NCBI GenBank assembly: GCA_023260695.1
Contig: JALQUR010000379.1
Coordinates: forward strand, 1-59,962
Length of the DNA: 59,962 nt
Direction of reading: 5' to 3'
From: Planctomycetaceae bacterium
GTDB taxonomy: Bacteria > Planctomycetota > Planctomycetia > Planctomycetales > Planctomycetaceae
A model generated the notes under the pieces. The model was given only the letters and a program-made list of their open reading frames with translations, had not been told where the DNA came from and ran no database searches. Positions within the stretch are counted from its first letter, which is position 1, and each line of letters opens with the position of its first letter. The translations under genes and the position numbers were made by a program. Positions 1 to 59,962 of the stretch are shown here, piece after piece.

Positions 1-1
1 C

Positions 2-958
2 GCACAGACTCAGTTTCACTCCGGTCGGCACATGCTGGACGGTGAGTTTCCGACGTTGGGAGCATGGGTGCATTATGGACTGGGGTCATTAAACGACAAC
101 CTGCCCCAGTTCATCTCAATTGGAAACCGGGAATACTGGAATGCGAAAGACGGGCATTATCTGGGGCCGGAACACGACGCAATTCCGCTCCGGATCGATC
201 CGCGAAACCCCCTTGATTTTGCGAGTCCCGCTGCGGATCTGAGCGGAGATTATCAGCGGATCGGGTTTGACCTCGTCGGGCAGCTGAATCAACTGCGATC
301 CGTCGATTACCCTGATGATCCTGCTCTTGCAGCAAGGATTCGGGCTTATGAGCTCGCTTACAGAATGCAGCTGTCGGTGCCGGAAGCGATCAGTTTCGAT
401 GACGAGACGGCTTCCACTCAGCAGCTCTACGGTATCGACCAGCCTGCGACTCGCGATTTTGGGATGCAGATGCTGGCTGCCAGAAGACTTGTTGAACGTG
501 GTGTGCGATTCATCCAGGTGCAGCATGGCGCCGGGGGGGCCGGAGCATGGGATGCTCACAGCAGTCTGCGAGCCAATCATGAGCGAAATTTTCGTGCCGT
601 CGATCAACCGATCGCGGGGCTGCTGAAGGATCTGCGGCAGCGGGGACTTCTTGATTCCACGCTGGTTCTGTTCGCGACGGAATTCGGCAGGACCCCGGGA
701 ACCCAGGGTTCCGATGGGCGAGACCACCACATTTACGGTTTTTCTGTGTGGATGGCGGGAGGCGGCATCCGAGGTGGGATGGTTCACGGCGCCACTGATG
801 AGATTGGCTTTCATGCAGTGGAAGATCGGCACTATGTCACGGACATTCATGCCACGCTACTGCACCAGCTGGGCCTGTCGAGTCGTCGACTGGAATTGCC
901 GGATCGGAAGCGTCTGGATATCGACCATGGCCAGCCGATCCATCAGATCATCAGTTGA
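2..958 (+). CDS. DUF1501 domain-containing protein, C-terminal part (5' end outside the window)
   Basis: Frame is open from base 2 upstream of the first ATG at 32; motifs such as [40 protein letters not shown] and [12 protein letters not shown] are typical of DUF1501 proteins. Confidence 0.9.
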
Positions 959-1046
959 ACAGCTGCGACTGTTGCGGCCCCGCTGTGTTTTCGCAGGTCA
1001 CTGACTGGCAGCGGTGGCGGCAGCCCAGTCATCTCAGCCAGCTCAC

Positions 1047-2168
1047 TCAATAAGGTCGAATTGCTTTCCAGCGGAGCCAGTGATCGGCAAGAACGATGGC
1101 TGTCATGGCTTCTGCCATCGGGATGAATCGCGGCAGCAGGCAGGGGTCGTGTCGGCCTTTTGTACTGATCGATGTTTCAGTGCCCGCGCGGGTGACTGTG
1201 GGCTGCGGTCTGGCGAGGCTGCTGGTCGGTTTTACAGCGGCGCGGAGGATAATTGGCATACCGGAACTGATGCCGCCAAGCATCCCTCCGTGGCGGTTGG
1301 TTTCAGTGCGGATTTCTGTTGCACCGTCTGCTGCTCGTTCGGGAACGAAGATGTCATTATTCTCGCTGCCACGCAATTCTGCACAGGCAAAGCCATTTCC
1401 ATATTCAACGCCCATGACAGCGGGAAGGCTGAAGAGCGCTTTCGCGAGATCTGCCTTGAGCTTATCGAACACAGGATCTCCCAGACCAGCCGGAATTTCG
1501 CTGGCCACGATCTGAGCGACGCCGCCGATCGAATCGGTATCCCGACGAACCTGATCGATCAGTTCCACCATTTTTGCTGCCGCGTCGTAATCGGGGCAGC
1601 GTACGAAATTCGGGCTGCCGTCCGGCAACTGCTCCACCTGTTCCAGAGTGACCAGCTCCGGCTGCTCGATCGTCGCTCTCACAGAGCCGATCTGGCACAC
1701 CCACGAAAGCACTCGTCCGCCAAATTCGTGGGCGATCAGCTTTTTGGCGATTGCTCCTGCGGCGACCCGAGCAGTTGTTTCCCGAGCGCTGCTGCGTCCG
1801 CCACCGCGATAGTCCCGGAAGCCGTATCGGGCGTCGAATGTATAGTCTGCATGCCCCGGACGGTATTTGTCCTGAATGTCGGAGTAATCGCGGCTCCGCT
1901 GGTCCTGATTGCGAATCAGAATTGCGATGCTGGTTCCGGTCGTTTTGCCGGAAAAAACCCCGGCAAGGATCTCGGGCGTATCCGTTTCCTGACGCTGGGT
2001 TGTGAGCAGACTCTGGCCAGGTCGCCGGCGTTGCAGATCGGGGATCAGATCATCTTCTGAAAGTGGCAGGCCTGGCGGTACACCATCAATGATGACGACG
2101 TTTCCCGGTCCGTGGCTTTCTCCCGCGGTGGTGATTCTGAAGAGACTTCCGAATGAATTACCCGGCAT
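1047..2168 (-). CDS. aroC: Chorismate synthase
   Basis: N-terminus NSFGSLFRITTAGESHGPG, RPGHADYTFDARYGFRDYRGGGRSSARET, and C-terminal RHDPCLLPRFIPMAEAM; full length (373 aa). Confidence 0.97.
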   Translation of the reverse strand: MPGNSFGSLFRITTAGESHGPGNVVIIDGVPPGLPLSEDDLIPDLQRRRPGQSLLTTQRQETDTPEILAGVFSGKTTGTSIAILIRNQDQRSRDYSDIQDKYRPGHADYTFDARYGFRDYRGGGRSSARETTARVAAGAIAKKLIAHEFGGRVLSWVCQIGSVRATIEQPELVTLEQVEQLPDGSPNFVRCPDYDAAAKMVELIDQVRRDTDSIGGVAQIVASEIPAGLGDPVFDKLKADLAKALFSLPAVMGVEYGNGFACAELRGSENNDIFVPERAADGATEIRTETNRHGGMLGGISSGMPIILRAAVKPTSSLARPQPTVTRAGTETSISTKGRHDPCLLPRFIPMAEAMTAIVLADHWLRWKAIRPY

Positions 2169-2244
2169 GGAATTGCCTGTCTGCGAAGTGATTTAAGTAC
2201 GGTGCTGACGCTGTGTCGTGGGACAGAGAATGGACGTGGATTTG

Positions 2245-3009
2245 TCACAGGCTGATCAGCGCCTTCATTTCCCGTACGGCATTGTCGAGCCCGACGGTAA
2301 CGGCGCGGGAGATGATGGAATGGCCGATATTCAGCTCGTGTGCTCCGGGGAGGGCTGCTACGGGCTGGACATTTCGGTAATCGAGCCCGTGCCCGAGATT
2401 GAGGATGAGTCCAAGCGAAGCGGTCAGTTCTGCGGCAGTCTGCAGTCTGTGCAGCTGGTTCTGGCGCTCAGTTCCCGGGGCAGCATCGGCATACGCTCCC
2501 GTGTGGAGTTCCACTGCCTGTACGCCGAGCTCCTGACAGCGTCGGATCTGAGCTTCGTCCGGATCAATGAACAGACTCACAATGATGCCAGCGTCGAGCA
2601 GAGCGGAGCAGCATTCGGCAACACGCTGGTGATGCGTAATGACGTCGAGTCCCCCTTCAGTAGTAATCTCTTCCCGGCGTTCCGGTACCAGAGTGACCTG
2701 ATCGGGAACCACCTGCAGGGCGAAATTGCAGATTTCCGGGCTGACCGACATTTCCAGATTCAGTCGTGTGGAGACCATCTGGCGCAGGACCCTGACATCC
2801 CGATCCTGAATATGCCGACGATCCTCCCGCAGGTGAACCGTGATACCGTCGGCCCCAGCACTTTCTGCAATTACAGCAGCATGCACCGGATCCGGTTCAC
2901 GGCCGCGCCGAGCCTGCCGCAAGGTGGCAACGTGGTCGATGTTTACTCCAAGCAACGGCATGTTCATTGTTCCGGTAATTGTGCAGGACAGCAGAATTCT
3001 GAGACGCAT
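2245..3009 (-). CDS. pdxJ: Pyridoxine 5'-phosphate synthase (true start probably at the internal [21 protein letters not shown])
   Basis: [47 protein letters not shown], and C-terminal [24 protein letters not shown]. Confidence 0.96.
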
Positions 3010-3733
3010 TCAGACACGGCAGACACCCATTGCCTGTATCTTCGGCTATCGCTGGCAGCGATGCGAGTTTGCGGGAATGCAGCATGGCTGTTTCGAGAAA
3101 AATTCCTGAATCTTTGCTGACGTGTCTGCATTGCTTGTTCGGGGAGTTGCAGATCCTGGAGGAAATCGGCAAACTTTGCAGCGAAGGTTTCCGTCCTGTT
3201 TTGTTGAGGGCGGAAGCCGTGGTTTTTCCTGCCATCAGAACAAACTCCCACCCCCACCCCGGCACCTGCCTGTATCACGGCTCGAATCCTTCCCCGGTCT
3301 GTAGAGAACTCCAGTCAAATCAACATTGCTCCATGAGCGTGACCTGGGTTTTCCTGTCAGGATTCACAACAGCGACAGTTGTTCAGTGGCAGTTGTGCAG
3401 CGGCGACGGGCAGAGTTTCGTGGCTGTGGCAGATTTCTGGGACAGCTCCCAGAGGATTTTTTTTCGAGAATCATTCAGGAAATCCTCTCCGGCGGCAACG
3501 TCCATTGCTGATGGCAGCGAAGCACCAGCCGACTCTGCTGCGCCAGGCCCTGTCTGGCCTTCAGTCTGGGTTTGATGCCGCTGGTTATCTGTGTGAGCGT
3601 TCGGCAAGGTGACTGGCATACGCCGTCTGGCGGTCAGTGCCCTGTCGCTTCAACGACCCTGCGGTCAGCAACTGCAGGGTCAGGGAAAACATGTCTTTTC
3701 TGGTCAAGTTGTTCAGCTTCTGAGAATGAAAAA

Positions 3734-4480
3734 ATGAGCAGTGTGCAAACAGATTCTGCGGAGGTGATGATCGAGTCTCGCGGGCTCAGCAAGTTCTACG
3801 GCGAATTTGCTGCAACGCAGGACGTCAGCTTTCAGGTACCTCGCGGTCAGGTCTGTGCTTTTCTGGGTCCGAACGGAGCTGGAAAGAGCACGACAATGAA
3901 AATGCTGACCGGATATCTTGCTCCGAGTCGTGGTCAGGCATTCATTGCAGGGTTCAACGTGGCAGAGGATCGGCTGTCGGCGAGCGAGAACCTGGGCTAT
4001 CTGCCTGAGAACGGTCCACTGTACGTAGAGATGACTCCGGAGAGTCTGCTGAAATACATGGGCGAGGTCCGCGGACTGAGTGGGGCGCGACTGGCTGAAC
4101 GAATGGACTGGGTTTCCGAAAAGTGTTCGCTGGGTGAGGTCTGGCGGAAGCCGATTTCCAAGCTGTCCCGCGGATTCCGTCAGCGGGTTGGTATGGCCCA
4201 CGCACTGCTGCACGACCCCGAGGTACTGATTCTTGATGAGCCGACCAGCGGTCTTGATCCGAATCAGGTTCAGGGGGTTCGAGACCTGATTCTGGAACTG
4301 GCGAAAAGCAAGACCATCCTGTTGTCAACGCACATTCTGCAGGAGGTTCGAGCGGTCTGCAGTCGCGTGGTCCTGATCAACAGTGGTAAGGTCGTGTTCG
4401 ACGGCAATACGGCAGATCTCGGCAGTTCTGAAGTAGAGATGGAAGCGAGCTTTCGCGACAAGACTCTGGCTGCAGTATAA
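3734..4480 (+). CDS. ABC transporter ATP-binding protein (GldA-like)
   Basis: Walker A GPNGAGKST, signature LSRGFRQRV, Walker B LILDEPTSGLDP; start at ATG 3734 (MSSVQTDSAEV) rather than the upstream ORF start 3572. Confidence 0.93.
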   Translation: MSSVQTDSAEVMIESRGLSKFYGEFAATQDVSFQVPRGQVCAFLGPNGAGKSTTMKMLTGYLAPSRGQAFIAGFNVAEDRLSASENLGYLPENGPLYVEMTPESLLKYMGEVRGLSGARLAERMDWVSEKCSLGEVWRKPISKLSRGFRQRVGMAHALLHDPEVLILDEPTSGLDPNQVQGVRDLILELAKSKTILLSTHILQEVRAVCSRVVLINSGKVVFDGNTADLGSSEVEMEASFRDKTLAAV

Positions 4481-4607
4481 GGCACTGAACGTCAGTGAGT
4501 CGGTCGCGACCGCTGAGGTTTCGACCGTGGGCAAATGAACCTCCGCTCGCCAGCTGCGAGTAACTCAAGTAAATGCAATCGAGCATCGTGCAATCGAGGT
4601 AGTAAGA

Positions 4608-7349
4608 ATGATTCGCAAACATGTGGTCAGTGCAGTGGCAAGACGGAATTTCCGCAGCTATTTCTCTGGCATTCTGGGGTACCTGTTTATTCTGGTGTTC
4701 TGTGTTGCTGCTGCGGCGATGACGTTTTCGACGGCGTTTTTTGCTGCCAATCAGGCCAACCTTGATCAGCTCACTCAGGCGTTTCCCTGGCTGCTGCTAT
4801 TTGTGATTCCGGCAATCACGATGACTGCCTGGGCTGACGAACGAAAACTGGGGACGGACGAGCTGCTGTTCACCATGCCAGCGACTGAAGCGGAAGTGCT
4901 GGCGGGCAAGTATCTTGCTGTGGTCGGAGTGTACGGGGTTGCCCTGCTCTTTTCGCTGGTGAATGTCGTTGTGCTGTTTCTGCTGGGAAGCCCGGATATC
5001 GGAGCTGTATTTGCGTCATACGTTGGTTATTTCCTTGCCGGGGCGGCGTTATTGTCTGCAGGCATGCTTGCTTCAGCGTTCAGCAGCAGCGCGACTGTGG
5101 GTTTTGTCATGGGAGTTGTCCTCTGCTGCGTTCCGGTGATGCTGTACTATGCCACGGACCTGATTGAGTGGGTGCTGGGGTTGTTTGGCGGCACTTCAGA
5201 ACTCTACAGCCTGAGAAATGCCCTTGCGTCACTCAGTCTGCAGCAGCAGTTACTGGATTTCAGTGTGGGTATTCTGCCGCTGAATGGAGTGATCTGGTTC
5301 GTAAGTTTCACTGCAGTGATGCTGTACCTGAATCTGGTTGTGATTTCTCGACGCCGCTGGTCTGAAGGCCGCGAAAAGTCAATGGGCCTGCAGTTTGCCG
5401 TTCGAGCATTGTCGGTCGCGATTACCAGTGGTTCGCTGCTGTACATTCTGTCCTTCATGCCGACGCGGGCAGACCTGTCCGCAGAGAACCTGTACACCCT
5501 TTCGGCGGCGACGCGCAGTACATTGGGGCAGTTGCAGTCCGGTCAGGCCATTACCGTGCAGGCGTTCATCAGTCCGGAAGTTCCTGCGGACTATGTTGAA
5601 ACGCGTCGTCAGCTGCTTGGACTGCTCCGTGAGTTTGAACGGTCCAGTGGTGGTTTCGTTGTCGTGCGTGAAGTGGCCGTTGAGCCATTCAGTCAGGAAG
5701 CGGAGCAGGCACGTGCTCTGGGAATCGAACCTGTCCGACTGCAGTACGAACGAGACGGAAAACGCGAGGAGGCTGAAGTGTTTCTGGGGGCGTTTCTGCA
5801 AAGTCCCTCAGATGAACTCGTGATCCCCTTCTTTGGCAAGGGGCTTCCGATTGAATACGAACTGACCCGTTCATTGCGGACCGTCTCATCAGCAGAGCGT
5901 CTGCGTGTGGGAGTGCTGCAGACAGATGCTCAGGTGATGACGGACGGCGCCGGTGGCGGGCGCTGGGAGATCATCCGTGAGCTGGAAAAGCAGTACAAAG
6001 TGATTTCGGTCAATCCCGCACAGCCGATTCTGAAACCTGTTGCGGGTGCTGCAGATGAAGGCGAAGGGCGTCCGGAGACCACTGTTGATTTTGACGTTCT
6101 GCTGGCCATCATGCCGTCCTCGCTGACACAGATGCAGATGGAGAACTTCCTCGACTACGTTCGAACGGGTCGTCCCACGCTGGTATTCGACGACCCTTGT
6201 CCGTTTGTATTTCAGACTCAGGCTGGATTGGCGATGGCGCCCCGAATGCCGAAGCCGGGCGGTGGCGGCGGAATGTTTGGCGGACAGCAGCAACCGGAAC
6301 CGAAGGCCGATAATGGCCAGCTGACCGGCCTGCTCACCGCACTCAACGTTCGCTGGGACAATGGCGCGGTGGTCTATGATCGCAGTAATCCACACAGTCA
6401 GTTTCAGACACTGCCGCCGGAGTACGTGTTTGTCTCACGCAGCGGCAAAGGAGCATCTCCGTTTGGTTCTGAGAGTGTTGTTTCATCCGGTCTGCAGGAT
6501 ATGGTGATGCTGTATCCAGGAACGCTGATTGATCGAGCTGGTCGCAGCGAGCAGGAGTTTGTTCCGCTGCTGGAAACATCAGAAGAGTCGGGTGTGCTTG
6601 ACTGGGATGACTACACTTCTGCGTCATTCAGTCCGTTTTCGATGTCTCCATCGCGTCAGATCAATCCCAATCCGCGGCGGACGGATGATTCCAGCCGCCA
6701 CGTACTGGCTGCACACATCCGCAACGACTCGGAACAGAATCCGCTCAATGTGATTTTCTGTGCTGATATCGACCTGATCACCGACTGGTTCTTCATGGAA
6801 CGAAATCGCGGGATGCTCGACATTCAGTTCGACAACGTGACATTTGTGCTGAATGCAGTGGATCAGCTGGCTGGTGATGATACGTTCATTCCATTGCGAT
6901 CGCGCCGCGAATCTCTCCGGACGCTGCGGTTTGTTGAGACGCGCACAAGTTCCTTGCGGATGAATCTCAGCAAGGAAGAGGAAGATGCTCAGAAGACAAT
7001 GGATGAAAAACTGCAGCAGGCAGAAAAGAAACTGCGTGATGCAATGGAGGAAATCGAGAGCGATACCAGTCTCGACAGCCGCAGTCGCGATGTTCAGCTG
7101 GCTCAGCTGGAAGAGAAGCTCAATCGACAGCTTGAGGTTCAGCGACGGGAACTTGAACGTGACGTGAATGGTCGGATCCGTCGTGCCGGGCTGGAAATGA
7201 AGCGGGAAGTTCGGCGAGTGGAAAACACTGTTCGCATTGTTGCCTGTGTTGCTCCGGCCATCCTTCCGATCTGTTTTGGGATGCTGTTTCTGGGAATGAG
7301 GAATCTGGCTGAGAGTCAGTCCATCAGTCCTGGTCGTCGCAGGAAGTGA
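4608..7349 (+). CDS. ABC-2 permease fused to GldG-like auxiliary (intermotif/vWA-like) extracytoplasmic domain
   Basis: Six to eight hydrophobic segments in the first ~260 aa (ABC-2 permease), then a GldG-like soluble region (TVQAFISPEVPADYVETRRQLLGLLREFE), a coiled coil and a C-terminal TM; immediately follows the ATPase. Confidence 0.88.
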   Translation: MIRKHVVSAVARRNFRSYFSGILGYLFILVFCVAAAAMTFSTAFFAANQANLDQLTQAFPWLLLFVIPAITMTAWADERKLGTDELLFTMPATEAEVLAGKYLAVVGVYGVALLFSLVNVVVLFLLGSPDIGAVFASYVGYFLAGAALLSAGMLASAFSSSATVGFVMGVVLCCVPVMLYYATDLIEWVLGLFGGTSELYSLRNALASLSLQQQLLDFSVGILPLNGVIWFVSFTAVMLYLNLVVISRRRWSEGREKSMGLQFAVRALSVAITSGSLLYILSFMPTRADLSAENLYTLSAATRSTLGQLQSGQAITVQAFISPEVPADYVETRRQLLGLLREFERSSGGFVVVREVAVEPFSQEAEQARALGIEPVRLQYERDGKREEAEVFLGAFLQSPSDELVIPFFGKGLPIEYELTRSLRTVSSAERLRVGVLQTDAQVMTDGAGGGRWEIIRELEKQYKVISVNPAQPILKPVAGAADEGEGRPETTVDFDVLLAIMPSSLTQMQMENFLDYVRTGRPTLVFDDPCPFVFQTQAGLAMAPRMPKPGGGGGMFGGQQQPEPKADNGQLTGLLTALNVRWDNGAVVYDRSNPHSQFQTLPPEYVFVSRSGKGASPFGSESVVSSGLQDMVMLYPGTLIDRAGRSEQEFVPLLETSEESGVLDWDDYTSASFSPFSMSPSRQINPNPRRTDDSSRHVLAAHIRNDSEQNPLNVIFCADIDLITDWFFMERNRGMLDIQFDNVTFVLNAVDQLAGDDTFIPLRSRRESLRTLRFVETRTSSLRMNLSKEEEDAQKTMDEKLQQAEKKLRDAMEEIESDTSLDSRSRDVQLAQLEEKLNRQLEVQRRELERDVNGRIRRAGLEMKREVRRVENTVRIVACVAPAILPICFGMLFLGMRNLAESQSISPGRRRK

Positions 7350-7420
7350 AGACCGATTTCGGTCTGCATTCTTCTCCTTTTGAGATTTTTCCAGCTGTCT
7401 TTTGTTCAGCAGGTTGCACC

Positions 7421-9301
7421 ATGAATTCATCAAAACGAACACTCATCTTTTTTGCCGTCGCCGCAGGCTCTGTGCTGCTCGCAATGATCGTGAACACCGT
7501 CAATCGTCCTGCGGTTGTGGAAGGGTTTTCAGAGGTCGGTGAGGAGTTCTTCCCGGAGCTCCGAGATGGCAAAGCCACAGAACTGATCGTGAGCAGGTTT
7601 GATCAGGAGATTGAGGCGCTACAGACATTCTCCGTGAAGCAGACTGACGATGGGTTATGGGTCATTCCTTCTCATCATGATTATCCCGCCGAGGCAGAGG
7701 ATCGACTGGCCCGGACAGCTGCGTCGATGCTGGGCATTCGCAAGCTGGGGCTGATCAGTCGCAGCAAGGATGATCACGAACGCTACGGAGTTGCTGGACC
7801 TGATGCCCAGGTAAGTCTGACAGCTTCTGATGAGGGTGATGAGGATGCTGGCGACCCGCGGGGCACACGTCTGACTCTGAAGGACAGCAGTGACAATGCT
7901 CTGGTAGACCTGATTGTCGGCCGATCGCCGGAAGCAAATCCAGGCCAGTACTATGTGCGCGAGCCAGAGAAGAATGCAGTCTACATCGCCGAGATGAGCA
8001 TTGACCTGTCAACGAAATTCAGCGACTGGATTGAGCCGGACCTGCTGAAAGTCAATCAGCCGGATGTCAAACAACTCCGCGTCAATCGTTATTCCGTGGA
8101 TGAGCAGCGAGGCGAAATTGTCCAGGGTGATGTGCTCGATTTTCTGAAGGACGAAAGCAGTAAATGGACTCTGGCGGGAATTGACGAGGAGTCCGAACAG
8201 ACAAAAGCGGCGGCTGTGACCGATCTGGTCCGGAATCTTGATGAGCTGAAGATTGTCGGCGTGCGTCCCAAGCCAGAGGGGCTGAATCCTGACCTGACGG
8301 TGTCGCAGGAAGTTGCTCAGAATCCTCTGCTGCGACAGGTGCTGCAGGCGGATATGGCTCGGCAGGGATTCTTCATTGCACGTGGACCGAACAATGCTGT
8401 GCAGCTGGTTTCCAACGAAGGTGAGCTGGTTGCTGGTACGTCCAATGGTGTGCAGTACACGTTGTACTTTGGTGAGATCGCTCGCGGATCGGCGCAGGAT
8501 ATCGAAGTCGGTTCCCTTGCGGACGCAGGTGCCGACGAAGTGACGGAAGCTGACGCAGAAGAGGCAGAATCTTCTGAGGCAGCGACTGATGAAGAAGCGG
8601 GGCCGCGGCGGTACCTGCTCGTGAAGGTCGCTTTTGATGAAACTCTGCTCGGAGAGCGTCCCGAGGAACCTGTTGCTCCAGTGAAGCCTGAAATCCTGAA
8701 CGATGCTCCGGCGGACGGCCCTGCTCCAGACGGTGATAAGGCAGGTGCTGACGATCAGCCGGCTGACGAGAATGGCTGCGACGAAGAGACGGCTGCGGCC
8801 GTTCCAGCCGACGAAGGATCAACTGATACAACGGCTGATGAAGGGCAAAAGCCAGCGGAGGAAGCCGCAGAGGAAGCAGTGAAAGACCCTGCGGATGAAC
8901 CTGCAGCCGATGATGCTGATCCTGCAAAGACTGATGATCCTGTGCCGGCGGACGCTGACGAGGAAAAGCCGGCAGTGGATCCTGTGGTCGAAGCGCAGCA
9001 GGCGTATGATGCCGCTCTGTCTGAGTTTGAGGGAGCAAAGATCGCGTATGAAAATGCAGTTCGACAGTGGGATGAGCGTTCAGCTGAGGGCAGGAAGCGA
9101 GTCGAAGAACTTTCAACCCGGTTTTCCGGCTGGTACTACGTGATTTCTGCAGAGAGCTTTGAGAAGTTTCGACTGTCGCGAGAAGATGCTGTGGAGCCGA
9201 AGGCAGCTGGGGCTGCTGATGCAGCCCCAGCCGTCCCCGGTGGCCTCTCGATTCCCGGGCTGGGCGATACGCCACTTGGTCTTCCGCCGGGCGGTAACTG
9301 A
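7421..9301 (+). CDS. DUF4340 domain-containing protein
   Basis: N-terminal TM (RTLIFFAVAAGSVLLAMIV), DUF4340-type body and terminal FSGWYYVISAESFEKFRLSREDAV; directly downstream of the Gld-type permease. ATG at 7421 preferred over ORF start 7346. Confidence 0.85.
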   Translation: MNSSKRTLIFFAVAAGSVLLAMIVNTVNRPAVVEGFSEVGEEFFPELRDGKATELIVSRFDQEIEALQTFSVKQTDDGLWVIPSHHDYPAEAEDRLARTAASMLGIRKLGLISRSKDDHERYGVAGPDAQVSLTASDEGDEDAGDPRGTRLTLKDSSDNALVDLIVGRSPEANPGQYYVREPEKNAVYIAEMSIDLSTKFSDWIEPDLLKVNQPDVKQLRVNRYSVDEQRGEIVQGDVLDFLKDESSKWTLAGIDEESEQTKAAAVTDLVRNLDELKIVGVRPKPEGLNPDLTVSQEVAQNPLLRQVLQADMARQGFFIARGPNNAVQLVSNEGELVAGTSNGVQYTLYFGEIARGSAQDIEVGSLADAGADEVTEADAEEAESSEAATDEEAGPRRYLLVKVAFDETLLGERPEEPVAPVKPEILNDAPADGPAPDGDKAGADDQPADENGCDEETAAAVPADEGSTDTTADEGQKPAEEAAEEAVKDPADEPAADDADPAKTDDPVPADADEEKPAVDPVVEAQQAYDAALSEFEGAKIAYENAVRQWDERSAEGRKRVEELSTRFSGWYYVISAESFEKFRLSREDAVEPKAAGAADAAPAVPGGLSIPGLGDTPLGLPPGGN

Positions 9302-9341
9302 ATTGAGCACCGGAATGGTGCTGCAGAGTCATCAGAATTGA

Positions 9342-9376
9342 GGGGCAGTCCTGGACAGCGACTGTCCCTTTTTTTT
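9342..9376 (+). terminator. Rho-independent terminator of the ABC/DUF4340 operon
   Basis: GGGGCAGTC-ctggacagc-GACTGTCCC stem (one G.U) followed by an 8-T run. Confidence 0.85.
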
Positions 9377-9751
9377 GCGGCATCTTCTGTCAACGGATCT
9401 TTGGAGGAATCGCTGCATTGCACACGTTTGATTTCATTGCAGAGCAGCGTTTGGAATGAAACTCTACGTTGAATTCGGCGTTGACCGCTGGCGGTTGGGC
9501 CCTCGTCCGGTAGCTGCTGCGGATGCTGTCAATCTGTGTGGGGATTGCTCGGATCTCGGCGAATCAGGCCACTGGTTGACCTCTCAAGTGCGCCTGCAGG
9601 AAGACCAGCCAGGTATCGCCTGAGACTGATTGAGTCACATCCTCGGCGCTGCTGTGGATGCCATCTGGCGAGCGGGAACGAGTTCAATCCGACGTTGCGC
9701 AAAATGTTGCAGCGGGCCGGCACGAACACAGTGGCCTGGAGTGGCTGGAGC

Positions 9752-12292
9752 CTATTTGCGGACAGGAGGGGCCGTGAGCGGATCTTCCGGCCACGGGTGA
9801 CGTGGATATCTTCTGGCCAGCTGCCCACGAATTGTCGGATAGGTGTTCTTCCAGAAGCTTTCCAGATCGCTGGTGACCTGTTGAGGACGGTGGTTCGGCC
9901 CCAGCAGATGCATCAGCACAGGAATTGTGCCGCGTCCTACAACGGGAGAGTTCCTGAGCCCGAATACCTCCTGAATTCTGACCGCAAGAATCGGAGGCCC
10001 GTTGTCCTGGTAGATGAGTGGGATCTGGCTGCCGCTGGGAACCTGCAGGCGTTCCGGTGCAAATTGTCTCAGCGCGGACTGCTGTGCGTGTGTCAGTTGC
10101 ATTTCAAAGACACTCATCCAGTCGGCTTTCCGCAAATCATCAAAGGAGCGACACTGGCCGCAGAGTGTCTTCAGGCATTGCAGCAGAGTTTCGTTACCGA
10201 AATCCGGCAGCAGCAGATCGGGCATCCATTCTCCAAGGCAGCGAACGCGCTGAAGAAATCCATGCGCCGATGATTTTTCGTCCGGAAGCAGCGATTTGAG
10301 TGACGAAGACGCTGCGGAGAAAAGGACCTCCGCAGCTGCTGCGTGGTTGGTGACGGGAGCAGGAGTTTCGTTGAGAATAAGGTCCAGAAAGGTTGTTCTT
10401 CTGCGGGCAACAACCTGTTTCTGCGACGGGTGAAAAAACAGATCTTCAGACTCAGAAATCAGATCCTGCGGAAGCCAGTTCAGTTCTACAGCCGAGGCCT
10501 GTCGCACTTCTGCCTCGGAGCCGGATCCGTCGACATTGATGCAGATAAACAGGGATGCAGCCCGCACGGCAGACTTCTGAGCCAGTCGGACACGTCGTCC
10601 TCCCGCCATCATTCCCTGAGGCGCTCGCGCAGTCTTCCGCAGGGCTACTCGGTCCGGAAATCCTGCCAGCAATGCCTTTTTCAGTGCTGCATCAGCGTCT
10701 GAAATCTGTTCCGTCGGAGGAATTCGGCTGGCAACGTGATGCAGGGCGTCGGCAAGCTGCTTTGTGATTCTGAGAATGCTCTGCAACTGGTTTCGGTGAA
10801 TTTCTCCGAAGGGCGTTTCCTGCTTCCCCTCGTTCAGAAATGTCTCAATGGCGTGCAGGCGATCGAGGACATCGGAATCTGAATCGAGAATCAGCTGATC
10901 GCGTGGTGAGCGGTGGTCCCTTCCCTGCAGAAAAGGTTCCTGCTCCGACAGCAGAGCAGCCAGCAGACAGGCACGCATGCCGTGGCCACTGCGAAAGCCG
11001 TCAATGACAACGCAGGCGAGTCTGGGAGGCAAAGGGAACTGGACGGCCCAGTGGCCGAGGTCAGTAACCCTTGAATCTGCGTCGATGGTTCGCAGCAGCT
11101 GCAGCAGCTCAAGTGCGTGCTGTACGGATTCTTCAGGTGGTGGCTGAAACCACGGAAACTCCGAAAGATCGTTCTCACCCCATGCCAGGAGTGCAAGAAT
11201 GACGCCGGAGAGATCGCTGCGACTGATCTCTGCGGGTTCTTCGTCGCGCCGCAGACGGTGCTGATGTTCTTCCCAGAGCCGCAGGCAGCGACCGGGGGCT
11301 GTGCGCCCGGCTCTTCCGCTCCGCTGATCGGCAGATGCCTTCGAGATCTGCTGCAGTTGCAGTCGATTGAGTCCGGTCTCGGGATCAAATCCCATCTGGC
11401 GAACAGTTCCAGTATCGACAACTGCGGTGACTCCCGAAACTGTCACCGACGTTTCGGCAACATTGGTGGCAAGAATGATTCGCTGCTGTTTCGATTCAGC
11501 CAGCACTTTGTTCTGTTCATCCAGGGGCATGCTGCCGTGCAGATGCTGGATCAGGAGTGAATGTTTCTGTGCCAGCGGCTGCAGCAGTCGATCAGTGCGA
11601 TTGATTTCGCCCTTGCCGGGGAGAAACACCAGCACGTCTCCCTCAGCCGACCGGAAAACATCACGGACACCCTGAGCAGCAAGGTCCGGGATGGACTGCC
11701 TTTCGTTCCTTCGGCTCCAGTGAATATCGACCGGAAACGATCGTCCCGGACAGTCGATGATCGGGCAGCGATTCAGGTATTCTGAGACTGGCTGCGGGTC
11801 CATTGTGGCCGACATCACGACAAGCCTCAGATCCGGTCGGACTGTCTGCCTGATACGTTGCAGCATTGCCAGGCAGAGATCGGTATCCAGACGTCGCTCA
11901 TGGAATTCGTCGATAATGACTGTGTGGATCGATTCAAGATAAGGGTCAGCCTGAATCTGACGCAGCAGGATCCCTTCCGTGACTGCCAGTATTCGTGTGT
12001 GTCCGGAGCAGCATTCTTCGAAGCGAACGCGATAGCCAACGGAGGCTCCTGTGGATTCCGATTTTTCCTGCGCCATTCGTGTTGCTGCTGCTCTGGCTGC
12101 AACGCGTCTTGGTTCAAGCAGAATCAGTTTCTGTCCGGAGTCGGGTGCTGCTGCGGCGACTGCAGGCGGAACACGTGTTGTCTTGCCGGCTCCGGTGGCT
12201 GCCCGCAGAACAACGCTGCCGTGTTGCTGCAGGTCCTGAACCAGCTGTGGGATAATCTGATCGACGGGAAGTACCGGGCCGGGCGAAGTCAT
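9752..12292 (-). CDS. hrpB: ATP-dependent helicase HrpB
   Basis: ATGAGKTTRVP Walker A, DEFHER box, QRSGRAGRTAPGRCLRLW, GDVLVFLPGKGEI; 846 aa with HrpB C-terminal YPTIRGQLARRYPRHPWPEDP. Confidence 0.95.
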   Translation of the reverse strand: MTSPGPVLPVDQIIPQLVQDLQQHGSVVLRAATGAGKTTRVPPAVAAAAPDSGQKLILLEPRRVAARAAATRMAQEKSESTGASVGYRVRFEECCSGHTRILAVTEGILLRQIQADPYLESIHTVIIDEFHERRLDTDLCLAMLQRIRQTVRPDLRLVVMSATMDPQPVSEYLNRCPIIDCPGRSFPVDIHWSRRNERQSIPDLAAQGVRDVFRSAEGDVLVFLPGKGEINRTDRLLQPLAQKHSLLIQHLHGSMPLDEQNKVLAESKQQRIILATNVAETSVTVSGVTAVVDTGTVRQMGFDPETGLNRLQLQQISKASADQRSGRAGRTAPGRCLRLWEEHQHRLRRDEEPAEISRSDLSGVILALLAWGENDLSEFPWFQPPPEESVQHALELLQLLRTIDADSRVTDLGHWAVQFPLPPRLACVVIDGFRSGHGMRACLLAALLSEQEPFLQGRDHRSPRDQLILDSDSDVLDRLHAIETFLNEGKQETPFGEIHRNQLQSILRITKQLADALHHVASRIPPTEQISDADAALKKALLAGFPDRVALRKTARAPQGMMAGGRRVRLAQKSAVRAASLFICINVDGSGSEAEVRQASAVELNWLPQDLISESEDLFFHPSQKQVVARRRTTFLDLILNETPAPVTNHAAAAEVLFSAASSSLKSLLPDEKSSAHGFLQRVRCLGEWMPDLLLPDFGNETLLQCLKTLCGQCRSFDDLRKADWMSVFEMQLTHAQQSALRQFAPERLQVPSGSQIPLIYQDNGPPILAVRIQEVFGLRNSPVVGRGTIPVLMHLLGPNHRPQQVTSDLESFWKNTYPTIRGQLARRYPRHPWPEDPLTAPPVRK

Positions 12293-12337
12293 GTAACAGC
12301 CTGTGCGCTGAGCGGACGCACGTTTGGGGCAGAAAAA

Positions 12338-12362
12338 AACCCGAAGCCAGCAGCTTCGGGTT
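12338..12362 (-). terminator. Rho-independent terminator for the sugar phosphate isomerase/epimerase gene
   Basis: Perfect 10-bp stem AACCCGAAGC-cagca-GCTTCGGGTT; an A-run on the + strand (12333-12339) gives a U-tract on the minus-strand transcript. Confidence 0.88.
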
Positions 12363-12387
12363 CGAGTGTCATCAGGATGATCGAGGA

Positions 12388-13383
12388 TCAGTCACCGAAG
12401 GCTGCGTCAAAAGCGCGTCCTGACGGCGAGAAGTCCACATTTTTGCAGAACTGAGCCGCTTCCGTAGCACCCTGCTCGCGATCCATCCCCATGTCTTCCC
12501 ATTCAACCGAGAGCGGGCCAGAGTAGGAGACTGCATTCAGAGCTCGAATGATCTCTTCGAAGCGGACGCCGCCGCGACCGACGCTGCGGAAGTCCCAGCC
12601 GCGTCGCGCATCCCCAAACGACAGGTGGCTGGTCAGAATCCCCGTACGACCATTCAGTGTGACCGAGGCATCCTTCATATGGACGTGATAAATCCGCTCC
12701 GGGAAGTAGCGAATGAACTCTACCGGGTCAACTCCCTGCCAGATGAGGTGGCTGGGATCAAAGTTGAACCCGAATTCCTTCCGCCCATTGAGTGCTTCCA
12801 GTGCCCGTTCAGCAGAGTAGATATCGAAGGCAATTTCGGTGGGGTGAACTTCCAGAGCGAACTTGATGCCACAGTCTTCGAAGACGTCGAGAATCGGGTT
12901 CCAGCGATCGGCCAACAGCTGAAAGCCGGCATCAATCATGGTTCGGGGTGTCGGTGGGAAATCATACAGCAGGTGCCAGATTGAGGAGCCTGTGAACCCA
13001 TTGACCACGCCGACGTTGAGTTTCTGGGCTGCTCGGGCAGTGTTCTTCATTTCCTCCGCCGCTCGCTGGTTGACTCCGGCTGGATCGCCGTCTCCCCAGA
13101 CATAATCAGGGAGGATACTCTTGTGGCGAGCATCGATATTATCCAGCACCGCCTGTCCGACGAGATGGTTGGAAATTGCAAACAACTTCAGATCGTATTT
13201 TTCAAGCAGTTCCCGCTTGCGGGTGCAGTACGAGTCATCAGAAAGTGCCTTGTCGACTTCAAAATGGTCGCCCCAGCACGCAAGTTCGAGGCCATCGTAG
13301 CCGAACTCTCTGGCTTTGCCGCAGAGCGTTTCCAGAGGCAGGTCGGCCCACTGACCGGTAAACAGCGTAACAGGACGAGACAT
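12388..13383 (-). CDS. Sugar phosphate isomerase/epimerase (xylose isomerase-like TIM barrel)
   Basis: [77 protein letters not shown]; start [16 protein letters not shown]. Confidence 0.9.
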
Positions 13384-13658
13384 CGCAGAATTCTCCGTCA
13401 AAAAACAATTCAGGGACGATTCAGAAAGGAAGTATTCGGGGCGCGGTTTGCAGGGTCCTGCCGTCAGGAATCCGGCACCGTCATGACGACCAGACTGGTT
13501 GGTCTGAGTTGCTCTCAGGCGGTGCTGCCGCAGGCAATTCTGCTGATTCTGCTGCAGGTAATTCCACGTGGGAAAAACCCGCGCCTGCAGGGGAATTTAC
13601 ATGGACGGCGCCGGATGTCAACTTCGCACACTCGCAGCATCTGCCGGCTACTGTTCTT

Positions 13659-14876
13659 CTATTCTGTTCGCGAAGCAATCTGCAGTGGGTGCTGGCGATT
13701 CGCCAGTGGGAGAGAGGTGCTGAGTCCACCACGCCGGTGTGACTCGAAAACACCGCAAACGGCTTCAACGGTGCTGCAGCCCTGATGGACATCACAGAGT
13801 GGCTGGCGGTTTTCGGTGAGCGAGTTCAGCAGGTCCGTGCCGGAGACGTGGTGCAGCGCCAGCGGCTGACCTGCATGCGGGTGAGTTTCGGGTGCTCCGA
13901 TGCCATTGCTGCTGACAGGGATCCACTGCCGGGGAGCTGAAAAGTCCGGATCGAAGGGGCTCCCAGGCAGAATGGCTGCCAGGGGTTCTCGATCGACTCT
14001 CAGGTCGATGATGCCGGCTGTGCCGATGAGCTGCAGGCCAAACGACGCCGGATGACTCACTGCGGCAGTGCGGAGGCGAGCATTTCTGATGGAATCGAAG
14101 AAGAAGGGGGGACCACCTGATGTTTCAAATCGAGCATGCAATTCGTCGCCAGGCAGCGGTCCCAGTCCTTCCGGACCGTCTGCCAGTTGTTCCAGTGAGG
14201 CTGGCTGCTGATCATTGAAAATGCGGGCAGACACCGAGATCAGATCACCAAGCAGGTATTCTGCCAGATTGATCACGTGGGTCCCAAGTACCCACAGATC
14301 CTGACTGCCTCCACGCGTGTCTTCCTTACCGCGTCCCCGAGCTTCCAGCAGGTGACCAATCGCCCCATCCTCCAGCAGTTTTCTGATGACCGGCAGTACA
14401 GGATGCCAGCGATTTCGATGAGCGACGGCGATGCGAGTGCCATGTTCCTCGCACAGATTCCTGATGTTGTCTGCTTCTGCCGGCGTTCGCACAAAGGGCT
14501 TTTCCACGTAGATGCCACGAGCTCCGTGCTGGATTGCTGCCTGCATCATCGCGTGGTGCTGGTCAATGTGTCGCGGAGCTACTGCGACGATTTCCGGCGT
14601 GACCTGTTCCAGCATACGGCGATAGTCCGCGAACGCAGTTGCGCCGGGAAGGCGGGCAACCGCAGCCTGCAGTCCGGTCGGGTCAGCATCGGCAACGGCA
14701 ACGATCTTCACACCATTGATGTCCTGCCACATGGTATCCAGGCCATGGCCGTAGTTGCCGCGGCCGGTGTGTCCAATGACAGCCACACGAACAGGCTGCT
14801 GGCGGGATTCGTCGGCACAGATGCCTCTGACCGCAATTCCGGCGCTGACTGAGCTGAGGAAATCTCTGCGTCTCAT
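13659..14876 (-). CDS. Gfo/Idh/MocA family oxidoreductase with N-terminal Tat-like signal
   Basis: MRRRDFLSSVSAG leader; VRVAVIGHTGRGNYG nucleotide-binding motif; GARGIYVEKPFVRTPAEAD. Confidence 0.9.
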   Translation of the reverse strand: MRRRDFLSSVSAGIAVRGICADESRQQPVRVAVIGHTGRGNYGHGLDTMWQDINGVKIVAVADADPTGLQAAVARLPGATAFADYRRMLEQVTPEIVAVAPRHIDQHHAMMQAAIQHGARGIYVEKPFVRTPAEADNIRNLCEEHGTRIAVAHRNRWHPVLPVIRKLLEDGAIGHLLEARGRGKEDTRGGSQDLWVLGTHVINLAEYLLGDLISVSARIFNDQQPASLEQLADGPEGLGPLPGDELHARFETSGGPPFFFDSIRNARLRTAAVSHPASFGLQLIGTAGIIDLRVDREPLAAILPGSPFDPDFSAPRQWIPVSSNGIGAPETHPHAGQPLALHHVSGTDLLNSLTENRQPLCDVHQGCSTVEAVCGVFESHRRGGLSTSLPLANRQHPLQIASRTE

Positions 14877-15194
14877 ATTGGACTCCTGATTGCTGCCATT
14901 GAAGACTGAACGCTGAATGCAGCACGTGATTGTGCAGAGAAATACCTGAGAGGGGAAGGATCAGCGATGTTGCCGGCAGTCATGGTTTGCTGATACGCAT
15001 TGAAGCGATGGTATCTTTGAGCAAATCTGGTTACCGTGGGTGCCCGGAGCATTATCGTTGTGACAGCAGGATGACCGGAGCAGACGAATCCTGCGTTTCT
15101 GATCCTCCGGTTGCGGCCTGCAGCCGGAGAGCCAGGTCGCTGATAAAGCTGGACGGAGCGTTATCGCGTAACAGCAGGTTTGTTGTGACAGTGA

Positions 15195-16406
15195 ATGGAG
15201 CGGGTGAAAGGGCTGGGAATGCGAATACTGGTAGGTTGGGATGATTCCGGGCAGGCGGAACTGCTCCGAATGTATCTTGGGGTCGACGGACGCGAAGTCT
15301 GCATTACCTCAGACGCGAGCGAATTCGTGACTGCGCTGGAAACATCAGAATGGGATCTGGTGTTCATGACGATTCGGTTTCCGGATCACGAACGGGCATT
15401 TGAGATCTTTTCACAGTTGCGCTCTGAAAATCCACAGTTGCCGATTGTGGGAGCGTGTCGTCCGGACGAAATCTATCGGCTGGCGGGATTTCTGACTCAG
15501 GGGCTGAGGGCGTACCTGATTCAGGATGACAATGGCGATTTCATGTTTCTGCTGAATGCCGTTGTTGAAGGTGTGCTGAAGCAACTGGAAGCAGAGCGGG
15601 AACGGCAGGTGGCTGAGAAGCTGAGGCGTGAGATTGATTCCGTGCGTCAGTTACAGGAGTCCATCATACCGACACAGATCAATTGTCCCGATGGTCTTGA
15701 GGTAGTGGCTCGCTATGAATCTTCCCAGATACGAGTCTTCGGGGGAAACCCGGTGACAATGGCGGGAGGCGACTACTACGACGGCTTCACGCTCCATGAC
15801 GGGACCGTGGTGGTTCTGGTTGGCGACGCTTCCGGGCATGGCATGAAGGCGTGTATGTCAATCATGACGATGCACACGATCATTCGCATGATGCGCGACG
15901 AGCAGTTCCGCGACCCCGGACAGTTTGTCAGCCACGTCAACAATCTGCTCAGCGCACAAAAACTCGTCAACGGTGAGGGGGGCTTTATTACGATGCTCTT
16001 TGGTCTGCTCACGCCGTCTACCGGTGAGTTTCTGTGGGCATCCGCGGGACATCCTTCACCGCTGTGTCACGTGCTGGATTCGGGTGAAATCAGTGAGATC
16101 GGCGGCAGCAATTCTGCCGGGATTCCACTCGGGATCATGACAGGATTTGAATTTGAGACTCAGAAATTCCAGATGCCGTCTCGTTCGCGGATCATGATTT
16201 ACACAGACGGCATAATTGAGGCATTTCCTGCCGCCGCTGAGACTCACGAAGAGTTCGGCATGGCTGGAGTGCATCGAAGTCTGCTGGCGGCTGCCGGCGA
16301 CTCACTGCAGGATACTCTGGGGCGGCTCTTTGCCGATTCCGAAGCATTCACGCAGGGTGAGGGGCGTCACGACGATACTTCCGTGATGTTGTTGCAGCGA
16401 GATTGA
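15195..16406 (+). CDS. Receiver-like domain fused to PP2C/SpoIIE-type serine phosphatase (RsbU-like)
   Basis: CheY-like N-terminus (MRILVGWDDSGQAELLRMYL) then QLQESIIPTQ linker and SpoIIE motifs MAGGDYYDGF, VGDASGHGMKA and HDDTSVMLLQ. The internal ATG at 15219 may be the true start. Confidence 0.88.
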   Translation: MERVKGLGMRILVGWDDSGQAELLRMYLGVDGREVCITSDASEFVTALETSEWDLVFMTIRFPDHERAFEIFSQLRSENPQLPIVGACRPDEIYRLAGFLTQGLRAYLIQDDNGDFMFLLNAVVEGVLKQLEAERERQVAEKLRREIDSVRQLQESIIPTQINCPDGLEVVARYESSQIRVFGGNPVTMAGGDYYDGFTLHDGTVVVLVGDASGHGMKACMSIMTMHTIIRMMRDEQFRDPGQFVSHVNNLLSAQKLVNGEGGFITMLFGLLTPSTGEFLWASAGHPSPLCHVLDSGEISEIGGSNSAGIPLGIMTGFEFETQKFQMPSRSRIMIYTDGIIEAFPAAAETHEEFGMAGVHRSLLAAAGDSLQDTLGRLFADSEAFTQGEGRHDDTSVMLLQRD

Positions 16407-16653
16407 CAGGTATCACATTCGTCGAAATGTGCGATATTTTCGCCGAAGTTGTGCGTGAAGGACTGGATCCTGTGTGGCCCGTGGCTGAGACTGATGCGGT
16501 CCCTGGCCTGCGACCTGGTTGTCATTCGGCAGTAGGGTCTCAGGCCGTCGATTGAGCGGGTGTTCGTCTGTTTGTTTCGAGACAGCTTTCAGTAAATCTG
16601 CTGTGATCCGCAGCATGCGGGAATGAGTTCACAGCACACAGGGGATTCCGAAG

Positions 16654-17109
16654 ATGCGCAAGTCAGCGATGATTTTCTTTACAGGGCTGGCGATGGTTGC
16701 TGGTTCTTTGCTGGCAGAGGATGCTGTGGATAGTCACTCCGGGGCTGCCGCTATGTGCGGGTTCTGGAAGGGAGAGTGGAAAAGTAGTGACAACGGCCAT
16801 CATGGACCGCTGCGAGCGGAATTTCGAAGTTGTCACGGCGATTGTTGTGACGTTGTGTTCACCGGACGATTCTGTGCAGTGGTTCCGTTTCGTTATCGAC
16901 TGACGCTGCAGGCCACGCCTCAGGAGGACGGTTCAGTGAAACTCAGCGGGAGTCGCAGTCTGGGACTGTTGCTGGGGACGTTTCATTTTTCCGGTGAGAT
17001 CCGTGATGATCAGCTGCACGCAGAATTCTCTGCTGCTGAAGATCATGGGGTATTTGAGCTGAGTCGATCGGAAGCACCGGTGCTGCGACGACTGCTCTCA
17101 CATGACTGA
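16654..17109 (+). CDS. Hypothetical secreted protein
   Basis: Signal peptide (MRKSAMIFFTGLAMVAGSLLAED) and a ~125 aa mature part; plausible codon usage and spacing. Confidence 0.6.
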   Translation: MRKSAMIFFTGLAMVAGSLLAEDAVDSHSGAAAMCGFWKGEWKSSDNGHHGPLRAEFRSCHGDCCDVVFTGRFCAVVPFRYRLTLQATPQEDGSVKLSGSRSLGLLLGTFHFSGEIRDDQLHAEFSAAEDHGVFELSRSEAPVLRRLLSHD

Positions 17110-17265
17110 TCTTTCAGGCGAGGCAGTCGACAGGGCGGAAGTTTTCGGCGAATATGGTGCGAGCTGAAAATGTGCAATTCCGGTGAGGCGGCCAGCCTGT
17201 TCACTTTCTGTGCCGCCGACTGCATCTGAAGGTATGCATCTTGCGGTCTGAAGGAGAAACAGGTT

Positions 17266-18333
17266 GTGACATCAAATGTGTCGAGACGGTCATTCATGAA
17301 CACCGCCGGGGCTGGTGCTGCAGCATGCGGCCTTGGTGCCGCGGCAAAGCAGGCTCCGATTCGTGTCATCAGTTCGGGGAATGGGGCTGCTGCGTCCGAA
17401 CGCGCCTATCAGCTGCTTCTTGAGGGGGCTGATACCGCCGATGCGGTGGTCGCCGGCGTAGGGCTGGTCGAGGATGATCCCGGAGATACGAGCGTAGGGT
17501 ACGGCGGTCTTCCGAATGAACTGGGAGTTGTGGAACTGGACGCTGCAGTAATGCACGGCCCAGGTCATCTGTGTGGTGCGGTGGCATCCCTGCAGGGATT
17601 TCGACACCCCGCGCAGGTGGCTCTGAAAGTCATGCGCCGTACCGACCATGTTCTGCTTGTCGGCGCTGGAGCAGCGAAATTTGCGCGGGCTCACGGGTTT
17701 ACTGAAGAGAATCTGCTCACTGATCATTCGCGAAGGATCTGGCTGCGGTGGAAAGAGTCACTCAGCAGGGAGGATGACTGGCTTTCTGACGAAGAGCAGG
17801 AAGATGCTGCGGTACGTGATTTCTTCCGACGAAATTCTGTCGTTACGGCCGGCAGGACTCTTCGTTTTCGGCGTCCCACCGGGACGATCCACTGCTCCTG
17901 CCTGAACGCTGCAGGTCAGATGTCATGCACCACAACGACCAGTGGACTTGCCTTCAAGATTCCCGGGCGCGTCGGTGATTCCCCGATTATCGGTGCCGGG
18001 CTGTATGTGGATAATGAAGTGGGATCCTGTGGCAGTACGGGAAGAGGAGAGGCAAACCTTCAGAACCAGGCATCCTTTGCGGCCGTGGAACTGATGCGCG
18101 GCGGGGCGAGTCCGGAGGAGGCGGGAATGGAGGTGTTGCGGCGAATTGCAGCCAAAACCGTTCCTCGGCTGCGAAATGAGAACGGACGGCCCGATTTTCA
18201 GCTGAGCTTTTACGTGATGTCGAACACCGGGGAGTACGCAGGTGTCTCGATGTATGCGGGACTTAAGTTTGCAGTAACCGATGCTCAGGGAACACGTCTT
18301 GAGCCATGTGTCGGCCTTTATGAATCCCCCTGA
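17266..18333 (+). CDS. N(4)-(beta-N-acetylglucosaminyl)-L-asparaginase (glycosylasparaginase, Ntn hydrolase)
   Basis: PNELGVVELDAAVMHG, RTDHVLLVGAGAAKFARAHGF, GTIHCSCLNAAGQ (catalytic Thr region), FKIPGRVGDSPIIGAGLYVDNEVG; N-terminal RRSFMNTAGAGAA Tat-like. Confidence 0.92.
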   Translation: MTSNVSRRSFMNTAGAGAAACGLGAAAKQAPIRVISSGNGAAASERAYQLLLEGADTADAVVAGVGLVEDDPGDTSVGYGGLPNELGVVELDAAVMHGPGHLCGAVASLQGFRHPAQVALKVMRRTDHVLLVGAGAAKFARAHGFTEENLLTDHSRRIWLRWKESLSREDDWLSDEEQEDAAVRDFFRRNSVVTAGRTLRFRRPTGTIHCSCLNAAGQMSCTTTTSGLAFKIPGRVGDSPIIGAGLYVDNEVGSCGSTGRGEANLQNQASFAAVELMRGGASPEEAGMEVLRRIAAKTVPRLRNENGRPDFQLSFYVMSNTGEYAGVSMYAGLKFAVTDAQGTRLEPCVGLYESP

Positions 18334-18583
18334 AGCTGCGGCCGGCTTCTCTGACAACGCTTCTCGCGGTTCTCAGAAGCCGATATCGGACTGCTGACAC
18401 CTGACACCTGACTGCTGCACAAGTTCACCTCGGCGATTCACGCATGCGGGGTCGCGATGTTGCGGTGTTTTGATTAGCATCCCTGCGTGTTCAGGTAATG
18501 CGTCCATCCGCTGGGCGCTGGCTATCTGCCGTGCTGACCTGTGGCACTGCTTTTGTATACCTCCTGCTGCGAAGGGACTGGCG

Positions 18584-19858
18584 ATGCTGATTTCGTTGAG
18601 GCGATCATTGCTGATTCTGTGTGCGTTCATAGCTGCCGCCGTTGCAGAAGTCTCTGTTGCTTCCGAGCAGTTGATTCAGAAGTTCATCCCCGGGGGAATT
18701 ACCCAGCGCGTGGGGGGATATCGTCCTGTGCGTGCCGAAATGACAGCGGAATCTGACCTGATCAAAGTGCGTCCGGAGGGCATCAGTGGCGGAAGATTTG
18801 GAACGCTGCAGTCCGGAGAATTGAAGTGGGGTTTTCTGCTCGTTGAACCGGAAGTTGCGAAGGCGGACTCGTCAGCGGGGCCGTCCACTGAAGAGTCGGA
18901 TCAGCAGCAACAACCAGCCCGATTGTGGGTGGACAGCAACGCCGACGGTGATCTCAGCAATGATTCGGAAGTTGCCTGGATGCCTCGTGAGCAGGGTGGC
19001 CTCACGATGTACTCCGGAAAGGTTCGCGTGAATCTGGATGGTGACCGGCAGGGAGATCTGGTCCTTTATCGCTTCGATCCCAGTGACCCGCGTCGAGCGG
19101 CGCTGGCCAGCACCATGCTCTATTACACGGATTTTGGATTTGAGTACAGCTTCGAGATTGACGGACAGAAACTGGCCACGTTTCTGTCGGGAACGCCGAC
19201 TGAGGGCGCACGCCTGCCTGTTGACCGAGACGGAAACGGCCGTGTCAGCAGTCGATTTGAGGTTGCAACTGTTGGTCAGGCATTCAATTTTACCGGTAGT
19301 TCGTGGGTCTTCCGTGTCACTGACGGACAGTTGAGTCTTGTTCCTTCAGACGTGTCTGTCGAGCAGCTTCCATTGCCACCGGATCTGCGGCCAGGCAAGC
19401 AGGCATTGGAATTCACAGCAGTAACGCTCACCGGCAGGCAGCTGCAGTTTCCCGGTGCATTCCGTGGTCGGATTGTGATGCTGGACTTCTGGGCAACATG
19501 GTGCGGTCCTTGTATTGGTGAGATTCCCCATATGAAGCAGGCCTATGCCGATTGGCATGAACAGGGGTTCGATATTCTGGGCGTGAGTTTCGACCAGGAA
19601 GGTATGCAGGAAAGGGTGACCAGTTTTCTCGAAGAACGAGAAATTGCCTGGGAGCAGATTTACGAAGGCAAGGGTTGGGAGACGGCCCTGGGAATGCAGC
19701 ACGACGTGAGCAGTATTCCGTTCGTGCTGCTTGTTGACGGAGACACAGGAACAATCCTCGCGGATCAGAGACAACTGAGGGGCCCGGGACTCAGCGAATT
19801 CATTCGCAAGATGCTGAAGACGAATGCTGGTGGAGCGGTGAGTGATGAGTCTGAGTGA
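18584..19858 (+). CDS. TlpA-like thioredoxin-fold protein with signal peptide and N-terminal EF-hand-like loops
   Basis: LDFWATWCGPCIGEIPHMKQAYADWHEQGFDILGVSFDQ; DSNADGDLSNDSEV and DRDGNGRVSSRFE. Start set at ATG 18584 (MLISLRRSLLILCAF). Confidence 0.85.
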   Translation: MLISLRRSLLILCAFIAAAVAEVSVASEQLIQKFIPGGITQRVGGYRPVRAEMTAESDLIKVRPEGISGGRFGTLQSGELKWGFLLVEPEVAKADSSAGPSTEESDQQQQPARLWVDSNADGDLSNDSEVAWMPREQGGLTMYSGKVRVNLDGDRQGDLVLYRFDPSDPRRAALASTMLYYTDFGFEYSFEIDGQKLATFLSGTPTEGARLPVDRDGNGRVSSRFEVATVGQAFNFTGSSWVFRVTDGQLSLVPSDVSVEQLPLPPDLRPGKQALEFTAVTLTGRQLQFPGAFRGRIVMLDFWATWCGPCIGEIPHMKQAYADWHEQGFDILGVSFDQEGMQERVTSFLEEREIAWEQIYEGKGWETALGMQHDVSSIPFVLLVDGDTGTILADQRQLRGPGLSEFIRKMLKTNAGGAVSDESE

Positions 19859-20822
19859 TTCGCCGGGGAACGGGCAGTCGCGAACGCGACTGCGGGTGAG
19901 GAATCTCTGCCGTAGTTTCGGTGCTCGTCAGGTTGTCAGTGATCTTTCCTTTGACGTGGCAACAGGAGAGATCTTTGGTCTGCTGGGTCCGAATGGTGCC
20001 GGCAAGTCAACGACGATGATGATGATTACCGGTCTGCTGTCGGCAGATTCTGGTTCCGTTTTGCTCAATGGAGTCCCGGTGACATCCGATGCCGTTTCAG
20101 TGCGGCAGCAACTGGGGTTTGTTCCGCAGGACCTGGCAATCTATTCAGAATTGAGTGCCGAAGAGAATCTCAGATTCTTTGGACGGCTGTACCGAATACC
20201 TGCCGATCAGCTTGGCAGCCGAATCACGGAAGCTCTGGAGTTTGTCGGGCTCGCGGAACGCAGACGCGACGAGGCCGGGACGTTTTCCGGAGGGATGAAA
20301 AGACGCCTGAATTTTGCCGCAGCGATTCTGCATCGCCCTGCCCTTTTGATACTTGACGAACCAACCGTGGGCGTGGATCCGCAGAGCCGGTCGCATCTTC
20401 TGGAGTGTATACGACGGCTGCAGGAGTCCGGAACTTCTGTCATCTATGCCAGCCATTACATGGAAGAGGTGCAGGCGATCTGTTCCCGCGCAGCAATCGT
20501 GGATCACGGGCGGATGCTTGTCTGCGGCACAATTCCGGAACTGCTGTCGGCGATTCCGGCAGAAATCAGTGTTCGCATCAAGGGAGGGCCAATGGGCGGT
20601 GTGTCTGCCGACCTGGGTGCTGCGGAGCAGATTCAGGGAGGCGACACGATTTACTCCCTGAAGCTGAACTCCGGGGAGACGACCACGCAACTGAATAATG
20701 AACTCCGGAATCTGCTGGGCACCGCCCACGACGAGCAACGTGAGGTGGTCAGCATTCGAACGCTGGAGCCCAATCTGGAAAGGCTTTTCCTGAGTCTGAC
20801 GGGAGTTTCATTGCGGGACTGA
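19845..20822 (+). CDS. ABC transporter ATP-binding protein (ABC-2 / NodI-CcmA-like)
   Basis: Walker A GPNGAGKSTT, signature FSGGMKRRL, Walker B LILDEPTVGVDP; overlaps the TlpA-like CDS by 14 bp. Confidence 0.9.
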   Translation: MSLSDSPGNGQSRTRLRVRNLCRSFGARQVVSDLSFDVATGEIFGLLGPNGAGKSTTMMMITGLLSADSGSVLLNGVPVTSDAVSVRQQLGFVPQDLAIYSELSAEENLRFFGRLYRIPADQLGSRITEALEFVGLAERRRDEAGTFSGGMKRRLNFAAAILHRPALLILDEPTVGVDPQSRSHLLECIRRLQESGTSVIYASHYMEEVQAICSRAAIVDHGRMLVCGTIPELLSAIPAEISVRIKGGPMGGVSADLGAAEQIQGGDTIYSLKLNSGETTTQLNNELRNLLGTAHDEQREVVSIRTLEPNLERLFLSLTGVSLRD

Positions 20823-21116
20823 TGACTGCCGGCGTAGTGTGCAGCAGGCAATCAGAAGAAGCTGGTTCATGCTGCGGTGCGGGAGTATTTCGGACTGCGC
20901 TGTACCTGGCATGCACTCGATGAGAACCGTCGGTGAGTGATGCAGTTCCAGGCAGGAAACTTCGGCAGAAGACAGTGCGGCAATTGCTGCGTTGTTTTCG
21001 AGTCGCTGCTGCCCGATCCGGACGTTGCACACTTCTGTTTCTGCGAATTCTTCTGCTGCACACCGCGTCGCGGTGCTGCACAATTCACAACGTCTGATTT
21101 GTGAGGACTGGTGCAA
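20808..21116 (-). CDS. Possible small Cys-containing hypothetical protein
   Basis: 102-aa ORF between GT4 and the ABC ATPase, with coding-like codon choice when read by eye; overlaps both neighbours slightly. No family recognised. Confidence 0.35.
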   Translation of the reverse strand: MHQSSQIRRCELCSTATRCAAEEFAETEVCNVRIGQQRLENNAAIAALSSAEVSCLELHHSPTVLIECMPGTAQSEILPHRSMNQLLLIACCTLRRQSSVPQ

Positions 21117-22635
21117 CGGAAGGTTGGATTTGCCCGTTTCGCAAAGTGGATTCCCGAATCATCTTCTCGATGATGGGGGTAATTTCCTGTTCAAAGTCAC
21201 GGAGGTCTCTTTGCAGGTCTCCCAGGAACTTTGTGAGACAGGGGTTTTCCACAGCGGATGCTTCAATCCTGATGGTGCCAGCCTGTATTCCTGAGACGAG
21301 CAATGGAAGCGTCAGGATATGGGGGTCAGCATTGCCGTCGTGATTTCTTAATCGTGTTTCGCCATGCCACACTTCGTTTGCTGACGGAATTGAAATCAGC
21401 AGCTCCAGTCGATGCAGTTCCAGATTGATCGCCAGAGTTTCCAGTCTGGCATAGATTGCATCCCAGTCATACTTACCTTGCAGTACAAACTGCTCTGAAA
21501 ACTTTGGCTTTTCGGCAGGTGAAATACGCCCGATACTCTGAAGAAATCGTTTGACTCGTCGCAGGATCAGTTTTGCTTCAACGAATCCGAATGAACCACT
21601 CGCCACAAGCAGGCTGACAGCGATGATTCCTCCCAGGATGGCTATCGCGTCGCTGCCCATCTGAGCCCCGAGGATCGCAGTTACGCTGGTCACCAGGCAC
21701 AGACCGGCGACGTAAAGCAGCACGCGCACACCATTCCTGGAATCTCGCAGCAGGCAATGGTGAAGATGATTGCGATCGGTGGCATAGATGCTGCGGCCAG
21801 TAAGCTTGCGACGCACGATTGCCATGCTGGAATCAAAGATTGGAATGGTCCAGACCACCAGCGGCATAATCAGTGCCATTGCAGATGATTCCTTCATCGA
21901 GCACTTGATGGCAACAGAGCCCAGCATCAGTCCGGCAAGCATACTGCCGGAATCCCCCAGAAACATTCTTGCCGGCGGCAGGTTATGAAAGAGGAATCCA
22001 ACAAAAAATCCCGCCAGTGCCAGTGATACGAGAATGCCGTCGGGACGCATGTCCAGAGTCCATGCGATCCCGGCGCACGAGAGACTCATGAAAAGACCAA
22101 CAGTGCTGGCTACGCCATCCGCACCATCGATGAGATTCAGTGAATTGATGGCACCAAGCAGCCACAGCACTGTGAAAACAGCAGCCAGATCTCCAAAGTC
22201 AATTGGGAAACCGAACACGTCGATTCGTTCGATCAGGATGCCTGAAGGAAGCATCAGGAGCGTCACCATAAGTTGCATGAGCAGTTTCTGCCTGCCACGC
22301 AGGCCAAATCTGTCATCGAGCAGTCCGACGCAACACAGGGTCAGCGAAGCGGCCGCGAGCCAGCCGAAGAATCTGCGGTCACCGCTTGACGCGGAGAGCA
22401 GTTCGGGGAATGTGAAAAACGCATAACCGATAGCGGTAAGCACAGTCAGCAGCAGAGTTGGACCACCCGTCAGCGGGATACTTGAATGGTGCTGTTTCCG
22501 GCCCCCATCCGGATGATCAACAAGGTTGAACCTTCGGGCAATCGCCGCAATGACTGGCGCTGCAACCGCTGCAGTTGCCAGTGCGACAAAAAAAACAGGG
22601 AGCATCTGATACACTGATTCAGACTTTACAGACAA
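21085..22635 (-). CDS. MraY/WecA-family glycosyl phosphotransferase (undecaprenyl-phosphate N-acetylhexosamine-1-phosphate transferase) with extra C-terminal cytoplasmic domain
   Basis: LVDHPDGGRKQHHSSIPLTGG, LLDDRFGLRGRQK, NSLNLIDGADGVAS, FLGDSGSMLAGLMLG, TDRNHLHHCLL; ~150 aa beyond the core. Confidence 0.9.
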   Translation of the reverse strand: MSVKSESVYQMLPVFFVALATAAVAAPVIAAIARRFNLVDHPDGGRKQHHSSIPLTGGPTLLLTVLTAIGYAFFTFPELLSASSGDRRFFGWLAAASLTLCCVGLLDDRFGLRGRQKLLMQLMVTLLMLPSGILIERIDVFGFPIDFGDLAAVFTVLWLLGAINSLNLIDGADGVASTVGLFMSLSCAGIAWTLDMRPDGILVSLALAGFFVGFLFHNLPPARMFLGDSGSMLAGLMLGSVAIKCSMKESSAMALIMPLVVWTIPIFDSSMAIVRRKLTGRSIYATDRNHLHHCLLRDSRNGVRVLLYVAGLCLVTSVTAILGAQMGSDAIAILGGIIAVSLLVASGSFGFVEAKLILRRVKRFLQSIGRISPAEKPKFSEQFVLQGKYDWDAIYARLETLAINLELHRLELLISIPSANEVWHGETRLRNHDGNADPHILTLPLLVSGIQAGTIRIEASAVENPCLTKFLGDLQRDLRDFEQEITPIIEKMIRESTLRNGQIQPSVAPVLTNQTL

Positions 22636-23066
22636 TTTGTATAAGGGCAGAAACGCTGGAGAGTCTGTTTCCCGAAAGATGGGACCACGCAGATGTTACT
22701 CTGACCGAACGACCACTTCAGTTCTGCTGTTTCTAACGCTGTTGTTCCGCAATGTACATCGTTCATCTGAACAAAACCACACTCCGGAGAAGTGGCGGTT
22801 CATGATTGGCACAATATTCAATTTGTGTTCATTATCGGTCAAATTCAGGCAAGGCGGGACAGGTCGAGCCGATGCTGAAGAGCGAGAGTGCTTTCGATAC
22901 CCTGTCCGAAGACAGATCAAACAGTTGTTGATCCGTCACTGCATCGCCTGACGTACGGATTGCCGCACTTCCAACCAAGAATATCGGTAATATCCTCATT
23001 CGCCGTTTAATTCCACTGTCCTGCAGCGTTAATCTCATCCTGCGGGTTATATCGCATGCAAAGATT

Positions 23067-23129
23067 CTGTTCTTCCTGTTCTTCCAGTACTTACTGTTCT
23101 TCCTGATCTTTCTGTCTTCACTTTTGTTC
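23067..23129. repeat. Degenerate 9-nt tandem repeat, consensus CTGTTCTTC (pyrimidine strand)
   Basis: Seven consecutive 9-mers: CTGTTCTTC, CTGTTCTTC, CAGTACTTA, CTGTTCTTC, CTGATCTTT, CTGTCTTCA, CTTTTGTTC. Confidence 0.75.
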
Positions 23130-23280
23130 CTTTTCTGCGGTCTGCCGTTTTCGGGGGCCTCAGACTGATCCTGGTGGGGACCGGCCGATTGCGACCATCT
23201 CGCCATCGAGCCAGGCGGAAGACGCGGGTTTTCCGTCAGTTGTATTCTGGTCATTTTGTACGCAGGCTGTTCAGTCCCTG

Positions 23281-24279
23281 ATGCCGAAGAATCACGCCAA
23301 AAACGCAGGATTATTGAGGGTATTGCCGGAAATTCTGCTTCTGTTTGTTGCCGTTGTCTGGGGGGTAAACATCCCGGTTATGAAGATTGCGATGGCAACG
23401 GGGATCAACGCCTTCGTTTTCAATGGCATTCGCCTGATCTTTTCCGCGGTCATTCTGGGAGCGTTTGCCGTCAGATCTGCTCCAGCGGATGAGTGGAGCC
23501 GCCTGCAGTCGGTGCGTGGCTCGGTATTGTCATACGCAATGCTGGTTTCGGTTCTTTACCAGCTGCTGTTTCTGCTCGCCGTGACATCCACAACCTCCGC
23601 GGACACAGCGTTGATCATGGCAACGATTCCGCTCTGGACTGCCATTGGAGCCAGGGTTTTCCTGTACGAACAAATCAGTTCAAACGCCTGGTTGGGGCTG
23701 GTCCTCGCGTTCTGCGGGACGGTACTGGTCACCATTGGGGGGGCTCCAGCGGAAGGTTCGTTCGAAGCTGCAGGTGCATTTGAATCGCCAGCTGCCTCAC
23801 TGTCAGCCGCACCGGACCGGGTACAAGGGTTTGCCGGAAGTCTGCGGTTGCGTGGTAATCTGTGTGCTCTTGCGGCCGCCATGGCGTGGGCTGCTGGTAC
23901 AATTCTGAGCCGTCCTGTTCTGCGAACAATTCGGCCACTGACCCTCTCGTCCTGTTCTGCATCGATTGGGTTGCCGCTGCATCTGCTGATCGCGTTGACG
24001 GCGATCTCGGGCCAGTCGTCATTGGTGTTTGATCCTGCAGTGCTGGGGGCAATACTTTATTCCGGACTACTTTCCTCAGGCCTGACGCTCCCGATGTGGA
24101 ATTTTGGTGTGCATCGAGCCGGAGCGGCGCAGGCGGGCCTGTTCCAGAACCTCGCTCCGCTGACTGCAATTGTGGCCGGCTGGCTGCTGTTGAGCGAACC
24201 GCTGACAATTCACCAGGGCGGTGGCGGAACACTGATTCTTGGTGGCTTACTGATCGCTCGGCGAGGCGCGCGCCGCTGA
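23281..24279 (+). CDS. DMT superfamily permease (EamA domains)
   Basis: Two EamA repeats, ~10 TMs; WGVNIPVMKIAMATGINAFVFNGIRLIFSA and GAAQAGLFQNLAPLTAIVAGWLLLSEPLT. Confidence 0.92.
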   Translation: MPKNHAKNAGLLRVLPEILLLFVAVVWGVNIPVMKIAMATGINAFVFNGIRLIFSAVILGAFAVRSAPADEWSRLQSVRGSVLSYAMLVSVLYQLLFLLAVTSTTSADTALIMATIPLWTAIGARVFLYEQISSNAWLGLVLAFCGTVLVTIGGAPAEGSFEAAGAFESPAASLSAAPDRVQGFAGSLRLRGNLCALAAAMAWAAGTILSRPVLRTIRPLTLSSCSASIGLPLHLLIALTAISGQSSLVFDPAVLGAILYSGLLSSGLTLPMWNFGVHRAGAAQAGLFQNLAPLTAIVAGWLLLSEPLTIHQGGGGTLILGGLLIARRGARR

Positions 24280-24414
24280 TGCACGCTGTTGCCTGGCAAG
24301 TCCGCAGCCGACTTGCGATACTCAGGGCAATTGCGAGTTGAAGAACCGGAAGTTGAAGAACTGGGGAAAGTTCGCGGCATCGCCTGACGCTGCTTTCTGG
24401 TCACGGGAGTCACC

Positions 24415-27400
24415 ATGTCTGATCTTGTTTTTATTCGGCCGTCCGCGCTGAGGATTCTGACTGTTGTGCTGCTGCTGAGTCTGTCCGGCGTCTCCGCCGT
24501 GTACGGGCAGGCTCCGGGCTGGGTAAATCTTGACGTTCCCCAGGCGTGGCGCAGTGTGCCGCAGGGAGAACTCAGCCCTCAGAACGGGTACTCGTGGTAT
24601 CGAGCTCTGGTGTTTCTTCCGGAGGCGTGGCAGGGAGATACTCTGACTCTGTATGTGGAAGCACTGGATGACGCTCGCATGGTGATGTTTGCCGGCGGTC
24701 CCGTGGGGGCTGTCGGCACCTTTCCGCCGCAGTTTCGCAGTGGACTGGGAGAGCGAGGCGTATTCACGGTTTCCGCGGAGGTGACATCAGAACGCAGGTT
24801 CTGCGTGGTCGCCGCCCGCGTTTTCCAGTCTGACCCAAGGCCAAATTTCAGTGTGGCCCCCGTGGTGGTCATGAATCCTGCGAAGGGTGAGGCGATACGG
24901 CTTGAGGGAAAGTGGCAGTATCGCCCCGGTGATGATCTGAGCTGGGCGAACGCGTCACCGCAGGACTTTGGTGTCCCGGAAAACTGGACACCGGAAGGTG
25001 AGCTGCCTCCGGGCGTTTTTGCAGCAATCGACTCCGTGGAGGATGTGCAGGAGTACATCTCCCGCAGAAGCGGCGATACACCGGCTTTGTCACCCACGGA
25101 CGCACTGGCGAGATTTCGGACCAGTGCGGACCTGCGAGTGGAGCTGGTTCTTTCCGACCCCGAGATTGCTCAGCCACTCTTCATGACGTGGGATGAGCGC
25201 GGTCGTTTGTGGGTGATGGAGTACCGGCAGTATCCAGACCCTGCCGGACTGAAGATGCTCAGCCGCGATACATATCTCCGAACTGTTTATGATCGTGTTC
25301 CTGCAGCGCCGCCCAATCATGTACCGGGGGCAGACCGCATCAGCATTCATGAGGATACGAACGGTGATGGAACGCTCGACACTCACAAGGTCTTTGTTGA
25401 TGGTCTGAATATCGCCACGTCGTTCGCGCCCGGGCGTGGTGGGGTTTATGTCACAAATCCTCCGTACCTGCTGTTTTACCCTGATACTGACGGGGATGAT
25501 ATTCCGGATGGGGATCCGGAAGTGCTGCTGGAAGGGTTTGGACTGGAAGATTCACATTCGGTGATCAACAGTCTTCGCTTTGGTCCTGATGGCTGGCTGT
25601 ACGGTGCGCAGGGAAGCACTGTTACGGCATCCGTGAAGGCTCCGGGAAGCGACGCTCCGCCGCAGAATTCGATGGGCCAGCTGATCTGGAGATTTCATCC
25701 TGAGCGGAAGGTGTATGAGGTATTTGCTGAGGGAGGCGGCAATACGTTTGGTTGCGAGATCGACTCCATCGGACGAGTTTTTTCGGGGCACAACGGCGGA
25801 AATACTCGGGGGTTTCACTATGTACAGGGTGGTTATTACAGGAAGGGCTTTGGCAAACACGGGCCGTTGTCGAATCCGTTTGCATTCGGATTTTTTGAGC
25901 AGATGCAGCACCACGACGTTGCTCGGTTCACGCACAACTTTGTGCTCTATGAGGAACAGCTCCTGCCGGAGCGATTCCAGGGGCAGTTACTGGGGGTTGA
26001 GCCATTGCAGGGGCAGGTTGTGCTCAGCGGTGTTCAGCCGAGTCAGACTTCCGTTGCCACGTCTGACATTGAGCGAGTGCTGACGACAGATGATCCGTGG
26101 TTCAGACCGGTCGATATCAAGTGTGGACCGGACGGGGCGGTATACATTGCCGATCTCTATGAACAGCGAATTGATCACAGCAGTCACTATGCCGGGCGTG
26201 TGGATCGGGGCAGTGGCAGGATTTATCGACTCGTTCCTGCCGATTCTCCGCCGGGGCGGTCCACTCGTGTTTCCGTCCCCGACAGCGACTCGCTGGCAGG
26301 TTGGCTGGAGCACAGGTCGCACTGGTATCGGCAGACAGCCGTCCGGCTCCTGGGCGACCATCCGGATGGCCTGCAGCAGTCTCTCTGGAGGCAAGTGCAG
26401 CAGGATACCGGTCCACGTGCGCTGGATAAACTCTGGGCTCTGCATGCCGTCAATGGGTTGACGCAGCCCCGTGCACTGGAGTTGCTGGAGCATCCACAGC
26501 CTCAGGTGCGTGCATGGACCGTACGACTTTTGTGTGACCCGGCGAAGGAACTGTCGGCGCCTCTGGTGACTGCTCTGCAGCGGCTTGCTGACAAGGAGGG
26601 TTATGCAGAGGTGCGTCTGCAGCTGGCAGCATCGGCTCGACGCCTGCCACCCGAACAGGCGGTGCGGCTGATCAGTGGTCTCCTGCGGCATGAGGAAGAT
26701 GCGGGGGACATTTTCATTCCGATGATGCTCTGGTGGGCAATTGAAGCTCAGGTGGCGGACGCGGATCCAGACGCGATGATTTCGGCCCTGCTGCCGTCTC
26801 CGGAAGTCTGGAAGTCTGAGCTGATGCGTGGTCAGTTGCTGGAATTCATGATGCGGCGTTACTGCGTTTCCCAGGAGCCTCGGCATTTGTCTGCAGCTGC
26901 CAGATTGCTGCGGGAAGCGCCGAATGCAGATTTCCGAGAGATTCTTCTCCGAGGATTTGAGCAGGCCTACACGGGCAGAAGTCTTGCCGGGTTGCCGGTG
27001 GATCTGGCAGAAGCTCTTGCGGCGGGTGGCGGCGGTTCGCTGGCGCTGCGTTTTCGCCGTGGAGATGCAGAGGCGGTCACAACTGCGGTTGAGCAGATGC
27101 TGGACAAATCCGGAAGCGTGAGTGAGCGAGTTGCGCTGATTGAGATCTGCGGTCAGTTGCAGCAGCCCGAGATGCTGCAGGTACTGAAACGCCTGATCAC
27201 AACCGATGAAAACGAGCAGGTGCTTGCTGCATCTCTGATCGCAGTTCAGAGCTATACAGACGCAGGACTGGCGACTGTGGTGCTCGATTCATGGGGAAGA
27301 TTCAGCGGGACTGCGCTGATGGCGGCGGAGTCAATGCTGGTCAGCAGAAAACAGTGGGCAGCAGCGTTGCTCGACCGGGTCAGAACCGCAGGGATCCGAG

Positions 27401-27975
27401 AGTCAGAAATCTCCACCGCGGGCATTCGCCGGCTCCGCATGCATGGTGGTGAGATTGAGCAGCAGGCTGGTGCGATCTGGGGGGCTGCGGCTGGTCTGAG
27501 TGCATCGGAGGCAGCAGCGGAGACTGACATGATCTCTGAATTTCTTGCGACAGGATCGGGCAATCCACGTTCGGGAAAGCGACTGTTCACGCAGCATTGC
27601 GGGAGGTGTCATCGACTCTTTGACGAGGGTGGACAGGTTGGCCCGGATCTGACCCCTTTTGCGCGGCAGAATCAGGAACGAATGCTGAGCAGTATTGTTA
27701 ATCCTGCCCTCGAAATCCGAGAAGGATACGAGACTTTTGTGCTCATCACCGCTGACGGAAGAATCCTGAACGGGTTCCTCGTACAGAGCGATGATCAGGT
27801 TGTGATTCTGCGTGGAGTCGATGGCCAGAATCAGATTGTTCGACGCGAAGATGTCGATGACCTGAATGCGATTCCGCAGTCAGTCATGCCATCAGGACTT
27901 CTGCGCAGTCTGGAAGCGCAGCAGGTCCGAGATCTGTTTGCCTATCTGAGATCAGCGCAGCCAGTGAATTACTGA
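24415..27975 (+). CDS. PVC-type haem-binding dehydrogenase: N-terminal jelly-roll-like domain, membrane-bound dehydrogenase beta-propeller, HEAT repeats, C-terminal cytochrome c domain
   Basis: PLFMTWDERGRLWVMEYRQYPDPAG, NSLRFGPDGWLYGAQGST, PVDIKCGPDGAVYIADLYEQRIDH; C-terminal LFTQHCGRCHRLFDEGGQVGPDLT haem motif (CxxCH). Confidence 0.93.
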   Translation: MSDLVFIRPSALRILTVVLLLSLSGVSAVYGQAPGWVNLDVPQAWRSVPQGELSPQNGYSWYRALVFLPEAWQGDTLTLYVEALDDARMVMFAGGPVGAVGTFPPQFRSGLGERGVFTVSAEVTSERRFCVVAARVFQSDPRPNFSVAPVVVMNPAKGEAIRLEGKWQYRPGDDLSWANASPQDFGVPENWTPEGELPPGVFAAIDSVEDVQEYISRRSGDTPALSPTDALARFRTSADLRVELVLSDPEIAQPLFMTWDERGRLWVMEYRQYPDPAGLKMLSRDTYLRTVYDRVPAAPPNHVPGADRISIHEDTNGDGTLDTHKVFVDGLNIATSFAPGRGGVYVTNPPYLLFYPDTDGDDIPDGDPEVLLEGFGLEDSHSVINSLRFGPDGWLYGAQGSTVTASVKAPGSDAPPQNSMGQLIWRFHPERKVYEVFAEGGGNTFGCEIDSIGRVFSGHNGGNTRGFHYVQGGYYRKGFGKHGPLSNPFAFGFFEQMQHHDVARFTHNFVLYEEQLLPERFQGQLLGVEPLQGQVVLSGVQPSQTSVATSDIERVLTTDDPWFRPVDIKCGPDGAVYIADLYEQRIDHSSHYAGRVDRGSGRIYRLVPADSPPGRSTRVSVPDSDSLAGWLEHRSHWYRQTAVRLLGDHPDGLQQSLWRQVQQDTGPRALDKLWALHAVNGLTQPRALELLEHPQPQVRAWTVRLLCDPAKELSAPLVTALQRLADKEGYAEVRLQLAASARRLPPEQAVRLISGLLRHEEDAGDIFIPMMLWWAIEAQVADADPDAMISALLPSPEVWKSELMRGQLLEFMMRRYCVSQEPRHLSAAARLLREAPNADFREILLRGFEQAYTGRSLAGLPVDLAEALAAGGGGSLALRFRRGDAEAVTTAVEQMLDKSGSVSERVALIEICGQLQQPEMLQVLKRLITTDENEQVLAASLIAVQSYTDAGLATVVLDSWGRFSGTALMAAESMLVSRKQWAAALLDRVRTAGIRESEISTAGIRRLRMHGGEIEQQAGAIWGAAAGLSASEAAAETDMISEFLATGSGNPRSGKRLFTQHCGRCHRLFDEGGQVGPDLTPFARQNQERMLSSIVNPALEIREGYETFVLITADGRILNGFLVQSDDQVVILRGVDGQNQIVRREDVDDLNAIPQSVMPSGLLRSLEAQQVRDLFAYLRSAQPVNY

Positions 27976-28077
27976 TCCGGAAACAGTGTTTCTCTTACAG
28001 TGTCTCTCTTGATGTCGGGGATGCCGGCTTTACGTGCATGCCTGAAACCAGTTTTTGTCCTTGCTCAGAGCACTCAA

Positions 28078-28476
28078 ATGCAGTCAGTTGTCCAGGTTCA
28101 CCGAATCGATCACGCCAGTTTTGTCGTACGCGATCTGGAAGCGAGTCGCAGATTCTATGTCGACGTGCTGGGGATGCGAGAAGTTGCGCGACCGGCATTC
28201 AGTTTTGGGGGGGCCTGGTTTCAGGCCGGCGAAACCCTGGTGCATCTGATCGAGCAGCATGATCAGAGCGCGCGAGCAAGCGGTGGTGATTCCGCCGGAA
28301 GCACTCGCTGCGACCATCTTGCATTTCTGGTGGACGATGCCAGAGCTGCTGCGGAGCAGCTGAAAGCCGCCGCTGTTCCACTGCTGGACGATGTCAAGGC
28401 CAGGCCGGATGGCGCCTTTCAGGTTTTTGTACTGGATCCTGATGGGCATGCCATTGAACTGTGTTCCGAGCACTGA
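28078..28476 (+). CDS. VOC family (glyoxalase/bleomycin resistance-like) protein
   Basis: VHRIDHASFVVRDLEASRRFYVDVLGMREV and FQVFVLDPDGHAIELCSEH. Confidence 0.9.
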   Translation: MQSVVQVHRIDHASFVVRDLEASRRFYVDVLGMREVARPAFSFGGAWFQAGETLVHLIEQHDQSARASGGDSAGSTRCDHLAFLVDDARAAAEQLKAAAVPLLDDVKARPDGAFQVFVLDPDGHAIELCSEH

Positions 28477-28500
28477 TTCATTCTGCACAGGACCGCGCAG

Positions 28501-28977
28501 ATGACACTGACAATTCGCAGAGCCGCTGCGGCTGATGCACAGATCATTGCAGAAAATAACTGCGCCCTGGCGTGGGAAACAGAACAGCTCCGGCTGAATC
28601 CTGCAATTGTGGCTGCCGGTGTGAGGATGGGGCTGCAGCGTGCTCCGGAAGCACGCTACTTTGTCGCGGAGCTGGCGGGTCGTGTTGTCGGGCAGTTGAT
28701 GTACAGCAGGGAATGGAGTGACTGGCGTAATGGCTGGATCATCTGGCTGCAGAGCGTCTATGTTTCTGCTGAGTACAGGCAGCAGGGCGTCTTTCGTCAG
28801 CTGCTTGAGCAGTCAGCTGCGGAGGTCAGCCGGGAGGACCGTCCAGTGTGCCTGCGGCTGTATGTGGACCAGCAGAACCGTGCTGCAACCGGGTGCTACG
28901 AACGGCTGGGGTTTGCTGCGGACAATTATCGGGTGATGGAGAAACAGCTCCGGCTGCCAGATGCAACCGAAGGCTGA
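28501..28977 (+). CDS. GNAT family N-acetyltransferase
   Basis: LTIRRAAAADAQIIAENN, LQSVYVSAEYRQQGVFRQLLEQ, LRLYVDQQNRAATGCYERLGF. Confidence 0.92.
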   Translation: MTLTIRRAAAADAQIIAENNCALAWETEQLRLNPAIVAAGVRMGLQRAPEARYFVAELAGRVVGQLMYSREWSDWRNGWIIWLQSVYVSAEYRQQGVFRQLLEQSAAEVSREDRPVCLRLYVDQQNRAATGCYERLGFAADNYRVMEKQLRLPDATEG

Positions 28978-29122
28978 ACGGCCGATTGTGGCGGCCGTCT
29001 CACAGGATTGTTCACGCCGCAATCGCGTAACACTGGCAACGTAAGGCTGCTCGCAGATTGTCTGATGCTGGATTCCTGAGGCAACAAACGGTGATCCGCC
29101 AGCCAGGTGCCGGATTTACTTA

Positions 29123-29157
29123 CTGGCAGAGATCTATTGGCAGAGATCTATTGGCAG
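29123..29157. repeat. 14-bp tandem repeat (TTGGCAGAGATCTA, ~2.5 copies)
   Basis: ctggcagagatcta-ttggcagagatcta-ttggcag read directly. Confidence 0.8.
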
Positions 29158-29212
29158 GGGTGAGGCTACAGACGGAGGACGCCTGTCAGAAGATTGCCAG
29201 CGGTCCCGGAGA

Positions 29213-30904
29213 TCACTCATCGTCATCATCTGCACCTGGGGCTTCCGGTGCTTTGGAGATGCGGAAGAGTTTTTCCTCACCCATTTTTGCGCTGCACTTG
29301 GGACATTTTGCCTTAGCGATCCCTTTGCCGGCCGAACCACCAAGTTTCTTGCTGGCGCGACCCTCTTCACTGATGACAGCCTGACAGGCGGTGCAGCGAA
29401 ACCCTGTCAGTTCCAGTTCGTAGTTGCTGTCGTTCTGGTAGAAGTTCAGATCAGAAACAAACTCTACTCGAGACTGCTTGATGAAGCAGTTGGAAGATTT
29501 CGTCTTATCTTCTGCCGGAACGCCGTTTTCCGTTGCGGGCAGTGTTGCATTGAAGAGCTTGTTCAGGCCGTATGCGAACTGTCGCCAGCCGGAGAGGCTG
29601 AATGAACAGTACAATTGCTGATCACCCTGCTGCTCCAGTGGCAGGAAGACAGCAATTCGTCCCTCCCCGAAGATCGGTACACCGGCAAACATGGATTCCT
29701 GAACTCGTGCCACCGGCTGCACCAGCCGCAGGTCCGGGATGCTGGCGACATCAATGGTTCGTACTTCGCAGTCCGACAGATCTGTGAGACTGCCTTTCTC
29801 AGCAATCTGATTGCGTAGATTTCTGCGTGCGTCGTCTTTTGAGCTGGAGCCACCGCCACCGAAGGCGAGCAATGATTTTTTCTTTCCACCGGCATCAAGA
29901 GAGACGATGCTGATTCCCGATTCGGTGAGCGCAATATCTGCTTCGGTGTGGTTTTTTTCTGCACTGCCGGGCTTGAGGACGACTGAGGTTGGGGTCAGGA
30001 CATGGAACCAGACGTCATCAATCCATTTGATCTGCAGTTGCGGAGTTGCATCGGTTTTCCTGCGTTCAGTCACGCGGCGGCGAATCACGGGGACCTGAAC
30101 GGGCGCTCGGCACTGTCGGCAGCGGACCACCATTCCTGCGAGGCTGTCCTGAACTCGAATCCACGCTCCACATGAGCAGGGCAGCAGCATGGTCTTGCGA
30201 GCACGGTCTGCACGCCGATCCCTGCGTCTTTGCTGCGCATCGCGCTGTTCATCGATCGCGATCTGAAACAGGTCCGTTTCTTCCTGCGATTGACTTTTTG
30301 CGGGCCTTGTTCTGTCTTCTGACGCCTCTTCTGCAGCGGGATCGTCTTCAGTGACAGCATCAGCAATGATCCGCGTGGTGCCGCTGTCTGGCGTCTTTAC
30401 CTTTGGAGCATCAGGAGCTTCAGGATTCATTAGCGCATCAGCAAGTGCCGCTGCATCATCAGTGGCTCCGGCACGTTTATCAGCCGGCGGGGTTTCGCTT
30501 CGCCGTGAAACTATACCGTCGGCGAGCGTGAAGCCACCATCATCATCACTACGTCGGACACGGCTTGCTCGTGCCGGGAGCAGTTCCGTTCGCTGTTCCG
30601 GCGGGATCGAACTGTAGATGATCGGCTGCGGATTGGTGGCGAGTTCGTTGAACCGGTCTTCGATTTCCTGCCGCATGAATCCATTGCACTGCCAGCAACG
30701 AAGCAGCCCGACGGGAACGCCTTCTCCACAATGCGGACAGACTTCTTTCTGCAGTTGTCGCATCCGAGCGGGAGACATGTCGTCCAGCAGAACGGCCTTT
30801 TCTGCTCTGCTCTGGTCCAGAATGTGACCGCATTCCGGGCATTCGTCAGTGTCTGCAATGATGACCGACGAGCAGTTGGGACAGTTGTGAATGGCTGTAG
30901 ACAT
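29213..30904 (-). CDS. Multi-zinc-ribbon protein of unknown function
   Basis: CxxC pairs: CPNCSS..CPEC, CPHCGE..CWQC, PCSCG..CRQC, CTAC..CPKC; acidic/low-complexity middle followed by a globular domain. Confidence 0.85.
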   Translation of the reverse strand: MSTAIHNCPNCSSVIIADTDECPECGHILDQSRAEKAVLLDDMSPARMRQLQKEVCPHCGEGVPVGLLRCWQCNGFMRQEIEDRFNELATNPQPIIYSSIPPEQRTELLPARASRVRRSDDDGGFTLADGIVSRRSETPPADKRAGATDDAAALADALMNPEAPDAPKVKTPDSGTTRIIADAVTEDDPAAEEASEDRTRPAKSQSQEETDLFQIAIDEQRDAQQRRRDRRADRARKTMLLPCSCGAWIRVQDSLAGMVVRCRQCRAPVQVPVIRRRVTERRKTDATPQLQIKWIDDVWFHVLTPTSVVLKPGSAEKNHTEADIALTESGISIVSLDAGGKKKSLLAFGGGGSSSKDDARRNLRNQIAEKGSLTDLSDCEVRTIDVASIPDLRLVQPVARVQESMFAGVPIFGEGRIAVFLPLEQQGDQQLYCSFSLSGWRQFAYGLNKLFNATLPATENGVPAEDKTKSSNCFIKQSRVEFVSDLNFYQNDSNYELELTGFRCTACQAVISEEGRASKKLGGSAGKGIAKAKCPKCSAKMGEEKLFRISKAPEAPGADDDDE

Positions 30905-31383
30905 GAAGCGTTTGTCACCTGCAGAGACACCGAATCAGACGCTTTCAGACGCTGCTGTTCTGATGCTGTCGTGTCTCATTCCACGGACTGAAGGACAAGT
31001 TCTACCCGACTGAATGTGCATGTCCTTTCGCTACTTTCGTCGGATAACCCAATGTTTCAGTCTACCGAAATCGAACGGAAATTCAGCCAACTTTCATCAT
31101 TTTTCAGGAGGCTGTCGCGATCTGAGGTCTGCTGCCTGCAGGGCTTGTCAGTTCGGTCCGATCATCCTGAATATGCCGTAAGTCCTCCCCGGATCACAGC
31201 TGAACAAACCTACCCCGGCTCGCCGGAGGCAACCTGTTCAGTTTCTGTTTAATTCACCTTAAGTTTCTGTGAAGATTCAGTTTAGTCCGATTCACAATTG
31301 ACTCGGTTCAGATTCTGAAGTCTGCCACCAGACAGTTCCGAACTCTGGTCTCCGCACGGCCGTGGCAGGCGGAAGGTCAGAAT

Positions 31384-32838
31384 TCAATCGAGGCTGATCA
31401 ACCCTTCAACTGGGTTCTCACCCGGACGCAGATACTGGCAGCGAAATTCCCCCGACTTTGCAGCTCGCTGTGGATCCATAATGAACTCAAAATTCTCGAT
31501 GGAGACGGTTTCGTAGCCGTCGAGCCCAAGCAGAATATCGTCTGTTCTGAGAAGAACGGCTGCAGCACTTCCAGCTCTGACGGCAGTGATTCGGAGGCCC
31601 CCGTTATAGCGGATATCCCCGTTTGCTCCGGGGAAGCTCTTTCCGGTAATCGTCTGCAATTCAGCCGGAGTCAGTTCTCGCACGCGCACTCCAGGCGAGT
31701 TCCAGAACATTTCCTGCGGCGGGAGAGCATTGCTGACTGCAGGTTTCATGCTGCCGGAAGTCGACTGTGACGCCGAGACAAACTGTGTGCGAGAAGGCTG
31801 AATGGACATCCCGGCAAACTCACTGCCCACTCGTCCCAGTGTCAACTGGCAGAGCAGAGGCTGATTGCTGCGTTCGATGGCGACATCGACAGGAGATCCT
31901 GTCGGCACTCCGAGGAAGGCCCGTTCAAGGTCGGTGGCGTCTGCGATCTGGAGGTCGCCTATTCTGCAGATGGTATCACCGGACTGCAGGCCACAGGCCG
32001 CAGCAGGACTGTCGGGGCGGATGCTGGTGATGGTCAGCCCATTTGAGTGCGGCAGACGTCGTGCATGAATACCGTGGGTATGCCCCCGCAGGCGTTCCAC
32101 GCTCAGCAGGCGGGCAATCACATCACGAGCATCATCGATCGGGATCGCAAAGCCAATTCGCTGAGCACCGGAGCGAATCGCGACATTAATGCCGATCACG
32201 TCGCCGGCGACGTTCAGCAGTGGGCCACCACTGTTTCCAGGATTAATACTGGCGTCGGTCTGGATCAGATTCTGATAGGACTGAAACTCGTCCACCTCCA
32301 CGTCGCGGTGCAGAGCACTGATAATTCCCGAGGTCACCGTATGTTCATAGCCAAATGCATTTCCAACGGCGAAGACGGTTTCTGCAAGCATCAGATCTGC
32401 TGATGAACCGGTCGGCATGACCTCCAGCGATTCTGAACAATCGATGTGGATGACTGCCAGATCTTCCTTGCGGTCGAAGGAGACAACAGTCGCTTCACTG
32501 GCTCGGCCGTCGTAAAATGTCACCGTGATGCGGCTGACGCCGTCGATCACGTGGTAGTTGGTGACGATGTAGCCGGCTTCGTCCACTACCAGCCCGGTGC
32601 CCATGCCTGAAATCTTACGATTTGGCTGCTGAAAAAGTCGGTTGTCCCGAGTTGCAGCAGCATCCTTTTCAGTATGGATGTTCACTACTGAGCGACTGGC
32701 CTGGCGAACTGCGCGAACGAGCGGAGATTCCCTGATATTCTCCTCGCCGAACCCATTGGCAGCCAGCATCAGAACTGCTGCAACCAGGGATCCCATCCGA
32801 ATTCGCGGCAAAAATTCGTACATCCTGTACCTGCGCAT
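31384..32838 (-). CDS. Trypsin-like serine protease with PDZ domains (HtrA/Deg family)
   Basis: His in TNYHVIDG, Asp in EDLAVIHID, Ser in NPGNSGGPLLN; PDZ-type segment SIRPDSPAAACGLQSGDTICRIGD. Confidence 0.93.
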   Translation of the reverse strand: MRRYRMYEFLPRIRMGSLVAAVLMLAANGFGEENIRESPLVRAVRQASRSVVNIHTEKDAAATRDNRLFQQPNRKISGMGTGLVVDEAGYIVTNYHVIDGVSRITVTFYDGRASEATVVSFDRKEDLAVIHIDCSESLEVMPTGSSADLMLAETVFAVGNAFGYEHTVTSGIISALHRDVEVDEFQSYQNLIQTDASINPGNSGGPLLNVAGDVIGINVAIRSGAQRIGFAIPIDDARDVIARLLSVERLRGHTHGIHARRLPHSNGLTITSIRPDSPAAACGLQSGDTICRIGDLQIADATDLERAFLGVPTGSPVDVAIERSNQPLLCQLTLGRVGSEFAGMSIQPSRTQFVSASQSTSGSMKPAVSNALPPQEMFWNSPGVRVRELTPAELQTITGKSFPGANGDIRYNGGLRITAVRAGSAAAVLLRTDDILLGLDGYETVSIENFEFIMDPQRAAKSGEFRCQYLRPGENPVEGLISLD

Positions 32839-32959
32839 TGTTTGAGTTCGAGATCCATCTCTTTGCGTGGTGCGGGTCTGTGTGTTTGCGACAGCCCGCA
32901 GTGGACGATCGACCCGCCAGGCCAGTGGCCTTGAAAGCTGCTACTGTTGTCGTGCCTGC

Positions 32960-32990
32960 TTACCTGTCTTGACATTGTCAAAACAGGTAA
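32960..32990. promoter_or_regulatory. 31-bp interrupted palindrome in divergent intergenic region (candidate operator)
   Basis: TTACCTGT-c-TTGAC-att-GTCAA-a-ACAGGTAA; contains TTGACA (-35-like). Confidence 0.5.
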
Positions 32991-33207
32991 ACAGTGCGGG
33001 CGTGTGCTGCAGTTTTTTGGAATGGTTTGCACATCCGGGGGCAGAAAAGTGCTATCATCAGGTTCCTGCGAATGCATCGCTGCAGGATCTTCCGGCGATC
33101 AGACGGCCTTGTTTCAGCTGCTCGATCCGGAACAGAATCGTCCGCAGCAGATGCTCCGTCGGAATCGTGATTCAGGAGTACCGTGAGTCTTCTGGGGAGA
33201 TGAGACG

Positions 33208-34131
33208 ATGTCGGATGCCGCCGCAATCTCGGAACTCAGTCAGCAGGCACGCAGATTTCTGCGAAATCGTGCACCTGCGGAAGCCGCGGCTCTGCTGCGG
33301 CAGATCGCAAAAGCCGATCGAAATGAAGGTCACTGGTTGTTGCTGGGGACCGCCCTGTTTCAGGCTGGCGAACTTGCGGAGGCACAGGAGGCATTTGATG
33401 CCATGACACAAAGCTTTCCATTTGCAGTGGAGGGCTGGGTCAATCTTGGCTGTGTGCTGAGTCGTCAGGGAGAATTTCGCAAGGCGGCAGACGTGTTGCG
33501 TCGGGCAGTGCAGAAAAACAAGCGATGTGCTGAGGCGTGGTACAATCTTGGGATTGCTCAAAAAGGCCTCAATTCTGATTCGATGGCAATTTCGGCGTAC
33601 AAGGAAGCGCTACGAATCAACCCTGAATTCACCGATGCCTTGATGAATCTGGGGAGAATTTACCTTGAACGCAGCAGTCTGATGCTGGCTCAGAAGTGTT
33701 TTCAGGATGTACTGAAACTGCGTCCTGACTACAAACGGGCTCAGGTGCACCTGCAGGAAGTCCAGAATGCTCAGAAAAAACTGAAGAGTGAGGAGTCGCC
33801 GTTCGGGCGACTTGTGGATGTAGATCGTCTCGCCAATTCCGAAGCCAGCACGCAGCGACGACAGATTGGTGATGTGGAGCGGCAGGAAGAGCGAGAGCTG
33901 TGCCGTGAGGTTTCGCGTGGTGTGCGGGTGGTTGCCAGAGAAATGGCTCAATTGCTTAACCCTGATCTGCGTGATCAGTTGCATGGTCTGGAACGGCTGC
34001 TTGTCGATGACGATGCCAGGTCCAGAAACAACAGTATCGTGACTGATCTTGGCGAAAGTATGCGGCGACTGAGCGAAGGCCGTGAGGCGATCAATAACGC
34101 TCTCGGACGTATCAGAAGTCTGGTGGAGTAG
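33208..34131 (+). CDS. Tetratricopeptide repeat protein
   Basis: Repeats such as VEGWVNLGCVLSRQGEFRKAADVLRRAVQKN, AEAWYNLGIAQKGLNSDSMAISAYKEALRINP, TDALMNLGRIYLERSSLMLAQKCFQDVLKLRP. Confidence 0.9.
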   Translation: MSDAAAISELSQQARRFLRNRAPAEAAALLRQIAKADRNEGHWLLLGTALFQAGELAEAQEAFDAMTQSFPFAVEGWVNLGCVLSRQGEFRKAADVLRRAVQKNKRCAEAWYNLGIAQKGLNSDSMAISAYKEALRINPEFTDALMNLGRIYLERSSLMLAQKCFQDVLKLRPDYKRAQVHLQEVQNAQKKLKSEESPFGRLVDVDRLANSEASTQRRQIGDVERQEERELCREVSRGVRVVAREMAQLLNPDLRDQLHGLERLLVDDDARSRNNSIVTDLGESMRRLSEGREAINNALGRIRSLVE

Positions 34132-34429
34132 GAGCGAGGTTGGTTGTTGTCGAGGTTTCTGTTTTGCCAGGGTTGATCCTGAATGATCGTTGAGACATGC
34201 CTGCCGGGCTGTATTTCTGCCGCCAGGTCACTGTTCTTTTGTTCATTATTGAGATTGGTTGTTTTTTGCAGACTTCCAGAGTTTGGTGGACAAACAGGGG
34301 CATTTCCTGCGAAAATCATAAGAGGTGTGGCAAGTCTGTTCCGGAAGGTTCAGAACTTCCCGCTCATTCAATCCTGAAGATCTGAATTGCGTGTTGTGCG
34401 CAGGAGCGATCGCCGTGAGTACAGTCCCC

Positions 34430-36376
34430 ATGAATTCCAACGTTGATCGAGATCTTGAGGTGATCGAAGAGGACACAGCCTTCTGGGCGTTCTTCGATAC
34501 TGTCCCGGCGTGGGGGACAAGCCTGCTCCTGCATGCCGGGTTGTTTCTCCTGCTGCTGTCGATCACGCTTCCGGAAGTGCTTCTGGAGCAACTGAGTCTC
34601 ACCTCCACGGTGAAGGAGGAAGAGGTCCGCGTTGAAGAGTTTGCGATCGACAGCAAGCCCACTGAAGAACTGGGCAGTATGAGTGACCTGAATGTTCAGG
34701 GGGCATCAGCGGCAGTAGCTCAGCACAAGGGGCTGGATAACCACCGAGAGGAGATCCGGCAGATTGAAGACACGATCGTGAATCCTCGGATTGAGATGTT
34801 CGAGTCGATCACGATGCCGAGTGAAGCGGATACTCTGGAGAATATTGATCTGACCGGCACCACAGAGCATCCCGGAGGAACTCAGGGAGCGGTTGACCGG
34901 GTGACGCTGGAGATTGCTTCATCGCTGCGGCAGGGGAAAACGATTCCTGTCTGGCTTTTCGATGAATCCATTTCCCTCGAGACTCGTCGCGAGGAAGTGA
35001 CAGAGAGATTCCAGAATATTTACAAGCAACTGGGGTTGATGGATGACATCGACACGAGGGAAGCGTTGCTCACCGGAATGATTGGTTTCGGCCAGAACGT
35101 GCACGTACTCGTTGAAGAGCCAACAAACGATCTTGATCAGCTGGTGAAAGCAGTGCAGTCGATCGAGAGTGACACCAGCGGCGTTGAGAATGTGTTCGCC
35201 GCGGTAAATACTGCAGTGCGGCAGTATGGCAGTATTCGCAGGAAACTGCGGGCCAACATGATGATCATCATCGTGACAGACGAGCGTGGTGATGACTTTG
35301 GCGGCGAGTCCTATTCGATTCTTGAGGACACCGTGAAGCGACTTGCTCGCGAGGGCATCCGGGTTTACTGCATTGGAAACTCATCTCCGTTTGGTCGGCA
35401 GAAGGGTTTTGTGCACGTGAAGTGGACTGCTCCGGACGGCACAGAGTTTGAAGATGATCTGCCGGATGCAGATCAGGGACCGGAAACTCCGCTTGCTGAA
35501 GGGCTGCAGCTTCCGTTCTGGACAGCAAATGCCCGCAATCTTGAGCGGATGTCATCGGGTTATGGTCCGTACACACTGTCACGACTCTGCTCAGAGACGG
35601 GCGGTATCTTCTTTGTCGCAGACGACACAACGGTACGGAAATGGGATCCGCAGATCATGCGTCAGTATGCTCCGGATTACCGACCGGGGATTGAGTACAA
35701 GCGGCAACTGCAGAGCAACCTTGCCAAGAGTGCTCTGATCGGGGCTGCTCAGATGTCCATATCAGAGAATGTACCTGTTCCACAGCGGGTGTTTACGGCG
35801 ACGAACGACAACATTCTGCGGCAGGAGATTACGGAGGCTCAGAAGCCTCTTGCCGTAATGGACTACTTCCTGACGCGAGTTCATACCGCACTTGAGGCGG
35901 GTGAGAAGCATCGCGACAAACTGGATACAGATCGCTGGAGAGCTCAGTACGATCTGGCCATGGGGCGAGTGCTGGCATTGCGAGTGCGGGCATTTGGTTA
36001 CAACAATGTGCTGGCGACCATGAAGGCTTCTCCGAAACCGTTTGAGAAGGAGGGCAGCAATCAGTGGACGCTGGAACCTTCAGATGAGATTCAGGGGGCA
36101 GCCAACATCCGTAAGATGCATGAGAAAGCTCTGGATTATCTGAATCGGGTTGTTGAAGAACACCCCGGTACTCCATGGGCGTTTCTGGCTCGTATTGAAC
36201 TGAGTGAACCCCTCGGATGGCAATGGCGAGAGACAAAGATGCCGATTCCGGAAGCTGGCATGGGTGGCGCCGGAAATGATGCGCGACGTCCGCAGTTTGC
36301 TCCGGAGGAGGAAGCGCGACGTCGGCAGGCTCGCGAAATGCAGCAGAAAAAAGAGCAATTCAAGCCTAAGGTGTGA
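34430..36376 (+). CDS. von Willebrand factor type A domain protein, membrane anchored
   Basis: N-terminal TM (WGTSLLLHAGLFLLLLSITLP), MIDAS-type VWLFDESISLETR, MMIIIVTDERGDDFG. ATG at 34430 preferred over 34325. Confidence 0.85.
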   Translation: MNSNVDRDLEVIEEDTAFWAFFDTVPAWGTSLLLHAGLFLLLLSITLPEVLLEQLSLTSTVKEEEVRVEEFAIDSKPTEELGSMSDLNVQGASAAVAQHKGLDNHREEIRQIEDTIVNPRIEMFESITMPSEADTLENIDLTGTTEHPGGTQGAVDRVTLEIASSLRQGKTIPVWLFDESISLETRREEVTERFQNIYKQLGLMDDIDTREALLTGMIGFGQNVHVLVEEPTNDLDQLVKAVQSIESDTSGVENVFAAVNTAVRQYGSIRRKLRANMMIIIVTDERGDDFGGESYSILEDTVKRLAREGIRVYCIGNSSPFGRQKGFVHVKWTAPDGTEFEDDLPDADQGPETPLAEGLQLPFWTANARNLERMSSGYGPYTLSRLCSETGGIFFVADDTTVRKWDPQIMRQYAPDYRPGIEYKRQLQSNLAKSALIGAAQMSISENVPVPQRVFTATNDNILRQEITEAQKPLAVMDYFLTRVHTALEAGEKHRDKLDTDRWRAQYDLAMGRVLALRVRAFGYNNVLATMKASPKPFEKEGSNQWTLEPSDEIQGAANIRKMHEKALDYLNRVVEEHPGTPWAFLARIELSEPLGWQWRETKMPIPEAGMGGAGNDARRPQFAPEEEARRRQAREMQQKKEQFKPKV

Positions 36377-36453
36377 CACGGACGTCTGCTTTACACTTCG
36401 GAACGAAGTTGCACTCTGCACTCGCTGTTCTGAGAAGGTCTGCCTGAACAAGC

Positions 36454-37473
36454 ATGTCGGACGATCCGCTCATCCGAGAGACACGCAGTGGTTTGTTCTG
36501 CGAGCAGGGTGGGTTCTACATTGATCCCTGGCGCCGTGTAGAGCGAGCTGTGATCACTCACGCTCATGCAGATCACGCTCGCCCTGGCTCGCGGAGCTAT
36601 CTCTGCAGTCGTGACGGACTGCGAGTCACTCGCTCCAGACTTGGTCCTGCTGCAGAAATTGACACACTGGCGTACGGCGAATGCCAGGTCATCAACGGTG
36701 TTCGGGTATCCTTGCACCCGGCTGGACATATCCTCGGGTCAGCCCAGGTGCGTCTGGAATACAGGGGTAAGATCTGGGTGGTCAGCGGTGACTACAAGGT
36801 TGAGCCGGACCGAACCTGTGCGTCGTTTGAACCGGTCAGGTGTCATACGTTCATTACGGAATCGACATTTGGTCTGCCCATTTATCGGTGGCCGGCTCAG
36901 GAGTCGGTTTTTGCCGATCTGAATGAGTGGTGGATCCGCTGCAGAGACCGTGATCAGCCGGCAGTTGTCCTGGCATATTCGCTTGGCAAGGCACAACGCG
37001 TGCTAGCAGGAGTCAATCCGGCAATCGGTCCGATCTATTGCCACTCTGCAGTGGAAACACTCAATGCAGAATACCGCGCTTCGGGGGTGGATCTGCCGCA
37101 GACGACAGGAGTGACCAGTCTGCCCCGGCGAAAACGCTGGGGCGGTGCGCTGATCATTGCACCGCCGGGATCTGCGGAATCTGCATGGATCGGTCGATTC
37201 GGTCCAGCTCCCAGGGCCATGGTATCGGGATGGATGCTGACTCGTGCGGGAAGACGCTGGAATTCGCTTGATCGAGGATTCCCGGTTTCTGATCACGCAG
37301 ACTGGCCGGGACTGCACTGGGCCATTCATGAGACGGGTGCCGAAGAAGTTCTGGTCACGCACGGTCAGACGGAGGTGATGGTGCGTCACCTCCGCGAGCA
37401 GGGGATTTCTGCCCGCGAGCTGCGGACGCGTTTTGGCGATGAAGATGTGCCCGTGCAGCAGAAGGAATCGTGA
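36454..37473 (+). CDS. Ligase-associated DNA exonuclease-like metallo-beta-lactamase fold protein
   Basis: AVITHAHADHARPGSRSYL, GHILGSAQVRLEYRGKIWVVSGDYK, TFITESTFGLPIYRW, VSDHADWPGL; matches the exonuclease family usually paired with ATP-dependent DNA ligase. Confidence 0.87.
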   Translation: MSDDPLIRETRSGLFCEQGGFYIDPWRRVERAVITHAHADHARPGSRSYLCSRDGLRVTRSRLGPAAEIDTLAYGECQVINGVRVSLHPAGHILGSAQVRLEYRGKIWVVSGDYKVEPDRTCASFEPVRCHTFITESTFGLPIYRWPAQESVFADLNEWWIRCRDRDQPAVVLAYSLGKAQRVLAGVNPAIGPIYCHSAVETLNAEYRASGVDLPQTTGVTSLPRRKRWGGALIIAPPGSAESAWIGRFGPAPRAMVSGWMLTRAGRRWNSLDRGFPVSDHADWPGLHWAIHETGAEEVLVTHGQTEVMVRHLREQGISARELRTRFGDEDVPVQQKES

Positions 37474-38372
37474 TGATGCAGACGGAAGCACGGCTGACTG
37501 GCAACTCGCCAGCGGTTATTGCGCTCGGTGAAGTGCTCTGGGATTGTTTTCCCGATGGTGCGAGGTTTGGGGGGGCTCCTGCAAATTACTCGTGCAGTCT
37601 GGCGGAGCTGATGGCTTCCGGGAGTGTTCGTCTGTTGAGTGCTGTGGGAGACGATGAGCAGGGGCATGCTGCAGAGCAGGAATTACTGTCTCACGGAGTT
37701 GAGACAAGCCTGCTGCAGCACTCGAGTCATCCTACCGGCCAGGTTTTTGTGCAAACGGACTCGAAAGGAATTGCCAGTTATCGATTTGCTGAGCATTCTG
37801 CCTGGGATGCTTTGCAATGGCATCCTGAACTGGAGCAGGCTGCCCGCGAATGCGATGCTGTCTGCTTTGGTACTCTTGGGCAGCGCAAGCCGGAATCAGC
37901 TGAGGTGATCCGCAGGTTTGTCGCCGAAACCGATTCCGGATGTCTGCGAATTCTGGATCTGAATCTGCGTGCACCGTGGTTTGATGAAGATGTGATTGCA
38001 GCATCCCTTGAGCTCTGCAATGTGCTCAAGGTCAATGAGGAGGAACTCTGCAGTCTTGCCGCGATGTATGGGTTCGTCGGGTCTGCCGAAGAGCAGTTGC
38101 AGCAGTTCTGCAGCCATCTGCGACTTCGCTGTATGGCGGTGACGCAGGGAGACAGCGGAGCAGCTCTGAGCGATGGAAATCAGTTCTGCTCCTGCCCTGC
38201 CCTGCCGGTTGTCGTGCGGGATACAGTCGGTGCGGGTGATGCGTTTGCGGCGGCAATGACACTCGGGCTGCTGCATCAGGAGCCGCTGCAGACAATTCTG
38301 GAGTCAGCCACACAGGCCGCTGCCTTCGTCTGTACTCAGTCCGGCGGTACTCCGCACTTTCCGCACGTGTGA
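37470..38372 (+). CDS. PfkB family carbohydrate kinase (fructokinase-like)
   Basis: VIALGEVLWDCFPDGARFGGAPANYS; C-terminal VVRDTVGAGDAFAAAMTLGLL signature. Confidence 0.93.
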   Translation: MMMQTEARLTGNSPAVIALGEVLWDCFPDGARFGGAPANYSCSLAELMASGSVRLLSAVGDDEQGHAAEQELLSHGVETSLLQHSSHPTGQVFVQTDSKGIASYRFAEHSAWDALQWHPELEQAARECDAVCFGTLGQRKPESAEVIRRFVAETDSGCLRILDLNLRAPWFDEDVIAASLELCNVLKVNEEELCSLAAMYGFVGSAEEQLQQFCSHLRLRCMAVTQGDSGAALSDGNQFCSCPALPVVVRDTVGAGDAFAAAMTLGLLHQEPLQTILESATQAAAFVCTQSGGTPHFPHV

Positions 38373-38413
38373 AGCACGTGGAGCTGAGAGTTCACTGCGA
38401 CTTGCTGCTGGCA

Positions 38414-39529
38414 TCATTCTGCGCGGGTCGCTTTGCGAGTCTTCAGATGACTTTCGAAGAACTGAAAACAGCGCTCTGTGACTGCCGGATCGCTGAACTG
38501 TCCGTGTCCGGCATCAGCGACTCGGACGAATTCGCTCGAGTTACCTGCCTTTTTCAGTGCTTCGTGAAGTACTTCGCTCTGGCGAATGGACACCAGCGGG
38601 TCCTTTTCGCCATGCACAATCAGAAACGGCGGTGCGTCTGATTCGATCCATGTGAGTGGAGATGCAAGGCGGGCGAGTTCCTGCTGCTGCTGGAGCGGAC
38701 CTCCGAGGAGCAGTGATTCGGGACTTCCCGGTGCGTCGTGATTCAGAGTTCCGAGTTCTCCGGCATGCTGATTCATCCTGAGCAGGTCAGTTGGTCCGAA
38801 CCAGTCACAGACGGCCTGCACCGCACAGGAAGCGGGATCGGTCGCGTCTGTGGCCTGTAGTTCTGTTGCTGCAGCAGAGGTACCCAGCAGTGCCGCCAGA
38901 TGACCTCCGGCAGAAGCTCCCCACACTCCAATTCGTTCCGGGTCGATACCAAACTTCCCGCTGTTGCTGCGAAGCCAGCGAACGGCCGCTCGACAATCCT
39001 GGATCTGTGCCGGGAAGACTGCGTGATGGCTGAGCCGATAGTTGATGCTGGCGATCACAAAGCCACGTTCAGCGAGATTCGTGATCGGGCAGGACTGCGC
39101 TGAGCCTGCTCGCCACCCCCCGCCATGAATCCAGATCACCAGCGGTGCGTTCTCTGCAAAGGGAGGAGCACGGTAGATATCCAGTGTATGTCGCTCATGC
39201 CCGTCGCTGACGTAGGGAATGTTGCGCTGGATTTTCCAGTCACTGCGATTGCGCTGTGACTGTGACTGTGGCTGTCCCGGGCGGCTCAGGAACTGTACAT
39301 GCTCAGCGAGGGAAATCCGGCCATTGCCGTCGGTATCAACGCGATCAAAATTTGCCCGCAGAGCCGGGGGGAGTTCCTCCCGGGAGATTGATCCATCCTG
39401 ATTTCGGTCAAGTCGACTGAATCCCTGAATTTGTTGCGGAGTACCGACTTCGTCTGCGGCAACGGCCGGGCCGGAATTTGGCGTTTTCACAGCCAGCGTG
39501 CACAGCAGTAGTGCTGTCAGCCTGAACAT
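38414..39529 (-). CDS. Secreted EF-hand plus alpha/beta hydrolase (BD-FAE/esterase-like)
   Basis: Signal peptide, EF-hand loops DRNQDGSISREE and DTDGNGRISLAE, hydrolase motifs LVIWIHGGGWRAGS and GVWGASAGGHLAALLG. Confidence 0.9.
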   Translation of the reverse strand: MFRLTALLLCTLAVKTPNSGPAVAADEVGTPQQIQGFSRLDRNQDGSISREELPPALRANFDRVDTDGNGRISLAEHVQFLSRPGQPQSQSQRNRSDWKIQRNIPYVSDGHERHTLDIYRAPPFAENAPLVIWIHGGGWRAGSAQSCPITNLAERGFVIASINYRLSHHAVFPAQIQDCRAAVRWLRSNSGKFGIDPERIGVWGASAGGHLAALLGTSAAATELQATDATDPASCAVQAVCDWFGPTDLLRMNQHAGELGTLNHDAPGSPESLLLGGPLQQQQELARLASPLTWIESDAPPFLIVHGEKDPLVSIRQSEVLHEALKKAGNSSEFVRVADAGHGQFSDPAVTERCFQFFESHLKTRKATRAE

Positions 39530-39551
39530 GAACTCGATCTCCTCAATGTAC

Positions 39552-40883
39552 TTATTCGGAAGCAGAGAACTCCTGCAGCAGTGCGCTGAGCTGTTCCAGC
39601 TGCTCAGGATTTTCATCAGCAAGATTGGTGGTTTCATGAGGGTCGGAAGTGAGGTCGAACAGGCGGAATTCCTGATTGTCCCACTCGTGCAGTCTGCTGT
39701 ACTGCGTAGTGTCAAGCCCCTTGTATCTGCGAATCAGTTTCCAGTTCCTGTGAATCAGCCAGCGATACTGCAAGGCCCGGTCCGGATGGTCCGTTGTCAT
39801 ATTGAAAACGGAGTGTGTGACCCCTGAAATCGTCTCACGCAGACCACGGACTTCTTCATCAAGCAGATTGATCCCCGTCAGGTTCTCCGGAACAGGCATT
39901 CCGGCAATTGCCGCAATCGTCGGAAACAGGTCGCTGGCGTGAGCCGGATCGCTGCTGCGACTCGGAGCAATTCTTCCTGGCCAGGAGACGAGAACTGGAG
40001 TCCGGATGCCAGCTTCGAAAGGTGATCCCTTGGAACGCAGTGCGTACTGCTGCCATGATTCCTGATGCGGGTCCCTGCTGTTCGTGCTTCTGGCTGCCCA
40101 GCCGTTATCGCAGATGAAGATGATGACTGTGTTTTCAAGGATACGGCGATCTTCCAGATGACTGACAAGACTGCCGCAGGTTTCATCAAACCATTCACAA
40201 CAGGCGTAATAGGCGGCCACATCGTCTGCCCGGCCTGCAGCCTGGTATTTCTGCAGCAGCCGAGCTGGCGGGTTATGCGGGGTGTGGGGCATCATTGGTG
40301 CGTACCACACAAAGAACGGCTGCTGTTCTTTGACGGAGTCGTCAATAAATCGGAACAGCGGCTGCATCGTGTTTCGCCCGATCTGCAGGCCGATGTCTCC
40401 GTGACGTCCCCTGTTTGAGGGATCTCCATGTGTCATGCCGTGCGTAAACCCGCCGTCCTGCCATGAACCTTCCCACCATTTTCCCGACTGAAATGTGCGA
40501 TAGCCGGCATCGGTCAGGCTGCGGACCACACTGGGCAGCTGATGGAATTTCTCACGCAGGGGCAGATCCAGTTCTGCTCGACGGTTACGGCCATCAACGT
40601 CGTTACCTGTAATGCGATGCAGCGATGGCGAGAGCCCTGTCAGCATGGTCGCCAGTGATGGTCTGCAGAGCGGCGAGGCAACATAGCCACGTTCGAAGAC
40701 GATGCTGCGTTGAGCCAGTGCGTCAAGGTTTGGGGTGTGGATCTCTGCGTGCCCCATGAACCCGTAGTCGGACCAGGCCTGGTCGTCCCCGATAATCAGC
40801 ACGATATTCGGGCGTTCGGCAAACGCAGCTGAACCCAGCAGGGCTGACACGAGCGGCAGCAGGAGCAGGATCAATTGGTACAT
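39552..40883 (-). CDS. Sulfatase (S1 family), variant FGly motif CRPSL
   Basis: RPNIVLIIGDDQAWSDYGFMG, YVASPLCRPSLATMLTG, FFVWYAPMMPHTPHNPP. Confidence 0.93.
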   Translation of the reverse strand: MYQLILLLLPLVSALLGSAAFAERPNIVLIIGDDQAWSDYGFMGHAEIHTPNLDALAQRSIVFERGYVASPLCRPSLATMLTGLSPSLHRITGNDVDGRNRRAELDLPLREKFHQLPSVVRSLTDAGYRTFQSGKWWEGSWQDGGFTHGMTHGDPSNRGRHGDIGLQIGRNTMQPLFRFIDDSVKEQQPFFVWYAPMMPHTPHNPPARLLQKYQAAGRADDVAAYYACCEWFDETCGSLVSHLEDRRILENTVIIFICDNGWAARSTNSRDPHQESWQQYALRSKGSPFEAGIRTPVLVSWPGRIAPSRSSDPAHASDLFPTIAAIAGMPVPENLTGINLLDEEVRGLRETISGVTHSVFNMTTDHPDRALQYRWLIHRNWKLIRRYKGLDTTQYSRLHEWDNQEFRLFDLTSDPHETTNLADENPEQLEQLSALLQEFSASE

Positions 40884-40936
40884 GCAGAAAAAATCCAGTG
40901 ATGCTGATGAGGCAGGTCGGGCAGTTGCACAATTCC

Positions 40937-41590
40937 TTACGGTGTCCTGGTGGTGGCGGTGATGGCTGCTGCAACCTGATCCGCCAGTTTCCGGGAGCCG
41001 TTCGTGGTGAAGTGTACATTTCCAGGCCCGCTGAACATATCAGCGGTGAAACGACTTGTCAGCGCATGCAGGTCATTCACTTCGACGGAGTACTTCTGCA
41101 TGACACGCAACGCAATCTGGTTGTATTTGTCATCGTCCCCGACGAAACGGCCGGCTTCACCTTCAGGAACAACGGTTGTGGTGGCAAAAATCAGTCTGGC
41201 CCCGGTTTTCTGCAGACGCTGTACGAGCTTCTCGAGATTCTGCTCATATTGCTCCGGAGAGACGGCCTGAGTGCCCTTGATCTTGTCGCGGTTTCCCTGT
41301 GTTTTCGAATCCGGATGGCGATAGCAAAGATCGTGAAGTCCCCAGTTAAAGTGGATCACGTCCCAGTCAGTGGGTCCCAGCCATTTGTCGATGGCCCCAA
41401 GTCCGGTGACGGTGCTGCCACAGTTTGCCTGTGGTCTGCTGACATTCACTTTTCCCTGCAGGAGTGTCTTTACGTGGGGTGTGTACCCGATCGAGATGGA
41501 ATCGCCAAGAATCAGCGCCTGAGGTAATTCATCAACGGACATGTTCGGGATTAATGGAACGGCCAGGAGTAACAGAATGAATGATCGCAT
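40937..41590 (-). CDS. SGNH/GDSL hydrolase
   Basis: ALILGDSISIGYTPHVKTLL, VIHFNWGLHDLCYRH, C-terminal NVHFTTNGSRKLADQV. Confidence 0.88.
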   Translation of the reverse strand: MRSFILLLLAVPLIPNMSVDELPQALILGDSISIGYTPHVKTLLQGKVNVSRPQANCGSTVTGLGAIDKWLGPTDWDVIHFNWGLHDLCYRHPDSKTQGNRDKIKGTQAVSPEQYEQNLEKLVQRLQKTGARLIFATTTVVPEGEAGRFVGDDDKYNQIALRVMQKYSVEVNDLHALTSRFTADMFSGPGNVHFTTNGSRKLADQVAAAITATTRTP

Positions 41591-41679
41591 GGACAGGGTT
41601 GCTTCCTGATCTCTGGCGGATGTTGCTCCGCGTGGGGTGAGTCCGTTGGTGGCCAGTGAAAACGAAAAGCTGCGATGAG

Positions 41680-43176
41680 TCAGGGATAATCACTGCCCAC
41701 AAGGCTGTGCCGAACGCTCTGCTGCCACTGCAGCAGGTGTTCCCTGAGCTCATCTGCAGTCTGCGGCTGTTCATCGATCAGATTGCGGGATTCAGCCGGG
41801 TCCCGACTCAGGTCGAATAACTCAGCCTCCTCACCCGTGTTGCGAGTGTGAATGACAAGTTTGTGATTGCCTGAGATGACAGCTCGGGCACCCTGTGTCA
41901 GTGGTTCCGGGATTTCCGAGTAGCGAAAGTTCTGAAATGTGCGATTCGGTTTGCCATTCATGAGCTTGACGAGTGGAGTGGTGCCGATCTGTTCCTGCGG
42001 ATCAATCCACGGCGTCTTTGGCGATCCCTGCAGTTCATCCGTATCGAGCATCCAGAAAAAAAGAGGGGCGGGCCGTACAGACATTCCGGTCTCCCAGACT
42101 GGGCTCAGATTGATGCCATCGACTGGCCGATCCGGCAGTGGTTGTTCTGTAATGCTGCAGATTGTGGGAAGCAGATCGCTGGTTACGGCTCTGACACTGC
42201 TGCTGTGAGGCTGAGGTATCGCTGCGGGCCATTCAATCAGGCCCGGAACCAGAATACCTCCTTCATAGATGGTGCTCTTCACACCCCGGTGCGGTTCACC
42301 GAGAGCCGATTCGCCGGAGGTACCGTTGTCACCGCAGTAGAAGACCAGCGTATTCTCGCGCAGCCCGGTTTGCTTCAGATGGTTCCGTAACTCACCGATT
42401 GCTCGATCCATGGCAGTGATCTCTGCGTACCGCTCGCGCAAAACGTGCCCTTTGGGACGTCGGACCGGAAGTCCCGTCTCGTTGGATGTCAGTGCAACTT
42501 CCTGCGGGTATTCTGTGAGCAGGCGATCATACAGAGCGAGATCCTCCGGCAGCCCGCTGTATGGTTCGTGCGGAGATCCGAACCAGACAACCGCCAGAAA
42601 CGGCTGCTTCGATTCACGGCAGCTGTCGACAAATCGGATTGTCTCGTGGATCAGGATCTGAGAACTTTCCCCATTGAATGTCTGCGGCGGGGCGCCATTG
42701 CGGGAAAGAGATGGGTTGAGTTCGAAAAAGTTGTCATGCGAAAGCCACTCATCAAATCCCATTGCTCCCGGATTCAGCGATGAGTCCTGTTTGACAGTTC
42801 CGACATGCCATTTTCCGAAGTGTCCGCAGCGATAGCCGGCATTTGCCAGCACCGCTGCAATGGTGATTTCTTCCGGACGCATCGACCAGCCGGGGGCAAA
42901 AGTTCCCATACGATTGGGATGCCGGCCTGTCAGAAAACTTGCTCGAGTCGGGGAGCAGTTCGGATGCCCGGCATAGAAGCGATCAAACTTCAGGCCCTCT
43001 GCGGCCATGGCGTCGAGCACCGGAGTCCGGACCCATGGATGGCCATTGTAGCCGGTTTCCTCCCAGCCGTGATCATCACCCATCATCAGAATGATATTGG
43101 GCCGCTCTGTCGCAAAGCCGGATTGCTGCAGCAGCACGATGGCAGTGATCAGACAAATCTGCAGTGCACGCATCAT
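41680..43176 (-). CDS. Sulfatase (S1 family)
   Basis: RPNIILMMGDDHGWEETGYNGH, FGly motif CSPTRASFLTG, VFYCGDNGTSGES. Confidence 0.95.
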   Translation of the reverse strand: MMRALQICLITAIVLLQQSGFATERPNIILMMGDDHGWEETGYNGHPWVRTPVLDAMAAEGLKFDRFYAGHPNCSPTRASFLTGRHPNRMGTFAPGWSMRPEEITIAAVLANAGYRCGHFGKWHVGTVKQDSSLNPGAMGFDEWLSHDNFFELNPSLSRNGAPPQTFNGESSQILIHETIRFVDSCRESKQPFLAVVWFGSPHEPYSGLPEDLALYDRLLTEYPQEVALTSNETGLPVRRPKGHVLRERYAEITAMDRAIGELRNHLKQTGLRENTLVFYCGDNGTSGESALGEPHRGVKSTIYEGGILVPGLIEWPAAIPQPHSSSVRAVTSDLLPTICSITEQPLPDRPVDGINLSPVWETGMSVRPAPLFFWMLDTDELQGSPKTPWIDPQEQIGTTPLVKLMNGKPNRTFQNFRYSEIPEPLTQGARAVISGNHKLVIHTRNTGEEAELFDLSRDPAESRNLIDEQPQTADELREHLLQWQQSVRHSLVGSDYP

Positions 43177-44678
43177 TCCGCTCCTTCCGATGAATCGAAA
43201 CCGGGCTCCCGCAGTCCCGTACCTTCAACTCCGGTCAGCGAGTCCCCGAGATCCTGCCGAGCCACGTCGGCCAGTCGCTGCAGCTGGGCAACAACCTCGG
43301 GGTGCTGAACAGACAGGTCATGCAGTTCACCCGGGTCCGAATTCAGATTGAAGAGCGACAGCGGAAGCTGCTCAATCCGATACCCGTGTCGACTCGCGAT
43401 ACCTTCAACGCCGGACTGTGTGATGGACTGCGGCGCCAGTCTGCCCCAGTTCGACGGTTTTCCATTACGTCCAGGTTCCGCGGCCACCGTCAGATATGGG
43501 TGCGGGAAATGCAGTTTCCACGCTCCCTGGCGGATCGCCTGCAGCTGAGTTCCGGAGTAGAACAGCAGCACGTCATGTGGTGGAGCGGCGTGCGGCTGTC
43601 CCAGCAGGAGAGGAAGTGCGGAGCGGCCATCAATAGGAACTTCCGGTCTGCGACCATTGACCAGTTCCGTGAATGTCGGCAGCAGATCAATTGCCATCCA
43701 TGGCTGATCGCTCACTCGGCCTGCCGCAATTCTTCCCGGCCAGCGGATCACACAGGGGACCCTGACTCCACCTTCAAATACGGTCAGCTTTCCTTCACGC
43801 AGCGGAGCCGCAGAACCAGCGTGTTCGCCATAGGACAGGAATGGTCCGTTGTCCGAAATGAACATGATCAGAGTCTTCTCATCAAGCCCGCAACGACGGA
43901 CCGCAGCGAGGATCTGAGCGACAGACCAGTCCAGTTCTTCAATCACATCTGCGTAGAGACCGTGGCCGCTGCGGCCGTTGAATTCTGCTGATGCAAAGAT
44001 CGGGACATGCGGCATGATATGTGGCAGGTACAGAAAGAACGGGCCGTCCTTGTTCTGTTCGATGAACTGCACAGCTCGTTCTGTCAGACGTTTTGTGAAC
44101 TGCGTCTGGTCCGGATCCGTTTCAATGATTCTGCGACCATCATAGAACGGCAGCGGTGGCATGCTGTCAAAGAGCACTGGATGGTATTTTGTGTTGTCAT
44201 TCGAATACGGGATTCCCATCCAGTCATGAAAGCCGTTGTTCATGGGGTGGAACATGGGGCGTGTGCCAAGGTGCCATTTCCCCATGCCACCGACCTGATA
44301 ACCCAGTTCCGCAAACATCTCCGAAAGCAGCCATTCAGAATCGGCAATGCCTCCACGGCTGGTGTGGTTGTAGGCGCCATGCATCCCCAGTCGGTTTGGA
44401 TAGCAGCCGGTCATCAATGCCGTTCGGGATGCCGTGCACACAGCCTGAGCCACATAGAACTGTGTGAAGCGGACACCTTCAGTGCCGAGCCGATCAATTG
44501 CCGGGGTGCGGATCTGTTCAGCTCCCTGAATGCTCAGGTCGGCATAGCCCAGATCATCTGCCATGATCACAATAACATTCGGTTGCTCCACATCAGCTGC
44601 ACAGGAATGCCAGCAGAAACCGTTCAGCATCAGGACTGACAGCAGCAGTCGGATGCATCCTGTCTGAAACGTCGTCAT
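43173..44678 (-). CDS. Sulfatase (S1 family)
   Basis: [21 protein letters not shown], FGly motif [31 protein letters not shown]; overlaps the next sulfatase by 4 bp. Confidence 0.95.
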
Positions 44679-46237
44679 TCGATCACCTCTGGTTCAAAGT
44701 CGCCGGGATTGACCCATCCGGCAGATGGTCGTTTCCCGTTCATGGTCTGTTCGTGGAAACCGGCGCCCGCAGTGGGGCGGTAGTTATCAAAGATTCTCCC
44801 CTGCCCGAACATGCGCGGATCTCCACTCTGACGCAGTTCAGACTCCATCTGCTCGCGGAGGATGCGGATCTGTTCCGCCGAGGATTCACTCACCGCGAGA
44901 TTGTCGACGCAGTACGGATCAGATCGACGCTGATACAATTCATCTGACGGCCGTTTGCCGAAGTTCAGCTGCCAGAACAGATCGCTGCGATCCCGGCGGC
45001 CACGTTCCAGCAGGAGTGTCTTCAGGGGACTTCCATCGGTGTCAAGATAGCCCGTTTCGGGATTTCCAGCCGGCCAGCGATCGGGTTCGTAATTGTGCAG
45101 GTACACGTGTTCTGCAGTGACAATTCCGCGAATCGGATAACCAGCGTCTCCCGGGCGGCCAACATCAGTGCGTTCCTTTCCGATCAGGACATGATTCCGA
45201 TCCGGCTCAATCTGACCAGAACTGCCGCTTTCCAGCAGCGGACGGAGACTGCGGCCAAAGAATGGGCGCATTCCGGAATCCGAGGCTGAGATGCCGGCGT
45301 AGTCGAGGATCGTGGGCGCCAGATCCGTGAAGTTGATGTAGTCCTCGACGTGCCGGCCGGAGACTTCGATTCCCTCAGGAAATCGTACAGCAAAGGGAAT
45401 GCGATTGGAGTCGGGACTGGCGTACCCCTTGACGCGGGGGAAGGGCATCCCATGATCGCTTGTCACGATGATCAATGTGCTGTCCAGCAGTCCTCGCGAT
45501 TCCAGTTCCTGCAGCATCAGTCCAAGGTGGCGATCGGTGTGTTCAACTTCAAATGCATAGTCCAGCATGTCATGTCGCACTGTCTCGTTGTCGGGCCAGA
45601 ATGCGGGAATCTCATCAATGTCGGAGAGTTTCAGGCCGCCCTTTGTGGCCCCGGCCTGAAACTCGTAGCGGCGATGGGGTTCTGTACTGCCGTACCAGAA
45701 ACACCAGGAGCGTCCTTCCGGACAGGCGTCCAGAAAACTCCGGAAATTCCCCGCGTAGTCGTTGTTGCTGATGGCTTCGGCTGGTGGCTGAGCCTTCAGT
45801 TGCTGCCAGGGTTTCCCGGTCAGCTGTCGATTTACTCCAGCTGCATTGCGTGCAATTCCCGGCCCCCAGCCCTTGCCTGTAAACCCCATGTGCCACCCGG
45901 CTTCCGTCAGTGCTTCAGGCCAGCTGCGGAATCTGGCCGGAAACATTGCTAGGTGATTGCCTGCTTCCTCAAGCTGCCAGAAATTCCTTCCCGTGAGCAC
46001 AATCGCTCGCGATGGAGCGCATTTTGCCATTGGAGTCCATGCATTTTCGAACAGGACACCTTCCATCGCGACGCGGTCAAACGCAGGTGTACGAATCCAT
46101 GGGGTACCGTATGCCCCTGCGTGCAGCCCCCAGTCGTCGGCGATGGCAAACAGGATATTCGGCGGCGCTGCTGCGGCCGTCTGCAGAACAGGCAGGATTG
46201 CCAGCAACCCCAACGCCAACCGGAAGAAAGTCTGCAT
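44675..46237 (-). CDS. Sulfatase (heparan N-sulfatase-like)
   Basis: [33 protein letters not shown], FGly motif [30 protein letters not shown]; overlaps the next sulfatase by 4 bp. Confidence 0.95.
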
Positions 46238-46373
46238 CTGCGTTCCTTTTCATTCTGCTGCATGGTTGTCATTGCCGCAGGCGACAGATCCGAAGGGCAG
46301 TCTGCGAATTCGCATCGGGTACTTCGGTAGATCGGCTGCTGCAGCCCATCGCCGCAGGTTTCGAGTGTTCAGG

Positions 46374-47801
46374 TCAGCGTTCAATCGCTCCGGCGGCTCC
46401 CCAGGAATTCGGTTCACTGAGCAGTCGGGGAGAGACTGGCTGGAGTTGCTGATCGCCCTGCAACGCCATCCAGTAGTCAAGCTTCGTTCGCAGCCGCAGC
46501 AGTTCCGTCCGGAACTCCGGCCTGTCGGAAAGATCTGTTTGTTCTGCCGGGTCTGCAGTCAGATCGTACAGCTCTTCAGCTGGCCGCTGATGATAGCGTT
46601 TCAGGATTGCGGCTGCAGCCGGGTCTGATTCAGCAGCTGTTTCCCACGTTGCAAAGAAGTCACGTTGTCCCAGTCGTCCCGCCACCAGATCGATGTGAGT
46701 TGTGAAAGCGTTTTCGGGGTGCAGATTGCGGATGTACTTCCAGCGTTCTTCCGTAACGCTTCGCGCCGGGTAGACATTCATGCGGTTGTCATTTGAGTGG
46801 AGGGCGAAGATCTGATTCCTGTGGGCTTGCCGGGATTGCAGGAGCACTGGCAGAAACGAGCGACCATCGAGACCCTCAGGTGCGTGACCTCCGGCCAGTT
46901 CCACAAACGTCGGCAGCAGGTCCACCCAGCTCACCATTGCTGATGAACGAGTGCCAGCTGCAATCCTTCCGGGCCAGGAAAAAATTAACGGAACACGAAT
47001 CCCGGCTTCGTAAAGATTCCACTTGGCGAATGGCCACTGAGCACCGTGATCAGAAGTGAAGATCACGACGGTGTTGTCGGACAGATGCTCCCTGACTCCG
47101 TTGAGCACTGTCTGAAGGTCGCGATCAGCAGATTCCACTGCTGCAGCGTAGCGAGCACGCCAGATACGTGTTCGCGGTGTGTCAATGCTTCCCGCCGGCA
47201 GCTTCAGCTCGTCTGCATTGATGTCAGTTGTGTCTTCCGGCCAGGGGACGTGTGGCCAGTTGCTGCCGACCATCAGACACAGCGGACGGGAGTCGGAATT
47301 TCTGCGCTGGGAAAGGAAATCAACAGCAGCGGTGATGCCCGCATGGTCATGAAAGCCATCATTGGCAAATACATCAAAACCATAGTCTGCGGTATGGCGA
47401 TAATGAGAGACCTTGCCGAATGCAGCAGTCTGATAGCCCAGTTCCTGCAGGAATGACGGCAGCTTACGGAGCTCAGCTCGGGGACGGCTGTGGTTGGATT
47501 CAGCGCCATTGCGAGCCGGCATCAGCCCTGTCAGCAGGGCAGCGCGACTGGGTGCACAGGACGGTGATGCAACGTAGGCTCGGTCGAATGACATCCCTGT
47601 TGCTGCCAGCTGCCGGATGGCAGGTGTCCTGATTCCTGTGGCTCCCCAGGGCTGTGCATCAAGCTGGCTGAAATCATCAGCAATGACGAGGACGATATTG
47701 GGCAGCTCGGCATTATCGGAGAACAATGGGCTGCAGAAAACTGTGAACAGGCAGGCGGGAATCAACGTTGATAATGCTGATGCCATGCGAAGCTGAAGCA
47801 T
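46374..47801 (-). CDS. Sulfatase (iduronate-2-sulfatase-like)
   Basis: LPNIVLVIADDFSQLDAQPWGATGIRTPAI, FGly motif CAPSRAALLTGLMPARNGAE, TVVIFTSDHGAQWPFAKWNLYEAGIRVPLIFSWPG. Confidence 0.95.
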   Translation of the reverse strand: MLQLRMASALSTLIPACLFTVFCSPLFSDNAELPNIVLVIADDFSQLDAQPWGATGIRTPAIRQLAATGMSFDRAYVASPSCAPSRAALLTGLMPARNGAESNHSRPRAELRKLPSFLQELGYQTAAFGKVSHYRHTADYGFDVFANDGFHDHAGITAAVDFLSQRRNSDSRPLCLMVGSNWPHVPWPEDTTDINADELKLPAGSIDTPRTRIWRARYAAAVESADRDLQTVLNGVREHLSDNTVVIFTSDHGAQWPFAKWNLYEAGIRVPLIFSWPGRIAAGTRSSAMVSWVDLLPTFVELAGGHAPEGLDGRSFLPVLLQSRQAHRNQIFALHSNDNRMNVYPARSVTEERWKYIRNLHPENAFTTHIDLVAGRLGQRDFFATWETAAESDPAAAAILKRYHQRPAEELYDLTADPAEQTDLSDRPEFRTELLRLRTKLDYWMALQGDQQLQPVSPRLLSEPNSWGAAGAIER

Positions 47802-47913
47802 GGGGGGGCGGTCTTCAAACAGGTTGTGCAGGCGGAGGAAGCAGACTGGCAGAGTCTGACGCTGGCACAGGGTAACGCAGCAAATGCCGGGTTTCCACCG
47901 GCGGGCAAAAGCA

Positions 47914-47949
47914 ACGGCCCCGCTGAGACAGGAGTCTCCGCGGGGCCGT
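47914..47949 (-). terminator. GC-rich hairpin terminator downstream of the HtrA-like gene
   Basis: CGGCCCCGC...GCGGGGCCG stem; minus-strand transcript continues UUGCUUUUG. Confidence 0.65.
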
Positions 47950-47976
47950 CCAGTCGCACGATGGCAGAGCGGTCAT

Positions 47977-49497
47977 TCAGTTCTGTGGCTCAAACGGAAT
48001 GCTCAGAAGTCGAGTTCCACTGCTGGAGCTGACCAGAAGAACCAGCTGGCCTCTGCGGCCTGCCTCAAGCAGTCCCTGACGCAGATCATCAGCACTCTGC
48101 AGATCAGTATTCCCGATCCGTGTCAGAACGACACCGGGCACGAGCCCAAGTCGATCGGCGATACTGCCACGCAGCAGGTCCGTAACGACAAGTCCTGCAT
48201 CGATATTGATGTCCAGCTGTTCTGCCAGCTCTGGTGTCAGCACTGCAACCGCGACACCAAGTTCCTCGATCCGGCTGCTGCTCGCAGGAGATGTACTGTC
48301 CGCCATATCCAGCGGAAATTCTGCCGCTGTAATCTGCAGGGATTCTGTGGATCCATCGCGGAGGACCACCATGGTGCAGGGAGTTCCGATTCTGAGCCGT
48401 TCTGCAATTGTCATGAGCTGCTGGCGGGTGCGGATTTCTTCTCCATTGAGGCTGATGATTACGTCCCCTGGTTCTACTCCGCCTGTGGCGGCCGGAGAAC
48501 CGGGGCGAACACTTTCAATCACAACGCCACGGGAGGTGGGAAGTTTCATGGATCGAGCAATTTCCGGAGTCAGCTCGGCTGGCGTCACGCCAAGATAGGC
48601 TCGACGCACGCGTCCGTCCTGCAGCAGCTGATCGCTCACCCAGCGCGCCAGGCTCACCGGAATTGCGAGACTGATGCCATCGTAGCCACCGCTGCGAGTT
48701 TCAATTGCGGTGTTGATTCCGATGACCTCGCCCCGCATGTTGACCAGCGGGCCACCGCTGTTTCCCGGATTCACTGCCGCATCAGTCTGCAGAAATTCCT
48801 GCCGAACCGGCAGATTCTTCATCCCTCGGGATTTGGCACTGATGATGCCCTGAGTGACGGTTCGGTCCAGACCAAACGGACTGCCGAAGGCGAGTACCCA
48901 GTCTCCGATTTCTGCATCACGATCATCGCCGAGCGGAACAATCGGCAGCGTGTCCTCGGTGTCGATTCGCAATACAGCGATGTCTGCAAAGTCATCAGCG
49001 CGGATGTCGGTTGCCCTGAATTCCCGACCGTCAGCCAGACCGACATAGACGTCGCTTGCTCCGCGAATGACGTGTGCGTTGGTCATGATCAGTCCGGATG
49101 CTTCGATAATGAACCCAGACCCCTCACCCGTTGCGATTTCACCGGAGTTTCCCGGGCTCTGCTGTTCCTGCATCCTTCTGCGCAGGTCTTCGAACAGGTC
49201 ATCCGCCTGACTACCTCCGAACCGGCGGCCAAATGGAAAATCATCCTGCCCCCTGGTCATGCGCGGGGAGGAAATCCGGCGGGTGGTACGAATCGACACA
49301 ATTGCAGGCAGTGTACGTCTGGAAACCCAGCGAAATGCATCCGACAGTTCGGCCGCCCGAGCAAGGCTCGCCGGCGGCGGACCAGCGTCCTCATCCGCCG
49401 CCGCCAGTGGTGAAAGCGTTCCCGCATACATCAGGACACCGCCGAGAATCCCACCGCAAAGTCCCGTACCAAGGATCGTCCACTTCTGAATCGACAT
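47977..49497 (-). CDS. HtrA/DegP-like serine protease with two PDZ domains
   Basis: TNAHVIRGASDVYVGLADG, DFADIAVLRIDTED, FLQTDAAVNPGNSGGPLVN; PDZ segments SVRPGSPAATGGVEPGDVIISLNGEEI and RGSIADRLGLVPGVVLTRIG. Start at MSIQKWTILGTG. Confidence 0.94.
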   Translation of the reverse strand: MSIQKWTILGTGLCGGILGGVLMYAGTLSPLAAADEDAGPPPASLARAAELSDAFRWVSRRTLPAIVSIRTTRRISSPRMTRGQDDFPFGRRFGGSQADDLFEDLRRRMQEQQSPGNSGEIATGEGSGFIIEASGLIMTNAHVIRGASDVYVGLADGREFRATDIRADDFADIAVLRIDTEDTLPIVPLGDDRDAEIGDWVLAFGSPFGLDRTVTQGIISAKSRGMKNLPVRQEFLQTDAAVNPGNSGGPLVNMRGEVIGINTAIETRSGGYDGISLAIPVSLARWVSDQLLQDGRVRRAYLGVTPAELTPEIARSMKLPTSRGVVIESVRPGSPAATGGVEPGDVIISLNGEEIRTRQQLMTIAERLRIGTPCTMVVLRDGSTESLQITAAEFPLDMADSTSPASSSRIEELGVAVAVLTPELAEQLDINIDAGLVVTDLLRGSIADRLGLVPGVVLTRIGNTDLQSADDLRQGLLEAGRRGQLVLLVSSSSGTRLLSIPFEPQN

Positions 49498-49612
49498 GTC
49501 AAATCTCCCGGACTGACGGAATGAAAGCGTTTGCGGAACCTGACTCGTGCTGCTGTAAATGCGGTCCTGATGGCCCATCGCTCATTTCGAACTGTGCACG
49601 TCTGTTCCAGAA

Positions 49613-50953
49613 TCAGAGTTGCCGGTTGTGGTCAGATTCCGGGGCGAATTCAGAAGAATCTCCGGAATTCTGATCTTCGAGCATCTCGGGCCACTTTCCG
49701 GCAAACGTGCGTTGCGCCCGGTAGATTCCAGCCGGGCCACTGCACAGCCAGGCGACGCTGCAACCAACAGCCAGCTGCGGTAGAAATCCAGTGGCAGCAA
49801 GATCCGGACTGTTGGGCAGGAACAGTTCAAAGCCCATCAGGGTGGATGCCAGGGGGGTGTTTGTTGCTGCAGCGAAGACGGCGACAAACCCGATGCCGGC
49901 AAGGACATCCGGTGCAATCTGCAACGGGCCGCTGAGCACATTGCCCAGCGTTGCACCGACGTAAAACAAGGGAGTCACTTCCCCACCCTTGAATCCGCTG
50001 CCAATCGTGATCGCCGTGAAGATGAGTTTGCCGAGCCAGCTGAACGGGTTGGCACCGTCCTGTTCAAAACTGGACACGATACAGACTGCGTCGCGTGTGG
50101 CTGGGTTGGCTTCCACGCCGAGTCCAAGGAAGTGGTTATGGCCAGCCAGCAATGTCATCAGGATGATGCAGATCCCGCCGCAGCAGGGACGCAGCCAGGC
50201 AATGCGGATGCTGCGTGTAACGACGGCATGTACGGATTGTGATGCGACAGCAAACAATCTGCCGGCAAACCCAAAGCAGACACCGGCCACGGCAATCTGC
50301 AGCAGGACGGATGTTCCGCCTCCACCACCGGTAATCATGTAATGAGTGTGCGGGATGCCCCACGCAGTGGTGACTGCATCGGCAATGAGTGCGCTTGCCA
50401 GACAGGGAACCAGTGCACTGAGTCGCAGAGCGCCAATGCCGGGCATTTCCAGCGCGAAGAGAGTGCCAGCCAGTGGGGTACCAAATACCGCAGCAAATCC
50501 TGAGGCGACCCCGCAGCTTAACATGACGCGAAGTCGGCGGGGGCTGAGCTGCAATGTTCGGGACAGCAGTGCAGCGAGGCTGCCTCCCATCTGGACAGCC
50601 GTGCCTTCGCGACCGGCAGAGCCACCTGCGAGATGCGTGAGCAGCGTCCCTGTGAGCACCAATGGTGCCATTGCAGCAGGTACACCGTCCCGAGGACTCA
50701 GTAACTCATCGATGATCAGATCATTTCCACGAGCGGAGGAGCTTCCATAAAAGTGATAAAGCAGCCCCGAAATCAGGCCCGTGATCGGAAGCAGGAACAG
50801 CAGCCACTGGTGCCCCCAGTGGAGTCGGGTGACCAGATCAAGCAGCCACAGGAACAGTGCCACTGCAGATCCCACGACAATCCCAAGGAGCGTGCACAGT
50901 GGTGCCCAGATCTGCAGTTCACCGATCAGCTTGCTGGATGTAGATGTGTGCAT
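49613..50953 (-). CDS. CLC family channel/antiporter, CLC-F (fluoride/proton antiporter) type candidate
   Basis: GNDLIIDE in place of GSGIP; GGSAGREGTAVQMGGSLAALL; GSGFKGGEVTPLFYVGATLGN; AAATNTPLASTLMGFELF. Confidence 0.88.
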   Translation of the reverse strand: MHTSTSSKLIGELQIWAPLCTLLGIVVGSAVALFLWLLDLVTRLHWGHQWLLFLLPITGLISGLLYHFYGSSSARGNDLIIDELLSPRDGVPAAMAPLVLTGTLLTHLAGGSAGREGTAVQMGGSLAALLSRTLQLSPRRLRVMLSCGVASGFAAVFGTPLAGTLFALEMPGIGALRLSALVPCLASALIADAVTTAWGIPHTHYMITGGGGGTSVLLQIAVAGVCFGFAGRLFAVASQSVHAVVTRSIRIAWLRPCCGGICIILMTLLAGHNHFLGLGVEANPATRDAVCIVSSFEQDGANPFSWLGKLIFTAITIGSGFKGGEVTPLFYVGATLGNVLSGPLQIAPDVLAGIGFVAVFAAATNTPLASTLMGFELFLPNSPDLAATGFLPQLAVGCSVAWLCSGPAGIYRAQRTFAGKWPEMLEDQNSGDSSEFAPESDHNRQL

Positions 50954-51034
50954 CGGGGCCGATCGTCAGAAATAAAAGAAGTGTGGTTTTCGACGGGGAC
51001 TGTGTCGTGAGGCCTTTCAGTCTGTTCATGATTT

Positions 51035-51439
51035 TCATTTTCTGTGCTGGCCCGGAAGCAATTGTGCGGAGGACTGGTGCAGTCGCCGGCGTCTGCGATT
51101 GTCTTCGGCAGCGTTGTCCTCTGATTGCAGATCGCGCAGATTTGCTTCGCAATTGCGACATCCGACTGTGGTCAGGTGAAAGCGAATGTAATCGGAGTGT
51201 TCCGGGGGCAGTGACTGCTGCTGGAATTGTCTGAGGAGGTCGCGGTCGGGGCAGCTGAGGCCAGCCCGTTGCCAGATTTCACCGGCGGAGTGTCCACCCT
51301 GATCGCGGATCTGCAGCAGCAGACTGACCTGTCGGCGTAGTTGTGCATCCGCGCGGAGCTGTGTCTCCAGGGCCACCATCTGATCTGCCGGCAGTCGCTC
51401 GTCCAGCCAGTTCACCAGCTCCTGTTCACTCCAGTGCAT
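51035..51439 (-). CDS. Small hypothetical protein, anti-sigma/zinc-finger-like (ORF extends to 51580; M at 51439 preferred)
   Basis: MHWSEQELVNWLDERLPADQMVALETQLRADAQLRRQV...HLTTVGCRNCEANLRDL resembles the C-terminal CxxC of planctomycete anti-sigma-like proteins. Confidence 0.6.
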   Translation of the reverse strand: MHWSEQELVNWLDERLPADQMVALETQLRADAQLRRQVSLLLQIRDQGGHSAGEIWQRAGLSCPDRDLLRQFQQQSLPPEHSDYIRFHLTTVGCRNCEANLRDLQSEDNAAEDNRRRRRLHQSSAQLLPGQHRK

Positions 51440-51818
51440 GCGGTTGTATTCCTGCTGTTGCTCTGCTGCTTGTGCTGTCTGTTGTGCCGCCGGATGAGAA
51501 ACGCCGTAGCCGTAATTTCCGGGCAGCTGCGGTTGCTGTGCGGAGATGATGCGCTGGCGAACCCCGGCAGCAGTATACATGATCTAAGAGGACAAAGTAT
51601 GTTGGCAGAGACGCGAGACGGCAGAACCGATTGATTCCTGAGTTGTGGTTTTGCTGCTGAGTCGTGGTCTGTGAGAAGCGGTCAGGATTGTCGAAACTCG
51701 GAAGCTGCCGATCGCAAATTATGGCGACTTGTTGTTCTGCAGACAGCCGGATAGATTTGGTTGCCGGGGGAACGAATCCGCTTTTCCCTGCCCTCCTGTT
51801 CCATAATCACGGTCGTCT

Positions 51819-52817
51819 GTGTTTCGTGCAGTGACGGCAGATCAACTCCTGGACTGGCGTCTCGTGCAATACCGAGTCTTCCACAACGCAGATCCCCCGC
51901 GACTTCACCAGCTCTGGCATCTCTGTCAGCTCGGACAGAATGCGGCGGAGGGGTTCCCGTGCGACCTGTTTGAGTTGTTTGCCGTTTCGCCGGTGTACTT
52001 CGACAGAGAAGGTCTGATCGTTGCGGAGCAGGCTGGGCGGGTGATCGGTTTTGTCCATGCAGGCTTTGCTCCGAACGCTGATCAGTCAGGGCTTGATCAT
52101 ACGCGAGGACAGATCTCTGCGTTGATGGTTCATCCACAGTATCGTCGTCGTGGCGTTGGCAGTGAGCTGGTCAGCAGGGCTGAGGCGTATCTGCGGCGAT
52201 GCGGATCAGAAGTGGTTGAAGCCGGAGCAGGTCTGGATCGCAATGGATTCTACTGCGGAATCTATGGGGGGCTGGAGTCGTCCGGGTTCTGTGCAGAAGT
52301 ATTTCCCGGGCAGGAGTTTCTCGGACGACTTGGCTACACGCAGCACGCTCGTACTCTGGTGCTGCGTCGGGATCTGATGCAGGTTCGTGATCCAGTTTCG
52401 GCACGGCTGCTGCGGCATCGCAGAAGTCTGTCGATGGTCATCACGGATCGCAATCTGAACGAAACATGGTGGTGGTTCAGCCGATTTGGTCATCTGGATT
52501 CGCTCAGATTCGACCTCCGTACGCGAGGGGATGAACAACTGGTAGCATCTGCTCAGATTATTGGAATGGACCTGTTCATCCCCAAGTGGGGGGTGCGGAG
52601 TGTCGGGTTGCGTGGGATGCAGGTACCCGAAGACAGCCGCAGGCAGGGTTACGGGCAGTCTCTGATTCTGGAGATCTGCAGGCGGCTCAGAGAGGAGTCG
52701 GTGCAGTTAATCGAAGCTCACGTGGATCATGCCAACGCGGCGGCTGTTGAGGCGTTTCGGTCTTCAGGGTTCGAATGTCGATCTGAACTGCATACGTGGC
52801 AGCGAAGTCTGAGCTGA
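51819..52817 (+). CDS. Two-domain GNAT acetyltransferase
   Basis: ISALMVHPQYRRRGVGSELVSRAEAYLRRCG and LRGMQVPEDSRRQGYGQSLILEICRRLREESVQLIEAHVDHANAAAVEAFRSSGFE. Confidence 0.88.
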   Translation: MFRAVTADQLLDWRLVQYRVFHNADPPRLHQLWHLCQLGQNAAEGFPCDLFELFAVSPVYFDREGLIVAEQAGRVIGFVHAGFAPNADQSGLDHTRGQISALMVHPQYRRRGVGSELVSRAEAYLRRCGSEVVEAGAGLDRNGFYCGIYGGLESSGFCAEVFPGQEFLGRLGYTQHARTLVLRRDLMQVRDPVSARLLRHRRSLSMVITDRNLNETWWWFSRFGHLDSLRFDLRTRGDEQLVASAQIIGMDLFIPKWGVRSVGLRGMQVPEDSRRQGYGQSLILEICRRLREESVQLIEAHVDHANAAAVEAFRSSGFECRSELHTWQRSLS

Positions 52818-52905
52818 ACGCTGCAATCATGCAGGTGGTGCAGGCTGTTGCGGAACTTACGGTGTTTCGTGCAGCAGTGATTTTTTCGTCCGTCGACTGT
52901 TTGGG

Positions 52906-53640
52906 ATGATCCGGGAGCACAGCATGGATCTGCCTGCGGGACTGCCTGATTGCTGGCGCGATGTGCTGCAGCAGCCGGAACTGGCAGAGACAGCAAGGCA
53001 GCTGCAGTCATTTCTGGAACAGGAACGCAGTGCAGCAGAGATCTTCCCGCCTGCGGATCGCGTCTTCACCGCACTGGAACTGACGCCGCTGGACAGCGTG
53101 CGAGTTGTGATTGTTGGTCAGGATCCGTATCACGATCAGGGACAGGCAGAAGGATTGAGTTTTTCAGTGCCCGGGGGCGTGCGAATTCCGCCGTCACTCC
53201 GAAATATCCTCAGGGAACTGCATCAGGATATCGGCGCGCCGCAGGACTCGGGAGGATCACTGCGGGGGTGGGCACAACAGGGGGTGCTGTTGCTGAATAC
53301 GGTGCTGACGGTGCGTGCTCACGAGGCGAATTCGCACCGTGGTAAGGGCTGGGAAACGCTGACCTCCGCGATTCTGCGGGCTGCCAATGCTCGTCCTCGT
53401 GTCGTCTTCATGCTGTGGGGGGCGGCGGCGGGGCGGCTGCGCGATGGGCTGCATGAGCGGCATCTGATCCTGAGCTCCGCGCATCCGTCTCCCCTTTCGG
53501 CGCGTCGCGGTTTTTTCGGCAGTCGTCCCTTTTCGGCGGCAAACAAGTTCCTGCAGGAGCATGGATGCGGAGTGGTGGACTGGACTCGAACGGCGATCTC
53601 AGCGCACCGCAGCCTGTCTGAAGATGCAGGCAACGACTGA
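52906..53640 (+). CDS. ung: Uracil-DNA glycosylase
   Basis: VVIVGQDPYHDQGQAEGLSFSVP, GVLLLNTVLTVRAHEANSHRGKGWE, HPSPLSARRGFFGSRPFSAAN. Confidence 0.97.
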   Translation: MIREHSMDLPAGLPDCWRDVLQQPELAETARQLQSFLEQERSAAEIFPPADRVFTALELTPLDSVRVVIVGQDPYHDQGQAEGLSFSVPGGVRIPPSLRNILRELHQDIGAPQDSGGSLRGWAQQGVLLLNTVLTVRAHEANSHRGKGWETLTSAILRAANARPRVVFMLWGAAAGRLRDGLHERHLILSSAHPSPLSARRGFFGSRPFSAANKFLQEHGCGVVDWTRTAISAHRSLSEDAGND

Positions 53641-53643
53641 TCG

Positions 53644-53895
53644 CTAGAGCATGCTGCTGCGGTGTTCCCGCGGATGCTGACACTCCTGCTGAGCTTTTTT
53701 CAGCACCTGGGACGTGCTGTCGATGGCGTCGTGCATGGAACGAATCATGCTCTGCATCGGAATCAGGTACTCGTCTTCAACCCGCCTGCTGACAGTGTCA
53801 TTCCAGGCAGCACGCGCAGACAGCCAGGCAGCTTCAAGTTCTGCGAAGGCATCTTCCAGTCGCGCGGCGGAGCTTTGAAAATCAACCCGTTTCAT
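53644..53895 (-). CDS. Small hypothetical protein (83 aa, helical)
   Basis: Compact ORF filling the gap between ung and the thioesterase; coding-like composition. Confidence 0.55.
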   Translation of the reverse strand: MKRVDFQSSAARLEDAFAELEAAWLSARAAWNDTVSRRVEDEYLIPMQSMIRSMHDAIDSTSQVLKKAQQECQHPREHRSSML

Positions 53896-53926
53896 CGGTG
53901 ACTCCCTGAACGATTGCGGTCTGCTC

Positions 53927-54322
53927 TCACTGCTGCGTCAACTCAGCAAGGTTTTCCGGGACTGGCTGTACTGTGCCGCTGCTGTCAACACAGGCAAGTA
54001 CGGACGAGCCTTCGGCGAGCAGGTCTTCGCCGCGAAACAATCGATACTGATGTTCCAGTTTGACAGGTCCCTGTTTCACCAGAATGGTCTGCAGCCGCAG
54101 CAGGTCATCGTAACGTGCTGGCTGTCGATAGCGGACGGAAACGGATGCCACGACGAAGAACAATCCCAGTTCCTCCATGCGGCGATAGTTTCCCCCCTGA
54201 GCCCGAAACAGTTCGGTACGTCCCATTTCAAAGTAATTCAGATACCGTGAATGATGCACGCAGTTCATTGCATCGGTCTCACTGTAACGCACCCGAATTT
54301 CAATTTCGTGTTCTGTGAGCAT
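53927..54322 (-). CDS. Acyl-CoA thioesterase (4-hydroxybenzoyl-CoA thioesterase family)
   Basis: [30 protein letters not shown]; start at ATG 54322, as the upstream extension of the ORF to 54958 is antisense-frame read-through. Confidence 0.9.
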
Positions 54323-54360
54323 ACCAAAAGTGTTTCTGAAGGGGCGGGTCAGTCGAGCTG

Positions 54361-55095
54361 TCAGCCGGATGCCGTAGTGACATCTCCGGATTTTCGAATG
54401 CCGGACCATTTGTGAAAGAGGGCTCGTACTGCGAGCGGCATCAGCCCGAGCAGAGCGAAGAGCAGCAGCAGACGCAGATTCAGCAGGGATGAGATTCCCT
54501 GATCGGCAATGATCCGGAGTGTTGGCACGCTTGCTCCGGCGGCAACATAAACAATTGTTCCCGGGAACATGCCCAGCTGACTGACCCACCAGAATGTTCT
54601 GAGCCTCATCGGTGTCAGCCCCATGATGATGTTGATGACGAAGAAGGGCATCAGGGGCACCAGTCGCAGCAGGAACAGGTAGGAAGCTCCGTGGCGTTCC
54701 AGAGCCTGCTCGATTTCCTTCAGTTGTTCCTGGAAGCGTTGTCGGACCTGCCTGCGAAAGAGCATTCTGCTGATCAGAAACGCAAAGCAGGCGCCTGTTG
54801 TTGACGCGAAGCTGATGATCAGCAGGCCGAGCGGAAGTCCGAACAGCCAGCCGACCACGACCGTCATACCAGCGGCAGCCGGGACACTGATCGCAGTGGC
54901 TGTGGCATACACCAGGAAGCACAGAAGCGAGCTGAGCAGCAGATGCCGATCGCACCACAAACGAAGTGTCGCTTCATGCTCCGCCAGTGCGGACAGGCTG
55001 AGTTGTCTGTGCAGCAGCAGGGCACTGACCCCCATCAGCATCAGGATGCTGATCAGCAGCAGGTTTCTGCCTGTAACTGAACTGATCCGAAGCAT
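54361..55095 (-). CDS. TVP38/TMEM64 (VTT domain) membrane protein
   Basis: [83 protein letters not shown]. Confidence 0.92.
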
Positions 55096-55189
55096 GGGCG
55101 GTTAGTCCTGCCGCAAGAGAGGTCATTCTGGAGTATAAAGGCTGCTGCCAGGGGCGGATGGTAGTCCTAATCACCCGGCAGATGCCGAA

Positions 55190-55585
55190 TTACCGGGCAG
55201 ACGCCTCAGCCAGAAAGTCCAGCCCCGCCTGTCGATCGGGGAACGGATGGAATGAGAAATCGGCTTTGGTGTTCTCCAGCAGCATCAGTGATTTGAGCAT
55301 CTGCTGCATCGTATCTGAGAGGCTGCAGAGAACAGACAGGCCACCATCCTTGTGCACCCTCTGTGACAGGCGAATCAGGATGCCGACAAACGTGGATCCA
55401 AAGTACTGCAGGTTTGAGAAATCCACCAGCAGATGTCGTGTGCCAGGCTGCATCAACAGGCGATAGGCTTCGTTGTAGGCATCGCGAATCTCTGTATCGC
55501 GAAACTCCATAAACGAGCCATGCGCTGTGAGAACGAGCACATCAGCGTGTTGTTCGAACGAGAAGATAGCTTTGTTTTCAGACAT
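55190..55585 (-). CDS. STAS domain protein (anti-anti-sigma factor-like)
   Basis: TRHLLVDFSNLQYFGSTFVGILIRLSQRVHKDGG is a STAS alpha1/loop signature. Confidence 0.85.
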   Translation of the reverse strand: MSENKAIFSFEQHADVLVLTAHGSFMEFRDTEIRDAYNEAYRLLMQPGTRHLLVDFSNLQYFGSTFVGILIRLSQRVHKDGGLSVLCSLSDTMQQMLKSLMLLENTKADFSFHPFPDRQAGLDFLAEASAR

Positions 55586-55639
55586 TTGGCGAAGCTGACT
55601 GGTGAACGATAAAAAAAACAGAAGTCTGTACTGCAGATC

Positions 55640-57217
55640 TTATTCGGGAAGGCCGATTTCTTTCGTCTCTGGCCCCAGCCAGACCACCAGAATTCCCAGG
55701 ACGTAGATCCCGGCCATTGTCATTCCTGCACGCGGAAAGTCGTTCCCGAAGTAGTTGATCAGGGTTGTGGTCTGGAGTCCTCCGATTGCAGCAAGAATCC
55801 TCCCAAAATTAAAAGCAAAACCCTGCCCTGTTGCTCGCACCGCCGTTGGAAACAGCTCAGGGAAGTACAATGGGAAGAAACCGTAGAATGATGAAGTGAC
55901 TCCTCCTGCGAGGAAGGCGGCGAACAGGAAGCTGGTGCCGAAGCTGTCGTGCAGCCCGTAAAAGTACCATGTCGCCGCCAGCGAGCCGATGCAAAGGGCA
56001 GCATAGGTGATCCGGCGACCAAATCGTCCAGCGGCGACAGCTGCCAGAATCGTTGAGATGATTGCTCCGACTGCCATGGCAATCTGAGTCATCTCTCTGG
56101 GGTATGCCGCAAGGCTGCGGCCGAGTATTTGCTGGCCAGGATTCTGCAGGGGGAGTTCTGCGGACCATTTGGGAGCCCATTGCACAGCTCCCCATGTTCC
56201 CAGCAGCGCAACACCGGCCAGTAATGCGCCGAAAAGCATGCGGCCGGTGATCAGTCGAGCACTTTGCCGGGTGATGCTGCCGCTGCTCACCGAACGATTG
56301 AGGTATTTACGGACCGGGTGGATGAAGCCAGACAGCGAGATGACCAGGCCGAGCACTGTCAGGCCAATTGAGACACCTGTGGAAAGCTGCAGTCGATCGG
56401 CGATCGGAGACCAGACAATAACGATCACGATGGCACTGATGCAGCCCAGCAGAACCGCGAGCAGATCCGAGTTGCTCCAGTTTGAGGTCTTTCCAGCCGC
56501 GTGCTCCTCTTCCCAGCGACTGGACTCCGGAACGAACAGGCGAATGAAGAAGATCAGTAATGCGGGAACGGCCCCTGTGATCATCAGGAAACGCCATGCG
56601 GAGTTTCGGAGCAGACTGTCCACGGTCTGTTCGTTCAGCCCGGTCTGCAGCAGAACCGTCTGGATCTGGTCAATGACCCGAGCCATTTCCATGCTGAGCA
56701 GTGCGACAAGCAGGAATCCTACATTAGCTGCAGATCCGATCAGGCCGGCGATGAACGCTCTGCTTTTTCCCGGCCAGATTTCGTTCACAAGGGCGACGCC
56801 AAGGGACCATTCTCCGCCCATTCCGAGCGACGCAAAGAAACGCAGTCCAGCGATATGCCATGCCTCGGTCGCCAGGCCACAAAGCCCCGTGAACAGTGCG
56901 TACGTAACGATACTCAGAGACATCGCCCGCACACGGCCGATCTTGTCGCCCAGCCAGCCGAAGAGCACTCCTCCACTTGCCGCGCCGACAAGAAAGACAG
57001 CCATGATGACCCCGAACCACTGGTCCGAAGTTGAGGCGGAGTTTTCGCCGAGCAGTTCCTGCAGGGCCGGTTTGCCGGTGAGTGGAAACAGCCCCATTTC
57101 AAATCCGTCGAACATCCACCCCAGCAACGCGGCCGTAAGCGTTGAGAATTGTGCCCAGCGACCTCGAGTGGAAGAAGAACCGGATGCCTGTGGCTGCGTT
57201 TCTGTCATGGGTCGCAT
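55640..57217 (-). CDS. MFS transporter (sugar/metabolite:H+ symporter-like)
   Basis: 12 TM-type hydrophobic pattern, GWMFDGFEMGLFPL, GWLGDKIGRVRAMSLSIVTYA, PELFPTAVRATGQGFAFNFGRI. Confidence 0.93.
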   Translation of the reverse strand: MRPMTETQPQASGSSSTRGRWAQFSTLTAALLGWMFDGFEMGLFPLTGKPALQELLGENSASTSDQWFGVIMAVFLVGAASGGVLFGWLGDKIGRVRAMSLSIVTYALFTGLCGLATEAWHIAGLRFFASLGMGGEWSLGVALVNEIWPGKSRAFIAGLIGSAANVGFLLVALLSMEMARVIDQIQTVLLQTGLNEQTVDSLLRNSAWRFLMITGAVPALLIFFIRLFVPESSRWEEEHAAGKTSNWSNSDLLAVLLGCISAIVIVIVWSPIADRLQLSTGVSIGLTVLGLVISLSGFIHPVRKYLNRSVSSGSITRQSARLITGRMLFGALLAGVALLGTWGAVQWAPKWSAELPLQNPGQQILGRSLAAYPREMTQIAMAVGAIISTILAAVAAGRFGRRITYAALCIGSLAATWYFYGLHDSFGTSFLFAAFLAGGVTSSFYGFFPLYFPELFPTAVRATGQGFAFNFGRILAAIGGLQTTTLINYFGNDFPRAGMTMAGIYVLGILVVWLGPETKEIGLPE

Positions 57218-57484
57218 TCTTGCTGTGGAAGCCGCCGCCGCGAGGACTGCTGGCGGGGAAAACTTTGAGAAGTTCCGGATGAATCGGGAACACTATCCGG
57301 GAAGCCTACAACAGGTCTGGGCCGGAAACTACACTCCCGCCCATGTTTTTGGACTCCGCTGCTGCTCCTGTAGACTGTGCTGAGTTCCACTTGCTGCTGC
57401 CCTGACGCGGATCCTGAGTAAACGGGGCTTTGATCCACGTACATCAACTGCATCTGCTCAGAATCAGACACCCCGGAGAAATCC

Positions 57485-59008
57485 ATGGCGAAATCTGCGT
57501 ATCAAGTAATCATCGGGCTCGAAGTGCACGCCCAGCTGAAGACGCAGTCCAAGCTCTTCTGCGGGTGCAGCACGGAGTTTCGCCCCGATCAGCCGAATCA
57601 GCAGACCTGTCCTGTCTGTCTGGGGCTGCCCGGAGCGCTGCCGGTGATGAACCGTCAGGCATTTCGATTGTCCCTGATGACCGGCCTGGCACTCAACTGC
57701 AACATCGCAGCAGAAACACGCTGGGACAGGAAACAATATTATTATCCTGATCTGCCCAAGGCTTATCAGATCAGTCAGTATGACCAGCCATTCTCAAGTC
57801 ATGGCTGGCTCGAAATCGCGGGGGATCAGGACAACGAGGAACCTCGCCGCATTCGCATCAACCGGGTACATCTGGAAGAAGATGCCGGTAAAAACATTCA
57901 TGATGAATCCGGCCGCGGGGCGGACAGCCGGGTTGATCTGAACCGAACCGGCACGCCATTGATGGAAATTGTCAGTGAACCCGACCTGCGTTCGGCAGCA
58001 GAAGCCCGCAGGTATCTGGAGTCCCTGAAGTCGCTGCTGCTGTTTCTTGGGGTTTCCGACTGCAACATGCAGGAGGGCAGTCTGCGCTGTGATGCCAATG
58101 TGAATCTGCACCTGACAAATGCATCCGGAGAGCAGATCGCTACGCCAATCGTTGAACTCAAGAATATGAACAGCTTCCGTAACGTCGAGCTGGCTATCGA
58201 ATATGAAGTGCGGAGGCAGTACCAGTTGTGGCAGAAAACCGGTCATGTCAAGGGGGACCTGCCCAAACAGACTCGTGGGTGGGATGCTGAAAAGGCGGTC
58301 ACTTTCGGACAGCGAGAGAAGGAAGATTCGTCGGACTACCGCTACTTTCCTGACCCCGATCTGCAGTGCGTCGTGACAACACTCGCGGAGATCGAGCAGT
58401 TGCGGAGCGAATTACCTGAAACCCCGGATTCGCTTAAAGTCAGATTCTGCCAGCAGCTTGGGCTCTCGGACTACGACGCCGGTGTCATTCTTGATCAGGG
58501 ACCGGAATTTGCCGCGTACTTCGAACATGTCCAGCAGAACTGCGGGGATGCAAAGACCGCCGCCAACTGGATGACTCAGGATGTGCTGCGTGATCTGCGG
58601 AGTCAGAGCGGGGCGATCGATTCGTTTTTCATCGATGCCTCGACGCTCGGATTTCTGCTGGCTCAGGTGGTTCAGAGCAGAATCACAACAAAGAGCGCCA
58701 GAGACATTTATTCACAATTGCGCACTGCTGATTCCGAGACGGTAATTGATGCCGCTGCCGTTGAGCAGGTGATTGCCGACAGGGGACTTGAGATTGTACG
58801 TGATGATGCAGCACTCGACGCTGCAGTTCAGGCTGCTCTGATTGCCAGGTCGGATGCTGTCGCTGATTTTCGCAAAGGGAATCAGAAAGCTCTGGGGCCC
58901 CTGATTGGAATGGTGATGAAACAGGTGGCAGGCGCCGATCCTAGTGAAATCCGCGATCGACTTGCTGCTGCCGCAGGAGCGGACAACGCCGGTGGTTGCA
59001 GCGGCTGA
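57485..59008 (+). CDS. gatB: Asp-tRNA(Asn)/Glu-tRNA(Gln) amidotransferase subunit B
   Basis: [87 protein letters not shown]. Confidence 0.97.
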
Positions 59009-59348
59009 GACGGCAGAATTCCGAAAAAACCGCTGGCCACCTGCCTGATTTCGAAGAATGAGTGGGGCCAGGAATACGTAGTTTTCCTGACAGTGACCTC
59101 CGAGAGAAGATTTCCGGCTCAGTGGGTGCCCAGCAGTAATTCGCAGTATTGCAGCGCTGAAGCTTGAACTGGTTCTTGACAAATGGTCACGTTGGATCGA
59201 CACTCCGTCAAAGCGATTACAGCAAGCTGGATCGTTCCCACCTGAATTATCCTACCAGAATGTGATGCATCAGCATCACGGCATTATTTCCGACTGATCC
59301 GACTTGCATGTATTGCTGACGTGTGATGGTGGCTGTCCCTGGAGGACC

Positions 59349-59410
59349 GTTGCCTTCAGCGGCGGTTGCGTTCAGCAGCGGTTGCGTTCAGCAGCGGTTG
59401 TCACCTCAGC
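59349..59410. repeat. 16-bp tandem repeat (GTTGCGTTCAGCAGCG, 3 full copies plus a degenerate fourth)
   Basis: gttgccttcagcggcg / gttgcgttcagcagcg / gttgcgttcagcagcg / gttgtcacctcagc. Confidence 0.85.
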
Positions 59411-59962
59411 CGGCTCCAATGTATTTTTCACAGGGGCGTTTTACTCAGAATCTCTGATCTCAGCAGCAGTTGACGTAGTTATCGTCGAGCGTCCGTTGAG
59501 TAGTTGTTGAGTACCAGCTGGCGGCAGCGGTTTGCCGCGGAGGATTGGGGACAACCTTCCGTGTACATGTGATCATATGCCGGTTTGTCAGGCGTTGTCT
59601 GGCAGTCTTCTGGGGGTTTGTTCAGGCTCGATTCAGGACGGTTCAGTCTTTTTTTGATATGACGTTGGGGGTTTCCGGTTGCTGCAAACGCAGTTCTTCG
59701 GAATCTCGTGGCTGAGTTCTGAGGAGACTTTGCCTGCTGATAGTCGATAAATAAACTAGAGTTGCCGCCCCTGTGCTATTGGTATGGAGCGGTGTTTCTT
59801 GTTGAGCCACTTTGCTCGTATTCTGTTTTCTGCATTTGGTTGCCGGAGTGTTCTGGCGACATTCGAAACAAGTCGGATGAGTTCATTGGCAGTGAGGATT
59901 GGTTCCTTTTGCCGATCAGTTTCAATTGGGAGATAGATGGATGATTCCTGGACAGTCTCGCA

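Follow-up and report, generated by a model that had tools for sequence, protein, structure and literature searches.

A co-oriented row of sulfatase genes in a Pirellulales-like planctomycete and its member with an altered active site

A planctomycete genome in which five sulfatase-like genes lie in a row raises two questions: which function such a row might serve as a unit, and whether all five products still operate as sulfatases. The locus considered here is situated in the window, by which we mean the whole analysed stretch of 59,962 nucleotides—contig C166 of a Pirellulales-like MAG of 5.36 Mb that is 90% complete.

Content and organization of the cluster

Seven co-oriented genes occupy the minus strand between positions 38414 and 47801 and are arranged in the transcription order E, D, C, B, SGNH-like gene, A, and BD-FAE esterase gene (Table 1). 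The original prediction had described this row as five sulfatases, an SGNH hydrolase, and an EF-hand alpha/beta hydrolase, which description agrees with the Pfam matches obtained for all seven products, and both of the 4-bp ATGA overlaps that had been noted can be seen in the sequence; the other intergenic gaps measure 136 bp (E–D), 89 bp (B–SGNH), 53 bp (SGNH–A), and 22 bp (A–esterase). A seven-gene operon is plausible, since a likely hairpin terminator is found before E and since the last gene is convergent with a PfkB kinase gene, from which it is separated at the 3' end of the cluster by a gap of 41 bases. The automatic promoter and terminator scan of the cluster performed no better than on shuffled sequence, so that the operon structure, and with it the putative co-transcription, rests on spacing and orientation. 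The Rfam and tRNA scans gave neither an Rfam match nor a tRNA. Judged by eye, all seven products begin with a hydrophobic, signal-like stretch; the proteins of the cluster are probably exported.

Table 1. Positions in the window of the genes and sequence elements of the cluster.
Feature	Coordinates	Strand	Evidence
Sulfatase E, 475 aa, CAPSR; the putative operon begins here	46374..47801	-	PF00884 2.7e-41; nearest solved S1_8B/S1_8A; motif
Sulfatase D, 520 aa, KCAPSR, GKGWGPG; SGSH/S1_8-like	44675..46237	-	PF00884 1e-28; nearest solved human SGSH 1.5e-33, S1_8A
Sulfatase C, 501 aa, CTASR, GKWHLG; arylsulfatase A/GALNS/steryl-sulfatase-like	43173..44678	-	PF00884 2.3e-56 and PF14707
Sulfatase B, 498 aa, CSPTR, GKWHVG	41680..43176	-	PF00884 8e-50
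ATGA overlap, D stop/C start, exactly 4 bp	44675..44678	-	sequence
ATGA overlap, C stop/B start, exactly 4 bp	43173..43176	-	sequence
SGNH/GDSL-like protein, 217 aa	40937..41590	-	PF13472 3.9e-11; alignment with relatives
Sulfatase-like A, 443 aa; CxPSL/GKWW family	39552..40883	-	PF00884 7e-47; motif conservation; AF2 model and Foldseek
CRPSL active-site pentapeptide of A; Arg to Leu at residue 77	40653..40667	-	motif and conservation
GKWW of A; His to Trp at residue 137	40473..40484	-	motif and conservation
EF-hand and BD-FAE-type alpha/beta esterase, 371 aa; last gene	38414..39529	-	PF20434 9.9e-69; EF-hand matches
GC-rich hairpin followed by TTGCTTTT (T-rich tail); probably terminates the DegP-like gene upstream and so bounds the operon	47915..47948	-	sequence; partial match in the terminator scan (scan no better than shuffles)

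B, C, D, and E each combine a PF00884 domain with the C-x-P/A-x-R motif of the S1 FGly-sulfatases, which motif reads CSPTR, CTASR, CAPSR, and CAPSR, respectively. Their nearest solved relatives are all distant: human SGSH and the lambda-carrageenan enzymes S1_8A and S1_8B, of the S1_8 subfamily, for D and E; arylsulfatase A, GALNS, and steryl-sulfatase for C; and GALNS/ARSA-like enzymes for B. Because of this distance, and because S1_8 covers N-sulfamidases as well as galactose-2-O-sulfatases (PMC12549532, PMC10154612), the substrate cannot be named from these matches, nor can that of D and E be read from their kinship with S1_8. Matches to D at E<=1e-60 occur in 82 of 100 genomes of the order. 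In the sulfatase tree—whose branches are long and whose details are unsure—the five cluster sulfatases stand on separate branches, which placement rules out a recent tandem duplication of the five.

The SGNH-like protein keeps the GDS block with the catalytic Ser, and the Gly and the His are likewise present; block III reads GLHD, the Asn having been replaced by His, and block V reads GNVH, from which the Asp is absent, both in the window and in the related loci L051 and L052. The esterase ORF had been listed from 39715; the ATG at 39529, directly after the stop of A, gives 371 aa with no overlap with A, and is most likely the start. The product has a strong catalytic-domain match to the BD-FAE esterases (PF20434), from which it differs by two EF-hands in its N-terminal part; the Ser, Asp, and His are visible in GASAGG, HGEKDP, and AGHGQ, and a relative is encoded in locus L141.

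With respect to the surroundings, the window had been said to contain no glycoside hydrolase (GH), polysaccharide lyase (PL), transporter, or FGE. Among the window genes scanned there is indeed no GH, PL, or FGE, but transporters are present, all outside the cluster: an MFS transporter (55640-57217), an EamA protein (23281-24279), ABC genes, and a CLC protein (49613-50953). The MFS transporter, on the minus strand and some 8 kb upstream of the cluster, weakly resembles symporters for aromatic acids and for sialate and shows no sign of a link with it. With neither GH/PL nor uptake genes in the cluster, and with the window transporters unrelated to it, the locus does not qualify as a polysaccharide utilization locus. 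To call it a sulfatase-only locus, as had been proposed, is fair locally, but FGE-domain genes are found on other contigs of the same genome (the best on C546, with 278.8 bits), so that nothing is missing for the maturation of B to E; as for anSME, neither a SPASM nor a TIGR03942 match was obtained in that genome. Within the genome, which yields 86 PF00884 matches (about 82 distinct), the cluster is the densest sulfatase grouping, the next densest holding four and three.

Active site and spread of the A family

The original prediction had counted five S1-type sulfatases, and PF00884 is present in all five, but A lacks two of the active-site residues by which an FGly-sulfatase is defined. When considered as an S1 FGly-sulfatase, A retains the domain, the fold, the metal ligands, the Cys, the Lys, and the His, whereas the Arg of CxPxR and the His of GKWH are absent, its motifs being CRPSL against the usual CxPxR (CxPSR) and GKWW against GKWH. 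The AF2 model of A has a pLDDT of 94.2, and all 50 of the 50 Foldseek matches listed are sulfatases. The best matches in both sequence and fold are the S1_16 and S1_19 carrageenan/galactose sulfatases (9fo1, 6psm, 9hh2), which at about 25% identity are closest to A and yet are canonical sulfatases, whereas A has lost the Arg and the His.

We collected 107 non-identical relatives from planctomycetes, verrucomicrobia, and lentisphaera, together with one Balneolota and one Acidobacteriota record. Residue 77 is Leu in 106 of them and Ile in the remaining one, and residue 137 is Trp in all 107, while Asp33, Asp34, Cys73, Lys135, His200, Asp259, Asn260, and Lys285 are invariant wherever aligned. Leu was absent from all the search patterns used to fetch these relatives; KWWEGSWQ was one of the six patterns, and many members devoid of it keep the Trp. 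In an alignment of 63 rows, all eight catalytic positions are among the about 51 invariant columns of 422. Within the genome of the window, the motif carries Arg in 70 of the 72 readable sulfatases, and Leu only in A and a paralogue on contig C563.

Barbeyron et al. (2016) give the motif Arg as 99% conserved in sulfatases, and for the His of GKWH a role as the base that regenerates FGly is proposed (PMC5066984); the latter residue is conserved in 81% of S1. In published structures the Arg touches FGly and is salt-bridged to metal-ligand Asp residues, and it is described as strictly conserved among the structures that were compared, among them that of a phosphonate hydrolase (PMC4014121). In view of this conservation elsewhere, A may not carry out the standard FGly chemistry. 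Barbeyron et al. also mention nine sequences, from Planctomycetes and Lentisphaerae, in which Ile or Leu takes the place of the Arg and which they suggest to be perhaps inactive (PMC5066984). With these nine A shares the change of Arg to Leu or Ile and the provenance from those two groups, and, likened to them by description, it probably belongs with them. Beyond the Arg change described in that passage, the group of A proves to be one extensive family in which a second change, from His to Trp, is fixed as well; it is found almost throughout one order, is conserved, and enters into fusions repeatedly. Our literature search for a CxPSL sulfatase returned nothing beyond that publication; the variant that the A family represents is widespread and conserved, and was partly foreshadowed in 2016.

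Members of the family occur in 90 of a sample of 100 genomes of the order, as a rule with one copy per genome. In a phylum-wide sample of 294 genomes they occur in 38, of which 16 belong to the same family as the window. In the sulfatase tree they form one clade on a long stem, with a support of 100/100. The family is under purifying selection, and we regard it as a separate, old, and PVC-wide one within the alkaline phosphatase superfamily.

Although most members are stand-alone genes, fusions occur in several genera; the partner of the CxPSL/GKWW domain is a canonical (CxxSR) sulfatase domain, which may precede or follow it, or else a BNR_2 sialidase-like or another large domain. The CxPSL domain comes first in the two-sulfatase fusions L290, L288, L113, L289, L293, L295, and L286, and last in L287, L285, and L292; an Arg-bearing motif was read in the second domain of nine of these ten, and was not picked up in L292. 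A CxASL sulfatase-like domain with GKFW accompanies a BNR_2 sialidase-like domain in L294 (346-2832, minus strand; Pfam was run on this one) and in L284 (1418-4096, plus strand). In L281, L282, and L283 the CxPSL domain is followed by a long C-terminal part—in L283 one without a Pfam match—which may represent a planctomycete-type multidomain protein. Across the phylum, we found no conserved neighborhood of the family beyond sulfatases and common planctomycete genes, so that the tie of A to the rest of the cluster may be local.

Possible roles of the cluster and of A

The desulfation/deacylation module that had been proposed is still the most likely reading of the cluster: the signal-like starts, the partly kept gene order, and the existence of similar operons (PMC4807772) are in line with it. 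The earlier count of five S1-type sulfatases and an SGNH hydrolase hides, however, that A and the SGNH-like protein each lack residues of the usual active site. In its present form, to which we give somewhat more credence than to its negation, the operon strips sulfate and probably acyl groups from a sulfated glycan, with A as an active hydrolase that has a modified site and acts on the same glycan. B to E, as four canonical FGly sulfatases matured by an FGE encoded elsewhere in the genome, would remove the sulfate, while the BD-FAE esterase, and perhaps also the SGNH-like protein, would remove the acyl groups. We think of A as an active hydrolase because the Cys, the metal ligands (Asp33, Asp34, Asp259, and Asn260), Lys135, His200, and Lys285 are invariant; it would most likely still act on sulfate, with other invariant residues—for which Arg160, His161, Arg170, and His203 are candidates—standing in for the missing Arg and His.

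More tentative, and in our estimation possible rather than probable, is the extension of this proposal to the CxPSL/GKWW family as a whole, namely, that the family constitutes a branch of the alkaline phosphatase superfamily that is active without the FGly-stabilizing Arg and His, which branch would use either an unmodified Cys at the metal or an Arg-independent FGly maturase and would thus represent a new catalytic variant, near-universal in Pirellulales-like bacteria.

A rather unlikely alternative is that the chemistry of A has changed along with its site: in a site of the alkaline-phosphatase type, a Cys that stays unmodified, or is matured in an unusual way, would cleave a different ester, for instance a phospho(di)ester. 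FGE is described as recognizing CxPxR, and in this family Leu replaces the Arg throughout while the Cys is invariant; moreover, phosphonates and phosphates are substrates of related hydrolases (PMC4014121, PMC8746622). Nevertheless, FGE-domain genes are present in the A-family genomes examined, so that an absence of FGly does not follow, and the sulfatase and sialidase-like partners in the fusions point to sulfated glycans. Genomes with an A-family gene but without FGE were sought as a natural test and rejected as such: three genomes of one genus were blank at E<=1e-40, yet had weaker FGE-domain matches and at least 20 sulfatase matches each.

We likewise consider it improbable that A is a catalytically dead sulfatase that persists next to the four active ones as a glycan binder or a structural component. 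In favor of such a pseudo-enzyme are the absence of the Arg by which FGly is contacted and the metal ligands are salt-bridged, the absence of the proposed regeneration base, and the fusions of the CxPSL domain to an intact sulfatase; Barbeyron et al., too, raise possible inactivity for sequences of this kind (PMC5066984). A dead site, however, would not need the Cys, the four metal ligands, the Lys, and the His that are invariant in 107 diverse members; most of these members are stand-alone genes; and the dN/dS of A against L051, at 0.09, is like the 0.04-0.08 of its neighbors.

Annotation pipelines tally the CxPSL proteins as ordinary sulfatases. If the family is active, either the sulfatase mechanism can do without a residue that is regarded as essential, or glycan degraders of a dominant group possess another chemistry for cleaving esters; if it is dead, a role has to be sought for a conserved pseudo-enzyme. 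The equivalent of the lost Arg in human SGSH is the residue changed in R74C, a common MPS IIIA allele.

Conservation of the cluster in relatives

The MAG JALRDR (L051) contains D-C-B-SGNH-A, while the genome G090 carries C-D-E on one contig (L140) and B-SGNH-A-esterase-PfkB-exonuclease on another (L141). In G005, of another genus, D-C-B is present at 65-68% identity (L143), and in G073 B adjoins D (L146). Two close MAGs keep the cluster in pieces, and only parts of it are conserved beyond the nearest relatives. Heterophyletic, operon-like, and fast-changing sulfatase clusters have been described in planctomycetes (PMC4807772), and with those of Rhodopirellula and its relatives the present one shares the co-oriented arrangement in which unrelated sulfatases stand beside other glycan enzymes, the occurrence of fused sulfatase genes, and a partial conservation across genera; it differs from them in comprising five sulfatases and two esterase-type genes with no glycoside hydrolase, and in having a CxPSL member. 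Since its spread over branches of the tree and its partial conservation fit the operons described, the cluster itself is ordinary for the group.

That the cluster might be a pile-up of sulfatase genes with no common substrate, brought about by rearrangement in a sulfatase-rich genome, would accord with the separate tree branches, with the high turnover described for such clusters (PMC4807772), and with the limited conservation outside the nearest relatives, but is the least probable of the alternatives, for five sulfatases in seven consecutive genes appeared in just 7 of 20,000 random placements (84 sulfatases among about 4,600 genes, the latter number being estimated), the ATGA overlaps link neighboring genes, and the order recurs in two other MAGs and, as D-C-B, in another genus. 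A density above chance is, for its part, no surprise in planctomycetes, whose sulfatase genes are known to cluster. At the 3' end, a ligase-associated DNA-repair exonuclease gene (TIGR04122) followed by the PfkB kinase gene lies on the plus strand at 36454-38372, and both also adjoin the cluster in G090.
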